A stretch of 64,000 nt of DNA. It comes from Microbulbifer flavimaris (GTDB lineage: Bacteria; Pseudomonadota; Gammaproteobacteria; Pseudomonadales; Cellvibrionaceae). Shown one piece after another: positions 1 to 64,000 of the stretch. The stretch lies in contig NZ_LRFG02000001.1 of NCBI RefSeq assembly GCF_001641755.2, forward strand, positions 620,001 to 684,000. Reading direction: 5' to 3'. Position 1 is the stretch's first letter. Each line of letters begins with the position of its first letter. The translations under genes and the position numbers were made by a program. A model generated the notes under the pieces. It was given only the letters and a program-made list of their open reading frames with translations. It did no database searches and was not told the origin of the DNA.

Positions 1-389
1 GGCGCGGCAATGGTGATGTCGCTGGCACACACCAGTCCTACGCCTCCGCCCATGGCCACGCCCTCAACGGCGCAGACGATCACGAGTCGGCTGCGTTCCA
101 GAGACTGCAACAGGCTGCCGAAGCGCCGGCTGAGCTCTGCGAAGGCCTGCCGGTTGCCAGCGCTGTAAGCCTGTTGGGCCTCCAGCATGTCCGAGAGGTC
201 GCCGCCCGCACAGAAATTACCGTCGGCTCCACGGATGACCAGCGCACGCAACTGTGGGTTTGCTTCCGCTTCTGCCAGGGCAGCTTCAAGTTGTTCGATG
301 GCGGCGCGGTTGAGGGCATTGCGCTGCTCTGGGCGGTTCAGGGTCACTGCGAGGGCACATCCCCCCTGCTCTGTAATCAGCGAACTCAT
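1..389 (-). CDS. atuE: Enoyl-CoA hydratase/isomerase, AtuE-like (partial, 3' end outside window)
   Basis: Crotonase-fold acyl-CoA hydratase. The visible 129 residues start MSSLITEQGG and include the NRPEQRNAL segment, the oxyanion-hole stretch FCAGGDLSDM and the second conserved block EGVAMGGGVGLVCASD. The remaining half lies before base 1. The ATG is preceded by AGGAAGGA at good spacing. It is the last visible gene of a minus-strand operon after SDR, carboxyltransferase and acyl-CoA dehydrogenase. In the Atu pathway this position encodes isohexenylglutaconyl-CoA hydratase; in the Liu pathway the equivalent acts on methylglutaconyl-CoA. The gene order favours Atu, but substrate specificity is inferred from context only. 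Confidence 0.85.
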   Translation of the reverse strand, partial: MSSLITEQGGCALAVTLNRPEQRNALNRAAIEQLEAALAEAEANPQLRALVIRGADGNFCAGGDLSDMLEAQQAYSAGNRQAFAELSRRFGSLLQSLERSRLVIVCAVEGVAMGGGVGLVCASDITIAA

Positions 390-466
390 GCCGGCTCCTT
401 CCTGTGGGACTGTCTTTTTTTGGTTGCCGTCGTACCGGTGTGATTAAGGATGACTCTGCGGCCGGC

Positions 467-1678
467 TTATCCGGCATTGCCCGCCGGATTTTCCTCTGCC
501 ATTTCTCTTTTCGGTGCATGCGGGCGTTTGCGGCTGGGGAGGATGCCCATTAACTTGCAGATAATGCCCAGCATCACCTCGTCAGCCCCGCCTCCAATTG
601 GCGTCAGGCGGCAATCCCGATAGGCGCGGTTGATCAGGGTTTCCTCCACGTAGCCCATGCCGCCCCAGAACTGCAGGCACTGGTCGGGGATGCTGCGGCA
701 AAGGCGCCCGGCTTTGAGTTTGGCCATGGAGGCGAGGGTGGTGACATCCTCTCCGGCGACATAGGCTTCCACTGCACGCCAGGTGAGCGCGCGGAAACAT
801 TCCACTTCGGTCTGCATTTCGGCGAGGGCGTAGTGAATGGTCTGGTTGTCCAGCAATGGCGCGCCGAAAACACGGCGCTCCCGCACATGGTCGATGGTGT
901 GGGTGATACAGTTTTCCAGGCCGCGAATGGTGAGCGCCGCGCCGGCCAGTCGCTCTTCCTGAAACTGCAGCATTTGCAGCAGGAAGCCCGCACCCTCGTC
1001 ACCGATGCAATTGCGCTTCGGAACCCGGACATCTTCAAATGCCACCGGTGCGGTTTCCGAGGAGCGCATGCCCATCTTGTGCAGTCGCTTACCGACGCTG
1101 ATGCCGGGGCTATCGGCGGGGATCAACAGCAGGGACTTGTTCTGGTGTGGCTTGCCGTCACTGGTATTGGCGAGTGTGCAGAAGAAGTCCGCCGCCGGAG
1201 CGTTGGTAATCCACATCTTCTCGCCATTGACGATATAGTCGTCGCCGTCGCTGCGGGCGTGGGTCTTTATGGCGGCAACATCCGAGCCGGCAGCGGGCTC
1301 TGATACGGCAATGGAGCCCACCATTTCGCCACTGATCGCCGGCGACAGGAATTCCGCTTTCAGTTCATCGCTGGCAAAATTCGCCAGCGCCGGTGTCGCC
1401 ATGGATGTCTGCACGGCGATCGATAGCGGTACACCCCCGCAGTGTGCGGCGCCCAGCTCCTCGAGGAAGACCGCTTCATAGCTGAAGTCGAGACCGAGCC
1501 CGCCCCAGGCCTCGGGCTTGCTGATACCCAGCAGGCCGAGTTTGCCCAGCTCCCGGAAAAGTTCATGTACGGGAAATGCGCCGGCCTTCTCCCATTCTTC
1601 CACGCACGGGTTTATTTCCTGTTGGACAAAGTTGCGCACTGTGCGCTGCAGTTCCCGGTGTTCGTCGGTCAGGATCAT
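467..1678 (-). CDS. atuD: Acyl-CoA dehydrogenase, AtuD-like (citronellyl-CoA dehydrogenase type)
   Basis: FAD-dependent acyl-CoA dehydrogenase of 403 residues. The start is ATG at 1678, directly behind GGGAGG; an upstream in-frame ATG at 1705 lacks a better site. Visible motifs are SEPAAGSD and MWITN in the middle domain, and the C-terminal IGGGADEVM. That last motif replaces the usual YEGT with its catalytic Glu. A QEERL segment sits where isovaleryl-CoA and long-chain dehydrogenases carry their base, so the catalytic Glu is probably there, which suits branched or bulky substrates. It lies 57 bp after the carboxyltransferase gene and 77 bp before the hydratase. The citronellyl-CoA substrate is inferred from operon order; isovaleryl-CoA is the alternative. 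Confidence 0.82.
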   Translation of the reverse strand: MILTDEHRELQRTVRNFVQQEINPCVEEWEKAGAFPVHELFRELGKLGLLGISKPEAWGGLGLDFSYEAVFLEELGAAHCGGVPLSIAVQTSMATPALANFASDELKAEFLSPAISGEMVGSIAVSEPAAGSDVAAIKTHARSDGDDYIVNGEKMWITNAPAADFFCTLANTSDGKPHQNKSLLLIPADSPGISVGKRLHKMGMRSSETAPVAFEDVRVPKRNCIGDEGAGFLLQMLQFQEERLAGAALTIRGLENCITHTIDHVRERRVFGAPLLDNQTIHYALAEMQTEVECFRALTWRAVEAYVAGEDVTTLASMAKLKAGRLCRSIPDQCLQFWGGMGYVEETLINRAYRDCRLTPIGGGADEVMLGIICKLMGILPSRKRPHAPKREMAEENPAGNAG

Positions 1679-1735
1679 GGTTCCTCCCTGAGGCCATGTA
1701 GTCATTTGAGAGAGCGCCGCGCTGGCGCCCCGATG

Positions 1736-3349
1736 TTAAAAACGCGCGACGCCAAAGGTACTGGTGGCGCTACTTGTCGCGCTGGCTTCGCGGCAGGTTT
1801 CCAGCAGGAAGCCCAGCAGGCGCCGCGTGTCACGGGGATCGATAATGCCATCGTCCCAGAGGCGGGCACTGCAGGAGACGGCATCGGAGCCGGCGTCGAG
1901 AAAGGCCGCGGTGTCCGCCTCGAGTTTGTCCAGGGCCGCATCGTCCACTGTGCCACTACGCTGCATTTTCTGTTCACTGACGATGCGCATCACCTTGCCC
2001 GCCTGGGCCGCACCCATTACCGCGGTGCGGGCATTGGGCCAGGCAAAGATAAAGCGGGGATCGAAACCCCGGCCGCACATGGCATAGTTGCCTGCACCAT
2101 AGGAACCACCCACGACGATACTGATTTTCGGTACGCGCGCATTGGCGACCGCCTGAATCATTTTGGAGCCATGCTTGATAATCCCCTGTTGCTCCACGGC
2201 GGTGCCCACCATGAACCCGGTGGTGTTGTGGAGGAACAGCAGTGGCGTGCCGCTCTGGTCGCACAGCTGAATAAACTGTGCGGCCTTGTTGGCACCTTTT
2301 GGAGTAATGGGGCCGTTATTACCGATAACGCCAAGGGTGTGGCCCTCGATACGAATATGGGCACAGACTGTCTGGGTATCGAATTCCGGTTTGAAATCAA
2401 GCAGGGCGGAGCTGTCGGCAATCCGTGCAAGCAGCTCTCGCACATCGTAGGGCTTGCGGCTGTCGGCAGGCACGATCCCTAGTATTTCCTCGATCGGGTA
2501 GCGGGGCTCCTGCCAGGTTAGACCGGAGTCCGGTGGCCCGGGCTGTGGCTGTGGAAGCGTGGCCACAATCTCTCGCGCGAGTCGGATGCCGTCGGCATCG
2601 TCTTCGGCAAGATAGTCACCGCTTCCCGCTTCACGACAATGCATCTCGGCACCGCCCAGGCTCTCTGCGTCGGCGACTTCACCGGTGGCCGCTTTGAGCA
2701 GGGGAGGGCCAGCCAGGTACATCCCGGTCTGGCCGCGGACCATCACCACATAATCGGACAGACCGGGTTGGTATGCGCCACCGGCGGTAGCACCACCGTG
2801 TACCACGGTGACCTGAGGGATGCCCGCAGCGGACATTCGCGCCTGATTGGCAAAGCCCCGTCCGCCTGGCGCAAAGGTGTCTGTTGCGTAAATCAGGTTG
2901 GCGCCACCACTCTGGGCCAGGGTCACTACCGGCAGCCGGTTTTCCAGTGCTACTTGCTGCATCCTCAGGGCTTTGTCCATCCCGGCCGGGGAGATAGTGC
3001 CTCCCTTGACCGCATAATTGTCCACCCGAACCACACAGCGACGGCCGCTGACGAAGCCAATACCGCAGATGGCGCCACCACCGGCGCCGCTGCCATCGGT
3101 GTCATCGAAGAGCTTGTAACCGGCCAGGGGGCAGAGTTCTACAAAGGGTGCTCCCGGATCCAGCAGGCGGTTGAGCCTTTCCCGCGGTAGCAGCCAGCCG
3201 CGCTCGTGATACCGTTCCGACCGGGCCTGTGCCGCCTCGATCGGCAGTTGCTCGACGCGACGGAATTTCTCGATGGCTGCCAGCATTGCCTCCCGGTTAC
3301 TCGCGAACTCCCCTGAACCGGTGGCAATCGAGGATTCGAAGGGTTGCAT
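1736..3349 (-). CDS. atuC: Acyl-CoA carboxylase beta (carboxyltransferase) subunit, AtuC-like
   Basis: Carboxyltransferase subunit of a biotin-dependent acyl-CoA carboxylase, 537 residues, which is the normal size for geranyl-CoA or 3-methylcrotonyl-CoA carboxylase beta subunits. Conserved pieces are the N-half oxyanion segment ATAGGAYQPG, LAGPPLLKAATGE, and the C-half GGSYGAGNYAMCGRGFDPRF. Where methylcrotonyl enzymes usually show bulky residues (RIFFNQA as I recall) this protein reads RGFANQA, which would open the acyl pocket and hints at a larger substrate; an alignment is needed. The start ATG shares one base with the SDR stop (TGATG), implying translational coupling. The biotin-carrying alpha subunit is not visible and may lie past base 1. 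Confidence 0.85.
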   Translation of the reverse strand: MQPFESSIATGSGEFASNREAMLAAIEKFRRVEQLPIEAAQARSERYHERGWLLPRERLNRLLDPGAPFVELCPLAGYKLFDDTDGSGAGGGAICGIGFVSGRRCVVRVDNYAVKGGTISPAGMDKALRMQQVALENRLPVVTLAQSGGANLIYATDTFAPGGRGFANQARMSAAGIPQVTVVHGGATAGGAYQPGLSDYVVMVRGQTGMYLAGPPLLKAATGEVADAESLGGAEMHCREAGSGDYLAEDDADGIRLAREIVATLPQPQPGPPDSGLTWQEPRYPIEEILGIVPADSRKPYDVRELLARIADSSALLDFKPEFDTQTVCAHIRIEGHTLGVIGNNGPITPKGANKAAQFIQLCDQSGTPLLFLHNTTGFMVGTAVEQQGIIKHGSKMIQAVANARVPKISIVVGGSYGAGNYAMCGRGFDPRFIFAWPNARTAVMGAAQAGKVMRIVSEQKMQRSGTVDDAALDKLEADTAAFLDAGSDAVSCSARLWDDGIIDPRDTRRLLGFLLETCREASATSSATSTFGVARF

Positions 3350-4242
3350 CAGAGCTTGCCCTCTGCTTCGAGCTCTTCGACCACTTTCGGTCGGCGACTG
3401 CGGTGAAAGCCGTTGAAGGCCTGGCGATTCTTAGCCGAGGAGGGCCGCCAGAGCGGCGAGTGATGCTTGAGGCTGCCGCCACCATCAATACGCAATACCT
3501 GCCCGGTGATATAGCGCGCGGCATCGGAAAGCAGGAAACAGACGCTGGCGCTGACCTCCGCCTCCTCGCCGAGCCGGTCGAGGGGAATGGTTTCACGAAA
3601 GCCCGGGAGCAGCTGTCGCAGAAAGTCCGGGTCGTAAGTGTCAAAGCCGCTGGAAAGAATGTAGCCGGGGGCGACGGCGTTTACTCGAACACTGCTCGAG
3701 GCCCACTCAACCGCGGCGGTCTGTGTCAGGTTCTCCATGCCGGCGCGGGCTGCCCCGGAGTGGCCCATCATGGGCATGCCGCCGGAGTTGTCGGCAGTAA
3801 TATTTACGATGCTGCCGCCGTGCTGGGACATGCTCTGGTTGTAGACTTCCCTGGCCATCAGGAAGCCGCCCACCAGGTTACTGCGTACCACGGCCTCAAA
3901 GCCTTTCTTGTTGATCTGTGCAAGCAGTGCCGGAAACTGGCCGCCGGCATTATTGACCAGGCCGTGGATTGCACCTTGTTGCTCGACCACCGCTTTAATG
4001 GTGGCGACAACGGCATCCTCGTCGCGGATATCGAGGCAGTGATAGCTGCAGGCGCCGCCATCCGACTGGATCTCATCGGCAACGGCGGAGAGCTTTTCCT
4101 CGGTGCGGCCAATGAGCACCGCGTGCCCGCCCAAGCCGGTCACCTCGTGAGCGATACATCGCCCGATACCGCTGCCGCCTCCAGTCACGATGATCGTCTG
4201 CCCACGGAAGCTGTCCGGGTGCAGCTGGCTCTGGTAAGGCAT
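3349..4242 (-). CDS. atuB: Short-chain dehydrogenase/reductase, AtuB-like
   Basis: NAD(P)-dependent SDR of 297 residues. The start is ATG at 4242 with AAGGAG 7 bases upstream; the longer reading frame to 4350 would run through the operator palindrome and is unlikely. The cofactor motif TGGGSGIG is at residues 20-27 and the structural NNAG motif follows. The usual YxxxK active site is absent: the region reads HSGAARAGMENLTQ, as in peroxisomal trans-2-enoyl-CoA reductase-like SDRs, so classical Tyr-Lys catalysis is doubtful. A positively charged 35-residue tail follows the SDR core. It is the first gene of the operon and is read away from the TetR gene. In Atu clusters the equivalent gene is proposed to act on citronellol/citronellal-level or acyl-CoA intermediates. 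Confidence 0.78.
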   Translation of the reverse strand: MPYQSQLHPDSFRGQTIIVTGGGSGIGRCIAHEVTGLGGHAVLIGRTEEKLSAVADEIQSDGGACSYHCLDIRDEDAVVATIKAVVEQQGAIHGLVNNAGGQFPALLAQINKKGFEAVVRSNLVGGFLMAREVYNQSMSQHGGSIVNITADNSGGMPMMGHSGAARAGMENLTQTAAVEWASSSVRVNAVAPGYILSSGFDTYDPDFLRQLLPGFRETIPLDRLGEEAEVSASVCFLLSDAARYITGQVLRIDGGGSLKHHSPLWRPSSAKNRQAFNGFHRSRRPKVVEELEAEGKL

Positions 4243-4311
4243 GTTCGTTCTCCTTCTTATCGACTGCCGCACTTGCAAGGTCGCCCATCTGGGCGGACAA
4301 TCCCAGAAGCT

Positions 4312-4329
4312 ACCAAGCACGTGCTTGGT
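4312..4329. promoter_or_regulatory. Perfect 18-bp palindrome, probable TetR-family operator
   Basis: ACCAAGCACGTGCTTGGT reads identically on both strands. It lies 70 bp upstream of the SDR start and 60 bp upstream of the assigned TetR start, in the intergenic region between the divergent genes. Size, symmetry and location are typical of TetR-family operators. In Pseudomonas, AtuR is reported to bind inverted repeats in the equivalent intergenic region. That this regulator binds this site is inference. Confidence 0.75.
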
Positions 4330-4389
4330 TCGCAATAATGAGTAGCGCAAGCGGTGGCATTTGGCGCCAGAAAAGCGGGGTGATGGAAA

Positions 4390-5091
4390 TTGACACTGAT
4401 CGTCGATACGACTTCCGAAAATTCAGCTTCCGGGCATTCAGAAAGCCGGGCCGATGGGAACTATGGCGGGGGTCGGCCCGTCGCCCCGACGGTCAGTGAT
4501 CTGCTCGCGGAGTTGGTCGCCGAAGGCTTGCTCTCTGAACCGGATTCGACCCGCGCGCGCCTGCTGACCTGCGCGGCCGGGCTGTTCGAGCAGAAGGGGT
4601 TTGCACGAACAACCGTGCGCGATATCGCGGCCGGGGTAGGCATCCTCTCGGGCAGTATCTTTCACCACTTTTCCAGCAAGGAGGAGATCCTGCGCTGTGC
4701 AATGGAAGAAGTCACCCTGCATGCCCGCGCACTGATGGCGGCAGCGGTGGCCGCTTCCGACACGCCCAGAGAGCAGCTGCGGGCCTGCATTCGCTGTGAA
4801 CTCGAGGCTATTCACGGTGAGGCGGTACCGGGTTTTTCGATCCTCGTACTGGAATGGCGCAGCCTCTCCAGCGAGAGTCAGGCACGCGTTCTTCGTTTGC
4901 GCGACAGCTATGAGGAGATCTGGAGAAAGGTCTTTGCCGCCCTGGATGGTCCGCTGGATGATCCGGCCCTGAGTCGCCGCCTGATCCAGGGGGCGATCGC
5001 TCACACCCACAACTGGTTCAAGCCGGAGGGTAGGGCGCTATCCCTCGAGAAGTTGAGCGATCGTATACTGGCGGTCTTCGCCCCGGCCTGA
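4390..5091 (+). CDS. atuR: TetR/AcrR-family regulator, AtuR-like
   Basis: Transcriptional repressor of the TetR family. The helix-turn-helix reads FARTTVRDIAAGVGILSGSIFHHF, roughly residues 75-98, followed by SSKEEIL and an all-alpha ligand domain. The start is uncertain: the frame opens with a TTG at 4390 and gives a poorly conserved 50-residue leader before the HTH domain; an ATG at 4383 is out of frame. The gene is divergent from the SDR-carboxylase operon with a perfect palindrome between them, so local repression of the operon and of itself is likely. The ligand would be an acyl-CoA of the pathway by analogy with other catabolic TetR proteins. Confidence 0.8.
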   Translation: MTLIVDTTSENSASGHSESRADGNYGGGRPVAPTVSDLLAELVAEGLLSEPDSTRARLLTCAAGLFEQKGFARTTVRDIAAGVGILSGSIFHHFSSKEEILRCAMEEVTLHARALMAAAVAASDTPREQLRACIRCELEAIHGEAVPGFSILVLEWRSLSSESQARVLRLRDSYEEIWRKVFAALDGPLDDPALSRRLIQGAIAHTHNWFKPEGRALSLEKLSDRILAVFAPA

Positions 5092-5341
5092 CTGGCGATC
5101 GCATAAAGGTGCCTTGTGGGCTCCCCTTGTCGTCAATCGGACTGGCAAGGCCCTCCTGTCTTCACTGGCTCGAGTGTGAATCGCATCTCAAAAATATTGG
5201 GATAGACGTGGCTGCATTGCCAGTTGAGAACCAGTCCCCACTTCCTGTGGAAGAGATCTTTTAGGCTCCGATCTTCTTTTCTGAATATGTTTTCAATTCT
5301 GCCGCCGGCGCCACTGCTGCCGGGGGGCACTGGAGTCATTC

Positions 5342-7858
5342 ATGGCTGGTCAGGAACTGTTCCAGATCGTTTCCACCGGTAAAACTCTGCGCGGTAAACC
5401 GGCAGAGGAGGTCATCGATGCGGCTGCCCGCCTGTTCAAAGTTCCATCTCCACAGGCGCAGAGGCTGTTACTGAAAGGGTGGGTGATCAAGGACCGACTG
5501 AGCCGCTCCAGTGTGGTGGAGTACCAGACACGCCTGCACAAGATCGGGCTGAAAATCGCCGTTTGCCCGGCGGGCAAATTCGACAATCGCGCTCTGGTGG
5601 CGCGCCTCAATGCCGCCAGCCAGCGTCGCGCGCGGCGCAAGGGAGAGGGGAAGACCGCGACGACCCCGTCCGGGCCCGCAGGGTCTGCGGGGGGCGCCAA
5701 TCCCGCGGAAAAACCCTCGGCTTCGGCTCCCGCCACAGGGCGCAGCGAGCGTGAGCGGCAGGCGCTGGAGAGCCTGAACGCCCTTTTCGCCGGGAGTGGC
5801 GGACCGCGCCAGTCCGTGTCGGACTGGCTGGGGGTTATGCCGGGTGTCCTGGGTGCTGCAGTGGTGCCCGGGCTTTTCCTCTTGCTGGCCCTTTTCCTTC
5901 TGGTTTCTGCCGTTGAAGCGCTGTGGGCTGCTTCCACCTCTGTGATTGGAATCGGGTCTGCGGGCGCTGGCGTCACTGGAGCTCTGACAAGCCTGCTCCT
6001 GATCGCTGTCGTTTCCGTATTCACCGTGGTGCCATATTTCCGTGTGAAACCTGCAGCTTCCGATTCTCCAGCGCCTGACTCGCGACCGCTGAAGCGGGAC
6101 GAAGCCCCACAACTCTTCCTGATGCTGGAGGCCCTGTCGACCCGCACCGGTCTGCCGGCCGTCGTTCGAGTAGAGGCAAGCCGGGATGCCTCCGTGCTGG
6201 CCTCAGCGAACCTGGGCGAGGTGTGGCGGCAACAGGTTTCCCTGAGCGTTGGGCTCTCCGCCGTAAAAGCCTGCAACGGCGCTGAATTTCTTGCCCTTGT
6301 TTCGCGGGCTCTTGGCCCCTTTGCCGGGCGCACCTGGGGCCTGGTTTCCTGGCTGGTATTTGGCAGCGCACACCGGTTGCTGGGGCTACAGCGCGCATTT
6401 GAGGAAGGACGTGTGCTGGCCGTTCAGGGGGAGCCGGGCCCGGCAGTGGCGCAGCTCGACCGGCTCCTGGGTTATGCGGGCAGACCGCTGGCATCGCTTG
6501 TAGACCGGTTGCTGGCACTGCACCAGCGGCTGGGGGGTGGCGGTGCCCGGCTTTTGCAGCGCCGCGCGGATCGCTGGATGGCGGCGATAATTGGCAGCGA
6601 TGCATTTGCTGGCTTCGCCGAGAAGTGGCAACAGCTGGACCATTCGGCACTGATCGCGGCAGAGGCCAACTCTGAGGCGGCAGTCGCAAATCAGCGACTG
6701 GCAGACTTCCCGGCCGCCGTGGTGTGGCTTATGGAGCACCTCGATGCCGAGACCCGGGGTAATCTGGAACTGGCCATGACCCACGCTTCCGACCCCTGGG
6801 ATGCCTCTGCCCCGGCGGATATCGACCGCATTGGGGAAGCGGAAGCCGAGGGTGTAGACGCCCTGCTGTGCGGCAGTTTTGCCCCACAGAAACTCTTCCA
6901 GGATTTTCCCGCGCTCAGCACAGAGGTGAGCGATGGTGAGGACCTGGGGGCGGAGCCGGTTGACCACCTGCAAATCCTCGCGGCAAGCCAGGAAGCCGAG
7001 GAGGCGAAGAAGGTTCTGCAGGAGTACTTCAATCGGGTTACTCCGCCGCGACTGCTCCCACTGGAACTGCCACAGAGTGATGAGCTCGCGGCGATGGACC
7101 TGCAGGCAACGATTGACTGGCTGCGCGGCAAACTGGTGGAGCTGCGCGAATTCCAGAGCCGGTTGGCGGAGCTTGAAAACCGGGGTGCCCTGATGCAACT
7201 GGGAAGAACGCTGGTGAAAGCACAGTTGACGGTGAATGCACCGGACTACCTGCTCTCCGGTGTTACCGTCACCGCCGCGGAAGAGAGCATGCGGGACAAC
7301 CGGGCCCGGCGCGGTGATCTGGAGTCGCAGATCAGAGCTATTCACAGCGTTTTTGCGCTGCGTCTCGAGCGTGCCCGTGAACAGCTGCCAGCGGCGGAGG
7401 CCGGTGATGTCAGTGCGAAGCTTGAACTGCTGCGGGAATTTGAGTCTCTGGGCCAACGCCTGGAGGCGATCGATTCCCATGTCAAAGTACTCAATTTCGC
7501 CCTTGAGCGCGTTATCGACAAGCGGGAGGCGCGCCCGGCCATCGAGCGCCTGGTGGAGCTGGCGCGGGGCGAGTTGCAGGGCCTGCAGTCGGCACTTGCC
7601 CAGTGCCCTCGATTGTCCAGGGGCGATTGGTACGAACGCCTGAGCAAGCGGTTTGGGCAGGTTGCCAATGGGGCCCTCCCGGACGACCGGCAGGGGCGGG
7701 AAGAGGTCTTGCGACAGCTGCAGGCTCAGCTGAAGGCGGTTTCTGCCGAAGTTGTCGAGGAGTACCGCGTTGTGCTTGCCAAGGTGCTGGCCCCGTGCCT
7801 GCAGATCGAGCGCAGCAATAAGGTCCGGCCGTTGCGGTTGGTCGCTGTGCCGGCGTAA
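5342..7858 (+). CDS. Membrane protein with degenerate M48 peptidase-like domain and coiled-coil C-terminus
   Basis: An 838-residue protein with several parts. Residues 1-75 resemble a small N-terminal domain found on various bacterial membrane proteins (pattern VSTGKTL..LFKV..KGWVIK). Residues 80-155 are a Pro/Gly/basic linker. Two membrane segments follow at about 165-195 and 207-230. After them comes a region that tracks M48 metallopeptidases: LFLMLEALSTRTGLP, then ALVSRALGPFAGR at 318-330, where active enzymes have HEFGHF. The two His and the Glu are replaced (R322, A323, P326). Later DHSALIAAEAN and LFQDFPALS also fit M48 spacing. The last 250 residues are Leu/Glu/Arg-rich helices, probably coiled coil. 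A scaffold or regulatory pseudoprotease at the inner membrane is my inference. It stands alone as a transcription unit. Confidence 0.7.
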   Translation: MAGQELFQIVSTGKTLRGKPAEEVIDAAARLFKVPSPQAQRLLLKGWVIKDRLSRSSVVEYQTRLHKIGLKIAVCPAGKFDNRALVARLNAASQRRARRKGEGKTATTPSGPAGSAGGANPAEKPSASAPATGRSERERQALESLNALFAGSGGPRQSVSDWLGVMPGVLGAAVVPGLFLLLALFLLVSAVEALWAASTSVIGIGSAGAGVTGALTSLLLIAVVSVFTVVPYFRVKPAASDSPAPDSRPLKRDEAPQLFLMLEALSTRTGLPAVVRVEASRDASVLASANLGEVWRQQVSLSVGLSAVKACNGAEFLALVSRALGPFAGRTWGLVSWLVFGSAHRLLGLQRAFEEGRVLAVQGEPGPAVAQLDRLLGYAGRPLASLVDRLLALHQRLGGGGARLLQRRADRWMAAIIGSDAFAGFAEKWQQLDHSALIAAEANSEAAVANQRLADFPAAVVWLMEHLDAETRGNLELAMTHASDPWDASAPADIDRIGEAEAEGVDALLCGSFAPQKLFQDFPALSTEVSDGEDLGAEPVDHLQILAASQEAEEAKKVLQEYFNRVTPPRLLPLELPQSDELAAMDLQATIDWLRGKLVELREFQSRLAELENRGALMQLGRTLVKAQLTVNAPDYLLSGVTVTAAEESMRDNRARRGDLESQIRAIHSVFALRLERAREQLPAAEAGDVSAKLELLREFESLGQRLEAIDSHVKVLNFALERVIDKREARPAIERLVELARGELQGLQSALAQCPRLSRGDWYERLSKRFGQVANGALPDDRQGREEVLRQLQAQLKAVSAEVVEEYRVVLAKVLAPCLQIERSNKVRPLRLVAVPA

Positions 7859-7859
7859 A

Positions 7860-8189
7860 TCAGCCGCCGGCCAGTTTGACCTTGAAGCCCTTGTTCTCCA
7901 GCAGCGCCTGTATCTCGGTACGCTTGTCACCCTGAATTTCAATCACGCCCTCTTTGAGGGCGCCGCCACAGCCGCAGCGCTTTTTCAGTTCGGCGAGGAG
8001 CTGCTTCAGCTCGGTGTCGGTTCCCGGCAGTCCGCGGACGCAGGTTACCCCTTTCCCTTTGCGGCCTTTGGTTTCCCGTTGGATTCGCACCACCCCATCA
8101 CTCTTGTGGACGCGCTCCTGCTGTGGCTGTTCCTTGATACGGCCGCGATCGGTGGAATAGACGAGTCGGTTGTCTCTGTCTCTGGTCAT
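7860..8189 (-). CDS. yciH: YciH/SUI1-like translation initiation factor
   Basis: 109-residue protein of the eIF1/SUI1 fold. After a basic N-terminus it shows the family core: GVTCVRGLPGTDTELKQLL, then KKRCGCGGALKEGVIEIQG and a C-terminal GFKVKLAGG. Bacterial YciH is thought to affect start-site selection or translation under stress. The gene ends 1 bp beyond the convergent M48-like gene on the opposite strand, so the two tails abut with no room for a separate terminator. Confidence 0.88.
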   Translation of the reverse strand: MTRDRDNRLVYSTDRGRIKEQPQQERVHKSDGVVRIQRETKGRKGKGVTCVRGLPGTDTELKQLLAELKKRCGCGGALKEGVIEIQGDKRTEIQALLENKGFKVKLAGG

Positions 8190-8357
8190 CGGGACTCTCA
8201 GGTTTCTCTGGATTGCTGGCTGTCTGGTGAATTGCCGCGGATATTAAGGCCTGGGTCCGGTACCTGTCGAGCGGCACCTGTGCGGGTATGACCAAAGGGC
8301 CGCGATTCTGGCAGCGGGTCGGACGGGGCGCTATAGTGCACCTTTCCAGGAGGGACT

Positions 8358-9209
8358 ATGGCATTAACCGGCAAGCGCAAATGGCTCAATGAAGTCATCT
8401 TCGGTACCGACACACCGGCCGGCAAGAACTTCGATGTTTTACTGATCTGGGCGATCCTGATCAGTGTCGCACTGGTTCTGCTGGTATCGGTCAAGGATAT
8501 AGAAGCCCGATACGGCACAGAGCTGTTTATCCTCGAGTGGGTTTTCACGGGTCTCTTTACCATCGAGTACATCGCTCGCATCTACTGTGCGGTGGACCGT
8601 CGGCGCTACATTTCCAGTTTCTACGGGATTGTGGATCTGCTGGCGATTCTGCCAAGCTACCTGGCCCTGGTGTTTGCCGGTGCCGGCTACCTGCTGGTGA
8701 TTCGCCTGTTGCGGGTATTGCGTATCTTCCGGGTCCTGAAGCTGGTGCGCTACCTCCGTGATGCCAACCTCTTGATGCGCGCGCTGTGGCAGTCGCGACG
8801 CAAGATCCTGGTGTTCTATTCGGGCATGCTGGTGATCGCTACCCTCTTTGGTGCCCTGATGTTCGTGGTCGAGGGGCCCGGTAATGGCTTTACCAGTATC
8901 CCGAAGAGCATTTACTGGTCGATTGTGACGGTGACCACGGTCGGGTACGGGGATATCTCCCCGATCACGCCTTTGGGGCAGGCAATCGCATCGCTCACCA
9001 TGCTGATTGGTTACTCCATCATCGCTGTTCCCACTGGTATCGTGACGGCAGAATTGGCCTCTGAGCTCGGCCGCGAGCGCAGCGCAGCTCGTTGTGATAA
9101 TTGCAGCCGGGCAGGACATGATGCCGATGCCGAGTACTGCAAGTTCTGTGGTTACAAACTGGCGGAGCTCGAGGATCTCGATGAGGAGGAATGGAGCCGG
9201 GGAGGCTGA
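8358..9209 (+). CDS. Voltage-gated K+ channel (6TM) with C-terminal zinc ribbon
   Basis: Kv-type ion channel of 283 residues. Six hydrophobic segments are visible. S4 carries regularly spaced arginines (RLLRVLRIFRVLKL, about residues 115-130). The pore helix is followed by the K+-selectivity signature TTVGYGD at 193-199. The inner-membrane channel is short for a Kv protein and has no T1 domain. The soluble tail ends in a two-knuckle zinc ribbon with C246xxC249 and C261xxC264, then an acidic stretch. Such a tail could sense metal or redox state or serve assembly; that is inference. Divergent from yciH with a short intergenic region. Confidence 0.92.
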   Translation: MALTGKRKWLNEVIFGTDTPAGKNFDVLLIWAILISVALVLLVSVKDIEARYGTELFILEWVFTGLFTIEYIARIYCAVDRRRYISSFYGIVDLLAILPSYLALVFAGAGYLLVIRLLRVLRIFRVLKLVRYLRDANLLMRALWQSRRKILVFYSGMLVIATLFGALMFVVEGPGNGFTSIPKSIYWSIVTVTTVGYGDISPITPLGQAIASLTMLIGYSIIAVPTGIVTAELASELGRERSAARCDNCSRAGHDADAEYCKFCGYKLAELEDLDEEEWSRGG

Positions 9210-9255
9210 AGCGGGGCAGTGGGTCTGCATTCGCCCCGCGATCTCTCTGTGAAGG

Positions 9256-9720
9256 TTACCAGTTGTCCGGGACGCGAACGGCAATCACATCGGCAGTAGC
9301 ACAGACCCGGCCCCCGCTTTTCAATTCGCAGGTGAGAACCGTCTTGCGGTCCGTGCGCTCAAGGATTGTCGCGGTGAGCCGGGCTGGCTCGTCGATCAGG
9401 GCGGGGGCCCGGTATTGAACGTCCAGCTTGCCAGTGGCGTACCAGATCTTGTCGCCGCTTCCCGTCGCGCGACCGGCCTGGCGGTAGCCGTCGGCAATCG
9501 CGGTACAGACGGTGTGGCAGTCCATCACCGTGGCGATGATGCCACCATTCAGGTATTGGGTCGGCCCTGCACAGTGGTGTGGCGACGGGGTGAACTCGCA
9601 GACGGTTTCGTTTTCCCCATTCCAGTAGCTCTTGATCTGTAGTCCGCGCTCGTTCTCCGGTCCGCATCCGTAACAGTGGTTCTCCGGAATCTGGTCCTGA
9701 ATGGCTTCGCGTTCGGTCAT
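9256..9720 (-). CDS. PaaI/hotdog-family thioesterase
   Basis: 154-residue hotdog-fold protein. The N-terminus has a CYGCGPENERGLQIKSYW segment typical of a widespread thioesterase subgroup. The catalytic region is HHCAGPTQYLNGGIIATVMD, with a Gly-Gly helix start and an acidic residue. The strand LDVQYRAPALIDEPARL is the classic dimer strand. It probably hydrolyses acyl-CoA or aryl-CoA thioesters. The start ATG at 9720 follows AAGGAG by 7 bases. It converges on the K+ channel gene. Confidence 0.85.
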   Translation of the reverse strand: MTEREAIQDQIPENHCYGCGPENERGLQIKSYWNGENETVCEFTPSPHHCAGPTQYLNGGIIATVMDCHTVCTAIADGYRQAGRATGSGDKIWYATGKLDVQYRAPALIDEPARLTATILERTDRKTVLTCELKSGGRVCATADVIAVRVPDNW

Positions 9721-9817
9721 GCACTGTCTCCTTATAATTGAGGCGTGATGCTAACCATTTGCGCTGGCGTAGGGAAGAAACTAACCTTGCGCCTCATTTT
9801 TGCGGTGGATCGAATTG

Positions 9818-10963
9818 ATGGAAGTCTCTGGTTATTGTGCCCCCGGTTTTGAGTCCCTTTTCCGGACTTTTGCCGACAATTTTCGCGAGCGCGGTGACAC
9901 CGGCGCAGGGCTGGCGGTGCAGCAGCACGGCGAGACGATCATCTCTCTGTGGGCCGGTAGTGCCGACCGGAAGGGGGAGGCGGAATTTACCGAGGACACC
10001 ATTGCCAACGTTTTTTCTTCCTCCAAAGGGGTGCTCGCCCTGCTGGCACTGCAGCAGGTTGCGGCGGGAAAGCTGGAGCTGGATCGCCCGGTTATGGAGT
10101 ACTGGCCGGAATTCGCGGCGAGGGGTAAAGAGCAGGTGACCCTGCGCCAGCTCCTCAGTCACCGCTCCGGAGTGGTGGCATTCCAGGACAAAGTAGCCGA
10201 TTCACTGATTTATGACTGGGACGCCGCCTGTGCCCAGGTGGCAGCCAGCGAGCCCTGGTGGACCCCGGACAGCCGCCAGGGCTATGCACCCTTCCTGTAT
10301 GGCTGGAGTGTCGGTGGTCTGCTGGAGCGCGCCACATCTACGCCGCTGGTGGAGCTCTACCGAGAGGGGCTGGCCGATCCGCTGGAATTGCACGGGGGCT
10401 TCGGTGCGGTCGGGCACCGTTCCGCGCAGGTTGCCGATGTCGCTCCGCTAAAGAAGCCTTTGCCGGAGTTGCGGGAGAACGCGATTGGCCGGGCAATCAA
10501 GGCGGATCGGACCAGTGCGGTTGCCATGGCATTCTCCAATCCGGTCAGCCTGGTGATGGGAACCAACAGCCGGGACTGGCGCGAGGCTATGATCCCCGCC
10601 GCCAATGGACATTTCAGCGCCCTGGACCTTGCCGTCATCTATGGTGAGCTGGCGCGCGACGACGCCACGATTTTGCCCGGGGAGCTTATTCGGGAGGCGG
10701 GCAGCGAGCAGAGTGCGGGTCACGATGCAGTGCTCCAGGCGGAGGTTAGCTTCGGTTGCGGATTCATCCGCAGCGGTGCCGCCGCGGACCTGCGCTTCGG
10801 AGGTCCGCAAGGCTTCGGCCATCCGGGTGCCGGTGGTAGCGTGGGCTTCGCTGACCCGGAGCGGGAGCTTGGCTTTGGTTATGTCACTACGAGGCTGGGG
10901 CAGAGCCTGTTTATGGATCGGCGCGCTGTCAGTCTGCTGGAACAACTGTACGGGATGTTATAG
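9818..10963 (+). CDS. Serine hydrolase of the beta-lactamase (class C/EstB) family
   Basis: 381-residue penicillin-binding-like esterase or beta-lactamase. The SxxK nucleophile motif is SSSKGVL near residue 68; LRQLLSHRSGV follows, and YAPFLYGWSVGGLLE supplies the YxN-like position. The C-terminal FGHPGAGGSVGFADP matches the KTG-type HxG triad. No clear signal peptide is present, so it is probably a cytoplasmic esterase. The start is taken at ATG 9818; an upstream in-frame TTG at 9800 is possible. slyX begins on the base after its stop, so the two genes form an operon. Confidence 0.85.
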   Translation: MEVSGYCAPGFESLFRTFADNFRERGDTGAGLAVQQHGETIISLWAGSADRKGEAEFTEDTIANVFSSSKGVLALLALQQVAAGKLELDRPVMEYWPEFAARGKEQVTLRQLLSHRSGVVAFQDKVADSLIYDWDAACAQVAASEPWWTPDSRQGYAPFLYGWSVGGLLERATSTPLVELYREGLADPLELHGGFGAVGHRSAQVADVAPLKKPLPELRENAIGRAIKADRTSAVAMAFSNPVSLVMGTNSRDWREAMIPAANGHFSALDLAVIYGELARDDATILPGELIREAGSEQSAGHDAVLQAEVSFGCGFIRSGAAADLRFGGPQGFGHPGAGGSVGFADPERELGFGYVTTRLGQSLFMDRRAVSLLEQLYGML

Positions 10964-11191
10964 ATGCACTCAGAAACCGAGGAACTCAGTCGGCGGGTGG
11001 AAGAACTCGAAACCCGTCTGGCCTTCCAGGAGGATACGCTCGCCCAGCTGAACGACGTGATCGCGCGGCAAGACGCCAGTATCCGCTGGCTGTTGGAACG
11101 GCTAAAGGACCTGGGCGACAAATACCAGGACTTGTCCTTCGAAGTGCAGGGCGGACAAAAGTCCGGCCAGGAGAAGCCCCCCCATTATTGA
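10964..11191 (+). CDS. slyX: SlyX protein
   Basis: 75-residue coiled-coil protein. It begins MHSETEELSRRVEELETRL, continues with a heptad helix to RWLLERLKDL, and ends in the SlyX hallmark PPHY. The molecular function is not established in any species I know of. The ATG immediately follows the TAG stop of the serine hydrolase, so they are co-transcribed. Confidence 0.93.
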   Translation: MHSETEELSRRVEELETRLAFQEDTLAQLNDVIARQDASIRWLLERLKDLGDKYQDLSFEVQGGQKSGQEKPPHY

Positions 11192-11809
11192 GGGGCAGGG
11201 GAGAGCACACTGTTCCGATTGTCAGGCGCTCCGGATTGCCACCGACCTTGTACCCTCGTACCCTAATATTGTGGGGTTATTGAGGTTCACCGCTTAAGTG
11301 CAAACTCTTCTAAAAATTTTTAATAACGCTTCCAAGTCAAGAGTTGACAAAATCTTTTCCACATGAGTTACCCCCTTTTGTCGGGGCCGCCGGGATTTCC
11401 CCGCAATTGGTACGTCGCGTCCCAAAAACTCTCTAAGTTATTGTTTCGTAAGGATAAAATGATCACGCCTAAAAAATGTGCAAAATGCTGGGAGCAAGGA
11501 ATATCGCCGCTTGGCGCGACCTTTTCCCGGTTCATGCACAAAGTTATCCACAGAAGTTGTGGAAGAAGCCGGGCGGCCCGGGAGCCATGACCTTTCCTGC
11601 GTTCATCTTGCCGAGCCGCTGAAAATGAGAATTTGTGGTCTGGGCGCTAGACCTTGTCTCTGATTCGGCCTAGGCTTCGACCCCTGAAAACGGGGACGCG
11701 GTTCAGCTTCGAGTCAGGTCGAACCGGGATACTCTCCGGTAGCTTTCGGGGCATAGCATCTTTGCCCGGCAAGACCCGTTCATCCAATAAAGCGTTAGGA
11801 GAACCTTAG
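11192..11809. other. 618-bp intergenic region with two DnaA-box-like sites
   Basis: No convincing gene lies here. The right part must hold the promoter and leader of the OmpA-type lipoprotein, whose ATG follows AGGAGA. A perfect TTATCCACA is at 11544-11552 and a TTTTCCACA variant at 11355-11363; both match the DnaA box consensus. A 12-bp A/T palindrome, TAAAAATTTTTA, is at 11311-11322. A 44-codon frame from 11459 has a weak ribosome-binding site and no recognisable features. I see no tRNA or known riboswitch fold. Confidence 0.5.
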
Positions 11810-12460
11810 ATGAAAAAATTGGTAGCAATTCTCGCACTGGGCTCACTGGTCGGTTGTACCAGCATCGATCCGTATACCGGTCAAACCAAGACCAGTAACA
11901 CCGCCAAGGGTGCCGGTGCCGGCGCTATTGCCGGGGCCATCATCGGTGCGGCTACCGCCAGCGACAAAGACCGCAAGAAAGGCGCCATCACTGGTGCAGT
12001 CGGCGGTGCGGCAATCGGCGGCGGTGTTGGCTACTACATGGATCGCCAGGAAGCGGCTCTGCGCCAGCGCCTGGAAGGCACCGGTGTGCGGGTCCAGCGC
12101 GAGGGCGACAACATCCGCCTGATCATGCCGGGCAACATCACTTTTGCCACTGACCGCGCAGATATTCGCACTGACTTCTACGATACCCTGGACTCCGTGG
12201 TGATCGTGCTGAAAGAGTTCAACCAGACGGCTATCCGCGTGAGCGGCCACACCGACAGCACCGGCTCTGATGTCTATAACCAGACGCTGAGTGAGCGTCG
12301 CGCCAACTCCGTCGCCAGCTTCTTCACTGGCCGCGGCGTGGCCAGCGGCCGGGTGCAGGCAGTTGGTTATGGGGAGCGTTACCCGCTGGCGAGCAATGAC
12401 ACCGATTCTGGTCGTCAGGCCAACCGTCGTGTCGAGCTGGAGTTGCTGCCGCTCAAGTAA
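11810..12460 (+). CDS. OmpA-family lipoprotein with glycine-zipper domain (YiaD/Pal-like)
   Basis: 216-residue outer-membrane lipoprotein. The signal peptide MKKLVAILALGSLVGC ends in a lipobox with Cys16. Residues 30-75 form a Gly/Ala-rich glycine zipper (AGAGAIAGAIIGAAT, GAVGGAAIGGG) likely to insert in or lie on the membrane. The C-terminal OmpA domain binds peptidoglycan: ITFATDRADI, SGHTDSTGSDVYN, LSERRANSVASFF and NRRVELELLP. It probably tethers the outer membrane to the wall. It has a strong terminator downstream and a long leader upstream, so it is likely monocistronic and well expressed. Confidence 0.93.
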   Translation: MKKLVAILALGSLVGCTSIDPYTGQTKTSNTAKGAGAGAIAGAIIGAATASDKDRKKGAITGAVGGAAIGGGVGYYMDRQEAALRQRLEGTGVRVQREGDNIRLIMPGNITFATDRADIRTDFYDTLDSVVIVLKEFNQTAIRVSGHTDSTGSDVYNQTLSERRANSVASFFTGRGVASGRVQAVGYGERYPLASNDTDSGRQANRRVELELLPLK

Positions 12461-12520
12461 TGTGAGACAAACGAGCAGCGCCCAAGGCACTGCAAGCGCT
12501 GGCGAGTGATCCCGGTGCAG

Positions 12521-12545
12521 AAAGGGGCGCCCTGGCGCCCCTTTT
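12521..12545 (+). terminator. Rho-independent terminator of the OmpA-family lipoprotein
   Basis: AAAGGGGCG pairs with CGCCCCTTT across a short loop and is followed by further T residues. It lies 60 bp past the lipoprotein stop and before the next signal-peptide gene. Confidence 0.85.
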
Positions 12546-12604
12546 TATTGGTTGCCAGAACGGCCGGACACGGAAGTTTTCAACAAGGAAGCGGGGAATT
12601 GGCG

Positions 12605-13126
12605 ATGAATTCAAAAGCTGGTCAATGGTTGGGCCCGGCAATGGCCCTGGGGCTTCTGTTTTGGCTGCCAGCGTCGCTGGCGGAGGACGGCGCCGTTGCC
12701 GAAGCCGGCACTGAAGCCACCACTGAAGTCCCCACAGAAGCCACGACAGAACCGACGAGCGTAGCCGGTGCAGATACACTGGCCGGCCGTTTCGCCGAGG
12801 CCGCCCTGGTGGCGCAGGTGCAGATCTCCGGTATTCACCGGGATATCGACAACGCGCTGTCCGAACCCGGCATGGTGGCTGTGCGCGGCTACGTATACTC
12901 GGCGGTGTCACGGCGGGTATGGAAGGGAGAGGTTACACAGCTGCTGGCTTTTCGGCTCGGCCTCGACGCCTGCCAGAACAAACTGCGGGAGGGCGAGCGG
13001 TATATTATCTTCGCTTCCCCCGATACATACGGCCGCCTGCAGCTCGCCAGCTGTGAGGCCGCAGTACCCGAGGTGGACGCGGCCAGTATGCTGGCCCAGC
13101 TGGATCGCATTGCCAAGCAGGGTTGA
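12605..13126 (+). CDS. Secreted protein with TIMP/netrin-like domain
   Basis: 173-residue exported protein. The start is ATG at 12605, with AGGAAGCGGGG upstream; the longer frame to 12506 runs through the preceding terminator. The signal peptide ends near PASLAEDG. A low-complexity Glu/Ala/Thr linker of about 35 residues follows. The folded part (AALVAQVQISG, RRVWKGEV, DACQNKLREGERYIIFA, LQLASCEAA) has the layout of bacterial TIMP/NTR-like domains, including a likely disulfide between the two Cys. Function is unknown; a periplasmic inhibitor or binding role is only a guess from the fold. Confidence 0.7.
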   Translation: MNSKAGQWLGPAMALGLLFWLPASLAEDGAVAEAGTEATTEVPTEATTEPTSVAGADTLAGRFAEAALVAQVQISGIHRDIDNALSEPGMVAVRGYVYSAVSRRVWKGEVTQLLAFRLGLDACQNKLREGERYIIFASPDTYGRLQLASCEAAVPEVDAASMLAQLDRIAKQG

Positions 13127-13455
13127 TTGATTCCATCCTCAAAAGCCGCCACCGAAGCGCTCACCATACTTCACTCTTTGCGGTCTCACGAAGGGACCGC
13201 ACCCCTCTTTTAAAACCTATCCTTATAACGGCTAGAACGCTTACAGCGATCGAGACTTTCTGAGTGGAACATTGTTCCTTGAAGAACGCGAATGCCGGGT
13301 TATTCTTATCAATATTGGCGTGAGCTTCTTCTGTCTGGCGACGGGCATGGATTTCGCTCTCGCGCCATTGGTCTGGAACCGACTGAGAGGCAGCTGCCAC
13401 ATGACGGTCTCCAGTGTCGCGATCACGCAACAGCCAGGGGTCACAAGGTGGGTTT
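13127..13455. other. 329-bp intergenic region
   Basis: No gene is supported. A weak hairpin (TGCGGTC at 13179-13185 with GACCGCA at 13195-13201), followed by a C/T-rich stretch, could end the TIMP-like gene. The rest must carry the promoter of the small acidic membrane protein. Confidence 0.4.
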
Positions 13456-13935
13456 ATGAAGAAACTACTGCTTCCACTGATAATTTTGCTGCTGATAATC
13501 GGCTATTTCATGTCTCGCGGAGGCGATGACACCGCTAAGGATGCCTATGACTCGATGGAGTCTCCATCCAGTGAGTCCATGCAGGATGACTCGATGGATA
13601 CACCGCCGGATGGCATGGGTACCCCGGATTCCACCACACCGCGGGAGCCGGACCAGCCCGATACGGTCCCGCCGGGCACCGGCGACATGACGCCACAGGA
13701 CAAGAGCCTGGGGCAGGAAGCCGAGGAGGCGCTCGAGGCCACCGGTGAGGTGATTGACCGCGCCGCCGAGGAAACCGGTGAAGCGCTGCAAGAGGCGGGT
13801 GAAGCCACCGAGCGGGCCGTCGAAGGCATGGGCGATGATCTTAAGCGGGCTGGCGAGGCGACCGAAGAGGGCGCCAAAGAGGCCATGGACGAGCTCAGCG
13901 GAGATAAAGACCAGTCCGGTGACCAGCCCCAGTAA
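13456..13935 (+). CDS. Small membrane-anchored acidic protein with amphipathic repeats
   Basis: 159 residues, start ATG at 13456. A single N-terminal hydrophobic helix (LLLPLIILLLIIGYFM) is followed by an Asp/Ser/Pro/Met linker (residues 25-80). The last 75 residues are Ala/Glu/Gly-rich, with loosely repeated units such as EATGEVIDRAAEETGEA and EAGEATERAVEGM, reminiscent of 11-mer amphipathic helices in stress or apolipoprotein-like proteins. It is probably anchored in the inner membrane with a periplasmic acidic tail. I do not recognise a named family. Confidence 0.75.
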   Translation: MKKLLLPLIILLLIIGYFMSRGGDDTAKDAYDSMESPSSESMQDDSMDTPPDGMGTPDSTTPREPDQPDTVPPGTGDMTPQDKSLGQEAEEALEATGEVIDRAAEETGEALQEAGEATERAVEGMGDDLKRAGEATEEGAKEAMDELSGDKDQSGDQPQ

Positions 13936-13981
13936 AATCAGGGAAACTGATCTCATCGGACTTTCGAGTGGCAAAGTGAGC

Positions 13982-14012
13982 GCCGCTGCCGCGATTTTGT
14001 CGCGGCAGCGGC
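13982..14012. terminator. Perfect 13-bp stem hairpin
   Basis: GCCGCTGCCGCGA and its exact complement flank TTTTG. It lies 47 bp past the acidic protein stop and 14 bp before the STAS-like gene. The T-run after it is weak, so termination may be partial or factor-assisted. Confidence 0.6.
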
Positions 14013-14025
14013 TATCCTTGTATTC

Positions 14026-14394
14026 ATGATCCAACACCGATGGCACCGGGATCACCAGATCCTTGAAATCGAGCCAGAGGGCCCCCTGCAGCAGTCGGAC
14101 TTTCGCACCCTGGCCGCCCAGGTGGACCCGCTTCTCCGTGATCAGGAGTTGCTCGCTGGTCTGCTGATCAATGGCCGGCACTTCTCGGGTTGGGAGAATT
14201 TCAGCGCGCTCGTCGAGCATCTCCGTTTTGTCCGCGATCACCACCGTCATGTGCACAAGGTGGCGGTTCTGTCTGATCAATCCCTTCTGAGGCTGATGCC
14301 CGCACTGGTCGGCCATTTTGTCAGTGCCGAGGCCAGACCTTTCTCACAAGGCGAAAGGCAGGAAGCACTGGAGTGGCTCGCTTCCGCGGGTTAG
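14026..14394 (+). CDS. SpoIIAA/STAS-like domain protein
   Basis: 122-residue soluble protein that fits the SpoIIAA-like family. It has an N-terminal strand pair (QILEIEPEGPLQQSDF), LLINGRHFSGWENFSAL, DHHRHVHKVAVLSDQ, and a final helix with RPFSQGERQEALEWL. Family members are small, often in stress or lipid-binding contexts, but without a defined role. It lies between a strong hairpin and rsmJ. Confidence 0.8.
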   Translation: MIQHRWHRDHQILEIEPEGPLQQSDFRTLAAQVDPLLRDQELLAGLLINGRHFSGWENFSALVEHLRFVRDHHRHVHKVAVLSDQSLLRLMPALVGHFVSAEARPFSQGERQEALEWLASAG

Positions 14395-14432
14395 CATCGC
14401 GGCCCTTCACAATGTCCTGAGTCCTGAGCGCC

Positions 14433-15272
14433 GTGATTGAGTCCCTGGCCGTAACCGCCGCAAGTGAATCCTGGGCGGTTAGCGCACAAACCCTCGCAAC
14501 TGAACTGTCCCTGCCATACCTGGGCGTTGTGTCAGCGGTCGCTGTTGATGATTATCCGCAGCTTCTCGAGGTCGGGGAGACCCTGAAACTCTGCACGACC
14601 GGGCGCAAGGCGCCGGGCCCGGTATGGGTGGATTTCGTTGGCGGAGCTGCGAGCCATCGGCGTAAATTCGGCGGCGGTAAAGGGCAGCAGATTGCCAAGG
14701 CAATTGGGATTCGCAGTGGAAGTTATCCGCGGGTAGTCGACGCGACAGCCGGGCTCGGGCGCGACGCTTTCGTGCTGGCGTCACTGGGCTGCGAGGTGCT
14801 GATGCTCGAGCGCAACCCGGTCGTGCGCGCATTGCTTGATGACGGGCTGCGACGCCTGCGGGAGGCTGCGGAGGCGGACCCGGAGCTGGCTCCCATTGCT
14901 GCGCGCCTCTCGCTGGATGAATCCCGGCTGCCGGCAGCGGAGTGGCTCCGGCAGCAGCCGCCGGAATCGATTCCGGTCGTCTACCTGGACCCGATGTTTC
15001 CACAGCGCGAGAAAAGCGCCAAGGTGAAAAAAGAGATGGTGGCATTCCACCGGTTGGTGGGGGCCGATGAGGATGCGGACGGGTTACTCGACCCGGCCTA
15101 TGCGGCCTGTTACTACCGCACCGTTGTCAAACGACCGCGCCTCGCCCCATTCCTGGCGGGGCGGAAGCCGTCACTCTCACTGGAAGGAAAATCCGGCCGC
15201 TTTGATATCTATACACGGCATGGAATGTCTCGCCATGGACCATCCCGCAACGAAAGCCCCGCCAATCAGTGA
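14433..15272 (+). CDS. rsmJ: 16S rRNA (guanine-1516 N2)-methyltransferase RsmJ
   Basis: SAM-dependent methyltransferase of 279 residues that modifies G1516 of 16S rRNA. Diagnostic segments are [22 protein letters not shown], the SAM motif [33 protein letters not shown], and [19 protein letters not shown], which holds the catalytic DPMFP. The start codon is GTG at 14433. It is convergent with the serine dehydratase gene and has no obvious operon partner. Confidence 0.95.
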
Positions 15273-15341
15273 AACGGCGGGGAAGGGGACCGATCGATAG
15301 GGCGGCGTAGGGGCGTCGGGAGAATCCTGCAGGGCCGCGGG

Positions 15342-16727
15342 TCAGCAGTTCACCGCGTTTACCGCCAGCCCACCGAGTGAGGTTTCCTTGTACTTGCTCT
15401 GCATATCGATGCCGGTCTGGCGCATGGTCTCAATGACGCTGTCGAGGGGAACGATATGGGCTCCGTCTCCCCGCAGGGCGAGGCGGGCGCCGTTAATGGC
15501 CTTGACCGCGCCCATGGTATTGCGCTCGATGCAGGGCACCTGTACCAGGCCACCGATCGGGTCGCAGGTGAGCCCGAGGTTGTGCTCCATGCCGATTTCA
15601 GCGGCGTTTTCGATCTGCTGATTGCTGCCGCCCTGTACTGCTGCGAGTCCGGCCGCGGCCATGGAGCAGGCGACCCCGATTTCCCCCTGGCAGCCCACCT
15701 CTGCGGCAGAAATAGAGGCATTGCGCTTGAACAGCATGCCGATGGCGCCGGCGGTGAGCAGGAATTTCACTACCTGCTCGCGCAGCTCGCCGTGTTCGGC
15801 GGGGTCATGGACAAAATTCACGTAGTAGGCAATTACGGCGGGAATCACACCGGCGGCACCATTGGTCGGCGCTGTAACGATACGTCCGCGGGCAGCGTTC
15901 TCCTCGTTGACGGCCAGTGCGTAGAGGCTCACCCAGTCCAGGATCGAGAGCCCCTGACGGCGCTCCTCCTGGGACTGTTTGCTCAGCTCCCGGTACATTT
16001 CTTCCGCCCGACGGCGGACTTTCAGCCCGCCGGGCAGGAGTCCCTGCTGGTGACAGCCGCGCTCGATGGAGGCTTCCATCACCTCCCAGATCTTCCACAG
16101 CTCGGATTTGATCTCTTCTTCAGCGCGGAATGCCTTTTCGTTGGCCATTGCCAGTTCGGCGATTGACCAGCCGTGCCGCTCGCAGAGATGCATGAGCTGT
16201 TCGCCGCTGGCAAACTCAAACGGCAGCACCGTAGCGATCTGATCCTTGTGCTCGAAGTCTTCCTCCGAGAGCACGAAGCCCCCGCCAATAGAGAAATAGC
16301 TGCGCTCGAAGAGCAGGTCAGCGCCGGCAAAGGCCCTGCAGGTCATGCCGTTAGCGTGCTGGGGCAGAAACTCTTCACAATGGAAGACCAGGTCGCGGTC
16401 GCGCATAAAGCCGATTTCGTGCACGCCGGCAAGGTTCAGCCGATGCTCTTCCTCGATGATCCGCTGCTTGTGGTCGATGGTATCCACGTCGACAGTGTCC
16501 GGCGCTTCACCCAGCAGCCCCATGAGCACCGCCATGTCGGTGCCGTGGCCGACGCCGGTCAGCGCGAGGGACCCGTACAGGTGCACTTCCACCCTGGTAA
16601 CTTCGCCCAGTCGTGCCTGCGTTTGCAGATCCTGAACAAACTGGCGTGCCGCCACCATGGGCCCCACGGTGTGGGAACTGGATGGGCCGACCCCGATTTT
16701 GAACAGCTCGAAAACGCTGATACTCAT
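15342..16727 (-). CDS. sdaA: L-serine ammonia-lyase (iron-sulfur, single chain)
   Basis: 461-residue [4Fe-4S] L-serine dehydratase converting serine to pyruvate and ammonia. The beta domain starts [20 protein letters not shown], with the SSSHT substrate motif. The alpha domain carries the cluster cysteines in [12 protein letters not shown] and in [15 protein letters not shown]. The end is [11 protein letters not shown], whose C-terminal Cys acts as the internal cluster ligand seen in type 2 enzymes. Length and architecture match SdaA/SdaB of enterics. Paralogue assignment (SdaA, SdaB or TdcG) cannot be made by eye. Confidence 0.95.
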
Positions 16728-16892
16728 AGGCAGCTGTGCTCCGCTATTGTGGCAACTTGGCAGTCATTCATGCGGGCAAATTCGCCGATGCGAGGCCCGC
16801 AATCAAGGGGATTGCCCCTATTCCACAGAATATTCTACCGTTGGCGTATTTGGCGGAGTTTGTGCATCTGATCGTCGCCACCCCGGGACAAA

Positions 16893-17870
16893 CTATGGTG
16901 CATTCGCGACCAGAACGGCCCGTTTGGGCGCGGGGTGACCCTCAATGGTCTTTGCCGGGTCATCGGGGTCGAGGAAGTCCGCCAGAGACTCATAGCGCAT
17001 CCAGTCGGTGCGCCGTTGCTCGTCGAGGCTGGTGGTGTCCATATCCACGGTGCGGGGATCCCTGAAACCGCACTTTTTCAGCCAGCTCTCCAGGGTGGCG
17101 CAACTGGGCAGGAACCAGACGTTGCGCATCTTGGCATAACGGCCTTCGGGTACCAGGCAGTCGCCCAGCCCGCCATCAATCACCAGTGTTTCCAGCACCA
17201 GTTGGCCCCCCGGGCGCAGGGTTTCCCGCAGTTCACGCAGGTGGTCCATGGGCGAGCGGCGGTGGTAGAGCACACCCATCGACAGTGTCGTGTCGAAGGC
17301 GCGCAGGTTGGCGGGCAGGGCCTCGATACCAAGAGGTAACAGATCTACCCGGCGATCCCATCCCAGGTATTTCTTCATCGCATAAAACTGCGCTACGTAT
17401 TTCGCCGACGGATCGATGCCGATCACCTGTCGCGCGCCGGCCCCGAGCAGCCGCCAGCAGTGGTAACCATTTCCGCATCCCACATCCAGCACCAGGCGGT
17501 TTTCCAGCGGGGCCAGGTGGGGCGCGATGCGATCCCACTTCCAGTCGGAGCGCCATTCGGTATCTATCTGCAGGTCGAACAGTTTCCAGGGCCCTTTGCG
17601 CCAGGGGTGCAGGGCGCGCAGCGCACTCTCCAGTTGCGTGAGTTGTTCCGGTGTAATCTCCTCACCGGTGCCGGCGCTGACCTGCTGCGCCAGCTCCACA
17701 GAGGAGGGCGAGAGTGCCGGAAGGGCCTCCAGGGCCGCACGCCAGTCCGGCAGGTCGCCCCAGCGATGGGGGCTCAGTCCGGCGGACACCTGCCCGGGCA
17801 GAGTGGCGAGCCATCCGCGCAATGCGGGAATGTGCTGAAGGTCAGCGTAGAGGCGGGTGTAATCGATCAT
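16893..17870 (-). CDS. cmoB: tRNA U34 carboxymethyltransferase CmoB
   Basis: 325-residue enzyme that transfers a carboxymethyl group from carboxy-SAM to 5-hydroxyuridine-34, giving cmo5U. The start MIDYTRLYADLQ matches the family N-terminus. WKWDRIAPHL, LVLDVGCGNGYHCWRLLGAGA, GIDPSAKYVAQF and SMGVLYHRRSPMDHL are hallmark segments, and TSLDEQRRTDWM is near the C-terminus. It lies 37 bp after cmoA on the same strand, so both steps are co-expressed. A longer TTG-started version would overlap cmoA and is not needed. Confidence 0.95.
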   Translation of the reverse strand: MIDYTRLYADLQHIPALRGWLATLPGQVSAGLSPHRWGDLPDWRAALEALPALSPSSVELAQQVSAGTGEEITPEQLTQLESALRALHPWRKGPWKLFDLQIDTEWRSDWKWDRIAPHLAPLENRLVLDVGCGNGYHCWRLLGAGARQVIGIDPSAKYVAQFYAMKKYLGWDRRVDLLPLGIEALPANLRAFDTTLSMGVLYHRRSPMDHLRELRETLRPGGQLVLETLVIDGGLGDCLVPEGRYAKMRNVWFLPSCATLESWLKKCGFRDPRTVDMDTTSLDEQRRTDWMRYESLADFLDPDDPAKTIEGHPAPKRAVLVANAP

Positions 17871-17907
17871 CAATGTGGGTTCTTCTGCTGACTGCTCGGC
17901 GATCGGT

Positions 17908-18651
17908 TCAATCGGCTGAACGTGCCTTGATGGCAATCATGGAGGCGAAATTGAAACACTGGAACCAGACATCGACACTGTTGAAGCCCACTCCCTTGAG
18001 GCGTTCCCGGTGGCAGTCCAGGGTTTCAGGGATCAGCACGTTTTCCAGTGATGTTCTCTTCTGGGCGATCTCCAGCTCGCTGTAGCCATTGGCGCGCTTG
18101 AAGGAGTGGTGCAGGTCGATCATCAGCTGCTCATGATCCGGATCGGTAAAGGCAACTTTTTCGGAGAGAATCAATACCCCACCGGGGCGCAGTCCATCGT
18201 GGATTTTACGCAGGATACTTTCCCGCTCCTCCACCGGGATGAACTGCAGGGTGAAATTGAGTACCACCACCGACGCATCCTCGATGGCCACATCCTGCAG
18301 GTTGCCGCAGATGAGGTTTACCGGGATCTGGCCGCTATCGGCAGCAAGCACCGCGCGGGCGCGCTCTGTCATGGCAGGGGAGTTGTCCACCGCGATGATC
18401 TCACAGCCAGCTGCGGGGATACGGTGGCGCATGGCCAACGTGGCCGCGCAGAGGGAGCTGCCCAGGTCGTAGCAGCGGCTCCCGGCCTGGGCATAGCGCT
18501 CTGCAAGGGTTCCGATCATCGCCACGATGGTGGTGTATCCCGGAACCGAGCGTTGGATCATGTCCGGGAATACTTCGACCACTGATTGATCGAAGCGAAA
18601 CCCGGCCACATCGCCCAGCGGGTTTGCGTAAATGTTGTCGTGTTTACTCAT
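17908..18651 (-). CDS. cmoA: Carboxy-SAM synthase CmoA
   Basis: 247-residue enzyme that makes carboxy-S-adenosylmethionine from SAM and prephenate; the length equals the E. coli protein as I recall it. It starts [21 protein letters not shown] and shows [30 protein letters not shown] and [16 protein letters not shown]. It precedes cmoB in the same operon and follows the M16 protease gene by 22 bp, so the protease may be part of the transcript. Confidence 0.96.
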
Positions 18652-18673
18652 TCGCTGTACCGCCACTCATCGC

Positions 18674-21586
18674 TCAGAGCTTCTCTTCCTCAAGGCCCAG
18701 TTCCAGTCCCGCCTCGCGGCCCTGGGTACCGGTAACCACCGCTGTGCTGGCCAGTTCGGGCTTGAGATAAGTGTTTCCGACTCGCTGCAGGTCATCGAGG
18801 GTCACCTCGGTGACACGACGGCGGAACTGCTCGCGGATTTCATGAGTGCGCCCGTATAGCTCGGAGTGGAATGCCTTCTTCGCTTCGCCGGCAGGGGATC
18901 CGGGTTTGTCGAGCCCGCCGACGACACCGAGGATTGCCTCTTCCACTTGCGACTCCTGGTGCTTGCCTTCCTGCAACCACTCCAGCGAGGCATCGAAATC
19001 CTTGAGCGTTTCCGCCATACGCGGATCGCGATAAGAGAAGAAGCGGAACACACCGATGTTGCTGTCATGGCCGGCGCCGCCGCCGTAGGCGCCACCCTGC
19101 TCGCGGATGGTGCGATGCAGGAAACCGTTGCGCAGGAAGCCGCCCAGCACGGCCAGGGGGGCGGCGTCCTCATGCACCATCGGTACCGTCGCGTAGGCTT
19201 TGGCGCAGAAGTTGACCTGGCTGTTGGCGAGCCATACCTGGTGGATACGGTGCGGATCAAACGGCGCGCTCGACATGGCTGCCTGCCCCTCCGCAGCGCT
19301 GACCAGTGGCATCAGGCCACTGCTGAATTCCGGCAGCTTGTCCTCTTCGCCAATGAGCAGGAAGCGACGTTCAGCACTGCGGATCTTGTCGTGAATTGCC
19401 TGGAGCTTCTGTGCCAGTTTTTCCAGCGCGTGCTGGTTGTCGAAACTGCGTGCCAGTGCCTTCAGCTGGCGAAGCCCCAGCAGGCCGCCGGTGGCGTGGC
19501 TTTCGAAGGCGGCGCGGTTGTATCCGGCGCTGGCGGCGGCCATCGCCAGGGCGTGGCCGCTGCCAACGACACCCTGCTCGCGACGAGCCAGGGTCTGCAT
19601 CAGCAGTTCCTTGATGCGCGGCAACTCGTCAAAGCGAACCTCCTCGATGGTGGCCTGCATCAACTCAGTGAGGGCGGCCTGGTTCGGCGCCAGGGCCTTG
19701 CCGGAGAGCACGAAATGACCGCTGAGCTTGTGCAGGTCGTCTATGTCGGTGCGGCTGCTGCTGAAGCCGTGCAATGCCCCGGCAACGCGGGTCTGCCACT
19801 GTTGCACTTCCAGGTAGTCGCGGTCGCCGAGACCCAGTTCACTGAGCACCTGGCAGTAGTAGGGCAGCAGCTGTTTTTCTTCCTCGGTGAGGTCGGGCAG
19901 GGCACAGACCAGTTGCTGGTAAACCAGGCCGTTGGTACCGGCGCTGTAGCGGGTCAGTTTCTGTCGGCCCAGCTCAACGGTTTCGCCTTCCACTCTGGGC
20001 ATTTCCGGCGGGATGTCCTCGACACCAACCTTGGGCAGGATGGAGGGATCGTCTTCCCGTTGCTGGCGGTCCAGCAGCGCTTTAGCAGTGTCGACGATCT
20101 GTTGTTTTTCCTCATCGCTGAGCCGCGATTTGACCTCCGCCAGGCGCGCTTTTTCTGCGGCAGAGCGCCGGTCGGCCAGTTCGTCGTCTGGCGACAGCAC
20201 CAGCCGCACCCGGTGCTGGTTTTGCAGCAGCAGTTTGCGGGCGGTATCGGCGATAAAGCGCGGGTCCTTGATCTGTTCGCGCAGCTTTTCCAGGGTGGCG
20301 TCGATGTTCAGCAGGCCAATGGCGTCGCCGCGGTGGGTTGCACCGGTCAGCGCCGTCAGGATCAGCTGCAGACCGAACGGGAAGCCATCGCCGGTAATTT
20401 CGCGCTGCTGCAATTCCAGCTGGTGCAGGCTGGCTGCCACCTGTTCATAGGGGATGCCATTTTCGGCCACATCCTCGAGTACTGCGAGCACCTGTTTCTC
20501 GAACTCGTCTGCGCGATCCCGCTCACTGCCCTCGATGCCACAGACGAACACCAGCTCGCGTTGCGAGTCGTCCAGTCCCACCAGTGGCGAGGGAGCGGTC
20601 CCCAGGTCGGTGGTCTCGAGCAGTTTCATCAGGGGTGAGGCGCTGTTGTCGAGCAGCACTCCGGCAAGCAGGTGGGCCGTAAGTGCCTCTTCCAGGTCGG
20701 TAACATCGCCCAGCAACCAGCCAAGCACAATGTGGGTCTTTTCTTTCAGGCCCTCTTCGTCGCTGAGCGGGTAGTGTTCCTCTACGGCAACCGGGGACAG
20801 GTAGCGCTTCTCCCGGCCAACGGCAATGGTCTTGTTGAGCGGGTCGAAGCTGTGCAGTGCCTGTTCTTCAAACGCCGCCTGGTGGTCTGCTGCCGATATG
20901 TCCCCATAGGTCATGAAGATGGCATTGCTGGGGTGGTAGTGGGTGCGATAAAAGTTCAGCAGTTGCTCGTAAGTAAGCTCTGGGATATCCGCCGGTTCAC
21001 CGCCGGAGTTATGGTGGTAGGTGGTGGTCGGGAACAGGTATTTGCTCAGGGTCTGCCAGAGCTGGGAGCTCACGGAGCTCATGGCGCCCTTCATTTCGTT
21101 GTAGACAACGCCCTTGTAGACCAGCTCGCTGTCGGGGTTTTCACTTTCGGCGAACTCGAGACGATGCCCTTCCTGGGCGAAGTCTAGCGGGTCCAGCTTG
21201 GCGAAAAACACCGCGTCCAGGTACACGTCCAGCAGATTGGCGAAGTCCTTGCGGTTCTGGCTGGCAAACGGGTAGGCAGTCCAGTCAGAACTGGTGAAGG
21301 CATTCATGAAAGTGTTGAGTGAACGCCGTATCATCATGAAGAACGGGTCGCGCACCGGATACTTGTCGCTGCCACACAGTGCAGTGTGTTCGAGAATATG
21401 GGCTACCCCGGTGGAATCCTGGGGCACGGTGCGCAGGGCGACCAGAAACACGTTCTCCGGGTTGTCAGCGGCAATGTGCAGGTGCTGGGCGCCGGTCTTG
21501 CGATGGCGATACTCGAAGACCTCCACGCCGAGGGATTCGATTTCAGCACTGGTAACCAGTTCGAAGGCGGGATGTTCGTTACTCAA
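18674..21586 (-). CDS. M16C-family metalloprotease (PreP/Cym1-like)
   Basis: 970-residue insulinase-type zinc protease. The inverted zinc motif HILEH lies in GVAHILEHTALCGSDKYP, with the downstream Glu in the DFAQEGHRLEF region. Length and the RDPFFMMIRRSLNTFMNAFTSSDW segment match the presequence-protease (PreP) subfamily, which folds two halves around a closed chamber and degrades short peptides. No signal peptide is visible, so it is cytoplasmic. The start is TTG at 21586 with GGAGC upstream. It reads toward cmoA with a 22-bp gap. Confidence 0.93.
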   Translation of the reverse strand: MSNEHPAFELVTSAEIESLGVEVFEYRHRKTGAQHLHIAADNPENVFLVALRTVPQDSTGVAHILEHTALCGSDKYPVRDPFFMMIRRSLNTFMNAFTSSDWTAYPFASQNRKDFANLLDVYLDAVFFAKLDPLDFAQEGHRLEFAESENPDSELVYKGVVYNEMKGAMSSVSSQLWQTLSKYLFPTTTYHHNSGGEPADIPELTYEQLLNFYRTHYHPSNAIFMTYGDISAADHQAAFEEQALHSFDPLNKTIAVGREKRYLSPVAVEEHYPLSDEEGLKEKTHIVLGWLLGDVTDLEEALTAHLLAGVLLDNSASPLMKLLETTDLGTAPSPLVGLDDSQRELVFVCGIEGSERDRADEFEKQVLAVLEDVAENGIPYEQVAASLHQLELQQREITGDGFPFGLQLILTALTGATHRGDAIGLLNIDATLEKLREQIKDPRFIADTARKLLLQNQHRVRLVLSPDDELADRRSAAEKARLAEVKSRLSDEEKQQIVDTAKALLDRQQREDDPSILPKVGVEDIPPEMPRVEGETVELGRQKLTRYSAGTNGLVYQQLVCALPDLTEEEKQLLPYYCQVLSELGLGDRDYLEVQQWQTRVAGALHGFSSSRTDIDDLHKLSGHFVLSGKALAPNQAALTELMQATIEEVRFDELPRIKELLMQTLARREQGVVGSGHALAMAAASAGYNRAAFESHATGGLLGLRQLKALARSFDNQHALEKLAQKLQAIHDKIRSAERRFLLIGEEDKLPEFSSGLMPLVSAAEGQAAMSSAPFDPHRIHQVWLANSQVNFCAKAYATVPMVHEDAAPLAVLGGFLRNGFLHRTIREQGGAYGGGAGHDSNIGVFRFFSYRDPRMAETLKDFDASLEWLQEGKHQESQVEEAILGVVGGLDKPGSPAGEAKKAFHSELYGRTHEIREQFRRRVTEVTLDDLQRVGNTYLKPELASTAVVTGTQGREAGLELGLEEEKL

Positions 21587-21811
21587 GAGACAGCTCCGTG
21601 TGACTTTTTCTGCCGGGCGGCGCCTTTTCTGTCGTCGCCATACCCGGTCGGGTGCATTATTCGGTGCCGGGATAACCCCCGGGAGTCCGTTGCAGGGGCG
21701 CTATTCTACCGTCGGGAGGCGGCGCAAAAACAGTGTTGACATGGGGGCCGCGGGAGCGAAAACTGCGTCGCAAGCCGGCAGGGTAAATGTAGACGAACAC
21801 GGAGAGAGAGG

Positions 21812-22534
21812 TTGACCTGGTTGGATATGGCCAGCTTGGCTGGTTTTTTAGTTACCTGGGCCGGTTACACGGTCTTTGCGCGTAAACGCGCCAAGGTTGC
21901 CTGGTGCCTGGCATCCTCGCTGCAGTGGTATCGGGTCGAATGGATGCTGCGTATGCTGGAGCGCGATATGCGCATGCCCGACACCGCGATCATCGGTAAC
22001 CTGGAGCGTGTGATCGGCTTTTTTGCCTCCACCAGCATCCTGATCCTCGCCGGTCTTGTCACGGCTATGACCGCCAATAAAGCTGCGATAGAAGTGCTGA
22101 GCACGCTGCCTTTTGCAGAGCCGACCTCCGTAGCGCAGTTTGAGCTCAAGGTGCTGTTGCTGATCTTCATCTTTATTTTTGCCTTCTTCAACTTCACTTG
22201 GTCCCTGCGCCAGTACTCGTTCGCCAATGTCCTGATCGGTGCTGCGCCGGCCCCGGACTCGGAAGAGATGGACCAGGATGAGCGGCGCCGTTTTGCCATC
22301 AGTACTGCCAAGGTGATCGATCAGGCCGGGCACAGTTACAACTACGGCCTGCGCTCCTATTACTTCGCCATGGCCGTGATGGGGTGGTTTATTCACCCGC
22401 TGCTGTTTATTGCCGGCTATGTGACGGTGGCAATTGTCCTGTATCTGCGCGAATTCCGCTCCCGTACCCTGCAGTCGATCCTGGCCGCGGAGGGCAAAAC
22501 CCTGAACCCGCCACGGGCCAGCTCGAATGGATAG
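21812..22534 (+). CDS. DUF599-family membrane protein
   Basis: 240-residue integral membrane protein with four or five hydrophobic segments (LAGFLVTWAGYTVF, ASTSILILAGLVTAM, LLLIFIFIFAFFNFTW, FAMAVMGWFIHPLLF and the adjoining segment). The motifs RVIGFFASTSIL, FNFTWSLRQYSF and AGHSYNYGLRSYYFA match the DUF599 family. Function is unknown. The start is TTG at 21812 behind GGAGAGAG; ATG at 21827 is an alternative. Its end overlaps the MazG-like gene by 8 bp, so three plus-strand genes form an operon. Confidence 0.88.
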   Translation: MTWLDMASLAGFLVTWAGYTVFARKRAKVAWCLASSLQWYRVEWMLRMLERDMRMPDTAIIGNLERVIGFFASTSILILAGLVTAMTANKAAIEVLSTLPFAEPTSVAQFELKVLLLIFIFIFAFFNFTWSLRQYSFANVLIGAAPAPDSEEMDQDERRRFAISTAKVIDQAGHSYNYGLRSYYFAMAVMGWFIHPLLFIAGYVTVAIVLYLREFRSRTLQSILAAEGKTLNPPRASSNG

Positions 22535-22883
22535 CCGGCAGATACTGGAGGCATTTGACGAGGTGGCCAAACGGCGCGGTTGGAGCCGACTGCACACGCC
22601 CAAGAACCTGTCCATGGCACTTTCGGTTGAGGTGGCGGAGCTCATGCGCCATCTGCAGTGGCGTTCCGACGAAGAGATCCTGCAGTTGTTTGCCTCGGCC
22701 GAGGGCTGTACCGCCATTGCAGAGCTGGCGGATATCCAGATGTACCTGCTCAAGCTGGCCGATACGCTGGGTGTGGATATGGAGCAGGCGCTGGCTGAGA
22801 AAATCACCGAGAATCGCCGCCGCTGCGCGGCAGCTGAGGACCCGGGCGAAGAGGGCCCCGGGGGACCATCCGGGCGCTCATGA
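22527..22883 (+). CDS. MazG-like nucleotide pyrophosphohydrolase
   Basis: 118-residue all-alpha NTP pyrophosphatase of the RS21-C6/DCTPP type. It shows GWSRLHTPKNLSMALSVEVAELM, with the first acidic metal site ExxE, and AELADIQMYLLKLADTLGVD, with the second ExxD-like site. It probably cleaves modified or excess dNTPs. The last residues are Gly/Glu-rich and non-conserved. It overlaps DUF599 at its start and cmoM by 4 bp at its end. Confidence 0.85.
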   Translation: MDSRQILEAFDEVAKRRGWSRLHTPKNLSMALSVEVAELMRHLQWRSDEEILQLFASAEGCTAIAELADIQMYLLKLADTLGVDMEQALAEKITENRRRCAAAEDPGEEGPGGPSGRS

Positions 22884-23656
22884 AAGATCGCAACTTCGAC
22901 GACCTGGCGCACCGGTTTCGCAACCGTATCTACGGCGGCCTGAAGGGCGAAGTCCGGCTGGCGGTGCTCAACCGGGACCTGGCGCCGTTGCTCGGTGAAG
23001 GGACGCCGCGCCTGAGGGTGCTGGACGCCGGAGGTGGGCAGGGCCAGTTTGCCCTGGACATGGCCGGGGCGGGGCACCAGGTGACGATCGTCGATATTTC
23101 TGCGGCCATGCTCGATCAGGCGCGGGAACGGGCACGAGAGCGGGGCCTGCAGGGCAGGGTGGAGCTGCTCCACCGCTCGTTCCAGGCGCTCGCAGAGAGT
23201 GACTCCTGTGGCAGATATGATCTGGTGCTGTGCCACGCGGTGCTGGAGTGGCTGGCGGAGCCACAGGCGGCGATCGGTGCTCTGCGACGGTTATTGGCCC
23301 CCGGTGGCCATCTGTCGCTCACCTTTTACAATCGCCGCGCGCTGGAGTTTCGCCTGCTGCAGCGGGGCAGCTTTCGCCAGCTGGATCGAAACGTGGAATC
23401 CGGTCACTGGGGTGGGCATCCGGGCAGCCTGACACCACAGAACCCACTGCAATTGGAGTGGGTGCAGGACTGGCTCACCCAGCATGATCTGGCAATTGTC
23501 AGTCACAGCGGTATTCGCTGCTTCCATGATTACATGACCCCCACGATTCGCGAGAAGCTACCCGCCAGTGCCATTGTTGAGAAGGAGCTGGAGTACAGCC
23601 GCGTAGAGCCCTATCGCCAGCTGGCCCGCTACGTGCACCTGCTCTGTCGCAGCTGA
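22880..23656 (+). CDS. cmoM: tRNA 5-carboxymethoxyuridine methyltransferase CmoM (SmtA)
   Basis: 258-residue class I methyltransferase. It begins MKDRNFDDLAHRFRNRIYGG, close to the CmoM/SmtA signature, and has the SAM motif VLDAGGGQGQFALDMA, DISAAMLDQAR, and HAVLEWLAEPQAAI. The C-terminal SHSGIRCFHDYM is also family-specific. It methylates cmo5U34 to mcmo5U34 on certain tRNAs, the final step after CmoA and CmoB, whose genes lie 4-5 kb away on the other strand. Confidence 0.92.
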   Translation: MKDRNFDDLAHRFRNRIYGGLKGEVRLAVLNRDLAPLLGEGTPRLRVLDAGGGQGQFALDMAGAGHQVTIVDISAAMLDQARERARERGLQGRVELLHRSFQALAESDSCGRYDLVLCHAVLEWLAEPQAAIGALRRLLAPGGHLSLTFYNRRALEFRLLQRGSFRQLDRNVESGHWGGHPGSLTPQNPLQLEWVQDWLTQHDLAIVSHSGIRCFHDYMTPTIREKLPASAIVEKELEYSRVEPYRQLARYVHLLCRS

Positions 23657-23674
23657 TTGGATTTGCGGTGTGGA

Positions 23675-24214
23675 TCAGCGGTTCCGGAGGAGAAATTCTT
23701 TGGCCGCATTGATACGGGCCGCCAGGTAGTCATTTCCGCCGCGATCCGGATGCAGCTTCTGAATCAGCCTGCGGTGGGCGGCGATGATCTCATCCCGGGT
23801 CGCCCCTTCATTGATATCCAGGATCTTGCAGGCCTCCGCCGTGGTCATCGGCTGGTTCTGCTGCTGGGCATCGCTGTCATGTCTGCCACCCTCGCGATCC
23901 TGGCCGCTTTCCTGCTGCTCTTGCTTCTGCCGTTGCCGGGCCTGTGCCCGCTGGGCGATCAGTGGGGCGATCCAGGGGAGGTGACGGCCGAGCCAGCGCA
24001 GGGTGGTGCCGAGCACAGGCAGTACCAGCGCCACGGCAGCGCCGACCCAGTGCAGGCGGCCGGTAATTGCCAGCAGCACTGCCAGCAGGGCCACGGCGAT
24101 CAGGGACCATTGCAGCAGCAGTTTGCGGCGCTGGTGGGGCGGGGTCGCCTCGAACTTGCGCCAGGCAACCAGCGCGAATATGCCGAGAGCAATCAGCAGG
24201 ATAATTCTGGCCAC
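23675..24214 (-). CDS. Membrane-anchored J-domain protein (Tim14/DjlA-like)
   Basis: 179 residues with a GTG start at 24214 behind AAGGAAG. Two or three N-terminal membrane helices ([39 protein letters not shown]) are followed by a Gln/Arg/Glu-rich linker. A compact J domain closes the protein, with the HPD motif in [15 protein letters not shown] and then [12 protein letters not shown]. That ending closely resembles the Tim14/Pam18 J domain of mitochondrial import. It probably recruits DnaK to the inner membrane. Convergent with cmoM. Confidence 0.87.
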
Positions 24215-24254
24215 AGGTTCGGCTTCCTTCTTTGTACACCCGGGCCGTAGGTTA

Positions 24255-25541
24255 TCAGATGTCGACGCGGAAACCGACGGCAATCACGTCGCCGGAAAAA
24301 ATGCGCCCGATTCTGTTGCTGTCGTCGATGGTGTTTTCCGTGTAGAGGGTCACCCGCTCGTTCCACTGGTATTGGAAGCCCAGGTAGTACTTGCGCAGCC
24401 GGAAGGAGTTGGCATCGATCAGGGCCGCCTCAAACTGCGCGTCGTCCGAGCGCAGGTAATTGTGCCCGCCGTAAACCGAGTAACAGTCTTTGGCTCCCCA
24501 TGTATAGGTAATGATTGACTCGGAACCCTTGGCATTGAAAAAGTTGTCAATGGAGTCTACCAATCCAGGCGGTGCCAGCTGGTTATTATGTGAATGCTGG
24601 TAAACGAGGGCGCCGTAAAACCCCTGCTGGTAAGGGCCCTTGCCATAGTTGACACCGGCAACCCAGGCCCAGGCATTGCTGCTGGCGGTGATATGGAAGT
24701 CGCTGATAACCAGTTCCGGATTGAGGGGATCGCTGATGTCGAAAACACGGCCGCGTGTACTTTCAATGTCCAGCTTCATCCGGTTATAGGCCGTACCGAA
24801 TTGCAGGCCGTCGCCCACGTTGGCCCGGTAGGTCATAGAGATGCTGTGGCCAAGCCCGAACTCGCAATCCCCGTCCGGGCAGACAATTTCGGTATTTTCG
24901 GGCTCGAGACCCTCGATGCCCAGGTCCACGCCGACGACATTCAGCTCCAGGCTCTGGGTGTGGGCCTGATACTGTAGCCCCAGCTGGAATTCACCGCCGA
25001 AGAGATCCCAGCGCCGGCGCCAGCTGATGGCGCTGTCGGCGCGCCCGGTGCCGAGGACGCCGCCGTCGGTGTTCAGTGAATAGGCGCCGCTGGCCAGCCC
25101 ACCGGAAATTTCATACCAGTCAGTCCAGCCGGCCACGTCGTAGTAGACGGCCCATTGCTTGCCCAGGACGAAGTCGCCCCAGCAGTCGTGCTTGGCGAAG
25201 CCGTGACCCTGACGCAGGAACAGGGACAGGTCCCGGTCGCCGAAGGAGGCCTGCTGGTTACCCTGGATCAATAGCGGTGAGGCGGAGGAGATGGCCCGGA
25301 CACCCCACTCGAGGTTGAAGCCGGTATCCCAGTCTCCGTAAGCGGGCACGTTGAGGCCCAGCCGGAGTCTCGACGCGCCATCGCGCATTTCTGTGTCTCC
25401 TCCAGCGTTCACCTGGTTGGCGCTGAAGTAGCCAGACATGTAGAGCGTCACTTCGCCGGATTCATAAATCGGCACAGCGCTGACCTGTGGCGCTGCCGCA
25501 ATCAGAACTCCAGCCAGGCAGATTCTTAATCTTGCGTGCAT
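24255..25541 (-). CDS. Outer-membrane porin (general Gram-negative porin type)
   Basis: 428-residue beta-barrel protein. The start [22 protein letters not shown] is a signal peptide. The mature part begins [20 protein letters not shown], typical of porin strand 1, then shows alternating strands with aromatic girdles ([49 protein letters not shown]). Two cysteines in a loop (CPDGDCEF) may form a disulfide. It ends GFRVDI rather than in aromatic Phe. Substrate is unknown. An in-frame GTG a few codons upstream is an alternative start, because the ribosome-binding site sits very close to this ATG. Confidence 0.82.
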
Positions 25542-25706
25542 TCCCTTGTCCACAATTGCTCTCGTGCTCGGCCTGTGCACGATTTTCCAAGTTGATTTTG
25601 GAATTAAAGGTAGACCAAGCCACTGGAAAACGTGTTCACAGGCGATACACTTGCGCCACTTGGCACTGTATTTTGAACCGCAAGCATCGAGGGGGCGTAA
25701 CAAAGA

Positions 25707-26336
25707 ATGTCGAGTTCGAATCACACGCGGCAATTGTTTGGTTTGACGGTGCGACAGAATGCCCACACAGACATGCGTCGCCTGCGACGGGAAGCCGGGG
25801 AGCCCAGTCTCCACGGGAATAAATTCTGGAAAAGTTCCTGCCTGACGATGGACTACCTGAAGAAGCACCCGTTGAAACCGGGGGCGAGGGTACTGGATCT
25901 GGGTTGTGGCTGGGGGCTGGGTGGTATCTTCTGTGCCAAACGGTTCGGCGCCCGGGTCACCGGCCTGGATGCGGACCCCAGTGTATTTCCGTTTGTGCAC
26001 TACCATGCGCAGCTGAATGGCGTATCGGTGGAGACCTGGCGTTGTCGCTATGAACGGGTGAGCAGTGACGATCTGTCCCGTTTTGACGCAGTAATCGGTA
26101 CCGATATTTGTTTCTGGGACAAGCTGGAGGCGCCACTCTACAATTTGACACGCCGCGCCCTGAAAGCGGGGGTGGGCCGTATCCTGCTGGCAGATCCCGG
26201 CCGATCGCCCTTCCGGCGGCTGGCGGAACGTGCGGAAGAAAAGCTGGGAGCAGAGTATCGGGAGTGGGAGGTACGCCAGCCAATGAAGGCCAGTGGATGT
26301 CTGATGATTGCCGGCGAGACCGGCGCTAGAGGTTAA
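25707..26336 (+). CDS. Class I SAM-dependent methyltransferase
   Basis: 209-residue methyltransferase. The SAM site is [29 protein letters not shown]; the post-motif reads [13 protein letters not shown], with the acidic/aromatic pattern of lysine or small-molecule N-methyltransferases (METTL/Nicotinamide-MT type). The preceding [16 protein letters not shown] is common in that group, so a protein substrate is possible. Two bases separate it from msrA, so the pair is co-transcribed. The target is unknown. Confidence 0.85.
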
Positions 26337-26338
26337 CA

Positions 26339-26968
26339 ATGCAATACGACAAGTTTCAAATGCCCTGCGCGGACCAGATTTTGCCGGGGCGTCCGGAGCC
26401 CATGGACATCACCAATGAACATTTCGTCAATGGCAATCCGCTCAAGGGCCCGTTCCCCGAGGGCATGAAGGCAGCCATCTTCGGCATGGGTTGTTTCTGG
26501 GGTGCGGAACGGCTGTTCTGGGAGATGGACGGCGTTTACTCCACTGCCGCCGGGTACTCGGACGGGTGCACGGAAAACCCCAATTACGACGAAGTGTGCA
26601 GTGGGCGCACCGGTCACGCGGAGGTAGTGCTGGTGGTTTACGATCCGGCAAAGATCAGTTACGACGACCTCCTGCAGGCATTCTGGGAGAATCACGACCC
26701 CACCCAGGGGATGCGCCAGGGCAATGACCTGGGCACCCAGTACCGGTCCTGCATTTTCTGCTTCGATGAAGAGCAGTTGGCTCAGGCCAAGAAAAGCAAA
26801 GAGGCTTTCCAGCAGGCCCTGACGGAAAAAGGGCTTGGCGAAATCACCACAGAAATCGCCATGTCCAACCCTTTTTACTATGCCGAGGACTATCACCAGC
26901 AATATCTGGCGAAAAACCCGGAGGGCTATTGTGGACTGGCGGGGACCGGTGCCTGCCTGATGCGGTGA
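26339..26968 (+). CDS. msrA: Peptide methionine sulfoxide reductase MsrA
   Basis: 209-residue reductase for methionine-S-sulfoxide. The catalytic Cys52 is in [12 protein letters not shown]. Downstream are [51 protein letters not shown], and the resolving-cysteine region [13 protein letters not shown] near the C-terminus. The 40-residue N-terminal extension matches E. coli-type MsrA. It follows a methyltransferase gene by 2 bp and ends at a strong bidirectional terminator. Confidence 0.95.
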
Positions 26969-27042
26969 CAGCGCAAGGCTATCGGCGCGATCGAAGCCCC
27001 TGATGCCTCGTTAGACTGGGGCACAGAAGAGTTGATCGATAT

Positions 27043-27083
27043 AAAAAAGCGCGCAGCCTGATTATTGGGCTGCGCGCTTTTTT
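27043..27083. terminator. Bidirectional rho-independent terminator between msrA and sseA
   Basis: AAAAAAGCGCGCAGCC and GGCTGCGCGCTTTTTT form a 16-bp stem around a 9-base loop. A runs on one flank and T runs on the other serve both convergent genes. Confidence 0.95.
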
Positions 27084-27107
27084 GTTTGGTGATCGCGAGA
27101 GGGGAGC

Positions 27108-28016
27108 CTACGGCAGGTTATCCGATTCGGCCGGCACAGCGGTGTCGGTCGGCGCCACTTGCTCGGCAAACGGATAGAGGACGTGGGCGCACCAGTCGCT
27201 CCAGCTTCCGGGGTAGAGCAGTCCGTCCCGGCGGCCAATCCGGTGCTGAACAAACAGGTTTACACAGGCGGTAACGCCAGAGCCGCAGTAGTGAACCAGC
27301 GGTTCCTCGCTGGGCAGGTCGCGCCAGAGGTGCTTGAGTTCTTCGACAGTCTTGAGGCTGCCATCCTCATTGGTGGCAGATTGCCAGGGCTTGTTGACGG
27401 CCCCGGGAATATGTCCGGCAATCGGGTCGATCGCCTCCTGGTGACCGGCAAACCGGGCGGGCTCGCGCGCATCCACCAGGCGCCAGGGCGGATTGCCCAC
27501 CCGGCCATAGACAGAGTCATAGTGCACGGTTGCCATCTCACCGGCCCGGGCAGTGAAATCTCCGGCCCGCGCGGGAAAGTGACCGGCGCCGGATTCCAGC
27601 GGCAGGCCGGCACGCTGCCAGGCGGAGAAACCACCGTCGAGTACTGACACTGACTCGTGGCCAAAGTAGCGCAGTAGCCACCAGGCCCGGGCAGCGAAGG
27701 CGAGGCGCTGATCGTCATAGACCACCACGTGCGTCTTTTCATCGATGCCCATACGGCGGGCAAAAGCCTGGAAGTGTTCAGGCGAGGGCAGGGGGTGGCG
27801 TCCACCGAAGCGCTGCACTGGTCCGGACAGGTCATCATCAAGACCGGCGTAGAGTGCGCCGGGAATATGGCCGGCGGCAAACTGTCGGCTTCCCGCCTCA
27901 GGTTCGGCCAGGTCAAAGCGGCAATCCAATAGCACAGGCGGCCGGGCACCTCGAGTGCCAGACGAACGCAGAGCATCGGCCAACTCTGCCACTGAAATCA
28001 CTGGGTCTCTCGTCAT
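27108..28016 (-). CDS. sseA: 3-mercaptopyruvate sulfurtransferase SseA
   Basis: 302-residue protein with two rhodanese domains. The N-terminal inactive domain runs through VLLDCRFDL, HIPGALYAGLDDDLS and VLDGGFSAWQRAGLP. The C-terminal domain has GHIPGAVNKPW and the active-site loop CGSGVTA, the mercaptopyruvate-type loop rather than thiosulfate-type. It moves sulfur from 3-mercaptopyruvate to acceptors such as cyanide or thiols. It is the surviving sulfurtransferase of the duplicated porin-glutaminase-sseA unit; a 5' remnant of its duplicate lies at 29960-30264. Confidence 0.95.
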   Translation of the reverse strand: MTRDPVISVAELADALRSSGTRGARPPVLLDCRFDLAEPEAGSRQFAAGHIPGALYAGLDDDLSGPVQRFGGRHPLPSPEHFQAFARRMGIDEKTHVVVYDDQRLAFAARAWWLLRYFGHESVSVLDGGFSAWQRAGLPLESGAGHFPARAGDFTARAGEMATVHYDSVYGRVGNPPWRLVDAREPARFAGHQEAIDPIAGHIPGAVNKPWQSATNEDGSLKTVEELKHLWRDLPSEEPLVHYCGSGVTACVNLFVQHRIGRRDGLLYPGSWSDWCAHVLYPFAEQVAPTDTAVPAESDNLP

Positions 28017-28149
28017 GGGGCGCTGGGCTCCCGTCGCTCTTTTAGTCTTTAGGTGACCCAAATTAAGCGGATTTAGTGCCGGTGTCCAGCGTGGATCGAC
28101 GGAGGGGAAGGCTGTCTGGGGAGTCGTGTGGCGGGGGCGGGGCGGCCGG

Positions 28150-28464
28150 TATGCTGTTGTTTCAGCGGCATGACTGCACAGGGGGGGCACACAGCGGGTT
28201 GGAGATATCGGCAATGGCTCTCTGCGGACAGATACCATTCCCCGCCGTACTCTTGACCAGCGCTCAAGGTGCGGCATGCGTTCGCTACTCTTCAAGGCCG
28301 GAGGGCCAGTGGAGTCCTGCTAGGCCCGATCCGGGCGCCCTGTATCGAGTTGTGCGCCATGGTATCCGCAGGGGGTGCAATACCGCGAGAATAATGGCAA
28401 GCCGCCCACAGCAGCTCCGGACCGGCAAGACCATGCAGTGACAGCAAGATTCATGGCCGGGTAT
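28150..28464 (-). pseudogene. Glutaminase remnant (internally deleted duplicate)
   Basis: This stretch aligns by eye with both ends of the intact glutaminase gene at 30418-31476. The segment around 28150-28260 matches its 3' end, sharing GTTGGAGATATCGGCAA. The segment around 28405-28464 matches its 5' end, sharing AGCAGCT, CCATGCAG and ATCTCAATC. About 740 bp of the middle is missing and no open frame survives. It sits between a porin and sseA, exactly where the intact copy sits between porin and sseA remnant in the other unit. Confidence 0.8.
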
Positions 28465-28465
28465 C

Positions 28466-29740
28466 TCAATCCCCTCTCAGAGTGATATCAAACATGTACT
28501 TGAAGGAAAGCTGGACGCGGAAGTCATTTGAGCGGAAGCTGTCGCGAGCGTTCTCCCGTTGGGCGTAGATGAGTTCCGGGCCCAGAAGCACGTTGTCTGT
28601 CGGGTGGTAGATCAGGTTCACCGAGGCGTATTCACCTTTCTCGAAAGCAGAGTCTAGCTGTCCATCGGTGGTATTGATTTTTAGGGATGAATACCCCACC
28701 GATGAAGTCCACTGCTTGTTCCAGTTGACGTCCAGGTAAGCCATCAGGCCTAGCATCGGCAATGCTTCGCCGGTGATGGGGGTAACTGGGTTGTCGAAGT
28801 TGTTAACGATGCCAATGTCGGCAGGAGCATCGTTCATATAGTTCTGGACTCCTTCGCCATAAACGACGGCCAGGTGCAGAACCGTGTAATCCATTTTGAT
28901 GTTGGATGTGACGTTGATTCCCCATCCGGTTTCCTCGCCGCTCAGATCGAATTCATCGACCAGAATATCTTCCCACTCAATGCGGCGCACAATACCTGCC
29001 AGCTGCAAATGCCCCCAGGGCGCTTCAGCGCGGTACTGCATGGAGAGATCCGGGTAGCGGAAATGGCCACGTATTCCCTCCAGCTCGATCCGCTCATCGT
29101 AAGGGCTCAAGTCACGGCTGGCTCCCGGCCGCTCAAGAGCGAGTGCAAAGTGTGAGCCTCCATCGCGCCATGGTGTCCAGCGTAACTGAATATTGCGGAA
29201 AAAGACGATTCCGTTAGGGCCCCAGTACTCGATGGTATTGGGAAAGGTGCTGGCGTCCATGAACAGGCTGTCTGACTGGCCCGCGCCAAATTGGCAGAAT
29301 TCAGCCCAGGCGTACCTCAGGTGAAACGCGGTTTCGCCTGCATCCGGCCCGAATCCAAACATGTCGTACTCAAAACGCGTTTTGATTTCCCCACATGGGG
29401 TCTGCGAGATGCCCTCAAAGCCGATACGGCTCTGGCGAACCCCCGTGTAATACTTTCCATCGGGCTCATATTCGCCATCAAAAGAGGGCAGTTGTGTGGG
29501 CCTTACTACATCGAAGGACTGCGGGTTGTTTGTATATTTCTGGTAGCCCATATCCAGCACGATATTGGAGTAGAAGCTGAGTTCCGGTGCGCTGAAAAAA
29601 ACCGATTCGGTAGCATCGCCAGCCACGGTGGCAATGGGCATCGCGACTGTGAAGAGAGTGGTGAAAAGAGATGGGCGTATGGGCGGCGACATCAAATTGC
29701 TTATGCGCGGCTGCTTTTTCCTGGTTGCAGAGATGAGCAT
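28466..29740 (-). CDS. DcaP-like outer-membrane porin, copy A
   Basis: 424-residue porin of the DcaP family. The start is ATG at 29740 behind AAGGATG. A long signal region ends near VAGDATES. Family landmarks are VVRPTQLPSFDGEY, GVRQSRIGFEG, GEIKTRFEYDMFGFG, FPNTIEYWGPNGIVFFRN and ALERPGASRD. DcaP proteins take up dicarboxylates and other negatively charged solutes. It is the same length as copy B at 31478-32752 and similar throughout; both share ETGWGINVTSNIKM. In copy A the GAGQT motif reads GAGQS. Downstream on its strand is the glutaminase remnant, then sseA. Confidence 0.88.
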   Translation of the reverse strand: MLISATRKKQPRISNLMSPPIRPSLFTTLFTVAMPIATVAGDATESVFFSAPELSFYSNIVLDMGYQKYTNNPQSFDVVRPTQLPSFDGEYEPDGKYYTGVRQSRIGFEGISQTPCGEIKTRFEYDMFGFGPDAGETAFHLRYAWAEFCQFGAGQSDSLFMDASTFPNTIEYWGPNGIVFFRNIQLRWTPWRDGGSHFALALERPGASRDLSPYDERIELEGIRGHFRYPDLSMQYRAEAPWGHLQLAGIVRRIEWEDILVDEFDLSGEETGWGINVTSNIKMDYTVLHLAVVYGEGVQNYMNDAPADIGIVNNFDNPVTPITGEALPMLGLMAYLDVNWNKQWTSSVGYSSLKINTTDGQLDSAFEKGEYASVNLIYHPTDNVLLGPELIYAQRENARDSFRSNDFRVQLSFKYMFDITLRGD

Positions 29741-29959
29741 GGATACATCCTTGTAGTCGCGCTCTCGCATTCGACTTTCACATCAGGGCGGTGCAGTCTT
29801 TCACGGCACTGTAACCAACCATTGCATTGACTGCGCGGGCAGTAGCGAACAAGTTTAGCTTCGTAAGTGCAACATAGGTGCCTACTGGTGCTGAGCGGCG
29901 CCCATTCCAATTAATGGATGGCAGAGCCGACTGAATCGATCCGGTCAGTGTCACGCAAG
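29741..29959. other. Duplication junction and leader of porin copy A
   Basis: The first ~130 bp upstream of the porin match the region upstream of porin copy B (for example TGACTGCGCGGGCAGTAGCG against TGACTTTGCGGGCAATAGCG). Beyond about 29890 the similarity ends and the sseA remnant begins. The join between the two duplicated units therefore lies here. No gene is present. Confidence 0.55.
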
Positions 29960-30264
29960 AGTTGGCCATTGCGGCAGGCAGCCGCGGAGGCAGACATTCC
30001 CAGCCGGGCGGCCGAGACATGTAGACGGCTCCGGCGAAGGCAGGTGGAGGCCTATTGGAGCGCCGAACCACCTCGGGCAAATCATCGTCGGGATTTGGGG
30101 GAGCCTCCGGCAATATGACAGGCGACATACTGGCACCGGCCGGCCGCAGGCGCTGCGAGATTGAAGGGGTAGCCCGATAAGACTGGTGGCTGCGCACTGC
30201 GGCTGTTGGACGTTCGCAAAGTCTCGGCGAGCTCTGCTACTGAAACCACTGTATCTCTCGTCAT
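29960..30264 (-). pseudogene. sseA remnant (truncated duplicate)
   Basis: The frame from ATG 30264 reads MTRDTVVSVAELAETLRTS, nearly the start of the intact SseA (MTRDPVISVAELADALRSS), and continues with PPVLSGYPFNLAAPAAGR and VACHIAGG against its VLLDCRFDLAEPEAG and AAGHIPGA. It then shifts frame; a second frame carries PDDDLPEVVRR, matching LDDDLSGPVQR. Similarity fades near 29960 and roughly two thirds of the gene, including the catalytic domain, is missing. Confidence 0.82.
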
Positions 30265-30417
30265 GGGCACCTGTTTCCCGTCACTTTTTTTAGTCTTTAC
30301 CTGACCCAAATGAAGCGGATTTGGTGCCGGTGTCCAGTGCGGATCGACGGAGGGGAAGGCTGTCCGGGTAGTCGTGCGGCGGAGGTGGGGCGGCCGGTTT
30401 GCCCGGCCGCCTGAGTG

Positions 30418-31476
30418 CTACTGCTTCATTGGCATGACCGCATAGGGGTTGCCGCCCAGGGCGTTGGAGATATCGGCAATTGCCTTCTGCGCACGGACGC
30501 TGTTGCCGGCTTCATCCAGGGGCGGAGAGATGACGGCAATGCCGAAGTTGCCCGGGGAAACCGCGATGATGCCGCCACCAACGCCACTCTTGCCGGGGAG
30601 GCCGGTGCGCCACAGCCACTTGCCGGAATCATCATAGAGGCCCGCCGTGGCCATGACCGCAAGCAGCTTGGGCACATTGTCTGGTTTCAAGACGGTCTTC
30701 TTCGACACCGGGTTCACGCCGCCATTGGCGAGGGTGCCAGCCATGGTGGCGAGATCCTTGGCGTTGACGCTGATAGAGCATTGCTCCGTGTAGATGTCAG
30801 TGGCCTGCATCGGGTTATCCTCAATGTAGTTGTAAGCGTACATGAGCATGCCGATGGCCTGGTTGCGCTGGTTGGTGTCCGACTCGGACTTGAAAACCTC
30901 TTCATTGACGGACAGCTTGCGACCGGCAAAGTCGGAGTAGTAAGACAGGATGCTGTTAAAGATATCGTCGCGGCTGTTGCCCTTGACCATGCTGGTGGCA
31001 GCAATAGCGCCAGGGTTCACCAGCGGATTCATCTCCGGCCCGCCAAATGCCTGCTTGGACATCTCGATCGAGACGATGGAGTTGAAGCGCATACCGGTGG
31101 CATCCGCGCCAATGGTGTTGAAGATTTTGTCCGGGCCAGACTCTTCCATGACCTTGGCGGCGGTAAAGACCTTGGAGATGGACTGAATCGAGACCTCGGA
31201 CTTCACATCCCCGGCGGTGTAAACCTTGCCATCCGGCGTCACCAGTGCGATGCCGTAAATATTGGAATCCACCTCCGCCAGCACGGGAATGTAATCCGCG
31301 TTCGCCCCCTCTTTTAGGCCCTTGTATTTCTCGTAGGCGCGATCCAGGGCCGCCTGAATCTGCTTGGGTTCCATGGCGGTCGCGGGGATGCAGAGTAACC
31401 CGGCGAAAACAAAGGCCAGCAGCTTCAGGCTAATCAAGCCATGCAGCCTTGAAAGGAACAACCGTGGGTGAATCAT
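30418..31476 (-). CDS. glsA: Glutaminase (GlsA family) with signal peptide
   Basis: 352-residue serine-dependent beta-lactamase-fold glutaminase, converting glutamine to glutamate and ammonia. A hydrophobic leader (LKLLAFVFAGLLCIPATAM) suggests export to the periplasm, unusual for this family. The SxxK motif is S99-I-S-K102 in VSIQSISKVFTAA. NPLVNPGAIA, YNYIEDNP, TMAGTLANGGVNP and GKSGVGGGI are family hallmarks. Its ATG is 1 bp from the stop of porin copy B, so porin and glutaminase are co-transcribed. Followed on its strand by the sseA remnant. Confidence 0.93.
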   Translation of the reverse strand: MIHPRLFLSRLHGLISLKLLAFVFAGLLCIPATAMEPKQIQAALDRAYEKYKGLKEGANADYIPVLAEVDSNIYGIALVTPDGKVYTAGDVKSEVSIQSISKVFTAAKVMEESGPDKIFNTIGADATGMRFNSIVSIEMSKQAFGGPEMNPLVNPGAIAATSMVKGNSRDDIFNSILSYYSDFAGRKLSVNEEVFKSESDTNQRNQAIGMLMYAYNYIEDNPMQATDIYTEQCSISVNAKDLATMAGTLANGGVNPVSKKTVLKPDNVPKLLAVMATAGLYDDSGKWLWRTGLPGKSGVGGGIIAVSPGNFGIAVISPPLDEAGNSVRAQKAIADISNALGGNPYAVMPMKQ

Positions 31477-31477
31477 C

Positions 31478-32752
31478 TCAATCTCCTCTCAGGGTCATAT
31501 CAAACATGTATTTAATGGAAAACTGGACACGGAAATCGTGGGAGCGGAAGCCGTCCCGCGCGTTCTCACGCTCGGCGTACTGTAGTTCCGGGCCGAGGAA
31601 GACCTTGTCAGTCGGGTGATACAGCAGGTTGACCAGCGCGTACTCGCCTTTCTCAAAGGCCTCGTCCAGCTGGCCGTCAGTGGTGTTGATGTCGAGGCTG
31701 GAATAGCCGATGGTGGAGGTCCATTGTTTGTTCCAGTTCACATCGAGGAAGGCGCTCAGCCCAAGCATTGGTAGCGCCTCACCGGTAATGGGTGTCACGG
31801 GGTTGTCCGGCTGCAGTACCGCACCGATGTCCGCCGGTGCGTCATTCATGTAGTTCTGTACACCCTCGCCGTAGACCACTCCCAGCTTCGCCACGGTGTA
31901 GCCCATCTTGATGTTGGAGGTGACATTGATACCCCAGCCGGTCTCGTCGCCACTGAGATCGAATTCGTCGTCGAGAATGTCCTCCCACTCGATCCGGCGG
32001 ACAATACCGGCCACCTGCAGGTAGCCCCAGTCGGCGCCAGCGCGGTAGTGTGCAGCGATATCCGGCCAGCGCAGGTGTGGGCGGATGTTCTGCAGTTCGA
32101 TGCGGTCTTCATAGGGGGTGAAATCGCGGCTGGCGCCCGGCCGCTCTATCGAAATCGCGAAGCTCGAATCGTCCTCCTGCCACGGCGTCCAGCGCAGCTG
32201 TACGTTGCGGAAGAACACCATGCCGCTCGGCCCCCAGTACTCAACGGAGTTGGGGAAGATGTCCGGGTCCATGAACACGCTCCACGTCTGGCCCGCACCC
32301 ACCTGGCAGAACTCGCCCCAGGCATGGCGGAGGCGGAACGTGGTCTGGCCGGCGTCGTCACCGACGCCAAACATTTCGTACTCGAAATGGGTTTTCACTT
32401 CTCCGCAGGGCGTCTGCGATGTGCCCTTGAAACCCATGCGGCTCTGGCGCACACCCTGGAACCACTTGCCATCGGGCTCGTATTCCTCCTCGAAAGCTGG
32501 CAGTCGTGTCGGTCGGACGACATCGAACCAGTCGGGATCGTTGGTGTATTTCTGGTAACCGGCATCCAGCATGATATTCGTGTAGAGGTTGACCTCGGGA
32601 GGACTGAAGTAACCAGGCGTGCCATCATCACCGGCCAGGCCGACGAGCGGCATCGCGGTTGCGATAAGTGCTGTGATTGCAGTGGGACCTTTACGCGAAG
32701 GAGCCAGGTAGCTTCTGCGCGAATGCTTTGGCTTGGTTGCAGAGACGAGCAT
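31478..32752 (-). CDS. DcaP-like outer-membrane porin, copy B
   Basis: 424 residues, the paralogue of copy A. The start is ATG at 32752 behind AAGGATG. Landmarks are VVRPTRLPAFEEEY, GVRQSRMGFKG, GEVKTHFEYEMFGVG, FGLRHAW-type FRLRHAWGEFCQVGAGQTW, FPNSVEYWGPSGMVFFRN and ERPGASRD. The C-terminal strand ends FDMTLRGD, as in copy A. Directly coupled to the periplasmic glutaminase, which suggests uptake of amino-acid amides or related organic acids; that is inference. The gene heads the upstream unit of a tandem duplication. Confidence 0.9.
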   Translation of the reverse strand: MLVSATKPKHSRRSYLAPSRKGPTAITALIATAMPLVGLAGDDGTPGYFSPPEVNLYTNIMLDAGYQKYTNDPDWFDVVRPTRLPAFEEEYEPDGKWFQGVRQSRMGFKGTSQTPCGEVKTHFEYEMFGVGDDAGQTTFRLRHAWGEFCQVGAGQTWSVFMDPDIFPNSVEYWGPSGMVFFRNVQLRWTPWQEDDSSFAISIERPGASRDFTPYEDRIELQNIRPHLRWPDIAAHYRAGADWGYLQVAGIVRRIEWEDILDDEFDLSGDETGWGINVTSNIKMGYTVAKLGVVYGEGVQNYMNDAPADIGAVLQPDNPVTPITGEALPMLGLSAFLDVNWNKQWTSTIGYSSLDINTTDGQLDEAFEKGEYALVNLLYHPTDKVFLGPELQYAERENARDGFRSHDFRVQFSIKYMFDMTLRGD

Positions 32753-33079
32753 GGGTACATCCTTGTAATCGAGCTTTCGCTTGCGACTTTCAGTGAAATG
32801 CGGCGCTGCTTTTCCCTGCGGCGCCCCCTGATGTCGCAGTGACTTTGCGGGCAATAGCGTGACAAGTGTAGATCTGTAATTGGTGCGTATGTCCCAAAAA
32901 GGGCTGGCCGGCGCTCTGTTCAAAATTTTTGAAGGTGGAGCTGACAAAATTGCATGGGCCAGATAGCGGGAAGGTGCCGGGCAGGGGGGGCAAGGGGGAA
33001 GGCGCAGGCGCTTAAGCGGCTCTCACTGCATATAACGCCAGGGCACATATGGTGCCCTGGCGCAAAAAATATAATGGCT
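32753..33079. other. 327-bp intergenic region with an 11-bp perfect hairpin
   Basis: The left part is the porin copy B leader and promoter region. At 33036-33062 CGCCAGGGCAC pairs perfectly with GTGCCCTGGCG around a 5-base loop, just past the stop of the minus-strand TAP-like hydrolase. The A-rich run is on the wrong side for a classical minus-strand terminator, but the hairpin probably still marks the end of that transcript. No gene seen. Confidence 0.5.
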
Positions 33080-34783
33080 TCAGGGCGTTTTTTCCCTGGC
33101 GGGCGAGGGCACAGATTCCTGGCCCCCCTTGATCACAGGCGGTGGTGAATGTCGCGGGGTGGCTTCGTGCTCCGCTTCACCCTGTGCTTCAGTTGCCTCA
33201 CCGGCCTGTAGCGCCAGCTCTTCTTTTCGACAGGCAAAGGTCTGTTCCGAGACCTGTGCGGCGGGGTCGTCGAGGAACTTCGCGGCGGCCTCCTCGGCGC
33301 AGTTACTTGCGGAAATCACATCGTGTGCCAGCTGTGGGAAAAGCAGCCACTGATGATTGGGCAACGCGGCGCGGGCTTTTTCCGCATCCTCCGCATCGAG
33401 CACCGGGTCCAGCGCACCGTGAAGAATCAGCGTTGGGACCTCGGCAGCGATGGCCTCGGCTTCCAGGGGGCCAGCGGGCGGGATGGCCCAGATACGGCAT
33501 TGCAGTTGCATCAGTTCGAGATCCGCGCGCACCGCACTGCCGAGAATGCCGGTGTCGTCCGCTTTGCGGCGTGCCTCCTCGAAGTCGACAAAGGGAGCCT
33601 CCTCGAAGCAGAAATGGCTGATGCCTGCTGCGTCACCAAAATACGGATCGAGAATGATCGCCATGAAATGATTCACTGCGTCCCGCGCCGGTGCGGGATC
33701 GCCCTTTTCCAGCCCCTCGATAACCGCCGGCAATTCCGGGTAGAAGCCCTCGTCGTAAAGCGCCTGGAACAACACACGCAACAGCCGCTGGCCGGTCATG
33801 GCAAAGGGGAATTCTCCATCGGCATAGGGATGCTCGATGGGCACGGTTACCGGCGCCTCATCCAGCTTCTCCACCAGGCTTTCCAGTCGCTGGCGCAGGT
33901 TTGGATAGCGGCTGGCGCAGAGCTTGTCTTCGCTGCAGAAGTTGAGACCGCGGAAATAGGCGGATTGGGAATCCTCAGCCAGTTGCTGGATGTAGGGGAT
34001 GTCGGGAAATACGGCACTGTTCAGCACCAGCGCTCGTACGGAATCGGGAAAGTCCCGGGCCAGCGTCAGGGCATAGCGGGAAGCGTAAGAGACACCGTAC
34101 AGGTTCATCTGCTCCACCCCGAGCGCCTTGCGCAGTGCCTCGATGTCTTGCGCGACGGCGCTGCTGTTGTAGTGGGCAAGATCCGCTTTCTCGCTCAGGC
34201 GGCTGTAGCAGCGTTCGAGGCTGTGACTGAAAACCCGGGCCTCTTCATCGGCCGTCAGGGGCCTCTGGAATGCGGTCGTCGCATCCTCGATAAACTCGGT
34301 ACAGGCAAGCCTGGGTTCCGCCATGCCGGTACCACGGGGGTCAATCACGATCAGGTCACGTCCGTTTTCCACGGTCATGGTGGCGTAGTTGATCCACAGC
34401 CACTCACTGGCATTTTCCGGTTCCAGGCCCATGCTCGCGCCGGGGCCGCCCGCGCCGAGGTGTAAAAGCGGGAACTTGTCGGGATTTTGGTCGTTGGCCA
34501 TAAAGCGCACCACCGGGAAGCGGATTTTACGCCCCTGGGGTTTCTCGTGATTCTCTGGCACTTCCATCATGAAGCACTGGGTAATCGGCCAGCTGTTGTC
34601 GGCCTCGAACCAGCAGGGCCGCGCCTGCAGCTGTGACTCGGGGTCAGCATCCCCGTCCGCCGGCTCACCGCGGTTACAGGCCGCCAGAACGGGCAGGGTG
34701 ATGACCAGGAGCAGGGCTTTCAATGGAAGCGGATAATTCACTACGGGATTCCGTGTCCGGCGCGGTTGCGCGCTGTTAACCAT
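33080..34783 (-). CDS. Lipoprotein alpha/beta hydrolase, TAP-like/proline iminopeptidase type
   Basis: About 567 residues from ATG 34783; a GTG at 34741 would give a tighter signal peptide. The lipobox is in VITLPVLAAC. The catalytic Ser is in NLYGVSYASRYALTLARDFP (GxSxS form), the Asp in LILHGALDPVLDAEDA and the His in LFPQLAHDVIS. DPRGTGMAEPRLAC is the usual oxyanion neighbour of tripeptidyl-aminopeptidase-like enzymes, and the TAP C-terminal domain follows. The last 60 residues are Glu/Ala/Pro-rich. Probably a periplasm-facing peptidase or esterase anchored by lipid. Its start overlaps the end of the TRIC-type gene. Confidence 0.88.
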   Translation of the reverse strand: MVNSAQPRRTRNPVVNYPLPLKALLLVITLPVLAACNRGEPADGDADPESQLQARPCWFEADNSWPITQCFMMEVPENHEKPQGRKIRFPVVRFMANDQNPDKFPLLHLGAGGPGASMGLEPENASEWLWINYATMTVENGRDLIVIDPRGTGMAEPRLACTEFIEDATTAFQRPLTADEEARVFSHSLERCYSRLSEKADLAHYNSSAVAQDIEALRKALGVEQMNLYGVSYASRYALTLARDFPDSVRALVLNSAVFPDIPYIQQLAEDSQSAYFRGLNFCSEDKLCASRYPNLRQRLESLVEKLDEAPVTVPIEHPYADGEFPFAMTGQRLLRVLFQALYDEGFYPELPAVIEGLEKGDPAPARDAVNHFMAIILDPYFGDAAGISHFCFEEAPFVDFEEARRKADDTGILGSAVRADLELMQLQCRIWAIPPAGPLEAEAIAAEVPTLILHGALDPVLDAEDAEKARAALPNHQWLLFPQLAHDVISASNCAEEAAAKFLDDPAAQVSEQTFACRKEELALQAGEATEAQGEAEHEATPRHSPPPVIKGGQESVPSPAREKTP

Positions 34784-35396
34784 GGTTGCCAAACCGGGCG
34801 ATGGGAGCCGACAGGTTCCATCGCAATGCGGCGAGGCGTATGGATAAAGTTACCAGGATCGCAATGGCGACCACTATCTCGCCCGGCAGTGTACCGCTGG
34901 CGTCGAGCAATACCAGTGCCGCGGCGCCGCTCAGGGCGGCAGTGGCGTAGATCTCCCGGCGCAACAGCAGCGGAATGTCCCCGGCGAGAAGATCGCGGAT
35001 CAGGCCTCCGAAAGTGCCGGTCATGACACCCATCACGATAGCGATGGCAGCGGAATGGCCCAAACCGAGCACCTTCTGGGTGCCGATGACCACAAACACT
35101 GCGAGCCCCATGGCGTCGGCGATCTTCAGCAGGCGCATGGGCACCTGCAGATAGCGAATCAGGTAAAAGCTCACCACCCCGGTCGCCGAGGCGAGCCAGA
35201 GATAATGGGTGTCCTGCAGCCAGAAGACCGGCACGTTGAGAATCATGTCCCGCAGTGTGCCGCCACCGGTGGCTGTGACGCAGGCCAGAACCACCGCCCC
35301 GAACAGGTCCATCTGCTTGTGGCCCGCTGCCAGGACGCCGGAGAAGGCGAAGACCACAATGCCGATCAGGTCGCACCAGAAAAGCAGCTGTTCCAT
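34776..35396 (-). CDS. TRIC/UPF0126-family membrane protein (YadS/YicG-like)
   Basis: 206-residue integral membrane protein with seven hydrophobic helices arranged as two repeats. Each repeat has a GG-R-D signature: TATGGGTLRDMILNVPVFW and GTFGGLIRDLLAGDIP. Bacterial members are homologues of trimeric intracellular cation channels, and some are linked to glycine or amino-acid transport. The stop codon lies just inside the reading frame of the downstream hydrolase, so the two are likely coupled. Confidence 0.93.
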   Translation of the reverse strand: MEQLLFWCDLIGIVVFAFSGVLAAGHKQMDLFGAVVLACVTATGGGTLRDMILNVPVFWLQDTHYLWLASATGVVSFYLIRYLQVPMRLLKIADAMGLAVFVVIGTQKVLGLGHSAAIAIVMGVMTGTFGGLIRDLLAGDIPLLLRREIYATAALSGAAALVLLDASGTLPGEIVVAIAILVTLSIRLAALRWNLSAPIARFGNHG

Positions 35397-35537
35397 AGGA
35401 GCCTGCGGGATCTCGATTTAGGGGTAGGGAGTGTTGGATCGCTGATGGTAGAGGGGGAACCGGCGCCTGTCACCTGCAGGCGCCGGAGGGGCAGGCGGGC
35501 CGCTCCACGCGGCCGGCTGCCCGCTGTCGGCGTTTGT

Positions 35538-36722
35538 TTAGAAGAACGCCTGCAGGCCGGTCTGCGCGCGGCCGAGGATCAGGGCGTGTACGTCGTGGGT
35601 GCCCTCATAGGTGTTTACCGCTTCCAGGTTCATTACATGGCGGATCACGTGGAACTCGTCGGCGATACCGTTACCGCCGTGCATGTCGCGGGCGACACGG
35701 GCGATATCCAGGGCCTTGCCACAGTTGTTGCGCTTGACCAGGGAAATCATGGTGGGATCGAAGTCTTTCGCCTCGTCCATGATACGCCCGACCCGGAGGG
35801 ACGCCTGCAGGCCCAGGGTGATCTCTGTCTGCATGTCAGCGAGCTTTTTCTGGAACAGCTGCGTCTGTGCCAGCGGGCGATCGAACTGTTTGCGGTCGAG
35901 ACCGTACTGGCGCGCGGCGTGCCAGCAGAACTCCGCGGCGCCGATGGCACCCCAGGAAATGCCGTAACGGGCGCGGTTCAGGCAGCCGAACGGCCCACGC
36001 AGGCCGCCGATATCGGGGAACTTGTTCTCTTCCGGCACGAATACGTTATCCATGACGATTTCGCCGGTGATGGAGGCACGCAGGGAGAACTTGCCCTCAA
36101 TCTTGGGCGCGCTCAGGCCTTCCATGCCCTTGTCGAGGATGAAGCCGCGGATGATGCCTTCGTCGTCTTTTGCCCAGACCACGAATACATCAGCGATCGG
36201 GCTGTTGGTGATCCACATCTTGGCACCGCTGAGGCGGTAGCCGCCGTCCACCTTCTTGGCGCGGGTCTTCATGCCGCCGGGATCGGAACCGGCATCCGGC
36301 TCAGTCAGGCCAAAACAGCCGACCCACTCACCGGTAGCCAGCTTGGGCAGGTATTTCTCTTTCTGCGCTTCGCTGCCGTAGGCAGAGATGGGGTACATGA
36401 CCAGGCTGGACTGGACGCTCATGGCGGAGCGGTAGCCGGAATCCACGCGTTCTACCTCGCGGGCAACCAGGCCATAGGAAACGTAATTGAGGCCGGCGCA
36501 ACCGTAGCCTTCGATGGTGGAACCCAGCAGTCCCAGCTCGCCCATTTCGCTCATGATTTCGCGGTGGAACACTTCGTGCCGGTTGGCCTCGAGAATGCGC
36601 GGCATAAGCTGCGACTGACAGTATTCACGCGCGGTATCACGGACCATGCGCTCTTCGTCGCTGAGCTGCTGATCCAGCAGCAGGATGTCGTCCCAGTGGG
36701 CGAGGGGTTGATGCTTGCTCAT
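35538..36722 (-). CDS. gcdH: Glutaryl-CoA dehydrogenase
   Basis: 394-residue FAD enzyme that oxidises and decarboxylates glutaryl-CoA to crotonyl-CoA in lysine/glutarate breakdown. Features are [71 protein letters not shown], and the C-terminal [24 protein letters not shown] with catalytic Glu in [18 protein letters not shown] is diagnostic of the glutaryl subfamily. A CaiB-type CoA-transferase that could supply the substrate lies at 49.7 kb rather than next door. Confidence 0.95.
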
Positions 36723-36854
36723 TATTCGTCTCGTCTACCTTTGCTGTCAGTGGCAACCGGGGCCTGGGCCCGGGCAATGCATGGTAATCAGTTGCGTCGC
36801 GGTGCCAAAGTGCCGCCGGGGTCTCCCGGAGGGATCGGCAGCTGTGGCGTCAAA

Positions 36855-36877
36855 GTGATCCTGAAATTTGTGATCAC
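36855..36877. promoter_or_regulatory. Inverted repeat GTGATC-N11-GATCAC
   Basis: A 6+6 inverted repeat in the 274-bp region between gcdH and the divergent efflux operon. The spacing is compatible with a dimeric regulator. No regulator gene is adjacent. Low-information match; could be chance. Confidence 0.35.
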
Positions 36878-36996
36878 TATTTCCGGCGCCGCCATGATAC
36901 CGAAGTCCGGGCAGAAGGGCACTCCCTCTGTGTCCGTCAGCAGAATGTTCTTTGCTTTGCGTTAACGACGGTTAATTTCCTTGAAGCAATGGGCTT

Positions 36997-38505
36997 GTGC
37001 CCAATACTTTCACAACAACCTTCTTCTTTTTGCCGTCAACGATTTATCCGGTGGTGCCCTTGTCTGCTCTGCGAGCACTGGTCATTGTTCTGCCGCTGCT
37101 GGCCGCCTGCGCGGCCCGGCCGCTGCCCCCGGGGTTGCCGCAGGCAGCCCTGGGCTTGCCTGACCAGTTTTCCACATCTGGTCAGGCGACGCCGGATCAG
37201 CGTTGGTGGCAGAGCTTCCAGGACCCGCAGATGGATGGCCTGGTGCAGCGGGCCCTGACCGACAGTCCGGACCTGCGGGCGGCGCTATGGCGGCTGGAGC
37301 AGGCCGCCGCGGTAGCGCGCGGCGCCAGGTCGGGTCTGTGGCCACAGTTGACAGGCGGCCTGGAGCATACCGAGCAGCGCCGTTCCCGGGACAGCGGCTT
37401 TGATTTTTCCGGTGGCGAAAACGAGGGCGGCAGCTGGAGCGGCAGGCTCGCCGCCAGCTATGAAATCGATCTGTGGGGCCGGGTCCGATTCGGCGCGCGC
37501 GCCGCAGAGGCGGCCCGCCTGGCCAGCGAGGAGAGTCTGCAGGTGGCCGCGCTCAGCCTTGCCTCCGAGGTCGCCACCACCTGGCTGCAACTGCGCGAAC
37601 AGTGGGGCCAGCGGGATCTTTTGCATCAACAGCTGGATATCAATCGCAAGACACTGCGTGTACTGGAGCTGCGCTTTGGCGGTGGTATCAGTGCCGCTGC
37701 GGACGTATTGCAGCAACGCCAGCTGGTAGAGCAGTCAGAGCAGGAGTTGGTGGAGACTGAATTCAATATCGAGACGCTCAAGGTCCAGCTGGCCACGCTG
37801 ATCGGTACAACCCCTGCGGTGTTGGACGGCTTGGTCGAGCCGATTTCCGGGTTGCCGTTGTTGCCGGCGCTGCCGAATACCGGGGTTCCGTCCCATCTGC
37901 TGCTGCGACGGCCGGATGTGCTGGAGGCCCAGCGCAACCTGCTGGAGGGGCACTACCTGGCGGAGCAGGCGTGGGCCGAGCGCCTGCCAGTGATCAGCCT
38001 GTCCGGCTTCTACAGCGGCGGTGGTCCCTCGATCAGCGATATCACCAAGGACTGGCTGCTGACCCTGACCGCCGCAGCCGAGGGGGTGATCTTTGACGGC
38101 GGCAGCCTGTCCTCAGAGCGGCAGCGTCAGGAGGCCGCCGAGCAGGAGCGCTGGGCACAGCTGGAGAGCACGGTGCTGACCGCCCTGTCCGAGGTGGAGC
38201 GTGCGCTGATCCAGGAGCAAGCCGTGCGCGAGCGTTTGCGATTCCTGCGGGAGCGGGCGCGACTGTCGGACCTGGTTGTCGAGCGCCAGCGGCGGGCCTA
38301 CACACGCGGGACGGTGGATTTCCTCAATGTACTCACCGCCACCAATGAGCAACAGAGCCTCGAGCGGCAGGTACTGGCAGCCCAACGGGAATTGATCGAG
38401 AACCGGGTGGTGCTCTACCGGGCGCTGTCAGGCGGTATTCCCGGTGAGAACCTGCCGGCTGCGCAGCCGGTTGAACTGGAGCGCTATCGGCAGGAGGGCA
38501 GCTGA
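36997..38505 (+). CDS. RND outer-membrane factor, NodT-type lipoprotein
   Basis: 502 residues from the GTG at 36997; a second in-frame GTG at 37051 would place the lipobox LPLLAAC after a normal-length signal peptide, and neither has a strong ribosome-binding site. The mature protein is TolC-like: WWQSFQDPQMDGLVQRALTDSPDL, repeated coiled-coil segments with LELRFGGGISAAADVLQQRQ, and LPALPNTGVPSHLLLRRPDVLEAQRNLL. It forms the outer-membrane exit duct for the adaptor and pump encoded directly downstream, with which it overlaps by 1 bp. Confidence 0.92.
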   Translation: MPNTFTTTFFFLPSTIYPVVPLSALRALVIVLPLLAACAARPLPPGLPQAALGLPDQFSTSGQATPDQRWWQSFQDPQMDGLVQRALTDSPDLRAALWRLEQAAAVARGARSGLWPQLTGGLEHTEQRRSRDSGFDFSGGENEGGSWSGRLAASYEIDLWGRVRFGARAAEAARLASEESLQVAALSLASEVATTWLQLREQWGQRDLLHQQLDINRKTLRVLELRFGGGISAAADVLQQRQLVEQSEQELVETEFNIETLKVQLATLIGTTPAVLDGLVEPISGLPLLPALPNTGVPSHLLLRRPDVLEAQRNLLEGHYLAEQAWAERLPVISLSGFYSGGGPSISDITKDWLLTLTAAAEGVIFDGGSLSSERQRQEAAEQERWAQLESTVLTALSEVERALIQEQAVRERLRFLRERARLSDLVVERQRRAYTRGTVDFLNVLTATNEQQSLERQVLAAQRELIENRVVLYRALSGGIPGENLPAAQPVELERYRQEGS

Positions 38506-39800
38506 TGCTGAAGCGGCTCAACTGGAACTTTGCGCTGCCGGTTGGGCTGCTGGTGGCGGCGGTGCTGATTGCCGGCTGGTTACTGCGGGAAAAGCCCACC
38601 ATGACACGCGGTGAACGGGCGCCTCCGGCCCCCCTGGTGGAAGTAGTCACAGCCCAGCGGGGCCAGTACCCGGTGACGGTCGAGGCGCTGGGTCGGGTGC
38701 GTCCGCGCGAAACCGTGGATCTGGAGCCGCAGGTTGAGGGGCGGGTGGAATGGCTGGATTACGACCTGGACCAGGGTGCAACGGTCCCGGCGGGCCGACT
38801 CCTGGCCCGGATCGAACGGGAACCCTATGAGCTGGCACTGAGGACCGCGCGCAGCACCCTGGCTGAACGACGCGCGGAACTGCAACAGGAGCGCGGCCAG
38901 CAGCTGGTGGCAAAGGAGGAGTACGAGCTGCTGGGCAGATCGCTGCCTGAGGCGGACCGCGCCCTGGTGTTGCGGGAGCCACAACTGGCGGCGGCCGAGG
39001 CTCGGGTCGATGCCGCCGAAGCTTCGGTGCGGCTCGCGGAGCGGGATCTGCGCCTGACCGAAGTCCGGGCGCCGTTCAATGCGCTGTTGGTTGATCGCAG
39101 TGTCGATATCGGGGACCGGGTAGGACCGGGCAGCGTGCTCTACCGGTTGGCCGGCGCGGATCTGTTCCAGGTGGAAGTGGAGATTCCTGCGGTCCAGCTC
39201 TCGCGCCTGCGCAGGGACGGGGCGGAGGTGCGTATCCGTGGCAGCCAGTGGCCAGAGGGCAGCTACCGGCGCGGGCAGTTCGTGCGCTTGATTCCCGTCC
39301 TCGAGGAGCAGGGCCGACTCGCGCGGGTGCTGGTCGAGTTGGAGGACCCGCTGTCCCAGGAGCTGGTGTCCGAGCCCAGGCTGCTGCTCAACGACCTGGC
39401 CCGGGTGATCATCGTCAGCCCGTCCGAGCGGGAGCGAGTCCGTATTCCGCTGACTGCCCTCCAGGACGGTGAGCAGGTCTGGGTGGTGCGGGATGGCAGG
39501 ATTGGGGTGCAACCGGTCGAGCTGGCCTATCTGAGCGGTGATTACGCCGTATTGGAAGCCGGCCTCAACGGCGGTGAGCAGCTAATCACGACACGCCTGA
39601 CCGCAGTCACCGACGGAATGCGGGTACGCGTGAGCGAGGCTCCAACCGGTGGAGCCGCGTACGAAGGTAATGCCGCGCCCGATGGTAATGCGGCGCCCGG
39701 GGTACAGCGGGGCAGCCCGGCCACCGGAGATGGTGAGGAGGCTTCTCCTCCCGCAGCGGCCGACGATGCCTCTCCTCCAGAGGCTGGAGAGCGCGGATGA
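38505..39800 (+). CDS. RND efflux periplasmic adaptor (membrane-fusion protein)
   Basis: 431 residues. An N-terminal membrane anchor (ALPVGLLVAAVLIAGWLL) is followed by the lipoyl half-motif VEALGRVRPRETVDLEPQVEGRVEW. A long alpha-hairpin covers about 110-180, and the second lipoyl half reads RAPFNALLVDRSVDIGDRVGPGSVLYRLA. The beta-barrel and membrane-proximal domains follow. The last 45 residues are Gly/Ala/Pro/Glu-rich and probably disordered. The start overlaps the upstream stop (TGATG) and the end overlaps the pump start by 4 bp. Confidence 0.93.
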   Translation: MLKRLNWNFALPVGLLVAAVLIAGWLLREKPTMTRGERAPPAPLVEVVTAQRGQYPVTVEALGRVRPRETVDLEPQVEGRVEWLDYDLDQGATVPAGRLLARIEREPYELALRTARSTLAERRAELQQERGQQLVAKEEYELLGRSLPEADRALVLREPQLAAAEARVDAAEASVRLAERDLRLTEVRAPFNALLVDRSVDIGDRVGPGSVLYRLAGADLFQVEVEIPAVQLSRLRRDGAEVRIRGSQWPEGSYRRGQFVRLIPVLEEQGRLARVLVELEDPLSQELVSEPRLLLNDLARVIIVSPSERERVRIPLTALQDGEQVWVVRDGRIGVQPVELAYLSGDYAVLEAGLNGGEQLITTRLTAVTDGMRVRVSEAPTGGAAYEGNAAPDGNAAPGVQRGSPATGDGEEASPPAAADDASPPEAGERG

Positions 39801-42800
39801 GCGGGCTGGACACCGGCAAAAAGCTGCCGCGGGAACCGGTCAACCTTCACGGCGGGCCGATCGCGTGGATGGCGCACAATCACGTTACCGCCAACCTGCT
39901 GATGCTGGTGCTGATTCTCGGCGGCCTGGTTTTCGCAACGCTGGTAAAAAAAGAAGTGTTTCCGGATTTCAGCCTGGACATGGTCACGGTGCAGATTTCC
40001 TACCCCGGTGCCAGTCCCGAGGAGGTGGAGAGAGGGGTGCTGGTGGCTGCGGAGCAGGCGGTGCAGGGCATTCCCGGCATCCGGGAGATGCGCGGCACCG
40101 CCAACGAGGGCAGTGCCACCCTCAGCCTCGAACTGGACGAGGATGCCGAGGGCAATAAGGTTTACCAAGACATCCAGCAGGCCATCGACCGTGTCACAAC
40201 ATTCCCTGATGATATTGAACGACCCCAGGTGAGCCTCGCTGATCACCAGCGCGATGTCCTCGACCTGGTGGTTCATGGTGATATCGATATTCACGCCCTG
40301 CGCGGAATCACCATGCTGCTTTATGAGCAACTGGAGGCGCATCCCGAGATTACCGCGCTGGAGACCTATGGTGTGCGCGACTTCGAGGTGGCCGTGGAGG
40401 TCAAGGGCGAGAGCTTGCGCCGCTATGGGCTGTCCCTGCCGCAGGTGGCGCAACTGGTCCGGGACGCAGCAGTGGATGTACCGGCTGGCGCGGTGAAAAC
40501 CGAGGCGGGCGAAATACTGGTGCGGGTGACCGAACGCCGCGACTGGGCGCGGGAGTTTGGTGAAGTCGTAGTGGTGCAGGCGGCGGGTGGCGGGATCGTG
40601 CGGCTCAAGGACATTGCGACTGTTCGGGATGCGTTGGTGGAAGAGCCGCGTAACATGAACTTCAACGGCCAGCCGGCCATGGGCATCGACGTGTTTCGTG
40701 TCGGTGACCAGACGCCGATGAGTGTCAGCCTGGCGACCCGGGAGGTACTGGCCGAGGTGGTGCCGACACTACCGGACGGTGTGGAGGTCAGTATTCGCGA
40801 TGATGATTCAGAAATCTTCCGCGAGAGATTATCCCTGCTGCTGAAGAACGGCTTTATCGGCTTGATGCTGGTTTTTATTGTGCTCGGCGCCTTCCTCGAG
40901 CTGCGACTGGCATTCTGGGTAACGCTCGGTATTCCCACCAGTTTTCTCGGTGCGCTGCTGTTCCTGCCCGCGTTGGATATTTCCATCAATATGGTGAGCA
41001 TGTTCGCTTTCATCATCGCGCTGGGGATCGTGGTCGATGATGCAATCATCGCCGGCGAAAATATTTATGAGTGGCGCCGCCTGGGTTACAGCAATCTGGA
41101 GGCCGCCATCGCCGGCGCGCGGCAGGTAGCGGTTCCCCTCACTTTTGCCATCCTCACCAATATTGTTGCCTTTGTGCCCCTGATGCACCTGCCCGGATTT
41201 ATGGGCAAGATTTTCGGCATCATCCCCCTGGTGGTGGGATCTGTGTTCGTGATTTCGTGGGTGGAGGCGCTCTTTATTCTTCCCGCGCACCTGGCGTACT
41301 CGCGCCGGGGTTACCGCAATGCCCGGGCACGGCGCTTTGCAGCGCGACAGAAGATGATCGCCCGCAGCCTGGATCGTTTTGTGGAGAAGCGCTTCAAGCC
41401 GTTTCTGGACCTCTGTATTCGCCACCGCTACACCACGATCGCCCTGGCAGTGGCCATTCTCATGGTCGTGACCGGCTATGCAGCCAGCGGCCGCATGGGG
41501 TTTACCCTCTTGCCGCGGGTGGAGCGGGATTCGGGCCGGGTTCAGGTCACATTTCCCGCGGGCACGGCAGAGCGGCAACTGGAGCGTGCACGGAGCCAGA
41601 TTACCGGGGCTGCGGACCGGGCGCTGGAGAAAATGGGCCGTGAGGGTGTTTTTCTGGGCATGCGCGGCCTGGTTCGCGATAACACGGTGCAGGTGGATGT
41701 CTACCTGGTGCCCGCAGACCAGCGACCGTTTACCACCGGGGAATTTGTTCGCACCTGGCGGCAGGAGGTGGGTGAGGTGCCAGGTGCCCTGAGTTCCAGT
41801 TTCGCCGCTGACCGCGGCGGTCCAGGCGCCGGCCCCGCACTCACAGTCGAGCTCCGACACACCGACACCCGCACGCTGGAAGAAGTGGCCCTGCGGCTTG
41901 CGTCAGCGCTGGCGGAGTTCCCCAATGTCAGCGATATCGATCCCGGCATCTCGCTTGGCAAGCAGCAGCTGGACCTCACGCTGACGGACACCGCCAAGAG
42001 CCTGGGCCTCACCGCCGAAGAAATCGGACGGCAGCTGCGAGCCTCGATCTATGGCGCCGAAGCAATGCGTCAGCAGCGGGGGCGGGACCAGGTTAAAGTC
42101 ATGGTGCGGCTGCCGGAGGCGCAACGCGGATCGCTGGAGGATGTCTCCAGCATCATGGTGCAGGCGCCCGGCAATATCTGGCTGCCGTTACCGGACCTTG
42201 TGGTTATCGACCAGGGCCGGGCCTACTCGGGGATCAACCGCCGTGAAGGCCGACGAGTGATGACTGTCACCGCCAACGTCGAGCCCGCGGATCAAGCGAC
42301 CCTGGTGATCAACGAATTGGACCGGAGTATGGTGCCGCAACTGAAGGCGGAATACGCGGGACTGGGGATCTCCTACGAGGGGCGCCAGGCCGAAGAGCGG
42401 GAGGGGCTGACGTCCCTGGGGCTCACCTTCACCCTGACCATGGCCGCACTCTACCTGCTGCTGGCCATTCCCCTGAAGAGCTACATACAGCCACTGACGG
42501 TGATGGTGGCGATTCCATTCGGGGTGATCGGCGCGCTGCTGGGCCACCTGATTATGGGTTACGGCCTGAGCATGATCAGCCTGCTGGGTATGGTGGCCCT
42601 GGCCGGTGTCGTGATCAACGATACCCTGGTGATGATCGAATACGGTAATCGCCTGCGGGAGCAGGGTGTTGAAGTCACTGATGCGATCAAGCAGGCCGCG
42701 GCGCGGCGCTTTCGCCCGATTATTCTCACCACGGTGACCACGTTTTGCGGGCTGACGCCGATGATCTTTGAGACCTCGGTACAGGCGCGATTCCTGATCC

Positions 42801-42943
42801 CCATGGCCATTTCCCTGGGCTATGGGATTCTCGCCGCGACCACGATCTCACTGCTGCTGGTGCCCTGTCTCTACCTGATGTTTGCCCGCGATATTCCGCT
42901 GTTGTTTGGCCTGCGCAACCGCAGCGGGCTCGCAAACAGCTGA
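39797..42943 (+). CDS. RND efflux pump, inner-membrane permease (HAE-type)
   Basis: 1048-residue AcrB-like proton-driven transporter with 12 membrane helices and two large periplasmic loops. N-terminal MAHNHVTANLLMLVLILGG is TM1. The proton-relay Asp pair is in IALGIVVDDAIIAGENIYE (TM4). ISYPGASPEEVERGV and the C-terminal ILTTVTTFCGLTPMIFETS are family hallmarks. Completes a self-contained OMF-MFP-RND operon. Substrate class, drug, lipid or fatty acid, cannot be read from sequence. No local regulator is present. Confidence 0.95.
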   Translation: MSGLDTGKKLPREPVNLHGGPIAWMAHNHVTANLLMLVLILGGLVFATLVKKEVFPDFSLDMVTVQISYPGASPEEVERGVLVAAEQAVQGIPGIREMRGTANEGSATLSLELDEDAEGNKVYQDIQQAIDRVTTFPDDIERPQVSLADHQRDVLDLVVHGDIDIHALRGITMLLYEQLEAHPEITALETYGVRDFEVAVEVKGESLRRYGLSLPQVAQLVRDAAVDVPAGAVKTEAGEILVRVTERRDWAREFGEVVVVQAAGGGIVRLKDIATVRDALVEEPRNMNFNGQPAMGIDVFRVGDQTPMSVSLATREVLAEVVPTLPDGVEVSIRDDDSEIFRERLSLLLKNGFIGLMLVFIVLGAFLELRLAFWVTLGIPTSFLGALLFLPALDISINMVSMFAFIIALGIVVDDAIIAGENIYEWRRLGYSNLEAAIAGARQVAVPLTFAILTNIVAFVPLMHLPGFMGKIFGIIPLVVGSVFVISWVEALFILPAHLAYSRRGYRNARARRFAARQKMIARSLDRFVEKRFKPFLDLCIRHRYTTIALAVAILMVVTGYAASGRMGFTLLPRVERDSGRVQVTFPAGTAERQLERARSQITGAADRALEKMGREGVFLGMRGLVRDNTVQVDVYLVPADQRPFTTGEFVRTWRQEVGEVPGALSSSFAADRGGPGAGPALTVELRHTDTRTLEEVALRLASALAEFPNVSDIDPGISLGKQQLDLTLTDTAKSLGLTAEEIGRQLRASIYGAEAMRQQRGRDQVKVMVRLPEAQRGSLEDVSSIMVQAPGNIWLPLPDLVVIDQGRAYSGINRREGRRVMTVTANVEPADQATLVINELDRSMVPQLKAEYAGLGISYEGRQAEEREGLTSLGLTFTLTMAALYLLLAIPLKSYIQPLTVMVAIPFGVIGALLGHLIMGYGLSMISLLGMVALAGVVINDTLVMIEYGNRLREQGVEVTDAIKQAAARRFRPIILTTVTTFCGLTPMIFETSVQARFLIPMAISLGYGILAATTISLLLVPCLYLMFARDIPLLFGLRNRSGLANS

Positions 42944-42955
42944 AATCAACGGTTG

Positions 42956-44125
42956 CTAATCCCTACGCAACTCGTCCTTGATGGCGATGGGGTTGGGGAA
43001 ATTCATCACCACGATGTAGGACGATACCAGGAAGGTGAGGATTGCGGTTGCCTGGATCAGGTGTGATGCGCCGCTGCCAATCAGTTGCTGGCTGGTGGCG
43101 AGGAACGCAATCAACAGGGAGAACTCGCTGATCTGGCCAAGGCGGAAACCGAGATCCCATGCCAGCACTTTCTGCCCGCTCTGGCTGCCCAGTAAAAAGC
43201 GGAAAACCAGTGGCTTCACCACCAGGACCGCGGCCGCGGTAATGAGCGCCGGCAGGGCGATTTCGGGCACCATCGAGAGCTTGAACTGGGCGCCAATACT
43301 GAAGAAAAACAGGATGAGGAAAAAGTCCCTCAGCGGCTTCAGGCTGAGCGCGATGTACTGAGAGATACGGCTGGTGGCCAGGGTAATACCGGCGATGAAA
43401 GCACCGATCTCCCGCGACAGGCCGAGAATTTCCGCCAGTTCCGCAAGCCCCATACACCATCCCAGTGCCAGCAGAAAAATATATTCGTGGAAGCGGTCGA
43501 AGCGGGTAAACAGCGGCAGCAAAACATATTTCACGGCCACCCAGGCCACCAGGACCAGCAGGGGCAGGGCGGCAAACGAAATACCCAGCTGGGCAAAATC
43601 CACCTGGCCGGTGCTGCCGCTCAAAAGAATCATCAGGCAGGCGATGGCGACGAAATCCTGGAACAGCAGTAAGCCCACCATCAACTCGCCCAGGTGTTTG
43701 TGGTGCAGCACCGTGGTAGGCAGCAACTTGATGCCGATGATGGTACTGGAAAACATCATCGCCATGCCGATCACCCAGGATTCCACAGTGGTAAAGCCGA
43801 ACAGGCGACCGAGACCGTAGCCCAGCCCCAGGAATACGGCGCAGCTGACAATGCCGACGAATGTGGCCTTGCGGATAACCGACATCAGTGCCTGGGGCTG
43901 CATGTCGAGCCCCAGCAGGAACAGCAGGAAAATAATGCCCACGGTGGACATGTCTGCGAGCAGCTGCACATTGTTCACCACCCCGAATACGGAGGGGCCA
44001 AGCAACACGCCGAGGGCAATATAGGCCACCAGCAGAGGCTGCCGGCCATAGAGCGCCAGGGTGGCAAGCAGGGCGGCGCCACTGAAAATCAGGAAGAAAG
44101 ATTGAAAGAGTGAGGTCTCCGCCAC
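42956..44125 (-). CDS. Monovalent cation:proton antiporter-2 (CPA2/KefB-like)
   Basis: 389-residue transporter with about 12 helices and no cytosolic TrkA-N domain. YIALGVLLGPSVFGVV, IIFLLFLLGLDMQPQALM, MMFSSTIIGIKLLPTTVLHHKHLGELMVGLLLFQDFVAIACLMIL and REIGAFIAGITLA are CPA2 landmarks; the FQD/FLLGLD acidic residues are the transport sites. The start is GTG with AAGGATG upstream. Convergent with the RND operon; the 12-bp gap leaves no room for separate terminators. Confidence 0.92.
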   Translation of the reverse strand: MAETSLFQSFFLIFSGAALLATLALYGRQPLLVAYIALGVLLGPSVFGVVNNVQLLADMSTVGIIFLLFLLGLDMQPQALMSVIRKATFVGIVSCAVFLGLGYGLGRLFGFTTVESWVIGMAMMFSSTIIGIKLLPTTVLHHKHLGELMVGLLLFQDFVAIACLMILLSGSTGQVDFAQLGISFAALPLLVLVAWVAVKYVLLPLFTRFDRFHEYIFLLALGWCMGLAELAEILGLSREIGAFIAGITLATSRISQYIALSLKPLRDFFLILFFFSIGAQFKLSMVPEIALPALITAAAVLVVKPLVFRFLLGSQSGQKVLAWDLGFRLGQISEFSLLIAFLATSQQLIGSGASHLIQATAILTFLVSSYIVVMNFPNPIAIKDELRRD

Positions 44126-44231
44126 AGCACATCCTTGTTCGCCGGCTTTATTCCATTATCCATACATGATGGCACGGCTGGAACCACCCCGGCAGGCGCG
44201 ATGGTTCCTTTTGGTTGCATGGACGGCGCGC

Positions 44232-45860
44232 TCAGAGGTTGAACCAGCGCAGGTCTTCGGCTTGGGGCGAGAGGATCGGTTGCGCACAGACTTCTCCCCT
44301 GGGCGCCGCGAGGATGTCACGGGCCTGATGGATAAAGTCCGCCAGCCGCGTCGGTACCGGTTCCGGTGGTTGGACCCGGGAGCCCTCCAGTGACAGTGCC
44401 AGCGGAGGCTCCGCGTGTTCACCCTGGTAGCGCCAGACGCCTGCAGCGGCGTCGTACTGGTAGTAGGGCAGCAAGCGGTGGCCCTGTTCGGCGATCAACT
44501 CCACCGCCTCGATGAGGTAATCCACCGTTTCCATATCGAGGAAATAGTTGAAGTTCAGGCGCACCCAGCCGGGCTTGAGCAGGCTCTCGCCCTCGGCCAC
44601 CACCGTTTCCAGCGCTTCGCTCTGCTCCGGTGTCAGGTGTAACAGGGCATGCCCGTAAGGACCGGCACAGGAGCAGCCGCCGCGCACCTGGATGCCGAAA
44701 AGATCATTCAGCAGTGCGACGATGAAGCCGTGGTGCAGGGGCTTTCCATTCTTGAGGATATGCAGTGAGACAATGCTGACCCGCTCTGCTTCGGTGCCGC
44801 CCAGTATTTCGATATTGGGGTTGTCCCGCCAGCGGGCGAAGGCACGCTGGAGCCAGTCTGCCTCCCGCCGCTCGATTTCCTCGGCACCAACGGTGTCCTT
44901 GAGCTGGAACACCAGCCCGGCCCGTACAGACTCTACGATGGCCGGGGTACCGGCCTCTTCACGCCGTTCCCCGGCTGGCAGGTAGGTGTGCTTTTCCGGC
45001 CCGACCCAGGAGACGGTACCACCACCGGGCACCGCCGGTTGGTCGGTCGGTAGCAGCTCGCGGTCGATCACCAGCACACCGGGGGTGCCGGGACCGCCGA
45101 CAAACTTGTGCGGCGAGATGAACAGGGCATCGATACGGGTGCCATCGCCGTCGCCAGCGGCATCGACACGCACGTAGGGGCCCGCTGCCGCGTAATCCCA
45201 GCAGGAAAGGGCGCCGTGGCGGTGCAACAGTGCGGTGACCGCCGCGACATCGGTACGTATGCCAGTGACATTGGAGGCGGCAGAGAAGCTGCCCACTTTC
45301 AACGGCCGCTCCCGGTACCGCAGAAGCGCGGCCTCCAGTGCCTTCAGGTCCACGCCGCCGCCCGGGCATTGCGGGATGGTCACCACCTGGGCCAGTGACT
45401 CCCGCCACGGCAGGTCATTGGAATGATGCTCGTAGGGGCCGATGAATACTACCGGGCGAAGGTGTTCCGGTATTTCCTGCGCAATTCCCTGGAAACGCTC
45501 GGTGGCGGGCTTCCGCAGCCCCAGGCTGTCCACCAGGCGGTTGATGGCCGCCGTCGCGCCGGAGCCACAGAAGATAACCGCATGCCCATCATCTGCGTTC
45601 ACGGATCGCCGCACCGAGGCCCGGGCCTGCTCGCGAAAGGCGGTGGTCTGTCGCCCGGTAGCGGATGTTTCGGTATGGGTATTTGCGTACCAGGGGAGCA
45701 CCTGGTTGCGGATGGCATCTTCGATAAACGTCAGCCCGCGGCCTGAGGCGGTGTAATCCGCGTAAATGAGAGGGCGGGTCCCGAACGGGGTGGAAAGGGG
45801 CATGCGCTCGCCGATCACGGCATCGCGGATACGGGCCAGAAGTGCTTCGCAGTCGGCCAT
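44232..45860 (-). CDS. Aminotransferase class V / cysteine desulfurase-like protein
   Basis: 542-residue PLP enzyme. Cofactor site elements are GSGATAAINRLVD, HHSNDLPWRE, DYAAAGPYVRVDA and the Schiff-base Lys in ISPHKFVGGPGTPGVLV. A Cys-rich loop, RGGCSCAGPYGH, is placed like the sulfur-accepting Cys of desulfurases, though its sequence and the ~130 extra residues compared with SufS set it apart. It may be a desulfurase, selenocysteine lyase or amino-acid lyase. It lies 99 bp after an Lrp-type regulator on the same strand, pointing to amino-acid-responsive control. Confidence 0.85.
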   Translation of the reverse strand: MADCEALLARIRDAVIGERMPLSTPFGTRPLIYADYTASGRGLTFIEDAIRNQVLPWYANTHTETSATGRQTTAFREQARASVRRSVNADDGHAVIFCGSGATAAINRLVDSLGLRKPATERFQGIAQEIPEHLRPVVFIGPYEHHSNDLPWRESLAQVVTIPQCPGGGVDLKALEAALLRYRERPLKVGSFSAASNVTGIRTDVAAVTALLHRHGALSCWDYAAAGPYVRVDAAGDGDGTRIDALFISPHKFVGGPGTPGVLVIDRELLPTDQPAVPGGGTVSWVGPEKHTYLPAGERREEAGTPAIVESVRAGLVFQLKDTVGAEEIERREADWLQRAFARWRDNPNIEILGGTEAERVSIVSLHILKNGKPLHHGFIVALLNDLFGIQVRGGCSCAGPYGHALLHLTPEQSEALETVVAEGESLLKPGWVRLNFNYFLDMETVDYLIEAVELIAEQGHRLLPYYQYDAAAGVWRYQGEHAEPPLALSLEGSRVQPPEPVPTRLADFIHQARDILAAPRGEVCAQPILSPQAEDLRWFNL

Positions 45861-45959
45861 GGTTACCTCTAACTCAGTTGAGGTCGCTGTGCCCGAAAGC
45901 GCGCGACCGATTATTGTAAGGCGATCGCGCTTGCATAAACGGTCAGGCGCGTCACCAGT

Positions 45960-46436
45960 TTATTCTTTGTCTCCCGACGGGATGGGAAGCTCGGTCGTGC
46001 TCTTGATCTGCTCCATGGCGAAATTGGACACGATATCGCTGATGCCCACGTGCCGGATCAACTCTTTGTAGAAGCGGTCGTACGCTGCGATATCACTGAC
46101 CACGACCCGGAGCAGGTAGTCGTAGTCACCGGCCATGCGGTAACAGTCCACCACTTCGGGAAGTTTATTGATATGACTCGCAAAGGCGTCCGCCCACTCG
46201 GGCGTGTGCTCGTCGGTTTTGACCTGGGCGAACACCGATACCGGCAACCCCAGGATTTCCGCGTTGAGCAGCGCAACCTTGCGGCGGATGATGCCGCTTT
46301 TCTCCAGCTTCTGCACCCGGCGCCAGCAAGGAGTCTTGGTTAACCCCACGCGGTCCGCCAGCTCCTCGATGGAGAGGCTAACATCTGATTGCAATATGGC
46401 AAGAAGTTGTCTATCGATCGCATCAAGTGAGGACAT
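45960..46436 (-). CDS. Lrp/AsnC-family transcriptional regulator
   Basis: 158 residues. The winged HTH is LDAIDRQLLAILQSDVSLSIEELADRVGLTKTPCWRRVQKLEKSGII. The RAM/ActD domain includes VDCYRMAGDYDYLLRVVVSDIAAYDRF, the ligand loop. The TPCWRRVQ recognition helix is that of a large subfamily of amino-acid-sensing Lrp proteins. It starts at ATG 46436 and lies between phhA and the class-V aminotransferase gene, all read leftward; it may control either. Confidence 0.93.
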   Translation of the reverse strand: MSSLDAIDRQLLAILQSDVSLSIEELADRVGLTKTPCWRRVQKLEKSGIIRRKVALLNAEILGLPVSVFAQVKTDEHTPEWADAFASHINKLPEVVDCYRMAGDYDYLLRVVVSDIAAYDRFYKELIRHVGISDIVSNFAMEQIKSTTELPIPSGDKE

Positions 46437-46669
46437 GATTCTAGAAGCCTCCCAAAAAAGCGGAGATAATATCTCCTGAAGATGCTTTCGCTGCGGTCCG
46501 TGGTAAAAAATACCCTGACCGTTTTGCGGTCTGCGCCGGTGTCCGAGGTAAGCGGGAATTGGTTGACTAAGACGCCAGCAGATGCGGTAACGATAGTCTC
46601 CAAAAAACGGGGATGGTAGTTGAATTTTTCGCCACACCCGCAGGGCGCGGGTGCGGCGGGCCGCAGGGC

Positions 46670-47485
46670 TCAGGCGGCGTCTTTGGGCGGGAAGCGGGGC
46701 TCGAACAGGCCCAGTTCGATGGCCTGGCGCACCTTGGCCATCAGGTCGATTTCGGTCAGTTGCTGCAGCTGCTGCAGGTCGTTCAGCACATAGTAGATGG
46801 GCTGCACGATGTCGATCCGGTAGGGGGTGCGAAGCGCATCGAGAGCATCGAACTCGAAGCGCTCTGGTTCATTGCTGAGGGCAAAGAGGGTCTCTTTCGG
46901 GGAGGACAAAATACCGCCACCGTAGATCCGCAGTCCTTCATCTGTCTGCAGTAGGCCGAACTCGACAGTGAACCAGTACAGCCGCGCCAGGTAGGCACGT
47001 TCCTTTGGCGATGCTGCGAGGCCCAGCTCGCCATACTTCTGGGTGAAATTGGCAAAGGCGGGATTGGTCAGCATGGCGCAGTGACCAAAAATCTCGTGGA
47101 AAATGTCCGGCTCCTGCAGGTAGTCGAACTCTTCCGGCGTGCGGATGAAAGTGGCGACCGGGAATTTACGGTCTGCCAGCAGGCCGAAGAAGGTCTCAAA
47201 ACCGATCAGGGCTGGCACGCGAGCGACTTCCCAGCCGGTCTCCCGGCGCAGCACATCACTGATCTCGTGCAGCTGGGGAATGCGCTCGCTGGGCAGGTCC
47301 AGCAGTTCGAGACCGCGCAGATACTCGTCGCAGGCACGTCCGGGAACCACCTCGCGCTGCCGCTCGATCAGCCGCTTCCAAGTGTCGTGTTCCACGTCAC
47401 TGTAGTGAATGATGCCATTGGCGTCCGGCTCGCGGGCGGTGTACTTGCTGCCTTTCTTGCCGCTGCTTTTGCTCTCACTTTTCAT
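46670..47485 (-). CDS. phhA: Phenylalanine 4-monooxygenase PhhA
   Basis: 271-residue bacterial, tetrahydropterin-dependent phenylalanine hydroxylase. The iron site is H130/H135 in HEIFGH with E175 in YWFTVEFGLL. GWEVARVPALIGFETFFGLLADRKFPVATFIR is the pterin-binding region. The start at 47485 follows AGAGGAG; an upstream in-frame ATG at 47554 gives a basic leader not seen in the family. It forms tyrosine from phenylalanine for catabolism. No pterin dehydratase (phhB) is nearby. Divergent from phhR. Confidence 0.95.
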   Translation of the reverse strand: MKSESKSSGKKGSKYTAREPDANGIIHYSDVEHDTWKRLIERQREVVPGRACDEYLRGLELLDLPSERIPQLHEISDVLRRETGWEVARVPALIGFETFFGLLADRKFPVATFIRTPEEFDYLQEPDIFHEIFGHCAMLTNPAFANFTQKYGELGLAASPKERAYLARLYWFTVEFGLLQTDEGLRIYGGGILSSPKETLFALSNEPERFEFDALDALRTPYRIDIVQPIYYVLNDLQQLQQLTEIDLMAKVRQAIELGLFEPRFPPKDAA

Positions 47486-47636
47486 TCCGCTGCTCCTCTG
47501 AGGTCCCGATGTCCGACTACGGGAAGGCTCAAGTCTTCTTATTTGTTTGGACATCTATTCTTAGGCGCTGGTGCACTGAACCGGGAGAGTGAGAGCCCGC
47601 AGATTGTGTTGGGATAGGGGCCGCGGCTACACTTTC

Positions 47637-47654
47637 CGTAAATAAAACTTTACA
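47637..47654. promoter_or_regulatory. TyrR/PhhR box
   Basis: CGTAAA-N6-TTTACA matches the TyrR box consensus TGTAAA-N6-TTTACA except for the first base. It ends 8 bases before the phhR GTG, so binding would cover its ribosome-binding region, suggesting autoregulation. It lies about 150 bp upstream of the phhA start, suitable for activation of that gene. Confidence 0.75.
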
Positions 47655-47662
47655 GGTGCACC

Positions 47663-49108
47663 GTGCGGATCGAAATTACCTGTGCCAATCGTGTCGGTAT
47701 CCTTCAGGAAATTATGCACATATTCACGGATTTTAGAGTGAATGTGGTTTCTGGAGAGCTGGGTGGAGACAGTGGCGATAAGGTTTACCTCCATATCCCC
47801 GGGCTGCTTCTGGCCCAATACCGGGCGATTGAGCAGGCCCTGCTGGGCGTTACCGGCATCCGCCGGGTGCGCCGTATCGGGCTAATTCCCTCGGAGCGGC
47901 GCCACTTTGAGCTGGATACCCTGTTGCGACATGTGGCCGACCCTGTCCTCTCGGTCGATCGGGAGGGGCGGATCGTGGCGGGGAATCTCGCTGCGGCGCG
48001 GGCATTTGGTGTCAGCCTGGATCGCGTCCCCGGGCTGCAATTGCAGCGCTTCCTGCCCGACTTGCAGCTCGGCGAGTTGTTGCGGGACCTGACTGCGCCG
48101 CGCTACGGCGTCCCCGTCTCCGTTCGGGGGCGAGCCTTTCTGCTGGAATGGACGCCGATACCGGTGGAGGACAGCCCCGGCGCCATCGATTCCCTGGCAG
48201 GTGCGGTCATTACCCTGACTGAGGACAGAGCCAATAGCGAGGCGGAAACCCTGAGCGAGCTCTCGATCCTGTGGGACTTCGGCAAGCGGAGAGATCCCTG
48301 TCTGCAGCTGCAGGAGATGGCGCCCCTCCAGGCCCCTGTGCTGATCAGCGGGGAGCCCGGTACCGGCAAGACAACTTTTGCCGGGGCTGTGCACTTTCTC
48401 TCGCCGCTGGCGGCCGAGGGCCGCTGTGTACGCTGGCAGTGTACGGCGGGTTCGACCCCGTCCGCCGACAGGCTGCCGACTCGAGGGACCCTGATACTCG
48501 ATGACCTGAATGCTTTGCGGGATACGGATGTGGGCCCGCTGTTACGACTGCTGCGGGGGCGCTCACAGGAACTGCGACTGGTGGGCACCTGTCGCGATCC
48601 CGGAAGCCTGCCGCCGGGCCTGGCACAGCTGTTCTCTTCGCTCACCTTGCACCTGCCGCCACTGCGCCAACTCCGGCAGTCACTACCGCGCTTTGCCCGG
48701 GCGGTGCTGGGTGAACTGGAGGCGGGACCTCGCGAGCTGTCGGAGGACTGCCTGCCCCTGTTGAGGCAGCACGACTGGCCGGGGAACCTGGGCGAGCTGC
48801 GGGATCACCTGGCCGCCGCCGCCAATCGCTGTCGACGCAGGCAAGCGGACACGCCCGGTGAAAGGGCGGCAAGCCTGATTGAACTGGAGGATCTGCCCGG
48901 ACTTGAGCCTGTGTCTCGGACACCCTGGCGGGACTGGGGGGAGGGCATGACCTATCGGGAAATTATGCGGGGGGTAGAGAGGCAGCTACTGCAGGAGATG
49001 CTGGGCCGCTATCCCAGCACCCGTGAGCTGGGAGCGCGCCTGGGACTCTCCCACACCGCGGTGGCCAATAAGCTGCGCGAGCACGGTCTGGCCGGGCGGG
49101 GCAAATGA
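47663..49108 (+). CDS. phhR: TyrR/PhhR-family aromatic amino-acid regulator
   Basis: 481 residues, GTG start. Domains in order: an ACT domain (MRIEITCANRVGILQEIMHIF); a PAS domain at about 85-180; a weak sigma-54-type AAA+ domain with Walker A SGEPGTGKTT (230-238) and GTLILDDLN; and a C-terminal TyrR HTH (REIMRGVERQLLQEML, ELGARLGLSHTAVANKLREHGL). The sigma-54 contact loop GAFTGA is absent and the central domain is shorter than usual, consistent with a sigma-70 regulator. It is transcribed away from phhA, its likely target. Confidence 0.92.
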   Translation: MRIEITCANRVGILQEIMHIFTDFRVNVVSGELGGDSGDKVYLHIPGLLLAQYRAIEQALLGVTGIRRVRRIGLIPSERRHFELDTLLRHVADPVLSVDREGRIVAGNLAAARAFGVSLDRVPGLQLQRFLPDLQLGELLRDLTAPRYGVPVSVRGRAFLLEWTPIPVEDSPGAIDSLAGAVITLTEDRANSEAETLSELSILWDFGKRRDPCLQLQEMAPLQAPVLISGEPGTGKTTFAGAVHFLSPLAAEGRCVRWQCTAGSTPSADRLPTRGTLILDDLNALRDTDVGPLLRLLRGRSQELRLVGTCRDPGSLPPGLAQLFSSLTLHLPPLRQLRQSLPRFARAVLGELEAGPRELSEDCLPLLRQHDWPGNLGELRDHLAAAANRCRRRQADTPGERAASLIELEDLPGLEPVSRTPWRDWGEGMTYREIMRGVERQLLQEMLGRYPSTRELGARLGLSHTAVANKLREHGLAGRGK

Positions 49109-49155
49109 ATTGCCCTGGCCCGCGTCGGGAGCGGACGATCGGCCGCCCTTTGCTG

Positions 49156-49482
49156 TCAGCGGTCGATGCGGCCGATCAGCATGTCCTTGAACATCACGAA
49201 ATCGCCCCACAGGCTGTAAAACGGATGTTTGAATGTCGCCGGCCGGTTGTGCTCGAAAAAGAAATGTCCCACCCAGGCGAATCCGTATCCGGCAAAGGGT
49301 ACCGCGACCAGCCACATCAGATTGCCACTGACAATGGCTGTGATCACCAGCGCGATCACCAGGGCTGTGCCGGCAAAATGCAGCCGGCGGCAGGTGAGGT
49401 TGCGGTGTTCGTTCAGGTAGAAGGGATAGAACTCCCGAAAGGATTCAAACTTGTTCTCTCTGGATTCGCTGGTCGCGGCCAT
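49156..49482 (-). CDS. DUF962/Mpo1-like membrane protein
   Basis: 108 residues. FESFREFYPFYLNEHRNLTCRRLHFAGTALVI followed by two membrane segments and GYGFAWVGHFFFEHNRPATFKHPFYSLWGDFVMFKDM match the Mpo1/YGL010w family. In yeast Mpo1 is an iron-dependent dioxygenase for 2-hydroxy fatty acids, and the conserved His residues (HxxxH-like HF, HN, HP) are present here. Bacterial function is not established. Convergent with phhR. Confidence 0.9.
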   Translation of the reverse strand: MAATSESRENKFESFREFYPFYLNEHRNLTCRRLHFAGTALVIALVITAIVSGNLMWLVAVPFAGYGFAWVGHFFFEHNRPATFKHPFYSLWGDFVMFKDMLIGRIDR

Positions 49483-49694
49483 GTTTCCGGTCCTGTTGTT
49501 GTTATCGGGTGGCGTTATCGGAGGCGGTATCAGTTTACGGCCAATCCCGGGAGTGTCAAAAGCCGCTCTCAATTCGCCTTCAAGCGAACCTGCCGGTACG
49601 CGCGGACATGGCCCGAAATTTAGTCTGAACAGGCTCGGGGGGAATCTGGTAGTCTGCGGGCCAGAATAATAGAGATGCCAAGCAAGAGGAGTGT

Positions 49695-50918
49695 ATGTCT
49701 GGCCCCCTTTCCCATCTGAAAGTACTGGATCTCAGCCGCATTCTGGCCGGCCCCTGGGCGGGCCAGGTGTTTGCCGACTTCGGTGCGGAAGTCATAAAAG
49801 TAGAGCGCCCCGAAAAAGGTGATGACACCCGTCACTGGGGCCCTCCCTACCTGAAGGATTCTGAAGGTAACGATACCGTCGATGCCGCCTACTACCTGAG
49901 TGCCAACCGCGGCAAGAAATCCATCACCGTCGATATTACCCGGCCGGAGGGGCAGGAGCTGATCCGCTCGCTGGCGCGGGAATGCGATATTGTGCTGGAG
50001 AATTACAAGGTTGGCGGGCTGGCCAAGTACGGCCTGGACTACGACTCCATCAAAACCATCAACCCCGGCATTATCTACTGCTCCATCACTGGATTCGGAC
50101 AGACAGGCCCGTACTGCAATCGGGCCGGCTACGATGCCATGATCCAGGGCATGGGTGGCCTGATGAGTATTACCGGCGTGCCGGAGGGGCAGCCCGGTGC
50201 CGGACCGCAGAAAGTGGGCGTGGCGGTGGCGGACCTGATGACCGGCATGTACGCAGTCTCTTCGGTGCTGGCGGCGGTTGTGCACAGGGATCATACGGGA
50301 GTCGGGCAGTATATTGACCTGGCGCTGCTGGACACTCAGGTGGCCTGGCTGGCCAACCAGGCCCAGAATTATCTGACCTCCGGCAAGAGCCCGGAGCGCC
50401 AGGGCACAGGTCACCCCAATATCGTGCCCTACCAGGCGGTGCCGTCGAAAGATGGATACTTCATGCTGGCGGTGGGTAATGATGAGCAATTCAAGCGCTT
50501 CTGTGCCATTGCCGGTCTCGACGATCTGCCTGAGCAAGCGGCCTTTGCGACGAATTCCGCCCGGGTCATGGCCCGTGAGCAGCTGGTTCCCCTGATAGAG
50601 TCGGCAACCCGGGAGCACGAGTCCGACTGGTGGCTGGAGCGACTCAGCGAGGCTCATGTTCCCTGCGGCCCAATCAATAACCTGGACCAGGTGTTTGCCG
50701 ATCCCCAGGTGCAGGCCCGCGGCATGGTGATCGAGCAGGAACACCCGGTTGCCGGCAAGGTCCGCACGGTGCGCAATCCCGCGCTGTTCTCGGCGTCGCC
50801 GCTCGAGTATGAGCAGGGGCCGCCGGTTCTGGGTGAGCACACGGAACCGGTATTGCGTGACACCCTGGGCAAATCTGCAGAGGAGATTGCAGCACTGAGG
50901 GAGTCGGGGGTCGTCTAG
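49695..50918 (+). CDS. CaiB/BaiF-family (class III) CoA-transferase
   Basis: 407-residue family III CoA-transferase. LKVLDLSRILAGPWAGQVFADFGAEVIKVERP is the N-terminal signature; FADFGAEVIKVE is followed by YYLSANRGKKSITVDI, and the catalytic Asp is in AVADLMTGMYA. GTGHPNIVPYQAVPSKDGYFMLAVGNDEQF resembles glutarate/succinate CoA-transferases (SUGCT/GcdG), and gcdH is 13 kb away, so glutarate activation is plausible. Substrate prediction in this family is unreliable. Confidence 0.87.
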   Translation: MSGPLSHLKVLDLSRILAGPWAGQVFADFGAEVIKVERPEKGDDTRHWGPPYLKDSEGNDTVDAAYYLSANRGKKSITVDITRPEGQELIRSLARECDIVLENYKVGGLAKYGLDYDSIKTINPGIIYCSITGFGQTGPYCNRAGYDAMIQGMGGLMSITGVPEGQPGAGPQKVGVAVADLMTGMYAVSSVLAAVVHRDHTGVGQYIDLALLDTQVAWLANQAQNYLTSGKSPERQGTGHPNIVPYQAVPSKDGYFMLAVGNDEQFKRFCAIAGLDDLPEQAAFATNSARVMAREQLVPLIESATREHESDWWLERLSEAHVPCGPINNLDQVFADPQVQARGMVIEQEHPVAGKVRTVRNPALFSASPLEYEQGPPVLGEHTEPVLRDTLGKSAEEIAALRESGVV

Positions 50919-51137
50919 AGTTTTTCTGGCGAATCGTGGGCGGTGTGGCGAGTACTGTCACCGACCATTCCGGTGCCGTTTCATGGCTGCGCTGTCAAAG
51001 CGTGAACGCGTGGTGCCGGTCGCTGGCTGTTTCCCCTTGCCCTGCAACCTGTGGCCGTGAGGTTTCGGCACCGAATTGATCGCGCGCCCCACTAGACTGG
51101 GTGAGGGCGCAAGTAGGCAGCGCGGAGCCGGAACCAA

Positions 51138-51728
51138 ATGAGAAACCTGATCAAAAGCAGCGATGGCACTCTGTATATGCAGTTGTGGGAGAACCGCATT
51201 CGTGTCACTGATATCGAGTCCGGCAAGATCTTTGATGAGGTGCCATTGGTCGCGATCCGCAAGGGAAAGCGCCGCAGTAAAAGGGTGGCAATCGGCAGCC
51301 GCGCCTCGTCAGCCGCCAGCAGTGAAGTGGAGGTGATCAACCCGTTCTCTCATCCGCGCAGCCTGCTGGCACACTTCAAGGCTGCAGAGCTGTTGCTGGA
51401 GGGGATCTTTCAAAAGCTGAGTGGCGACGGGTTGTTCTCCTCCCCAGCCAATCTGGTGCTGCAGCCCATGGAGAAGAATCGTGGCGGGTTGACGGAGGTA
51501 GAGGTCAGCGCCTTTCAGGCGCTGGGTTTGAGTGCCGGTGCGCGGCGGGTCTATGTCTACCAGGGACCTCAGCTCACTCGCCACACGCTGGACCTGGATA
51601 AAGTTCGCGATGCCAGCGCCCCGGTCGCCGCCTCCGGAGCCGATGAACCCCGCAGCTGGACCCAGTGGATCTGGATTGCCATCTGGTTCATTCTCATTGC
51701 CGCGATGACCATTTTCCAGCAGTTCTGA
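51138..51728 (+). CDS. Truncated MreB/actin-like protein with C-terminal membrane anchor
   Basis: 196 residues. The first 155 track the N-terminal half of MreB: LYMQLWENRIRVTDIESGKIFDEVPLVAIRKG, VINPFSHPRSLLAHFKAAELLLEGIF, LFSSPANLVLQP and LTEVEVSAFQALGLSAGARRVYVYQGP. These parallel MreB segments around the first strands, the DFxVAExML helix and the TQVERRAIRESALxAGAR helix. The phosphate-2 and adenosine motifs of the second half are missing, so ATP binding is unlikely. Instead there is a linker and a tail helix WIWIAIWFILIAAMTIF. Role unknown; a cell-shape accessory factor is a guess. Confidence 0.7.
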   Translation: MRNLIKSSDGTLYMQLWENRIRVTDIESGKIFDEVPLVAIRKGKRRSKRVAIGSRASSAASSEVEVINPFSHPRSLLAHFKAAELLLEGIFQKLSGDGLFSSPANLVLQPMEKNRGGLTEVEVSAFQALGLSAGARRVYVYQGPQLTRHTLDLDKVRDASAPVAASGADEPRSWTQWIWIAIWFILIAAMTIFQQF

Positions 51729-51764
51729 GCGCGATGGCGTTGGGCCGCTGTTGCACTGTGTCCA

Positions 51765-53789
51765 CTAGAGAAATTGTCGCGGTACGGTGCGTTCCCAGAG
51801 CTGGGTATAAACCCGGTATTCCCCCTCCCAGGCATCCAGCTCGGCGCGAATATAGAAGTTGTCCGCATCGGCTGTGAGTACGGTGCGGGTGGTGGTGCGC
51901 ACCTTCCAGTCACCCCGTGCGAAGGTGCGTTCGGTACGGGTTTCTGCCTTTAACGAGTTGAAGTCGTTTTCCTGAAACGTGTACCAGTTCCAGGTCCGGC
52001 TGGCGAACTCGAGGTCGATTTCATCGATGCGAATCAGACCATCGTCCTTGATCACCTCCAGGGTCGAGATATCTTCCGCAAGATCCTGATGCACCAGCCA
52101 GTTGTTATGGGCTGGCTCCACATAATGCAATTGGACCGGTTCCGTGCCCTCGGCGGGGGCGAAGTGGATGTCGCTGTCCTCAGCGCGGCCCCGCCGCAGT
52201 GGCAGCACCAGGTTGCTGGTGTCGCAGTAGATCTCCAGTTTCACCGGCCTCGGTGGTGGCCAGGCCAGCGCCCAGTAGGAAGTGGAGACACTGATGCGCA
52301 AGCGGTGGCCGCGGGGAAACACCTGGGCGACATAGTTCATATCCACCTGGACACGGTACTTGCGCCCGGGCACCAGCTCCTCCGGCTTGTCGTGGCCGTG
52401 GCGGTGGGTGAGGTTGAAGAGGCCGTAGGTCACGCGGGTGGCCGCGCCGTCGGTGCCCACGTCGGAGAGGCGAACCGCGATCATCGCCACCGGCCGGTTC
52501 GACGTCAATTCGACCTCCAGGCGCGGAGAGCCGAGTATTTCCAGATCGTCGTCGAGCGGCGCGCTCTGGAATACCAGGGCGCCGCCATCTTCCTGGCGCT
52601 GGTCATGGGGCAGGTCGGGTGCGGCGGTGTAGGAACACCACTTGCCGGCAAAGAGCCCCACGCTGAGCGGCGATTGCACCGACAGTACATTTTCCATGAC
52701 GCAGGGCGGTTCATTGCCGAACAGGATGCGATAGGGAGACAGCTCATAGACCCGCTCGACGATATTGTCTGAGGGCCAGCTGTCCTCTCCCACCCAGCGC
52801 CCGGGGCGCTGGTGGTAGTAAGTGGTCGGCGGCACACTGTCCTGCATCCAGGCCCGCAGCATGGGTTCGCTCATGATCCCCGTATCCCGGTCTTTCAACC
52901 AGTGATCCCACCAGCGCAGGGATTCCTGCAGGAAGCCGATCGCCGGGCCTGGGATACCTTGGTGCGGGTACTTGTGGCCCCAGGGGCCAATCAGGGCCAG
53001 GCGCGGCACCCGCAGGTGCTGGAGCAAGCGGAAAATAGCGTTGGTGTAACCGTCGGCCCAGCCGCCAACCAGCATCGCCGGACAGCGGATCGCATCGTAC
53101 TGTTCGCTCACGGAACCGTGTTCCCAGTAACTGTCCCGGTATTGGTGGCGGAGCCAGATATCCAGCCAGAGTCCGCTCTCCCGCAGTCGCTCGAGCCACA
53201 TTGCGCGCCACTTTTCTCCCACCAGTTGCGGATCCGGTGGGCAGGTGTTGATGGAAAACATGGTGGTGGCTTCGGACAGGTTGTCTGTCAGCAGGCAGCC
53301 ACCCATGTAATGCATATTGTCCTTGTACAGGTCGTCCGTCGAGCAACAGGAGATGATCGCCTTCAGTTCCGCGGGCGCCCGGGCAGCCACCTGCAGGGCG
53401 TTGAAACCGCCCCAGGAGATACCTTGCATGCCGACACTGCCATTGCACCATCGCTGTCGGGCAATCCAGCGAATCGCCTCAACGCCGTCACTCAGTTCCT
53501 GCTCCCGGTACTGGTCCCGCATGATGCCGCTGGATTCGCCACTGCCGCGCAGATCCACCCGCACGTAGGCATAGCCGTGACCAGCCAGGTACGGATGCAT
53601 GATGGAATCGCGAAAGCGGGTCTTGTCCCTTTTTCGATAGGGAATGTACTCCATGATTGCCGGGACCGGGTTGGTTACCGCATCCTCCGGCATCCAGATA
53701 CGCGCGGCCAGCCAGCCACCATCCGGCAGTGGGATTTCAATATGCTCAATCGCCGTTACCCGGTTGGGGAGGTTGCTCACATGGCGCAT
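51765..53789 (-). CDS. CocE/NonD-family hydrolase (X-Pro dipeptidyl-peptidase-like)
   Basis: 674 residues. The alpha/beta-hydrolase core has the catalytic Ser125 in VGMQGISWGGFNALQ, the Asp in GGWADGYTNA and the His in GPWGHKYPHQG. PAIMEYIPYRKRDKTRFRD and AYVRVDLRGSGESSG are family-typical. The second half is a jelly-roll domain (PLDDDLEILGSPRLEVEL, NYVAQVFPRGHRLRISVSTSYW), followed by about 100 extra residues. No signal peptide, so cytoplasmic. It starts 6 bp after the ATP-grasp gene, so the two are tightly coupled. Confidence 0.9.
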   Translation of the reverse strand: MRHVSNLPNRVTAIEHIEIPLPDGGWLAARIWMPEDAVTNPVPAIMEYIPYRKRDKTRFRDSIMHPYLAGHGYAYVRVDLRGSGESSGIMRDQYREQELSDGVEAIRWIARQRWCNGSVGMQGISWGGFNALQVAARAPAELKAIISCCSTDDLYKDNMHYMGGCLLTDNLSEATTMFSINTCPPDPQLVGEKWRAMWLERLRESGLWLDIWLRHQYRDSYWEHGSVSEQYDAIRCPAMLVGGWADGYTNAIFRLLQHLRVPRLALIGPWGHKYPHQGIPGPAIGFLQESLRWWDHWLKDRDTGIMSEPMLRAWMQDSVPPTTYYHQRPGRWVGEDSWPSDNIVERVYELSPYRILFGNEPPCVMENVLSVQSPLSVGLFAGKWCSYTAAPDLPHDQRQEDGGALVFQSAPLDDDLEILGSPRLEVELTSNRPVAMIAVRLSDVGTDGAATRVTYGLFNLTHRHGHDKPEELVPGRKYRVQVDMNYVAQVFPRGHRLRISVSTSYWALAWPPPRPVKLEIYCDTSNLVLPLRRGRAEDSDIHFAPAEGTEPVQLHYVEPAHNNWLVHQDLAEDISTLEVIKDDGLIRIDEIDLEFASRTWNWYTFQENDFNSLKAETRTERTFARGDWKVRTTTRTVLTADADNFYIRAELDAWEGEYRVYTQLWERTVPRQFL

Positions 53790-53795
53790 GTAGAA

Positions 53796-55115
53796 TCAGT
53801 ACCGCACGCTCTTGAACTGGAAGGGCTCAAACCCGCGACCGTCGGAGAACTCGAAGTGCAGGGCGGCGGCCAGGTCCCGATAACTGGACAGCATCTCTTC
53901 CTGGCTTTGCCCGCCCAGACAGATATTGGCCACTTCGAAGCTGTAACTATCCTGGCTGGACAGGTCCGATAGGCGGGTTCCTTCATCCACAAGGATGGAA
54001 ATCTTGCAGCCGGGGATGCTTTCCTGCAGAGCCTCAATTTCGCTGGCCGTCGGTATGCGGGTAACGGTGGTGTCCTCGTAGCGACGCAGCATAAATTTGG
54101 CAGCGCACTGGTAGTCACCGCGCATGTTGGAAAAGTCCGTGTGGCGGTTGAGGGGAATGTCCAGCGCCGCCTCGTGATTGGACACACCGTGCACCTTGAT
54201 GAACTGGTCGCTGTGGGATTGGGAAATCCGTGTATTGATCTCGAGCACCTTGAAATCGTCGGTCTCCTCATCCCAGAAGAACTCGATACCAAAGGCGGAG
54301 TTATCGAAGCCGATCTGGCGCAACAGGGCTTCGCCGGCGTCGCAGATTTTCTGCTGGGCGTATTCCGGCCAAACCGATGGATATTCGTAGCGGGTGAAGC
54401 TCAGGTTGCGGCTGTCCTTGACGGTGTCCACGATACCGTGGACATAGTAATTGCCATTAACCACAGTGCCCTCGATACCGCACTGCTTGCCTTTCAACAA
54501 CCCTTCGGCGATGCACCAGTTACCATCCACCTCACCGACTTCAGTGGGAACCGATACCCGTTCCAGGGCGGTATTGAGAAGCTCGCCCAAGCGTCTTACG
54601 TCACCGCGGATCACCTTGAGTGCCTGTATCAATTCCCGCTCATTCTCGATGCGGAACCCCAATTGCGACGAGTGGCTGACGACGGGCTTCAGCCAGAAGG
54701 GAAAGTCGATGGTGACCTGAGAGAGGGGATCTTTTGCAAAGGGGTCGATAGCGCAGAAATCCGGAATCCACTCGGGCAGTGCCTTTTTCTGTTCCAGGCG
54801 ACTCCAGTATTTGTGTTCACACTTGAGCACTGCTTCCGGGCTCGCTGAGCGGAGGCCAAATTGCCGGCACAAAAACGGATGCAGCGCGCTGGAGGGGAAA
54901 TCCCAGTGGTTGATAATCCCGGCGAGTTCGCCATTGCACTGGGCGACGGTCTGCTCCGCTTCCGAGAGCAGTTCTCTCATCGGCCGGTCTGGATACCAGA
55001 CGATTTCGTCATCCGAGAAGAGTTTGCGCCACTGGTACTGCTCGGCTCCATGTACTGCGTTCAGGTACTCGCAGTGCAGGGGCGCGAGCCCGAATACGAA
55101 GAACTGCCTCGTCAT
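53796..55115 (-). CDS. ATP-grasp ligase-like protein
   Basis: 439-residue ATP-grasp protein. The first 110 residues form a Rossmann-like domain starting MTRQFFVFGLAPLHCEYLNAV. The ATP-grasp fold follows: LKCEHKYWSRLEQKKALPEWIPDF, FPFWLKPVVSHSSQLGFRIEN, and the metal-binding end FGIEFFWDEETDDFKVLEINTRISQSHSD, where Glu and Asn would hold Mg2+. It probably joins a carboxylate to an amine or thiol. The acceptor is unknown. Coupled to a CocE/NonD hydrolase immediately downstream. Confidence 0.85.
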   Translation of the reverse strand: MTRQFFVFGLAPLHCEYLNAVHGAEQYQWRKLFSDDEIVWYPDRPMRELLSEAEQTVAQCNGELAGIINHWDFPSSALHPFLCRQFGLRSASPEAVLKCEHKYWSRLEQKKALPEWIPDFCAIDPFAKDPLSQVTIDFPFWLKPVVSHSSQLGFRIENERELIQALKVIRGDVRRLGELLNTALERVSVPTEVGEVDGNWCIAEGLLKGKQCGIEGTVVNGNYYVHGIVDTVKDSRNLSFTRYEYPSVWPEYAQQKICDAGEALLRQIGFDNSAFGIEFFWDEETDDFKVLEINTRISQSHSDQFIKVHGVSNHEAALDIPLNRHTDFSNMRGDYQCAAKFMLRRYEDTTVTRIPTASEIEALQESIPGCKISILVDEGTRLSDLSSQDSYSFEVANICLGGQSQEEMLSSYRDLAAALHFEFSDGRGFEPFQFKSVRY

Positions 55116-55374
55116 GCCTTACTTCCCGGACGTGCTTTATGGTGGGCTCTCCAAGCAGTCTAGCAGTGGAGTGAGTTTCGCAAGCGGGGCTGGAGCGGCA
55201 CTGCCGGATAAGAACATCCGGTGTCATTGCGTCGGGCGATAAGGGTGGGGCCTGGACGCCGGTGTCGGCTGCGGTCCGCAGGCAATACTGCCAATACCGG
55301 GTGTGGGTAAGGCATGGCACGTCGGGGATGCCGCCGTCCACGGCAGCAGTTCGCAACACGCCCTGCGGGGCCGG

Positions 55375-56508
55375 TTACTGTGGCTCGGTCCGGCCGGCCT
55401 GCAGGGATGGCAGTTCCTTGATGTAGACATCAGATTTGGCGTAGGGGATCTCGACCCTGTGTGCCGCCAGGCTCTTGTAGATTGCCAATAGAAGCTCGTG
55501 GCGGATCCGCCCCCGGTCCTCGGGGAGCTCGATCCAGACCAGCAATTCGAAGTCCAGGCTCGATGCGCCGAAGCCCCGCATGCGCACTCTTGGCTCCGGT
55601 GACGCGACCAGCTCCGTGTGCTCCAGGGCCACATTCAGGAGGATGTCGCAAACCTCGTCGACGTCAGAACCGTAGGCAACACCAACAGGGATGGTGACCC
55701 GGATCGCTGCACTCGGGCCACCGCTTTCATTGATGATCTTGCCATTGGCGATCAGGGAATTGGGGAGCGTGATTTCTACATCGTCGCGGGTCATCAGCCG
55801 GGTGCTGCGCAGGCCAATCTGGGTGACCCGGCCGCGCTCGCCGCTGTCTAGGTTGACGTAGTCACCGACCTTGTACGGAGCATCGGCGAGGATAAAAAAG
55901 CCGGAGAACAGGTTGGCCAGGGTGTCTTTGGCCGCGAAACCCACGGCGATACCGATAACTCCCGCAGAAGCCAGCCAGCCCAGGGGATTGATACCCCAAA
56001 TCAGCAGCAGCGCATAACTGCCAAACAGGATGACCAGCAACTTGCAGGAGAGGTCGAGCAGGGGAATCGCCCGCTGGTCGATCAGGGAAAAGCGGGCGGA
56101 CTTTTTACTGATCACCTGCAGCAGTGTCCCGCACTGCAGGAAAAGCATGCGTATCCAGCTGACCAGTATGACTGTGGACAATAGGCTCGAGACAACCCCG
56201 ACACCGCCGTCGGCGGTCAGCAGCTTGTGGGCTGCGATCAGGCCCAGGCAGAGAATGGTGGTGAAGACCGGGCGCTGCAGCTGGACGAGTAGCGTTGCGC
56301 CGGGACCGGTACGGTCCGATGGCAGCCACCGCCGCAATTGCCTGAATACGACAAACCGGCAGATCAGGGCAATGATGAGAGTGATGAGCAGAATCGCTGC
56401 AGCCCCGAGGAGGGGATACTGCTGAAGCAAGTCCGCGATGGGTTGCAGGCGCTCAGGGAGAATCGCTTGCCATCCCCCGGCCTGTGCTTCCGCATTGTCG
56501 CTGTTCAT
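55375..56508 (-). CDS. MscS-family mechanosensitive channel
   Basis: 377 residues with about five membrane helices, the last being the pore-lining helix GWLASAGVIGIAVGFAAKDTLANLFSGFFI. The beta domain follows: YKVGDYVNLDSGERGRVTQIGLRSTRLMTRDDVEITLPNSLIANGKIIN, which is the family hallmark. It opens under membrane tension to release solutes. It stands alone, with about 260 bp of gene-free sequence downstream. Confidence 0.95.
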   Translation of the reverse strand: MNSDNAEAQAGGWQAILPERLQPIADLLQQYPLLGAAAILLITLIIALICRFVVFRQLRRWLPSDRTGPGATLLVQLQRPVFTTILCLGLIAAHKLLTADGGVGVVSSLLSTVILVSWIRMLFLQCGTLLQVISKKSARFSLIDQRAIPLLDLSCKLLVILFGSYALLLIWGINPLGWLASAGVIGIAVGFAAKDTLANLFSGFFILADAPYKVGDYVNLDSGERGRVTQIGLRSTRLMTRDDVEITLPNSLIANGKIINESGGPSAAIRVTIPVGVAYGSDVDEVCDILLNVALEHTELVASPEPRVRMRGFGASSLDFELLVWIELPEDRGRIRHELLLAIYKSLAAHRVEIPYAKSDVYIKELPSLQAGRTEPQ

Positions 56509-56572
56509 CGAATGCCGAATTCCTTTTCAGCCGGCTCAAAAGCCGAGCGTACCACGAGAGTACTTCAGGCAC

Positions 56573-56594
56573 GGGCCGGAGTAATGTCCGGCCC
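56573..56594. terminator. GC-rich 8-bp hairpin after asnS
   Basis: GGGCCGGA and TCCGGCCC flank GTAATG, 17 bp past the asnS stop. No U-tract follows on the minus strand, so it is at best a weak intrinsic terminator. Confidence 0.45.
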
Positions 56595-56611
56595 GCTGAC
56601 CTGGTGTGACC

Positions 56612-58012
56612 TTAAAATGCCACGTTTTTCGGGGTGCGGGGGAATGGAATCACATCGCGGATGTTGCCCATGCCAGTGACATAGGAAACGATGCGATCAA
56701 AGCCCAGCCCGAAGCCGGCGTGGGGGACGGTGCCATAGCGGCGCAGGTCCCGGTACCAGTCCAGGTGCTCTTTGGGGATGTCCATCTCGTCCATCCGCGC
56801 ATCCAGCTTGTCCAGCCGCTCTTCCCGCTGGGAGCCACCGATGATCTCGCCGATGCCCGGGGCCAGCACGTCCATGGCCGCTACGGTATTGCCGTCATCG
56901 TTCATGCGCATATAGAAGGCCTTGATGTCCTTCGGGTAGTTCATGACGATCACCGGCTTCTTGAAGTGTTTCTCGGCCAGATAGCGTTCGTGCTCGGACG
57001 CCAGGTCGATTCCCCAGGAAACCGGGAATTCGAATTTCTCCTTGCACTTCTCCAGGATCTCGATGGCCTCGGAGTAATTGATGCGGGCGAAGTCGTTGTC
57101 AATGATGTTCTCGAGACGGCTGATCGCCTCCTTATCGATGCGCTGGGCAAAGAACGCCATGTCATCCGGGCGCTCCTCCAGTACTGCCTTGAAGACGTAC
57201 TTGAGCATCTTTTCGGAAAGGTTGGCGACATCCGCGAGATCGGCGAAAGCGATCTCCGGTTCCACCATCCAGAACTCCGCCAGGTGGCGGGTGGTATTGG
57301 AGTTCTCGGCGCGGAAGGTGGGGCCAAAGGTGTACACCTTGGACATGGCCAGGCAGTAGCTCTCGACGTTCAGCTGGCCGGATACGGTCAGGAAGGTTTC
57401 CTCACCGAAGAAATCCTTGTTGAAGTCGATTTCGCCCTTGTCAGTGCGCGGCAGGTTTTCGAGATCCAGGGTGCTTACCCGGAACATCTCGCCTGCACCC
57501 TCACAGTCCGAAGCAGTGATGATCGGCGTGTGCACATACAGGAAACCGTTTTCATGGAAGAAGCGGTGAATTGCCTGGGCGATGCAGTTGCGCACGCGGG
57601 CGACGGCACCACTGACATTGGTGCGCGGGCGCAGGTGGGCGTGCTCGCGCAGGTGCTCCATGGTGTGGCGCTTGGGGGACATGGGGTAGGTGTCCGGGTC
57701 CTCGACCCAGCCAACGACATGCACTTCACTGGCCAGCAGCTCGATGGCCTGGCCCTTGCCCTCGGATTGCTTCAGGGTGCCGACGATATCCACGGCACAG
57801 CCGGTGGTCAGTCTCAACACCTCGGTTTCATAGTTGCTGATATTGGCTTCGACGACCACCTGGATCGGGTCGAAGCAGCTGCCGTCGTGCACGGCGAGAA
57901 AGGACAGGCCGGCCTTGGAGTCGCGTCGGGTTCGGATCCAGCCCTGAATGCGGGCCTCAGAGCCCTCACGGCCGGAGGATTTCAAAAGGGAATCTACGGA
58001 TTCAACTTGCAT
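56612..58012 (-). CDS. asnS: Asparaginyl-tRNA synthetase
   Basis: 466-residue class IIb synthetase. The N-terminal OB fold is [25 protein letters not shown]. Class II motif 2 reads [25 protein letters not shown] and motif 3 is [29 protein letters not shown]. The Asn subtype is shown by SGQLNVE and by length. Its presence suggests direct Asn-tRNA charging rather than the transamidation route. Confidence 0.97.
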
Positions 58013-58214
58013 TGTTCTCGCTTACCTGAATTCACGGCGGATTGCTCAGTTTATACGCAAGCCGCTGTCGGTGAATGACGCGGGCATATTGACGTTTTGA
58101 GCAGCGGAAATCCAGCCCCGGAGAGCAGTCGAGAGGGGGTAAGAGCGGGGTCGGGGGTGCCCCGGTCAGAAAGGGAAGGGGATCCGGCCCCGGGGGGACC
58201 GGATCAGGTCCGGC

Positions 58215-58772
58215 TCAGGCCAGTCCGCGTCGGCGGAACAGGGGCTCTGGCTGGTCCACGGCAGCCTGATAGCTCTGGCTGAAGTCCCGCAGTGACTTCA
58301 GCAGTTCCTCCAGAGACTGATCCCCCTGGTAGGCAAAGGCGTTGAACCCGCAGCGGCTCAGGTAGCTGAGCTGGTCGCGCATAAAATTACCGATGGCACG
58401 CAGTTCACCGGCAAATCCGTAGCGCTCACGCAGCAGTCGGCCGGTGGTGAAGCCGCGCCCGTCCGCGAACGCGGGAAAGTGCACGGCTATCAGCGGCAAC
58501 TCACAGGCAGCTTCACCGAGCAGGTCTGCGGTCTCATCGCTGTCGAGCCACACACCGATCTCGCTCTTGCGGTCGGTCAGCTCACCCCGCAGTTCCTGCC
58601 ATACCGCCAGGGGCAGCATGAGCCTGCCGCTTGCCAGTGTGGCGGCGCTCAGGTCCGCTGCACTCTCATCACTGGGTATCAGGTGCCACTCGTTGTTCAC
58701 CACCGCGCCGTCGAGGATCAGCTGTTGCGGGTTTTCCGGCTGCGGCGCCTGGGCTTTAGCTGGCTTTGGCAT
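58215..58772 (-). CDS. DUF934 protein (cysI-associated)
   Basis: 185 residues. LPLAVWQELRGELTDRKSEIGVWLDSDE, IAVHFPAFADGRGFTTGRLLRERYGFAGELRAIGNFMRDQL and the final Arg-rich GFNAFAY segment are the DUF934 signature. The family is almost always encoded next to sulfite reductase or CysH, suggesting a role in sulfate assimilation, possibly as an electron-transfer or assembly partner. It overlaps the end of cysI by 17 bp. Confidence 0.93.
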   Translation of the reverse strand: MPKPAKAQAPQPENPQQLILDGAVVNNEWHLIPSDESAADLSAATLASGRLMLPLAVWQELRGELTDRKSEIGVWLDSDETADLLGEAACELPLIAVHFPAFADGRGFTTGRLLRERYGFAGELRAIGNFMRDQLSYLSRCGFNAFAYQGDQSLEELLKSLRDFSQSYQAAVDQPEPLFRRRGLA

Positions 58773-60417
58773 AGACTTTTTCCTTAAACGGCTGCAGGCC
58801 GATGCGGTGATAGGTGTCGACGAACAATTCGTCGGGGTGGCGCAGCTCCACGTACAGGTCCAGGATCCTGCCGATTACATCCGGAACCTCGGCGCGAGAG
58901 AAGCTGGGGCCCAGGACTTTGGCCAGGCTGGCGCTCTCGCTAGAGCTGCCGCCCAGCTGGATCTGGTAGAACTCCTCGCCTTTTTTGTCCACGCCGAGAA
59001 TACCGATATGGCCCACATGGTGGTGACCGCAGGCATTCATGCAGCCGGAGATGTTGAGGTTCAGGTCGCCCAGGTCGTACAGGTAATCCATGTCGTCAAA
59101 GCGACGCTGGATGGCCTCGGCCACCGGGATGGACTTGGCGTTGGCCAGAGAGCAGTAGTCGCCCCCGGGGCAGCAGATCATATCGGTGAGCGTGCCGATA
59201 TTGGGCGTGGCAAAGCCGTGCTTGCGTGCTGCCTGCCAGAGCGCTTTCAGGTTCCCCTGTTCCACATCTGCCAAGACAGCGTTCTGGTCGTGGGTGATGC
59301 GCGCTTCGCCAAAGCTGAACTCGTCGGCCAGGTCGGCGATCGCCTCCAGTTGCCGGTCGGTGACGTCGCCCGGCGGGACACCGGTCGGCTTGGTGGAGAG
59401 CTTGACCGCTCGGTAGCCGGGTACCCGGTGACGGAACGTGTTGCGCTCCAGCCAGCGGGCGAATGCTTTGTCTTCGCTGGCCTCGGCTGCCAGTGCGGCG
59501 TCGCTGTCAGTGCTGTCGAGCACCTTGTACTCCGGGGCGGTAAAAAAGGACTTGGCCCAGGTGAGCGCCTCCGGCGTCAGTCGGTCGACCCCGTCCCTGA
59601 TCTGCTCCCACTCCCGCTCCACGCGTGCGGCAAACTCTTCCGCACCCAGCGCTTTCACCAGGATCTTGATTCGCGCCTTGTACTTGTTGTCGCGGCGTCC
59701 CAGCTGGTTGTAAACCCGAACGATGGCTTCCAGGTAGGACAGCAGGTCTTCCTCGGGCAGGAACTCGCGAATTCGCTCGGCGATGACGGGTGTACGGCCC
59801 TGGCCGCCACCAACGTAGATGGCGAAGCCGATCTCTCCGTCCTGCTCCACAATCTGCACGCCGATATCGTGCACGCGAATGGCGGCGCGATCGGCCTGGG
59901 CACCATTGACGGCGATTTTGAATTTGCGCGGCAGGAACGCGAATTCAGGGTGAAAGGTGGACCACTGGCGGATCAGTTCACAGTAGGGACGCGGGTCTGC
60001 GATTTCGTCCCGGGCCACGCCGGCGTAGGGGTCGGAGGTCGTGTTGCGGATACAGTTGCCGCTGGTCTGCACTGCATGCATTTCCACCTCGGCCAGCTCG
60101 GCGAGGATTGCCGGCACGTCTTCCAGTTGCGGCCAGTTGAACTGCAGGTTCTGCCGGGTGGTGAAATGGGCATAGCCCTTGTCGTAGTCGCGGCTGATGC
60201 GGGCCAGGCGGCGCAGTTGGGCGCTATTCAGCAAGCCGTAGGGGATCGCGACGCGCAGCATCGGGGCAAGGCGCTGGATGTAGAGGCCGTTCTGCAGGCG
60301 CAGGGGCAGAAATTCTTCCTCGCTGAGTTCACCGGCCAGGTAGCGGGCCGTCTGGTCGCGGAACTGTGCCACCCGCTCGCTGATGATGGTGCGGTCCCGG
60401 TCGTCGTATCGGTACAT
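58756..60417 (-). CDS. cysI: Ferredoxin-type nitrite/sulfite reductase CysI
   Basis: 553-residue siroheme and [4Fe-4S] reductase forming sulfide from sulfite. FTTRQNLQFNWPQLEDVP and TSGNCIRNTTSDPYAG are substrate/siroheme elements. Cluster ligands are in DMICCPGGDYCSLA and SGCMNACGHHHVGHIGI. The start is ATG at 60417; an upstream in-frame ATG at 60516 would overlap the promoter region. The gene lacks a neighbouring flavoprotein CysJ, consistent with the ferredoxin-dependent type found in pseudomonads. Confidence 0.93.
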   Translation of the reverse strand: MYRYDDRDRTIISERVAQFRDQTARYLAGELSEEEFLPLRLQNGLYIQRLAPMLRVAIPYGLLNSAQLRRLARISRDYDKGYAHFTTRQNLQFNWPQLEDVPAILAELAEVEMHAVQTSGNCIRNTTSDPYAGVARDEIADPRPYCELIRQWSTFHPEFAFLPRKFKIAVNGAQADRAAIRVHDIGVQIVEQDGEIGFAIYVGGGQGRTPVIAERIREFLPEEDLLSYLEAIVRVYNQLGRRDNKYKARIKILVKALGAEEFAARVEREWEQIRDGVDRLTPEALTWAKSFFTAPEYKVLDSTDSDAALAAEASEDKAFARWLERNTFRHRVPGYRAVKLSTKPTGVPPGDVTDRQLEAIADLADEFSFGEARITHDQNAVLADVEQGNLKALWQAARKHGFATPNIGTLTDMICCPGGDYCSLANAKSIPVAEAIQRRFDDMDYLYDLGDLNLNISGCMNACGHHHVGHIGILGVDKKGEEFYQIQLGGSSSESASLAKVLGPSFSRAEVPDVIGRILDLYVELRHPDELFVDTYHRIGLQPFKEKVYAKAS

Positions 60418-60512
60418 AACAGCTTGATTCCATTGCTTTTTGCGCGGATCCCCAGCGCCGGCTAATAGTGCTGCGGATTCTCCAGTGGCGCCTAACATAC
60501 CAGTGGGCTTAT

Positions 60513-60536
60513 GCAAAAAATAACAATATTTTTTGC
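60513..60536. promoter_or_regulatory. Perfect 10-bp inverted repeat upstream of cysI
   Basis: GCAAAAAATA and its complement flank ACAA, about 95 bp upstream of the cysI start in an AT-rich stretch. It could be a regulator site or a hairpin shared with the divergent small gene. I do not recognise the motif. Confidence 0.45.
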
Positions 60537-60681
60537 TAAGTTAGAAACCAATGGTTATAAGAAAGTTGTGCGTGAGTGATAGGGGCGCTTGCGTGGTTTT
60601 GGGGGATTTGCTCTACTTGATTGACCGTTTCACGACGGCCAACTACACACCATAAGAATAATCGGCAATCGGAGTCTTTCG

Positions 60682-60798
60682 ATGAATGAGAAGGTAGTTG
60701 TATCCACTGAAAGTGATAACGCGGCAGACGCCTTTGCCGCCGTGGCCCTGGTGGCCATTTTTGTCGTCACCTGTGTTTACTGGGTCGCCAGCCAGTAA
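60682..60798 (+). CDS. 38-residue single-helix membrane peptide
   Basis: An ATG-to-TAA frame encodes MNEKVVVSTESDNAADAF followed by AAVALVAIFVVTCVYWVASQ, a hydrophilic acidic head and one membrane helix. CGGAGT upstream could act as ribosome-binding site. It is divergent from cysI and has plausible sequence for a real short inner-membrane protein. No known family recognised. Confidence 0.55.
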   Translation: MNEKVVVSTESDNAADAFAAVALVAIFVVTCVYWVASQ

Positions 60799-60856
60799 GA
60801 CAGACCGGCGCCCGGAGCAAAGTCGTCCCGGGCAAAGCCGTATCCAGGCTCTCCCC

Positions 60857-61084
60857 TCAGCCCATTCTCTCCAGCACGGTCCTCACAACCAGCACCAGTG
60901 TCAGCACGAACAGTGTGGTGAATATGAGGCCTGCGGCAATGTAGGCTTTGATACTGCCGCTTTTGAAATCCCGCTCCCGGTTTTTGTTGCTCTGCACACC
61001 GATGGCCGCAGCCAGTGTGCTGAACACCACATGTAAGAACCCGGGCCGGCCAGGTTCCTGCTCGCGCTGTTTATCGTTATTCAT
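60857..61084 (-). CDS. DUF2970 membrane protein
   Basis: 75 residues from ATG 61084. FLHVVFSTLAAAIGVQSNKNRERDFKSGSIKAYIAAGLIFTTLFVLTLVLVVRTVL is the DUF2970 pattern: a short amphipathic N-part, the conserved GVQSNKNRERDF motif and one membrane helix. Function unknown. It follows metH on the same strand by 63 bp. Confidence 0.88.
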   Translation of the reverse strand: MNNDKQREQEPGRPGFLHVVFSTLAAAIGVQSNKNRERDFKSGSIKAYIAAGLIFTTLFVLTLVLVVRTVLERMG

Positions 61085-61147
61085 GCTCGCATCCCTGTGG
61101 CGATGCACCCTAAAAATGGTGGGGTGCAGCCATCTCTGTCTCTGATC

Positions 61148-64000
<2,853 letters not shown>

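What the first reader, a model, noticed from the sequence alone, without database searches (positions are those of the whole stretch)
27108..32752. Tandem duplication of a porin-glutaminase-sulfurtransferase unit with reciprocal gene loss
On the minus strand the order is porin B, intact glutaminase, sseA stub, porin A, glutaminase stub, intact sseA. The two porins have the same length (424 residues) and are similar throughout. The segments after sseA starts share a 23-bp perfect match (28094-28116 against 30342-30364), and the glutaminase stub retains both ends of the gene. The simplest history is one tandem duplication of a porin-glsA-sseA operon, then loss of glsA from one copy and sseA from the other, while both porins stayed. 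That leaves two porins free to diverge in function.
Basis: seen in the sequence. Interest (0 to 1): 0.75.

Follow-up and report, generated by a model that had tools for sequence, protein, structure and literature searches.

The report
Ancient tandem porin–glutaminase duplication, half decayed
A marine bacterium carries two tandem copies of an outer-membrane channel gene, only one of which still has its partner gene for a probably secreted glutamine-splitting enzyme; the duplication is real and old, and the channel–enzyme pairing recurs in related bacteria, which hints at a shared role in scavenging amides.

Summary
In detail: two co-linear units on the minus strand (about 32950-30007 and 29936-27108) share leader, porin, glutaminase ends, glsA-sseA spacer and sseA start. 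The genome is a Microbulbifer; two congeners carry one porin-glsA-sseA unit at the same place. Three parts of the interpretation change. (1) sseA was probably not lost: its stub is a one-ended fragment (nt 1-262) with no 3' remnant, as expected if the duplication ended inside sseA. glsA was truly lost from unit 2, by an internal deletion of about 785 nt. (2) The copies are probably not recent: the porin bodies are not sisters (AU p 0.012-0.020), although leader and spacer are closer between the copies than to the relatives, probably by gene conversion. (3) sseA is a resident gene: in 24 of 30 Microbulbifer loci examined it sits directly behind the peptidase gene, without porin. The wider result: in a sample of the order, all 20 other genomes with this DcaP-like porin hold a glutaminase, 18 of them within 2 kb on the same strand, and the linked glutaminases look secreted. 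I read it as an amide-scavenging porin-hydrolase pair. The porins' functions were not tested.

The parts
32753..32950 (-). leader of unit 1, homologous to the leader of unit 2
   Evidence: local alignment score 172 vs shuffle max 34; 66% u1-u2 vs 48-50% u1 to G012/G004 over 115 columns
31478..32752 (-). porin B, DcaP-like outer membrane porin, intact, 424 aa
   Evidence: PF19577 41.6 bits, cut-off 27; 86.0% and 84.4% aa identity to the single porin of G012 and G004
30418..31476 (-). glsA, glutaminase with a signal-peptide-like N terminus, intact, SxxK at residues 99-102
   Evidence: PF04960 340.8 bits; TIGR03814 344.3 bits over cut-off 255.4; motif; N terminus
30389..30411 (-). strong hairpin between glsA stop and sseA stub (no T run)
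   Evidence: -23.4 kcal/mol, z -4.0; not called by the terminator scan
30308..30336 (-). copy of the sseA promoter-like element, second hexamer altered (TCATTT)
   Evidence: read; compare
30007..30264 (-). sseA stub, nt 1-262 of sseA, frame closed after 60 codons
   Evidence: nhmmer E 3e-33, no further hit; translation
29937..30006 (-). junction between unit 1 and unit 2, about 70 nt without assigned homology
29741..29936 (-). leader of unit 2
28466..29740 (-). porin A, DcaP-like porin, intact, 424 aa
   Evidence: PF19577 57.6 bits; 71% identical to porin B
28278..28456 (-). glsA remnant, 5' end (nt 10-179)
   Evidence: nhmmer E 2.5e-10; score 75 vs shuffle max 39-42
28157..28247 (-). glsA remnant, 3' end (nt 965-1056); about 785 nt of glsA missing between the two remnants
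   Evidence: nhmmer E 4.7e-14
28040..28154 (-). glsA-sseA spacer tract, 90% identical to 30288-30402; probable gene-conversion tract
28060..28088 (-). conserved promoter-like element of sseA, TGGACA-N17-TAATTT
   Evidence: same pattern in 27 of 30 loci; not called by the sigma-70 consensus scan
27108..28016 (-). sseA-like rhodanese sulfurtransferase, intact, CGSGVTA at residue 244
   Evidence: PF00581; motif; NF008557 165.3 bits, under its cut-off of 250

Best explanation
History: the resident order in Microbulbifer is peptidase-sseA-msrA. In a few species a DcaP-like porin, in this strain and its two nearest relatives with a secreted-type glutaminase, sits between peptidase and sseA. In the ancestor of these three, a segment from the porin leader to about nt 262 of sseA was duplicated in tandem. 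The duplication itself left a truncated sseA at the end of the first copy. Later glsA was deleted internally in the second copy, and the two relatives probably collapsed back to one unit by recombination between the repeats. Leader and spacer were homogenised between the copies by gene conversion. Function (inferred): the porin admits small amides or acidic amino acids and the secreted glutaminase hydrolyses glutamine in the periplasm. One glutaminase can serve two porins because the periplasmic pool is shared, so its second copy was dispensable while a second, diverged channel was kept.
For: Self-match and co-linear order. 24 of 30 sseA loci have the peptidase directly upstream and no porin. 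One-ended sseA stub against two-ended glsA stub. AU test rejects porin A + porin B as sisters, p 0.020 and 0.012 on the porin body, 0.02 on the whole protein. Identity of unit 1 to unit 2 minus its identity to the nearer relative: leader +0.165 (CI 0.043 to 0.270), spacer +0.146 (0.066 to 0.219), porin from codon 61 on -0.109 (-0.137 to -0.084). Function: 20 of 20 other porin-bearing genomes of the order sample also hold PF04960, against 93 of 369 without the porin; 18 of 20 within 2 kb, on the same strand, in both gene orders (13 downstream, 5 upstream). The 21 linked glutaminases read (18 of them outside Microbulbifer) have a hydrophobic signal-peptide-like start. In 3 linked loci one gene lies between; the 2 tested are PF01425 amidases. 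In G047, G025 and G046 the porin's upstream neighbour is an amidohydrolase (PF04909 in the one tested) and glsA is absent from the locus.
Against: The collapse in G012 and G004 left no scar that I could find, so it rests on the tree alone; with first and second codon positions only, sisterhood is not rejected (p 0.061). Whether porin A belongs with the G047-clade porins or with the porin B group is open (p 0.23). Codons 1-60 and sseA nt 1-158 do not decide between the histories (differences 0.088 and 0.038, intervals include zero). Faster change on the branch to G012 and G004 in non-coding DNA could mimic conversion. Porin A has lower GC3 (0.649 against 0.751) and codon adaptation (0.588 against 0.690) than porin B, which would also fit a foreign body, though the window genes compared range 0.466-0.774. 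Two of 20 porin genomes have the glutaminase on another contig (G152, G283), and 4 sampled genomes have a secreted-type glutaminase without this porin. Substrate and periplasmic location were not tested; co-location counts are not phylogenetically independent.
Confidence: 0.6

Rival explanations
1. One reading: tandem duplication of the whole operon in this lineage, then separate loss of sseA from copy 1 and glsA from copy 2.
For: Leader and spacer are closer between the copies than to the relatives; two stubs exist; single units in relatives; sisterhood of the porins not rejected on first and second codon positions (p 0.061).
Against: Porin proteins are not sisters (p 0.012-0.020); no trace of sseA beyond nt 262.
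Confidence: 0.18
2. Recent tandem duplication followed by replacement of the porin A body with a diverged allele by homologous recombination from another species.
For: Mosaic pattern; lower GC3 and codon adaptation of porin A; porin A groups with the porin-sseA clade (G047, G025, G046) in outgroup-rooted trees, support 96/99 with four outgroups, 85/86 with nine.
Against: No match among 48 genus and 390 order genomes is clearly closer to porin A than porin B is; grouping with the G047 clade is not forced (p 0.23).
Confidence: 0.17
3. On the functional part: the porin-glutaminase linkage is inherited neighbourhood without functional meaning.
For: The linked genomes are related (one order); in a class-wide draw 0 of 368 other genomes hold such a porin at E 1e-30.
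Against: Both gene orders occur, across seven family codes, and other amide-hydrolase genes stand in or beside the pair.
Confidence: 0.3

Closest known systems
DcaP-family porins of Acinetobacter (PF19577; PDB 6eus)
   Same: Profile match over the curated cut-off; 6eus (DcaP-like protein) is the only solved sequence matched at E 0.01 or better, E 3.7e-7.
   Different: Acinetobacter DcaP porins are reported to serve di- and tricarboxylic acids (PMC12338516, abstract and passages seen) and to bear a periplasmic coiled coil of the first 60 mature residues (PMC6679007, passages seen). Here the best profile match starts at profile position 69 or later and the neighbour is a glutaminase.
Serine-type glutaminase GlsA/YbaS (PF04960)
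   Same: Full-length domain match, SxxK motif; best solved relative is E. coli YbaS, 1u60.
   Different: Has a signal-peptide-like N terminus. Of 22 glutaminases sampled from genomes without the porin, 16 fall under the hydrophobicity cut; of the 6 over it I judged two (L120, L127) non-secreted by eye.
Tandem duplication with decay and gene conversion of paralogues in bacteria (general knowledge; listing only)
   Same: Direct repeats, one intact and one broken copy of passenger genes, locally homogenised tracts.
   Different: Nothing essential; this is a well-preserved natural example.

Membership tests
DcaP porin family (PF19577) | Profile score over Pfam's gathering cut-off | tested here: met
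   41.6 and 57.6 bits, cut-off 27
DcaP porin family (PF19577) | Trimeric 16-stranded beta barrel | tested here: inconclusive
   AlphaFold2 models from 6-row alignments failed, mean pLDDT 28.3 and 26.1; no fold search was made
DcaP porin family (PF19577) | N-terminal periplasmic coiled coil of about 60 residues | tested here: inconclusive
   Best stretch begins at profile position 69 (porin A) and 115 (porin B); no coiled-coil predictor run
DcaP porin family (PF19577) | Uptake of di- or tricarboxylic acids | not testable with these tools
   needs growth or conductance assays
Glutaminase A (PF04960/TIGR03814) | Curated score cut-offs and SxxK motif | tested here: met
   340.8 of 27; 344.3 of 255.4; SISK at 99 (role of the motif recalled)
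SseA, 3-mercaptopyruvate sulfurtransferase equivalog (NF008557) | Score over 250 bits | tested here: not met
   165.3 bits; so called SseA-like only
SseA-like sulfurtransferases | CGSGVTA active-site loop | tested here: met
   residue 244 (motif recalled)
Reciprocal loss after whole-unit tandem duplication | Both genes once complete in both copies | tested here: inconclusive
   glsA yes, both ends present in unit 2; sseA in unit 1 has no 3' remnant

The most novel reading that the evidence does not exclude
DcaP-like porins of this subfamily are dedicated amide channels that work as a pair with a secreted glutaminase (or, by partner exchange, an amidase or amidohydrolase). The strain studied keeps two diverged channels feeding one shared periplasmic glutaminase, a case where a freely shared enzyme made its second copy dispensable while the channels were kept apart.
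Probability: 0.4. Interest if true: 0.55.

Novelty: new member of a known kind. Interest (0 to 1): 0.4.

Why it matters
The duplication is a clean natural record of how a tandem array decays: a breakpoint fragment, an internal deletion, probably converted tracts and retained channels can be read off. The recurrent porin-glutaminase linkage gives DcaP-like porins outside Acinetobacter a testable substrate class. I saw no paper on such a linkage in the listings (one search listed 12 of 27), which cover only openly licensed PMC papers.

Tried and rejected
Counting sites that unite the two copies against the two relatives was dropped as evidence: that split is the expected quartet both for old and for recent duplication. 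I used differences in identity with bootstrap intervals instead. Ka/Ks between the porins says little because dS is saturated (1.93). Structure prediction failed, so no fold search was made. GC3 and codon use did not decide for or against a foreign origin of porin A. Of 19 plasmid records with a match, the 10 listed cover 6-7% of the query at 64-66% identity, in the glsA part. By pairwise alignment the end of the sseA stub scored under the shuffle maximum against the window's sseA (43 against 49) and over it against G012's (48 against 39); the profile made it clear. A search for sseA and glsA remnants of a lost unit in the spacers of G012 and G004 found none. The L128 amidohydrolase is only a distant relative of the G047 one (25% over 158 aa), so a shared ancestral three-gene cassette is not shown. 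One search seemed to reject that the secreted-type glutaminases are one group (p 0.010); this was an artefact of my label, which had left out L082 (score 1.729, cut 1.73). With L082 in, the held tree scores better than the free one (p 0.68).

Selections and drops. Loci were fetched for 30 of the 47 genomes with a strong sseA match, the best-scoring ones. The comparison glutaminases are from 22 of 93 porin-free genomes, chosen by hand and leaning to low-scoring ones: 6 of 22 pass the hydrophobicity cut, 4 after I set L120 and L127 aside by eye. For every glutaminase the start codon giving the most hydrophobic N terminus was taken, which favours signal peptides in both groups alike. In one search L106 was left out (same gene as L044), and seven porin stretches without a glutaminase hit gave no row. 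Several porin rows (G004, G047, G025, G046) begin at the alignment start, not the start codon. In the pattern the second hexamer was fixed to TA-N3-T, so its A is not independently shown to be conserved. Positions were typed, on the footing that both drew the same 390 genomes.
Full report
What is there. On the minus strand the region reads porin B (31478-32752), glsA (30418-31476), an sseA stub (30264-30007), a junction of about 70 nt, porin A (28466-29740), a glsA stub in two pieces (28456-28278 and 28247-28157) and intact sseA (28016-27108). Self-comparison of 24000-36000 gives two long direct matches; the others listed are 41 nt or shorter. Leaders upstream of both porins match too.

Where it sits. 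The genome has 30 contigs and 3.64 Mb. Of 48 genus genomes (this one included), 39 have any match to porin B at E 0.001 and 6 have a close one (59% identity or more): this strain, G012, G004, G047, G025 and G046. G012 and G004 have one porin-glsA-sseA unit between the same peptidase gene and msrA; G047, G025 and G046 have amidohydrolase (PF04909 in the one tested)-porin-sseA there and no glsA. Glutaminases close to this glsA (89% or more) occur in 3 of 48 genomes.

The resident order. A strong sseA match is found in 47 of 48 genus genomes. In the 30 loci fetched, 24 have the peptidase gene directly upstream of sseA with no porin, and 23 of these 24 have msrA within the stretch; 6 have the porin. 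A TGGACA-N17-TA-N3-T element stands 47-76 nt before the aligned sseA start in 27 of 30 loci, with or without the porin. It is not called by a sigma-70 consensus scan, so it is promoter-like by conservation only. In the stub the second hexamer reads TCATTT. A hairpin of -23.4 kcal/mol (z -4.0) follows glsA in unit 1; G004 has a similar one (z -2.5), G012's fold is no better than shuffles, and in unit 2 the hairpin is gone. I conclude that sseA is an older neighbour, probably with its own expression, not a member of a three-gene operon.

How the stubs arose. A DNA profile of sseA from unit 2, G012 and G004 matches unit 1 from nt 1 to 262 and no further, with filters off. The glsA profile matches unit 2 at both ends (nt 10-179 and 965-1056) with about 785 nt missing. 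A tandem duplication whose end lies inside sseA yields a truncated sseA in the first copy and a full one in the second, in one step. That explains the sseA stub without a loss; glsA needs one later deletion. This is an inference from one-ended against two-ended remains.

How old it is. Porin B is 86.0% and 84.4% identical to the G012 and G004 porins; porin A is 70-71% identical to all three. In trees of the porin body with outgroups, holding porins A and B together costs 26 log units (AU p 0.020 with four outgroups, 0.012 with nine); whole proteins give 0.02 and first and second codon positions 0.061. Whether porin A is nearer the G047 clade is not settled (p 0.23). In leader and spacer, however, the two copies are closer to each other than copy 1 is to either relative; in the porin from codon 61 on the reverse holds; codons 1-60 and sseA nt 1-158 do not decide. 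Old duplication with later gene conversion in the flanks, and collapse in the relatives, explains all of this. Replacement of the porin A body from elsewhere is the main rival, and faster change in the relatives' non-coding DNA could account for part of the pattern.

Are both porins alive. Both are open over 424 codons. Between them dN is 0.193 and dS 1.934, the latter saturated. That is purifying selection, not free drift. At 75 aligned sites only porin A departs from a residue shared by porin B, G012 and G004; 16 of these change charge. No usable structure model was obtained.

What it may do. In 389 other genomes drawn from the order, 20 hold a porin like porin A (E at most 1e-40) and 113 hold PF04960 (E at most 1e-20). 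All 20 porin genomes hold PF04960, against 93 of the 369 others (Fisher p 5e-12, not corrected for kinship). In 18 of 20 the glutaminase lies within 2 kb on the same strand: 15 within 500 nt, 3 with one gene between. It is downstream in 13 and upstream in 5, over seven family codes. Of the three intervening genes two were tested and are PF01425 amidases. The two exceptions, G152 and G283, have class II aldolase-type neighbours and their glutaminase on another contig. The 21 linked glutaminases (3 of Microbulbifer, 18 others) begin with hydrophobic, signal-peptide-like stretches; of 22 sampled glutaminases from genomes without the porin 6 pass the same cut and 4 look secreted (a heuristic, not a signal-peptide program). 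Of those 4, one stands beside another porin type (PF13609, L108), one beside an amidase (L107), one beside a penicillin amidase (L125) and one beside an amidohydrolase (L128). In the quick glutaminase tree the secreted-type ones lie in one group of 29 rows that also holds two others; that they are one group is not rejected (p 0.68). In a class-wide draw 0 of 368 other genomes hold such a porin at E 1e-30. From this I infer a channel plus a periplasmic amide-splitting enzyme.

Known background. DcaP-family porins in A. baumannii are reported to be needed for growth on several di- and tricarboxylic acids (PMC12338516, a preprint; abstract and passages seen). Its main text has no occurrence of glutamine, glutamate or amidase (word search). 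The one paper found with DcaP, porin and glutaminase (PMC6679007, passages seen) names a DcaP-like protein and a glutaminase-asparaginase in a periplasmic proteome, and the passages do not link them.

Verdict. A real, probably old, partly decayed tandem duplication; ordinary in kind. The recurrent porin-glutaminase pairing is the part most worth a specialist's time.

Noticed in passing
L035:10697-11821, L036:5843-6967, L037:9218-10342: In three Microbulbifer genomes the porin is preceded by an amidohydrolase (PF04909 in the L035 protein; homologues by tblastn in the other two) and glsA is absent from the locus.
   Followed up: partly
L099, L100, L101: Amidase gene (PF01425 in L099 and L100; L101 not tested) between porin and secreted-type glutaminase; amidase or penicillin amidase also beside secreted-type glutaminases in L107 and L125.
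   Followed up: partly
28060-28088 and homologous places in L045-L074: TGGACA-N17-TAATTT-like element before sseA in 27 of 30 loci, with an altered second hexamer at the stub (30308-30336).
   Followed up: partly
27043-27083: 41-nt inverted repeat (88% self-complementary) with A and T runs between the convergent ends of sseA and msrA; looks like a two-way terminator.
   Followed up: no
42963-44132: ORF with GC3 of 0.38 against 0.65-0.80 for the other genes compared; a homologue is encoded in L037 (55%). Foreign gene or wrong reading frame.
   Followed up: no
24255-26339: Long minus-strand ORF whose C-terminal part is a Gram-negative porin (PF13609); its N-terminal part runs antisense to a plus-strand ORF at 25707-26336 that looks like a methyltransferase by eye (not tested), so the start is probably much further in.
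   Followed up: no
G000 C1:859612-860535 (L044, L106): A second glutaminase of this genome, 45-46% identical, without a signal-peptide-like start.
   Followed up: partly
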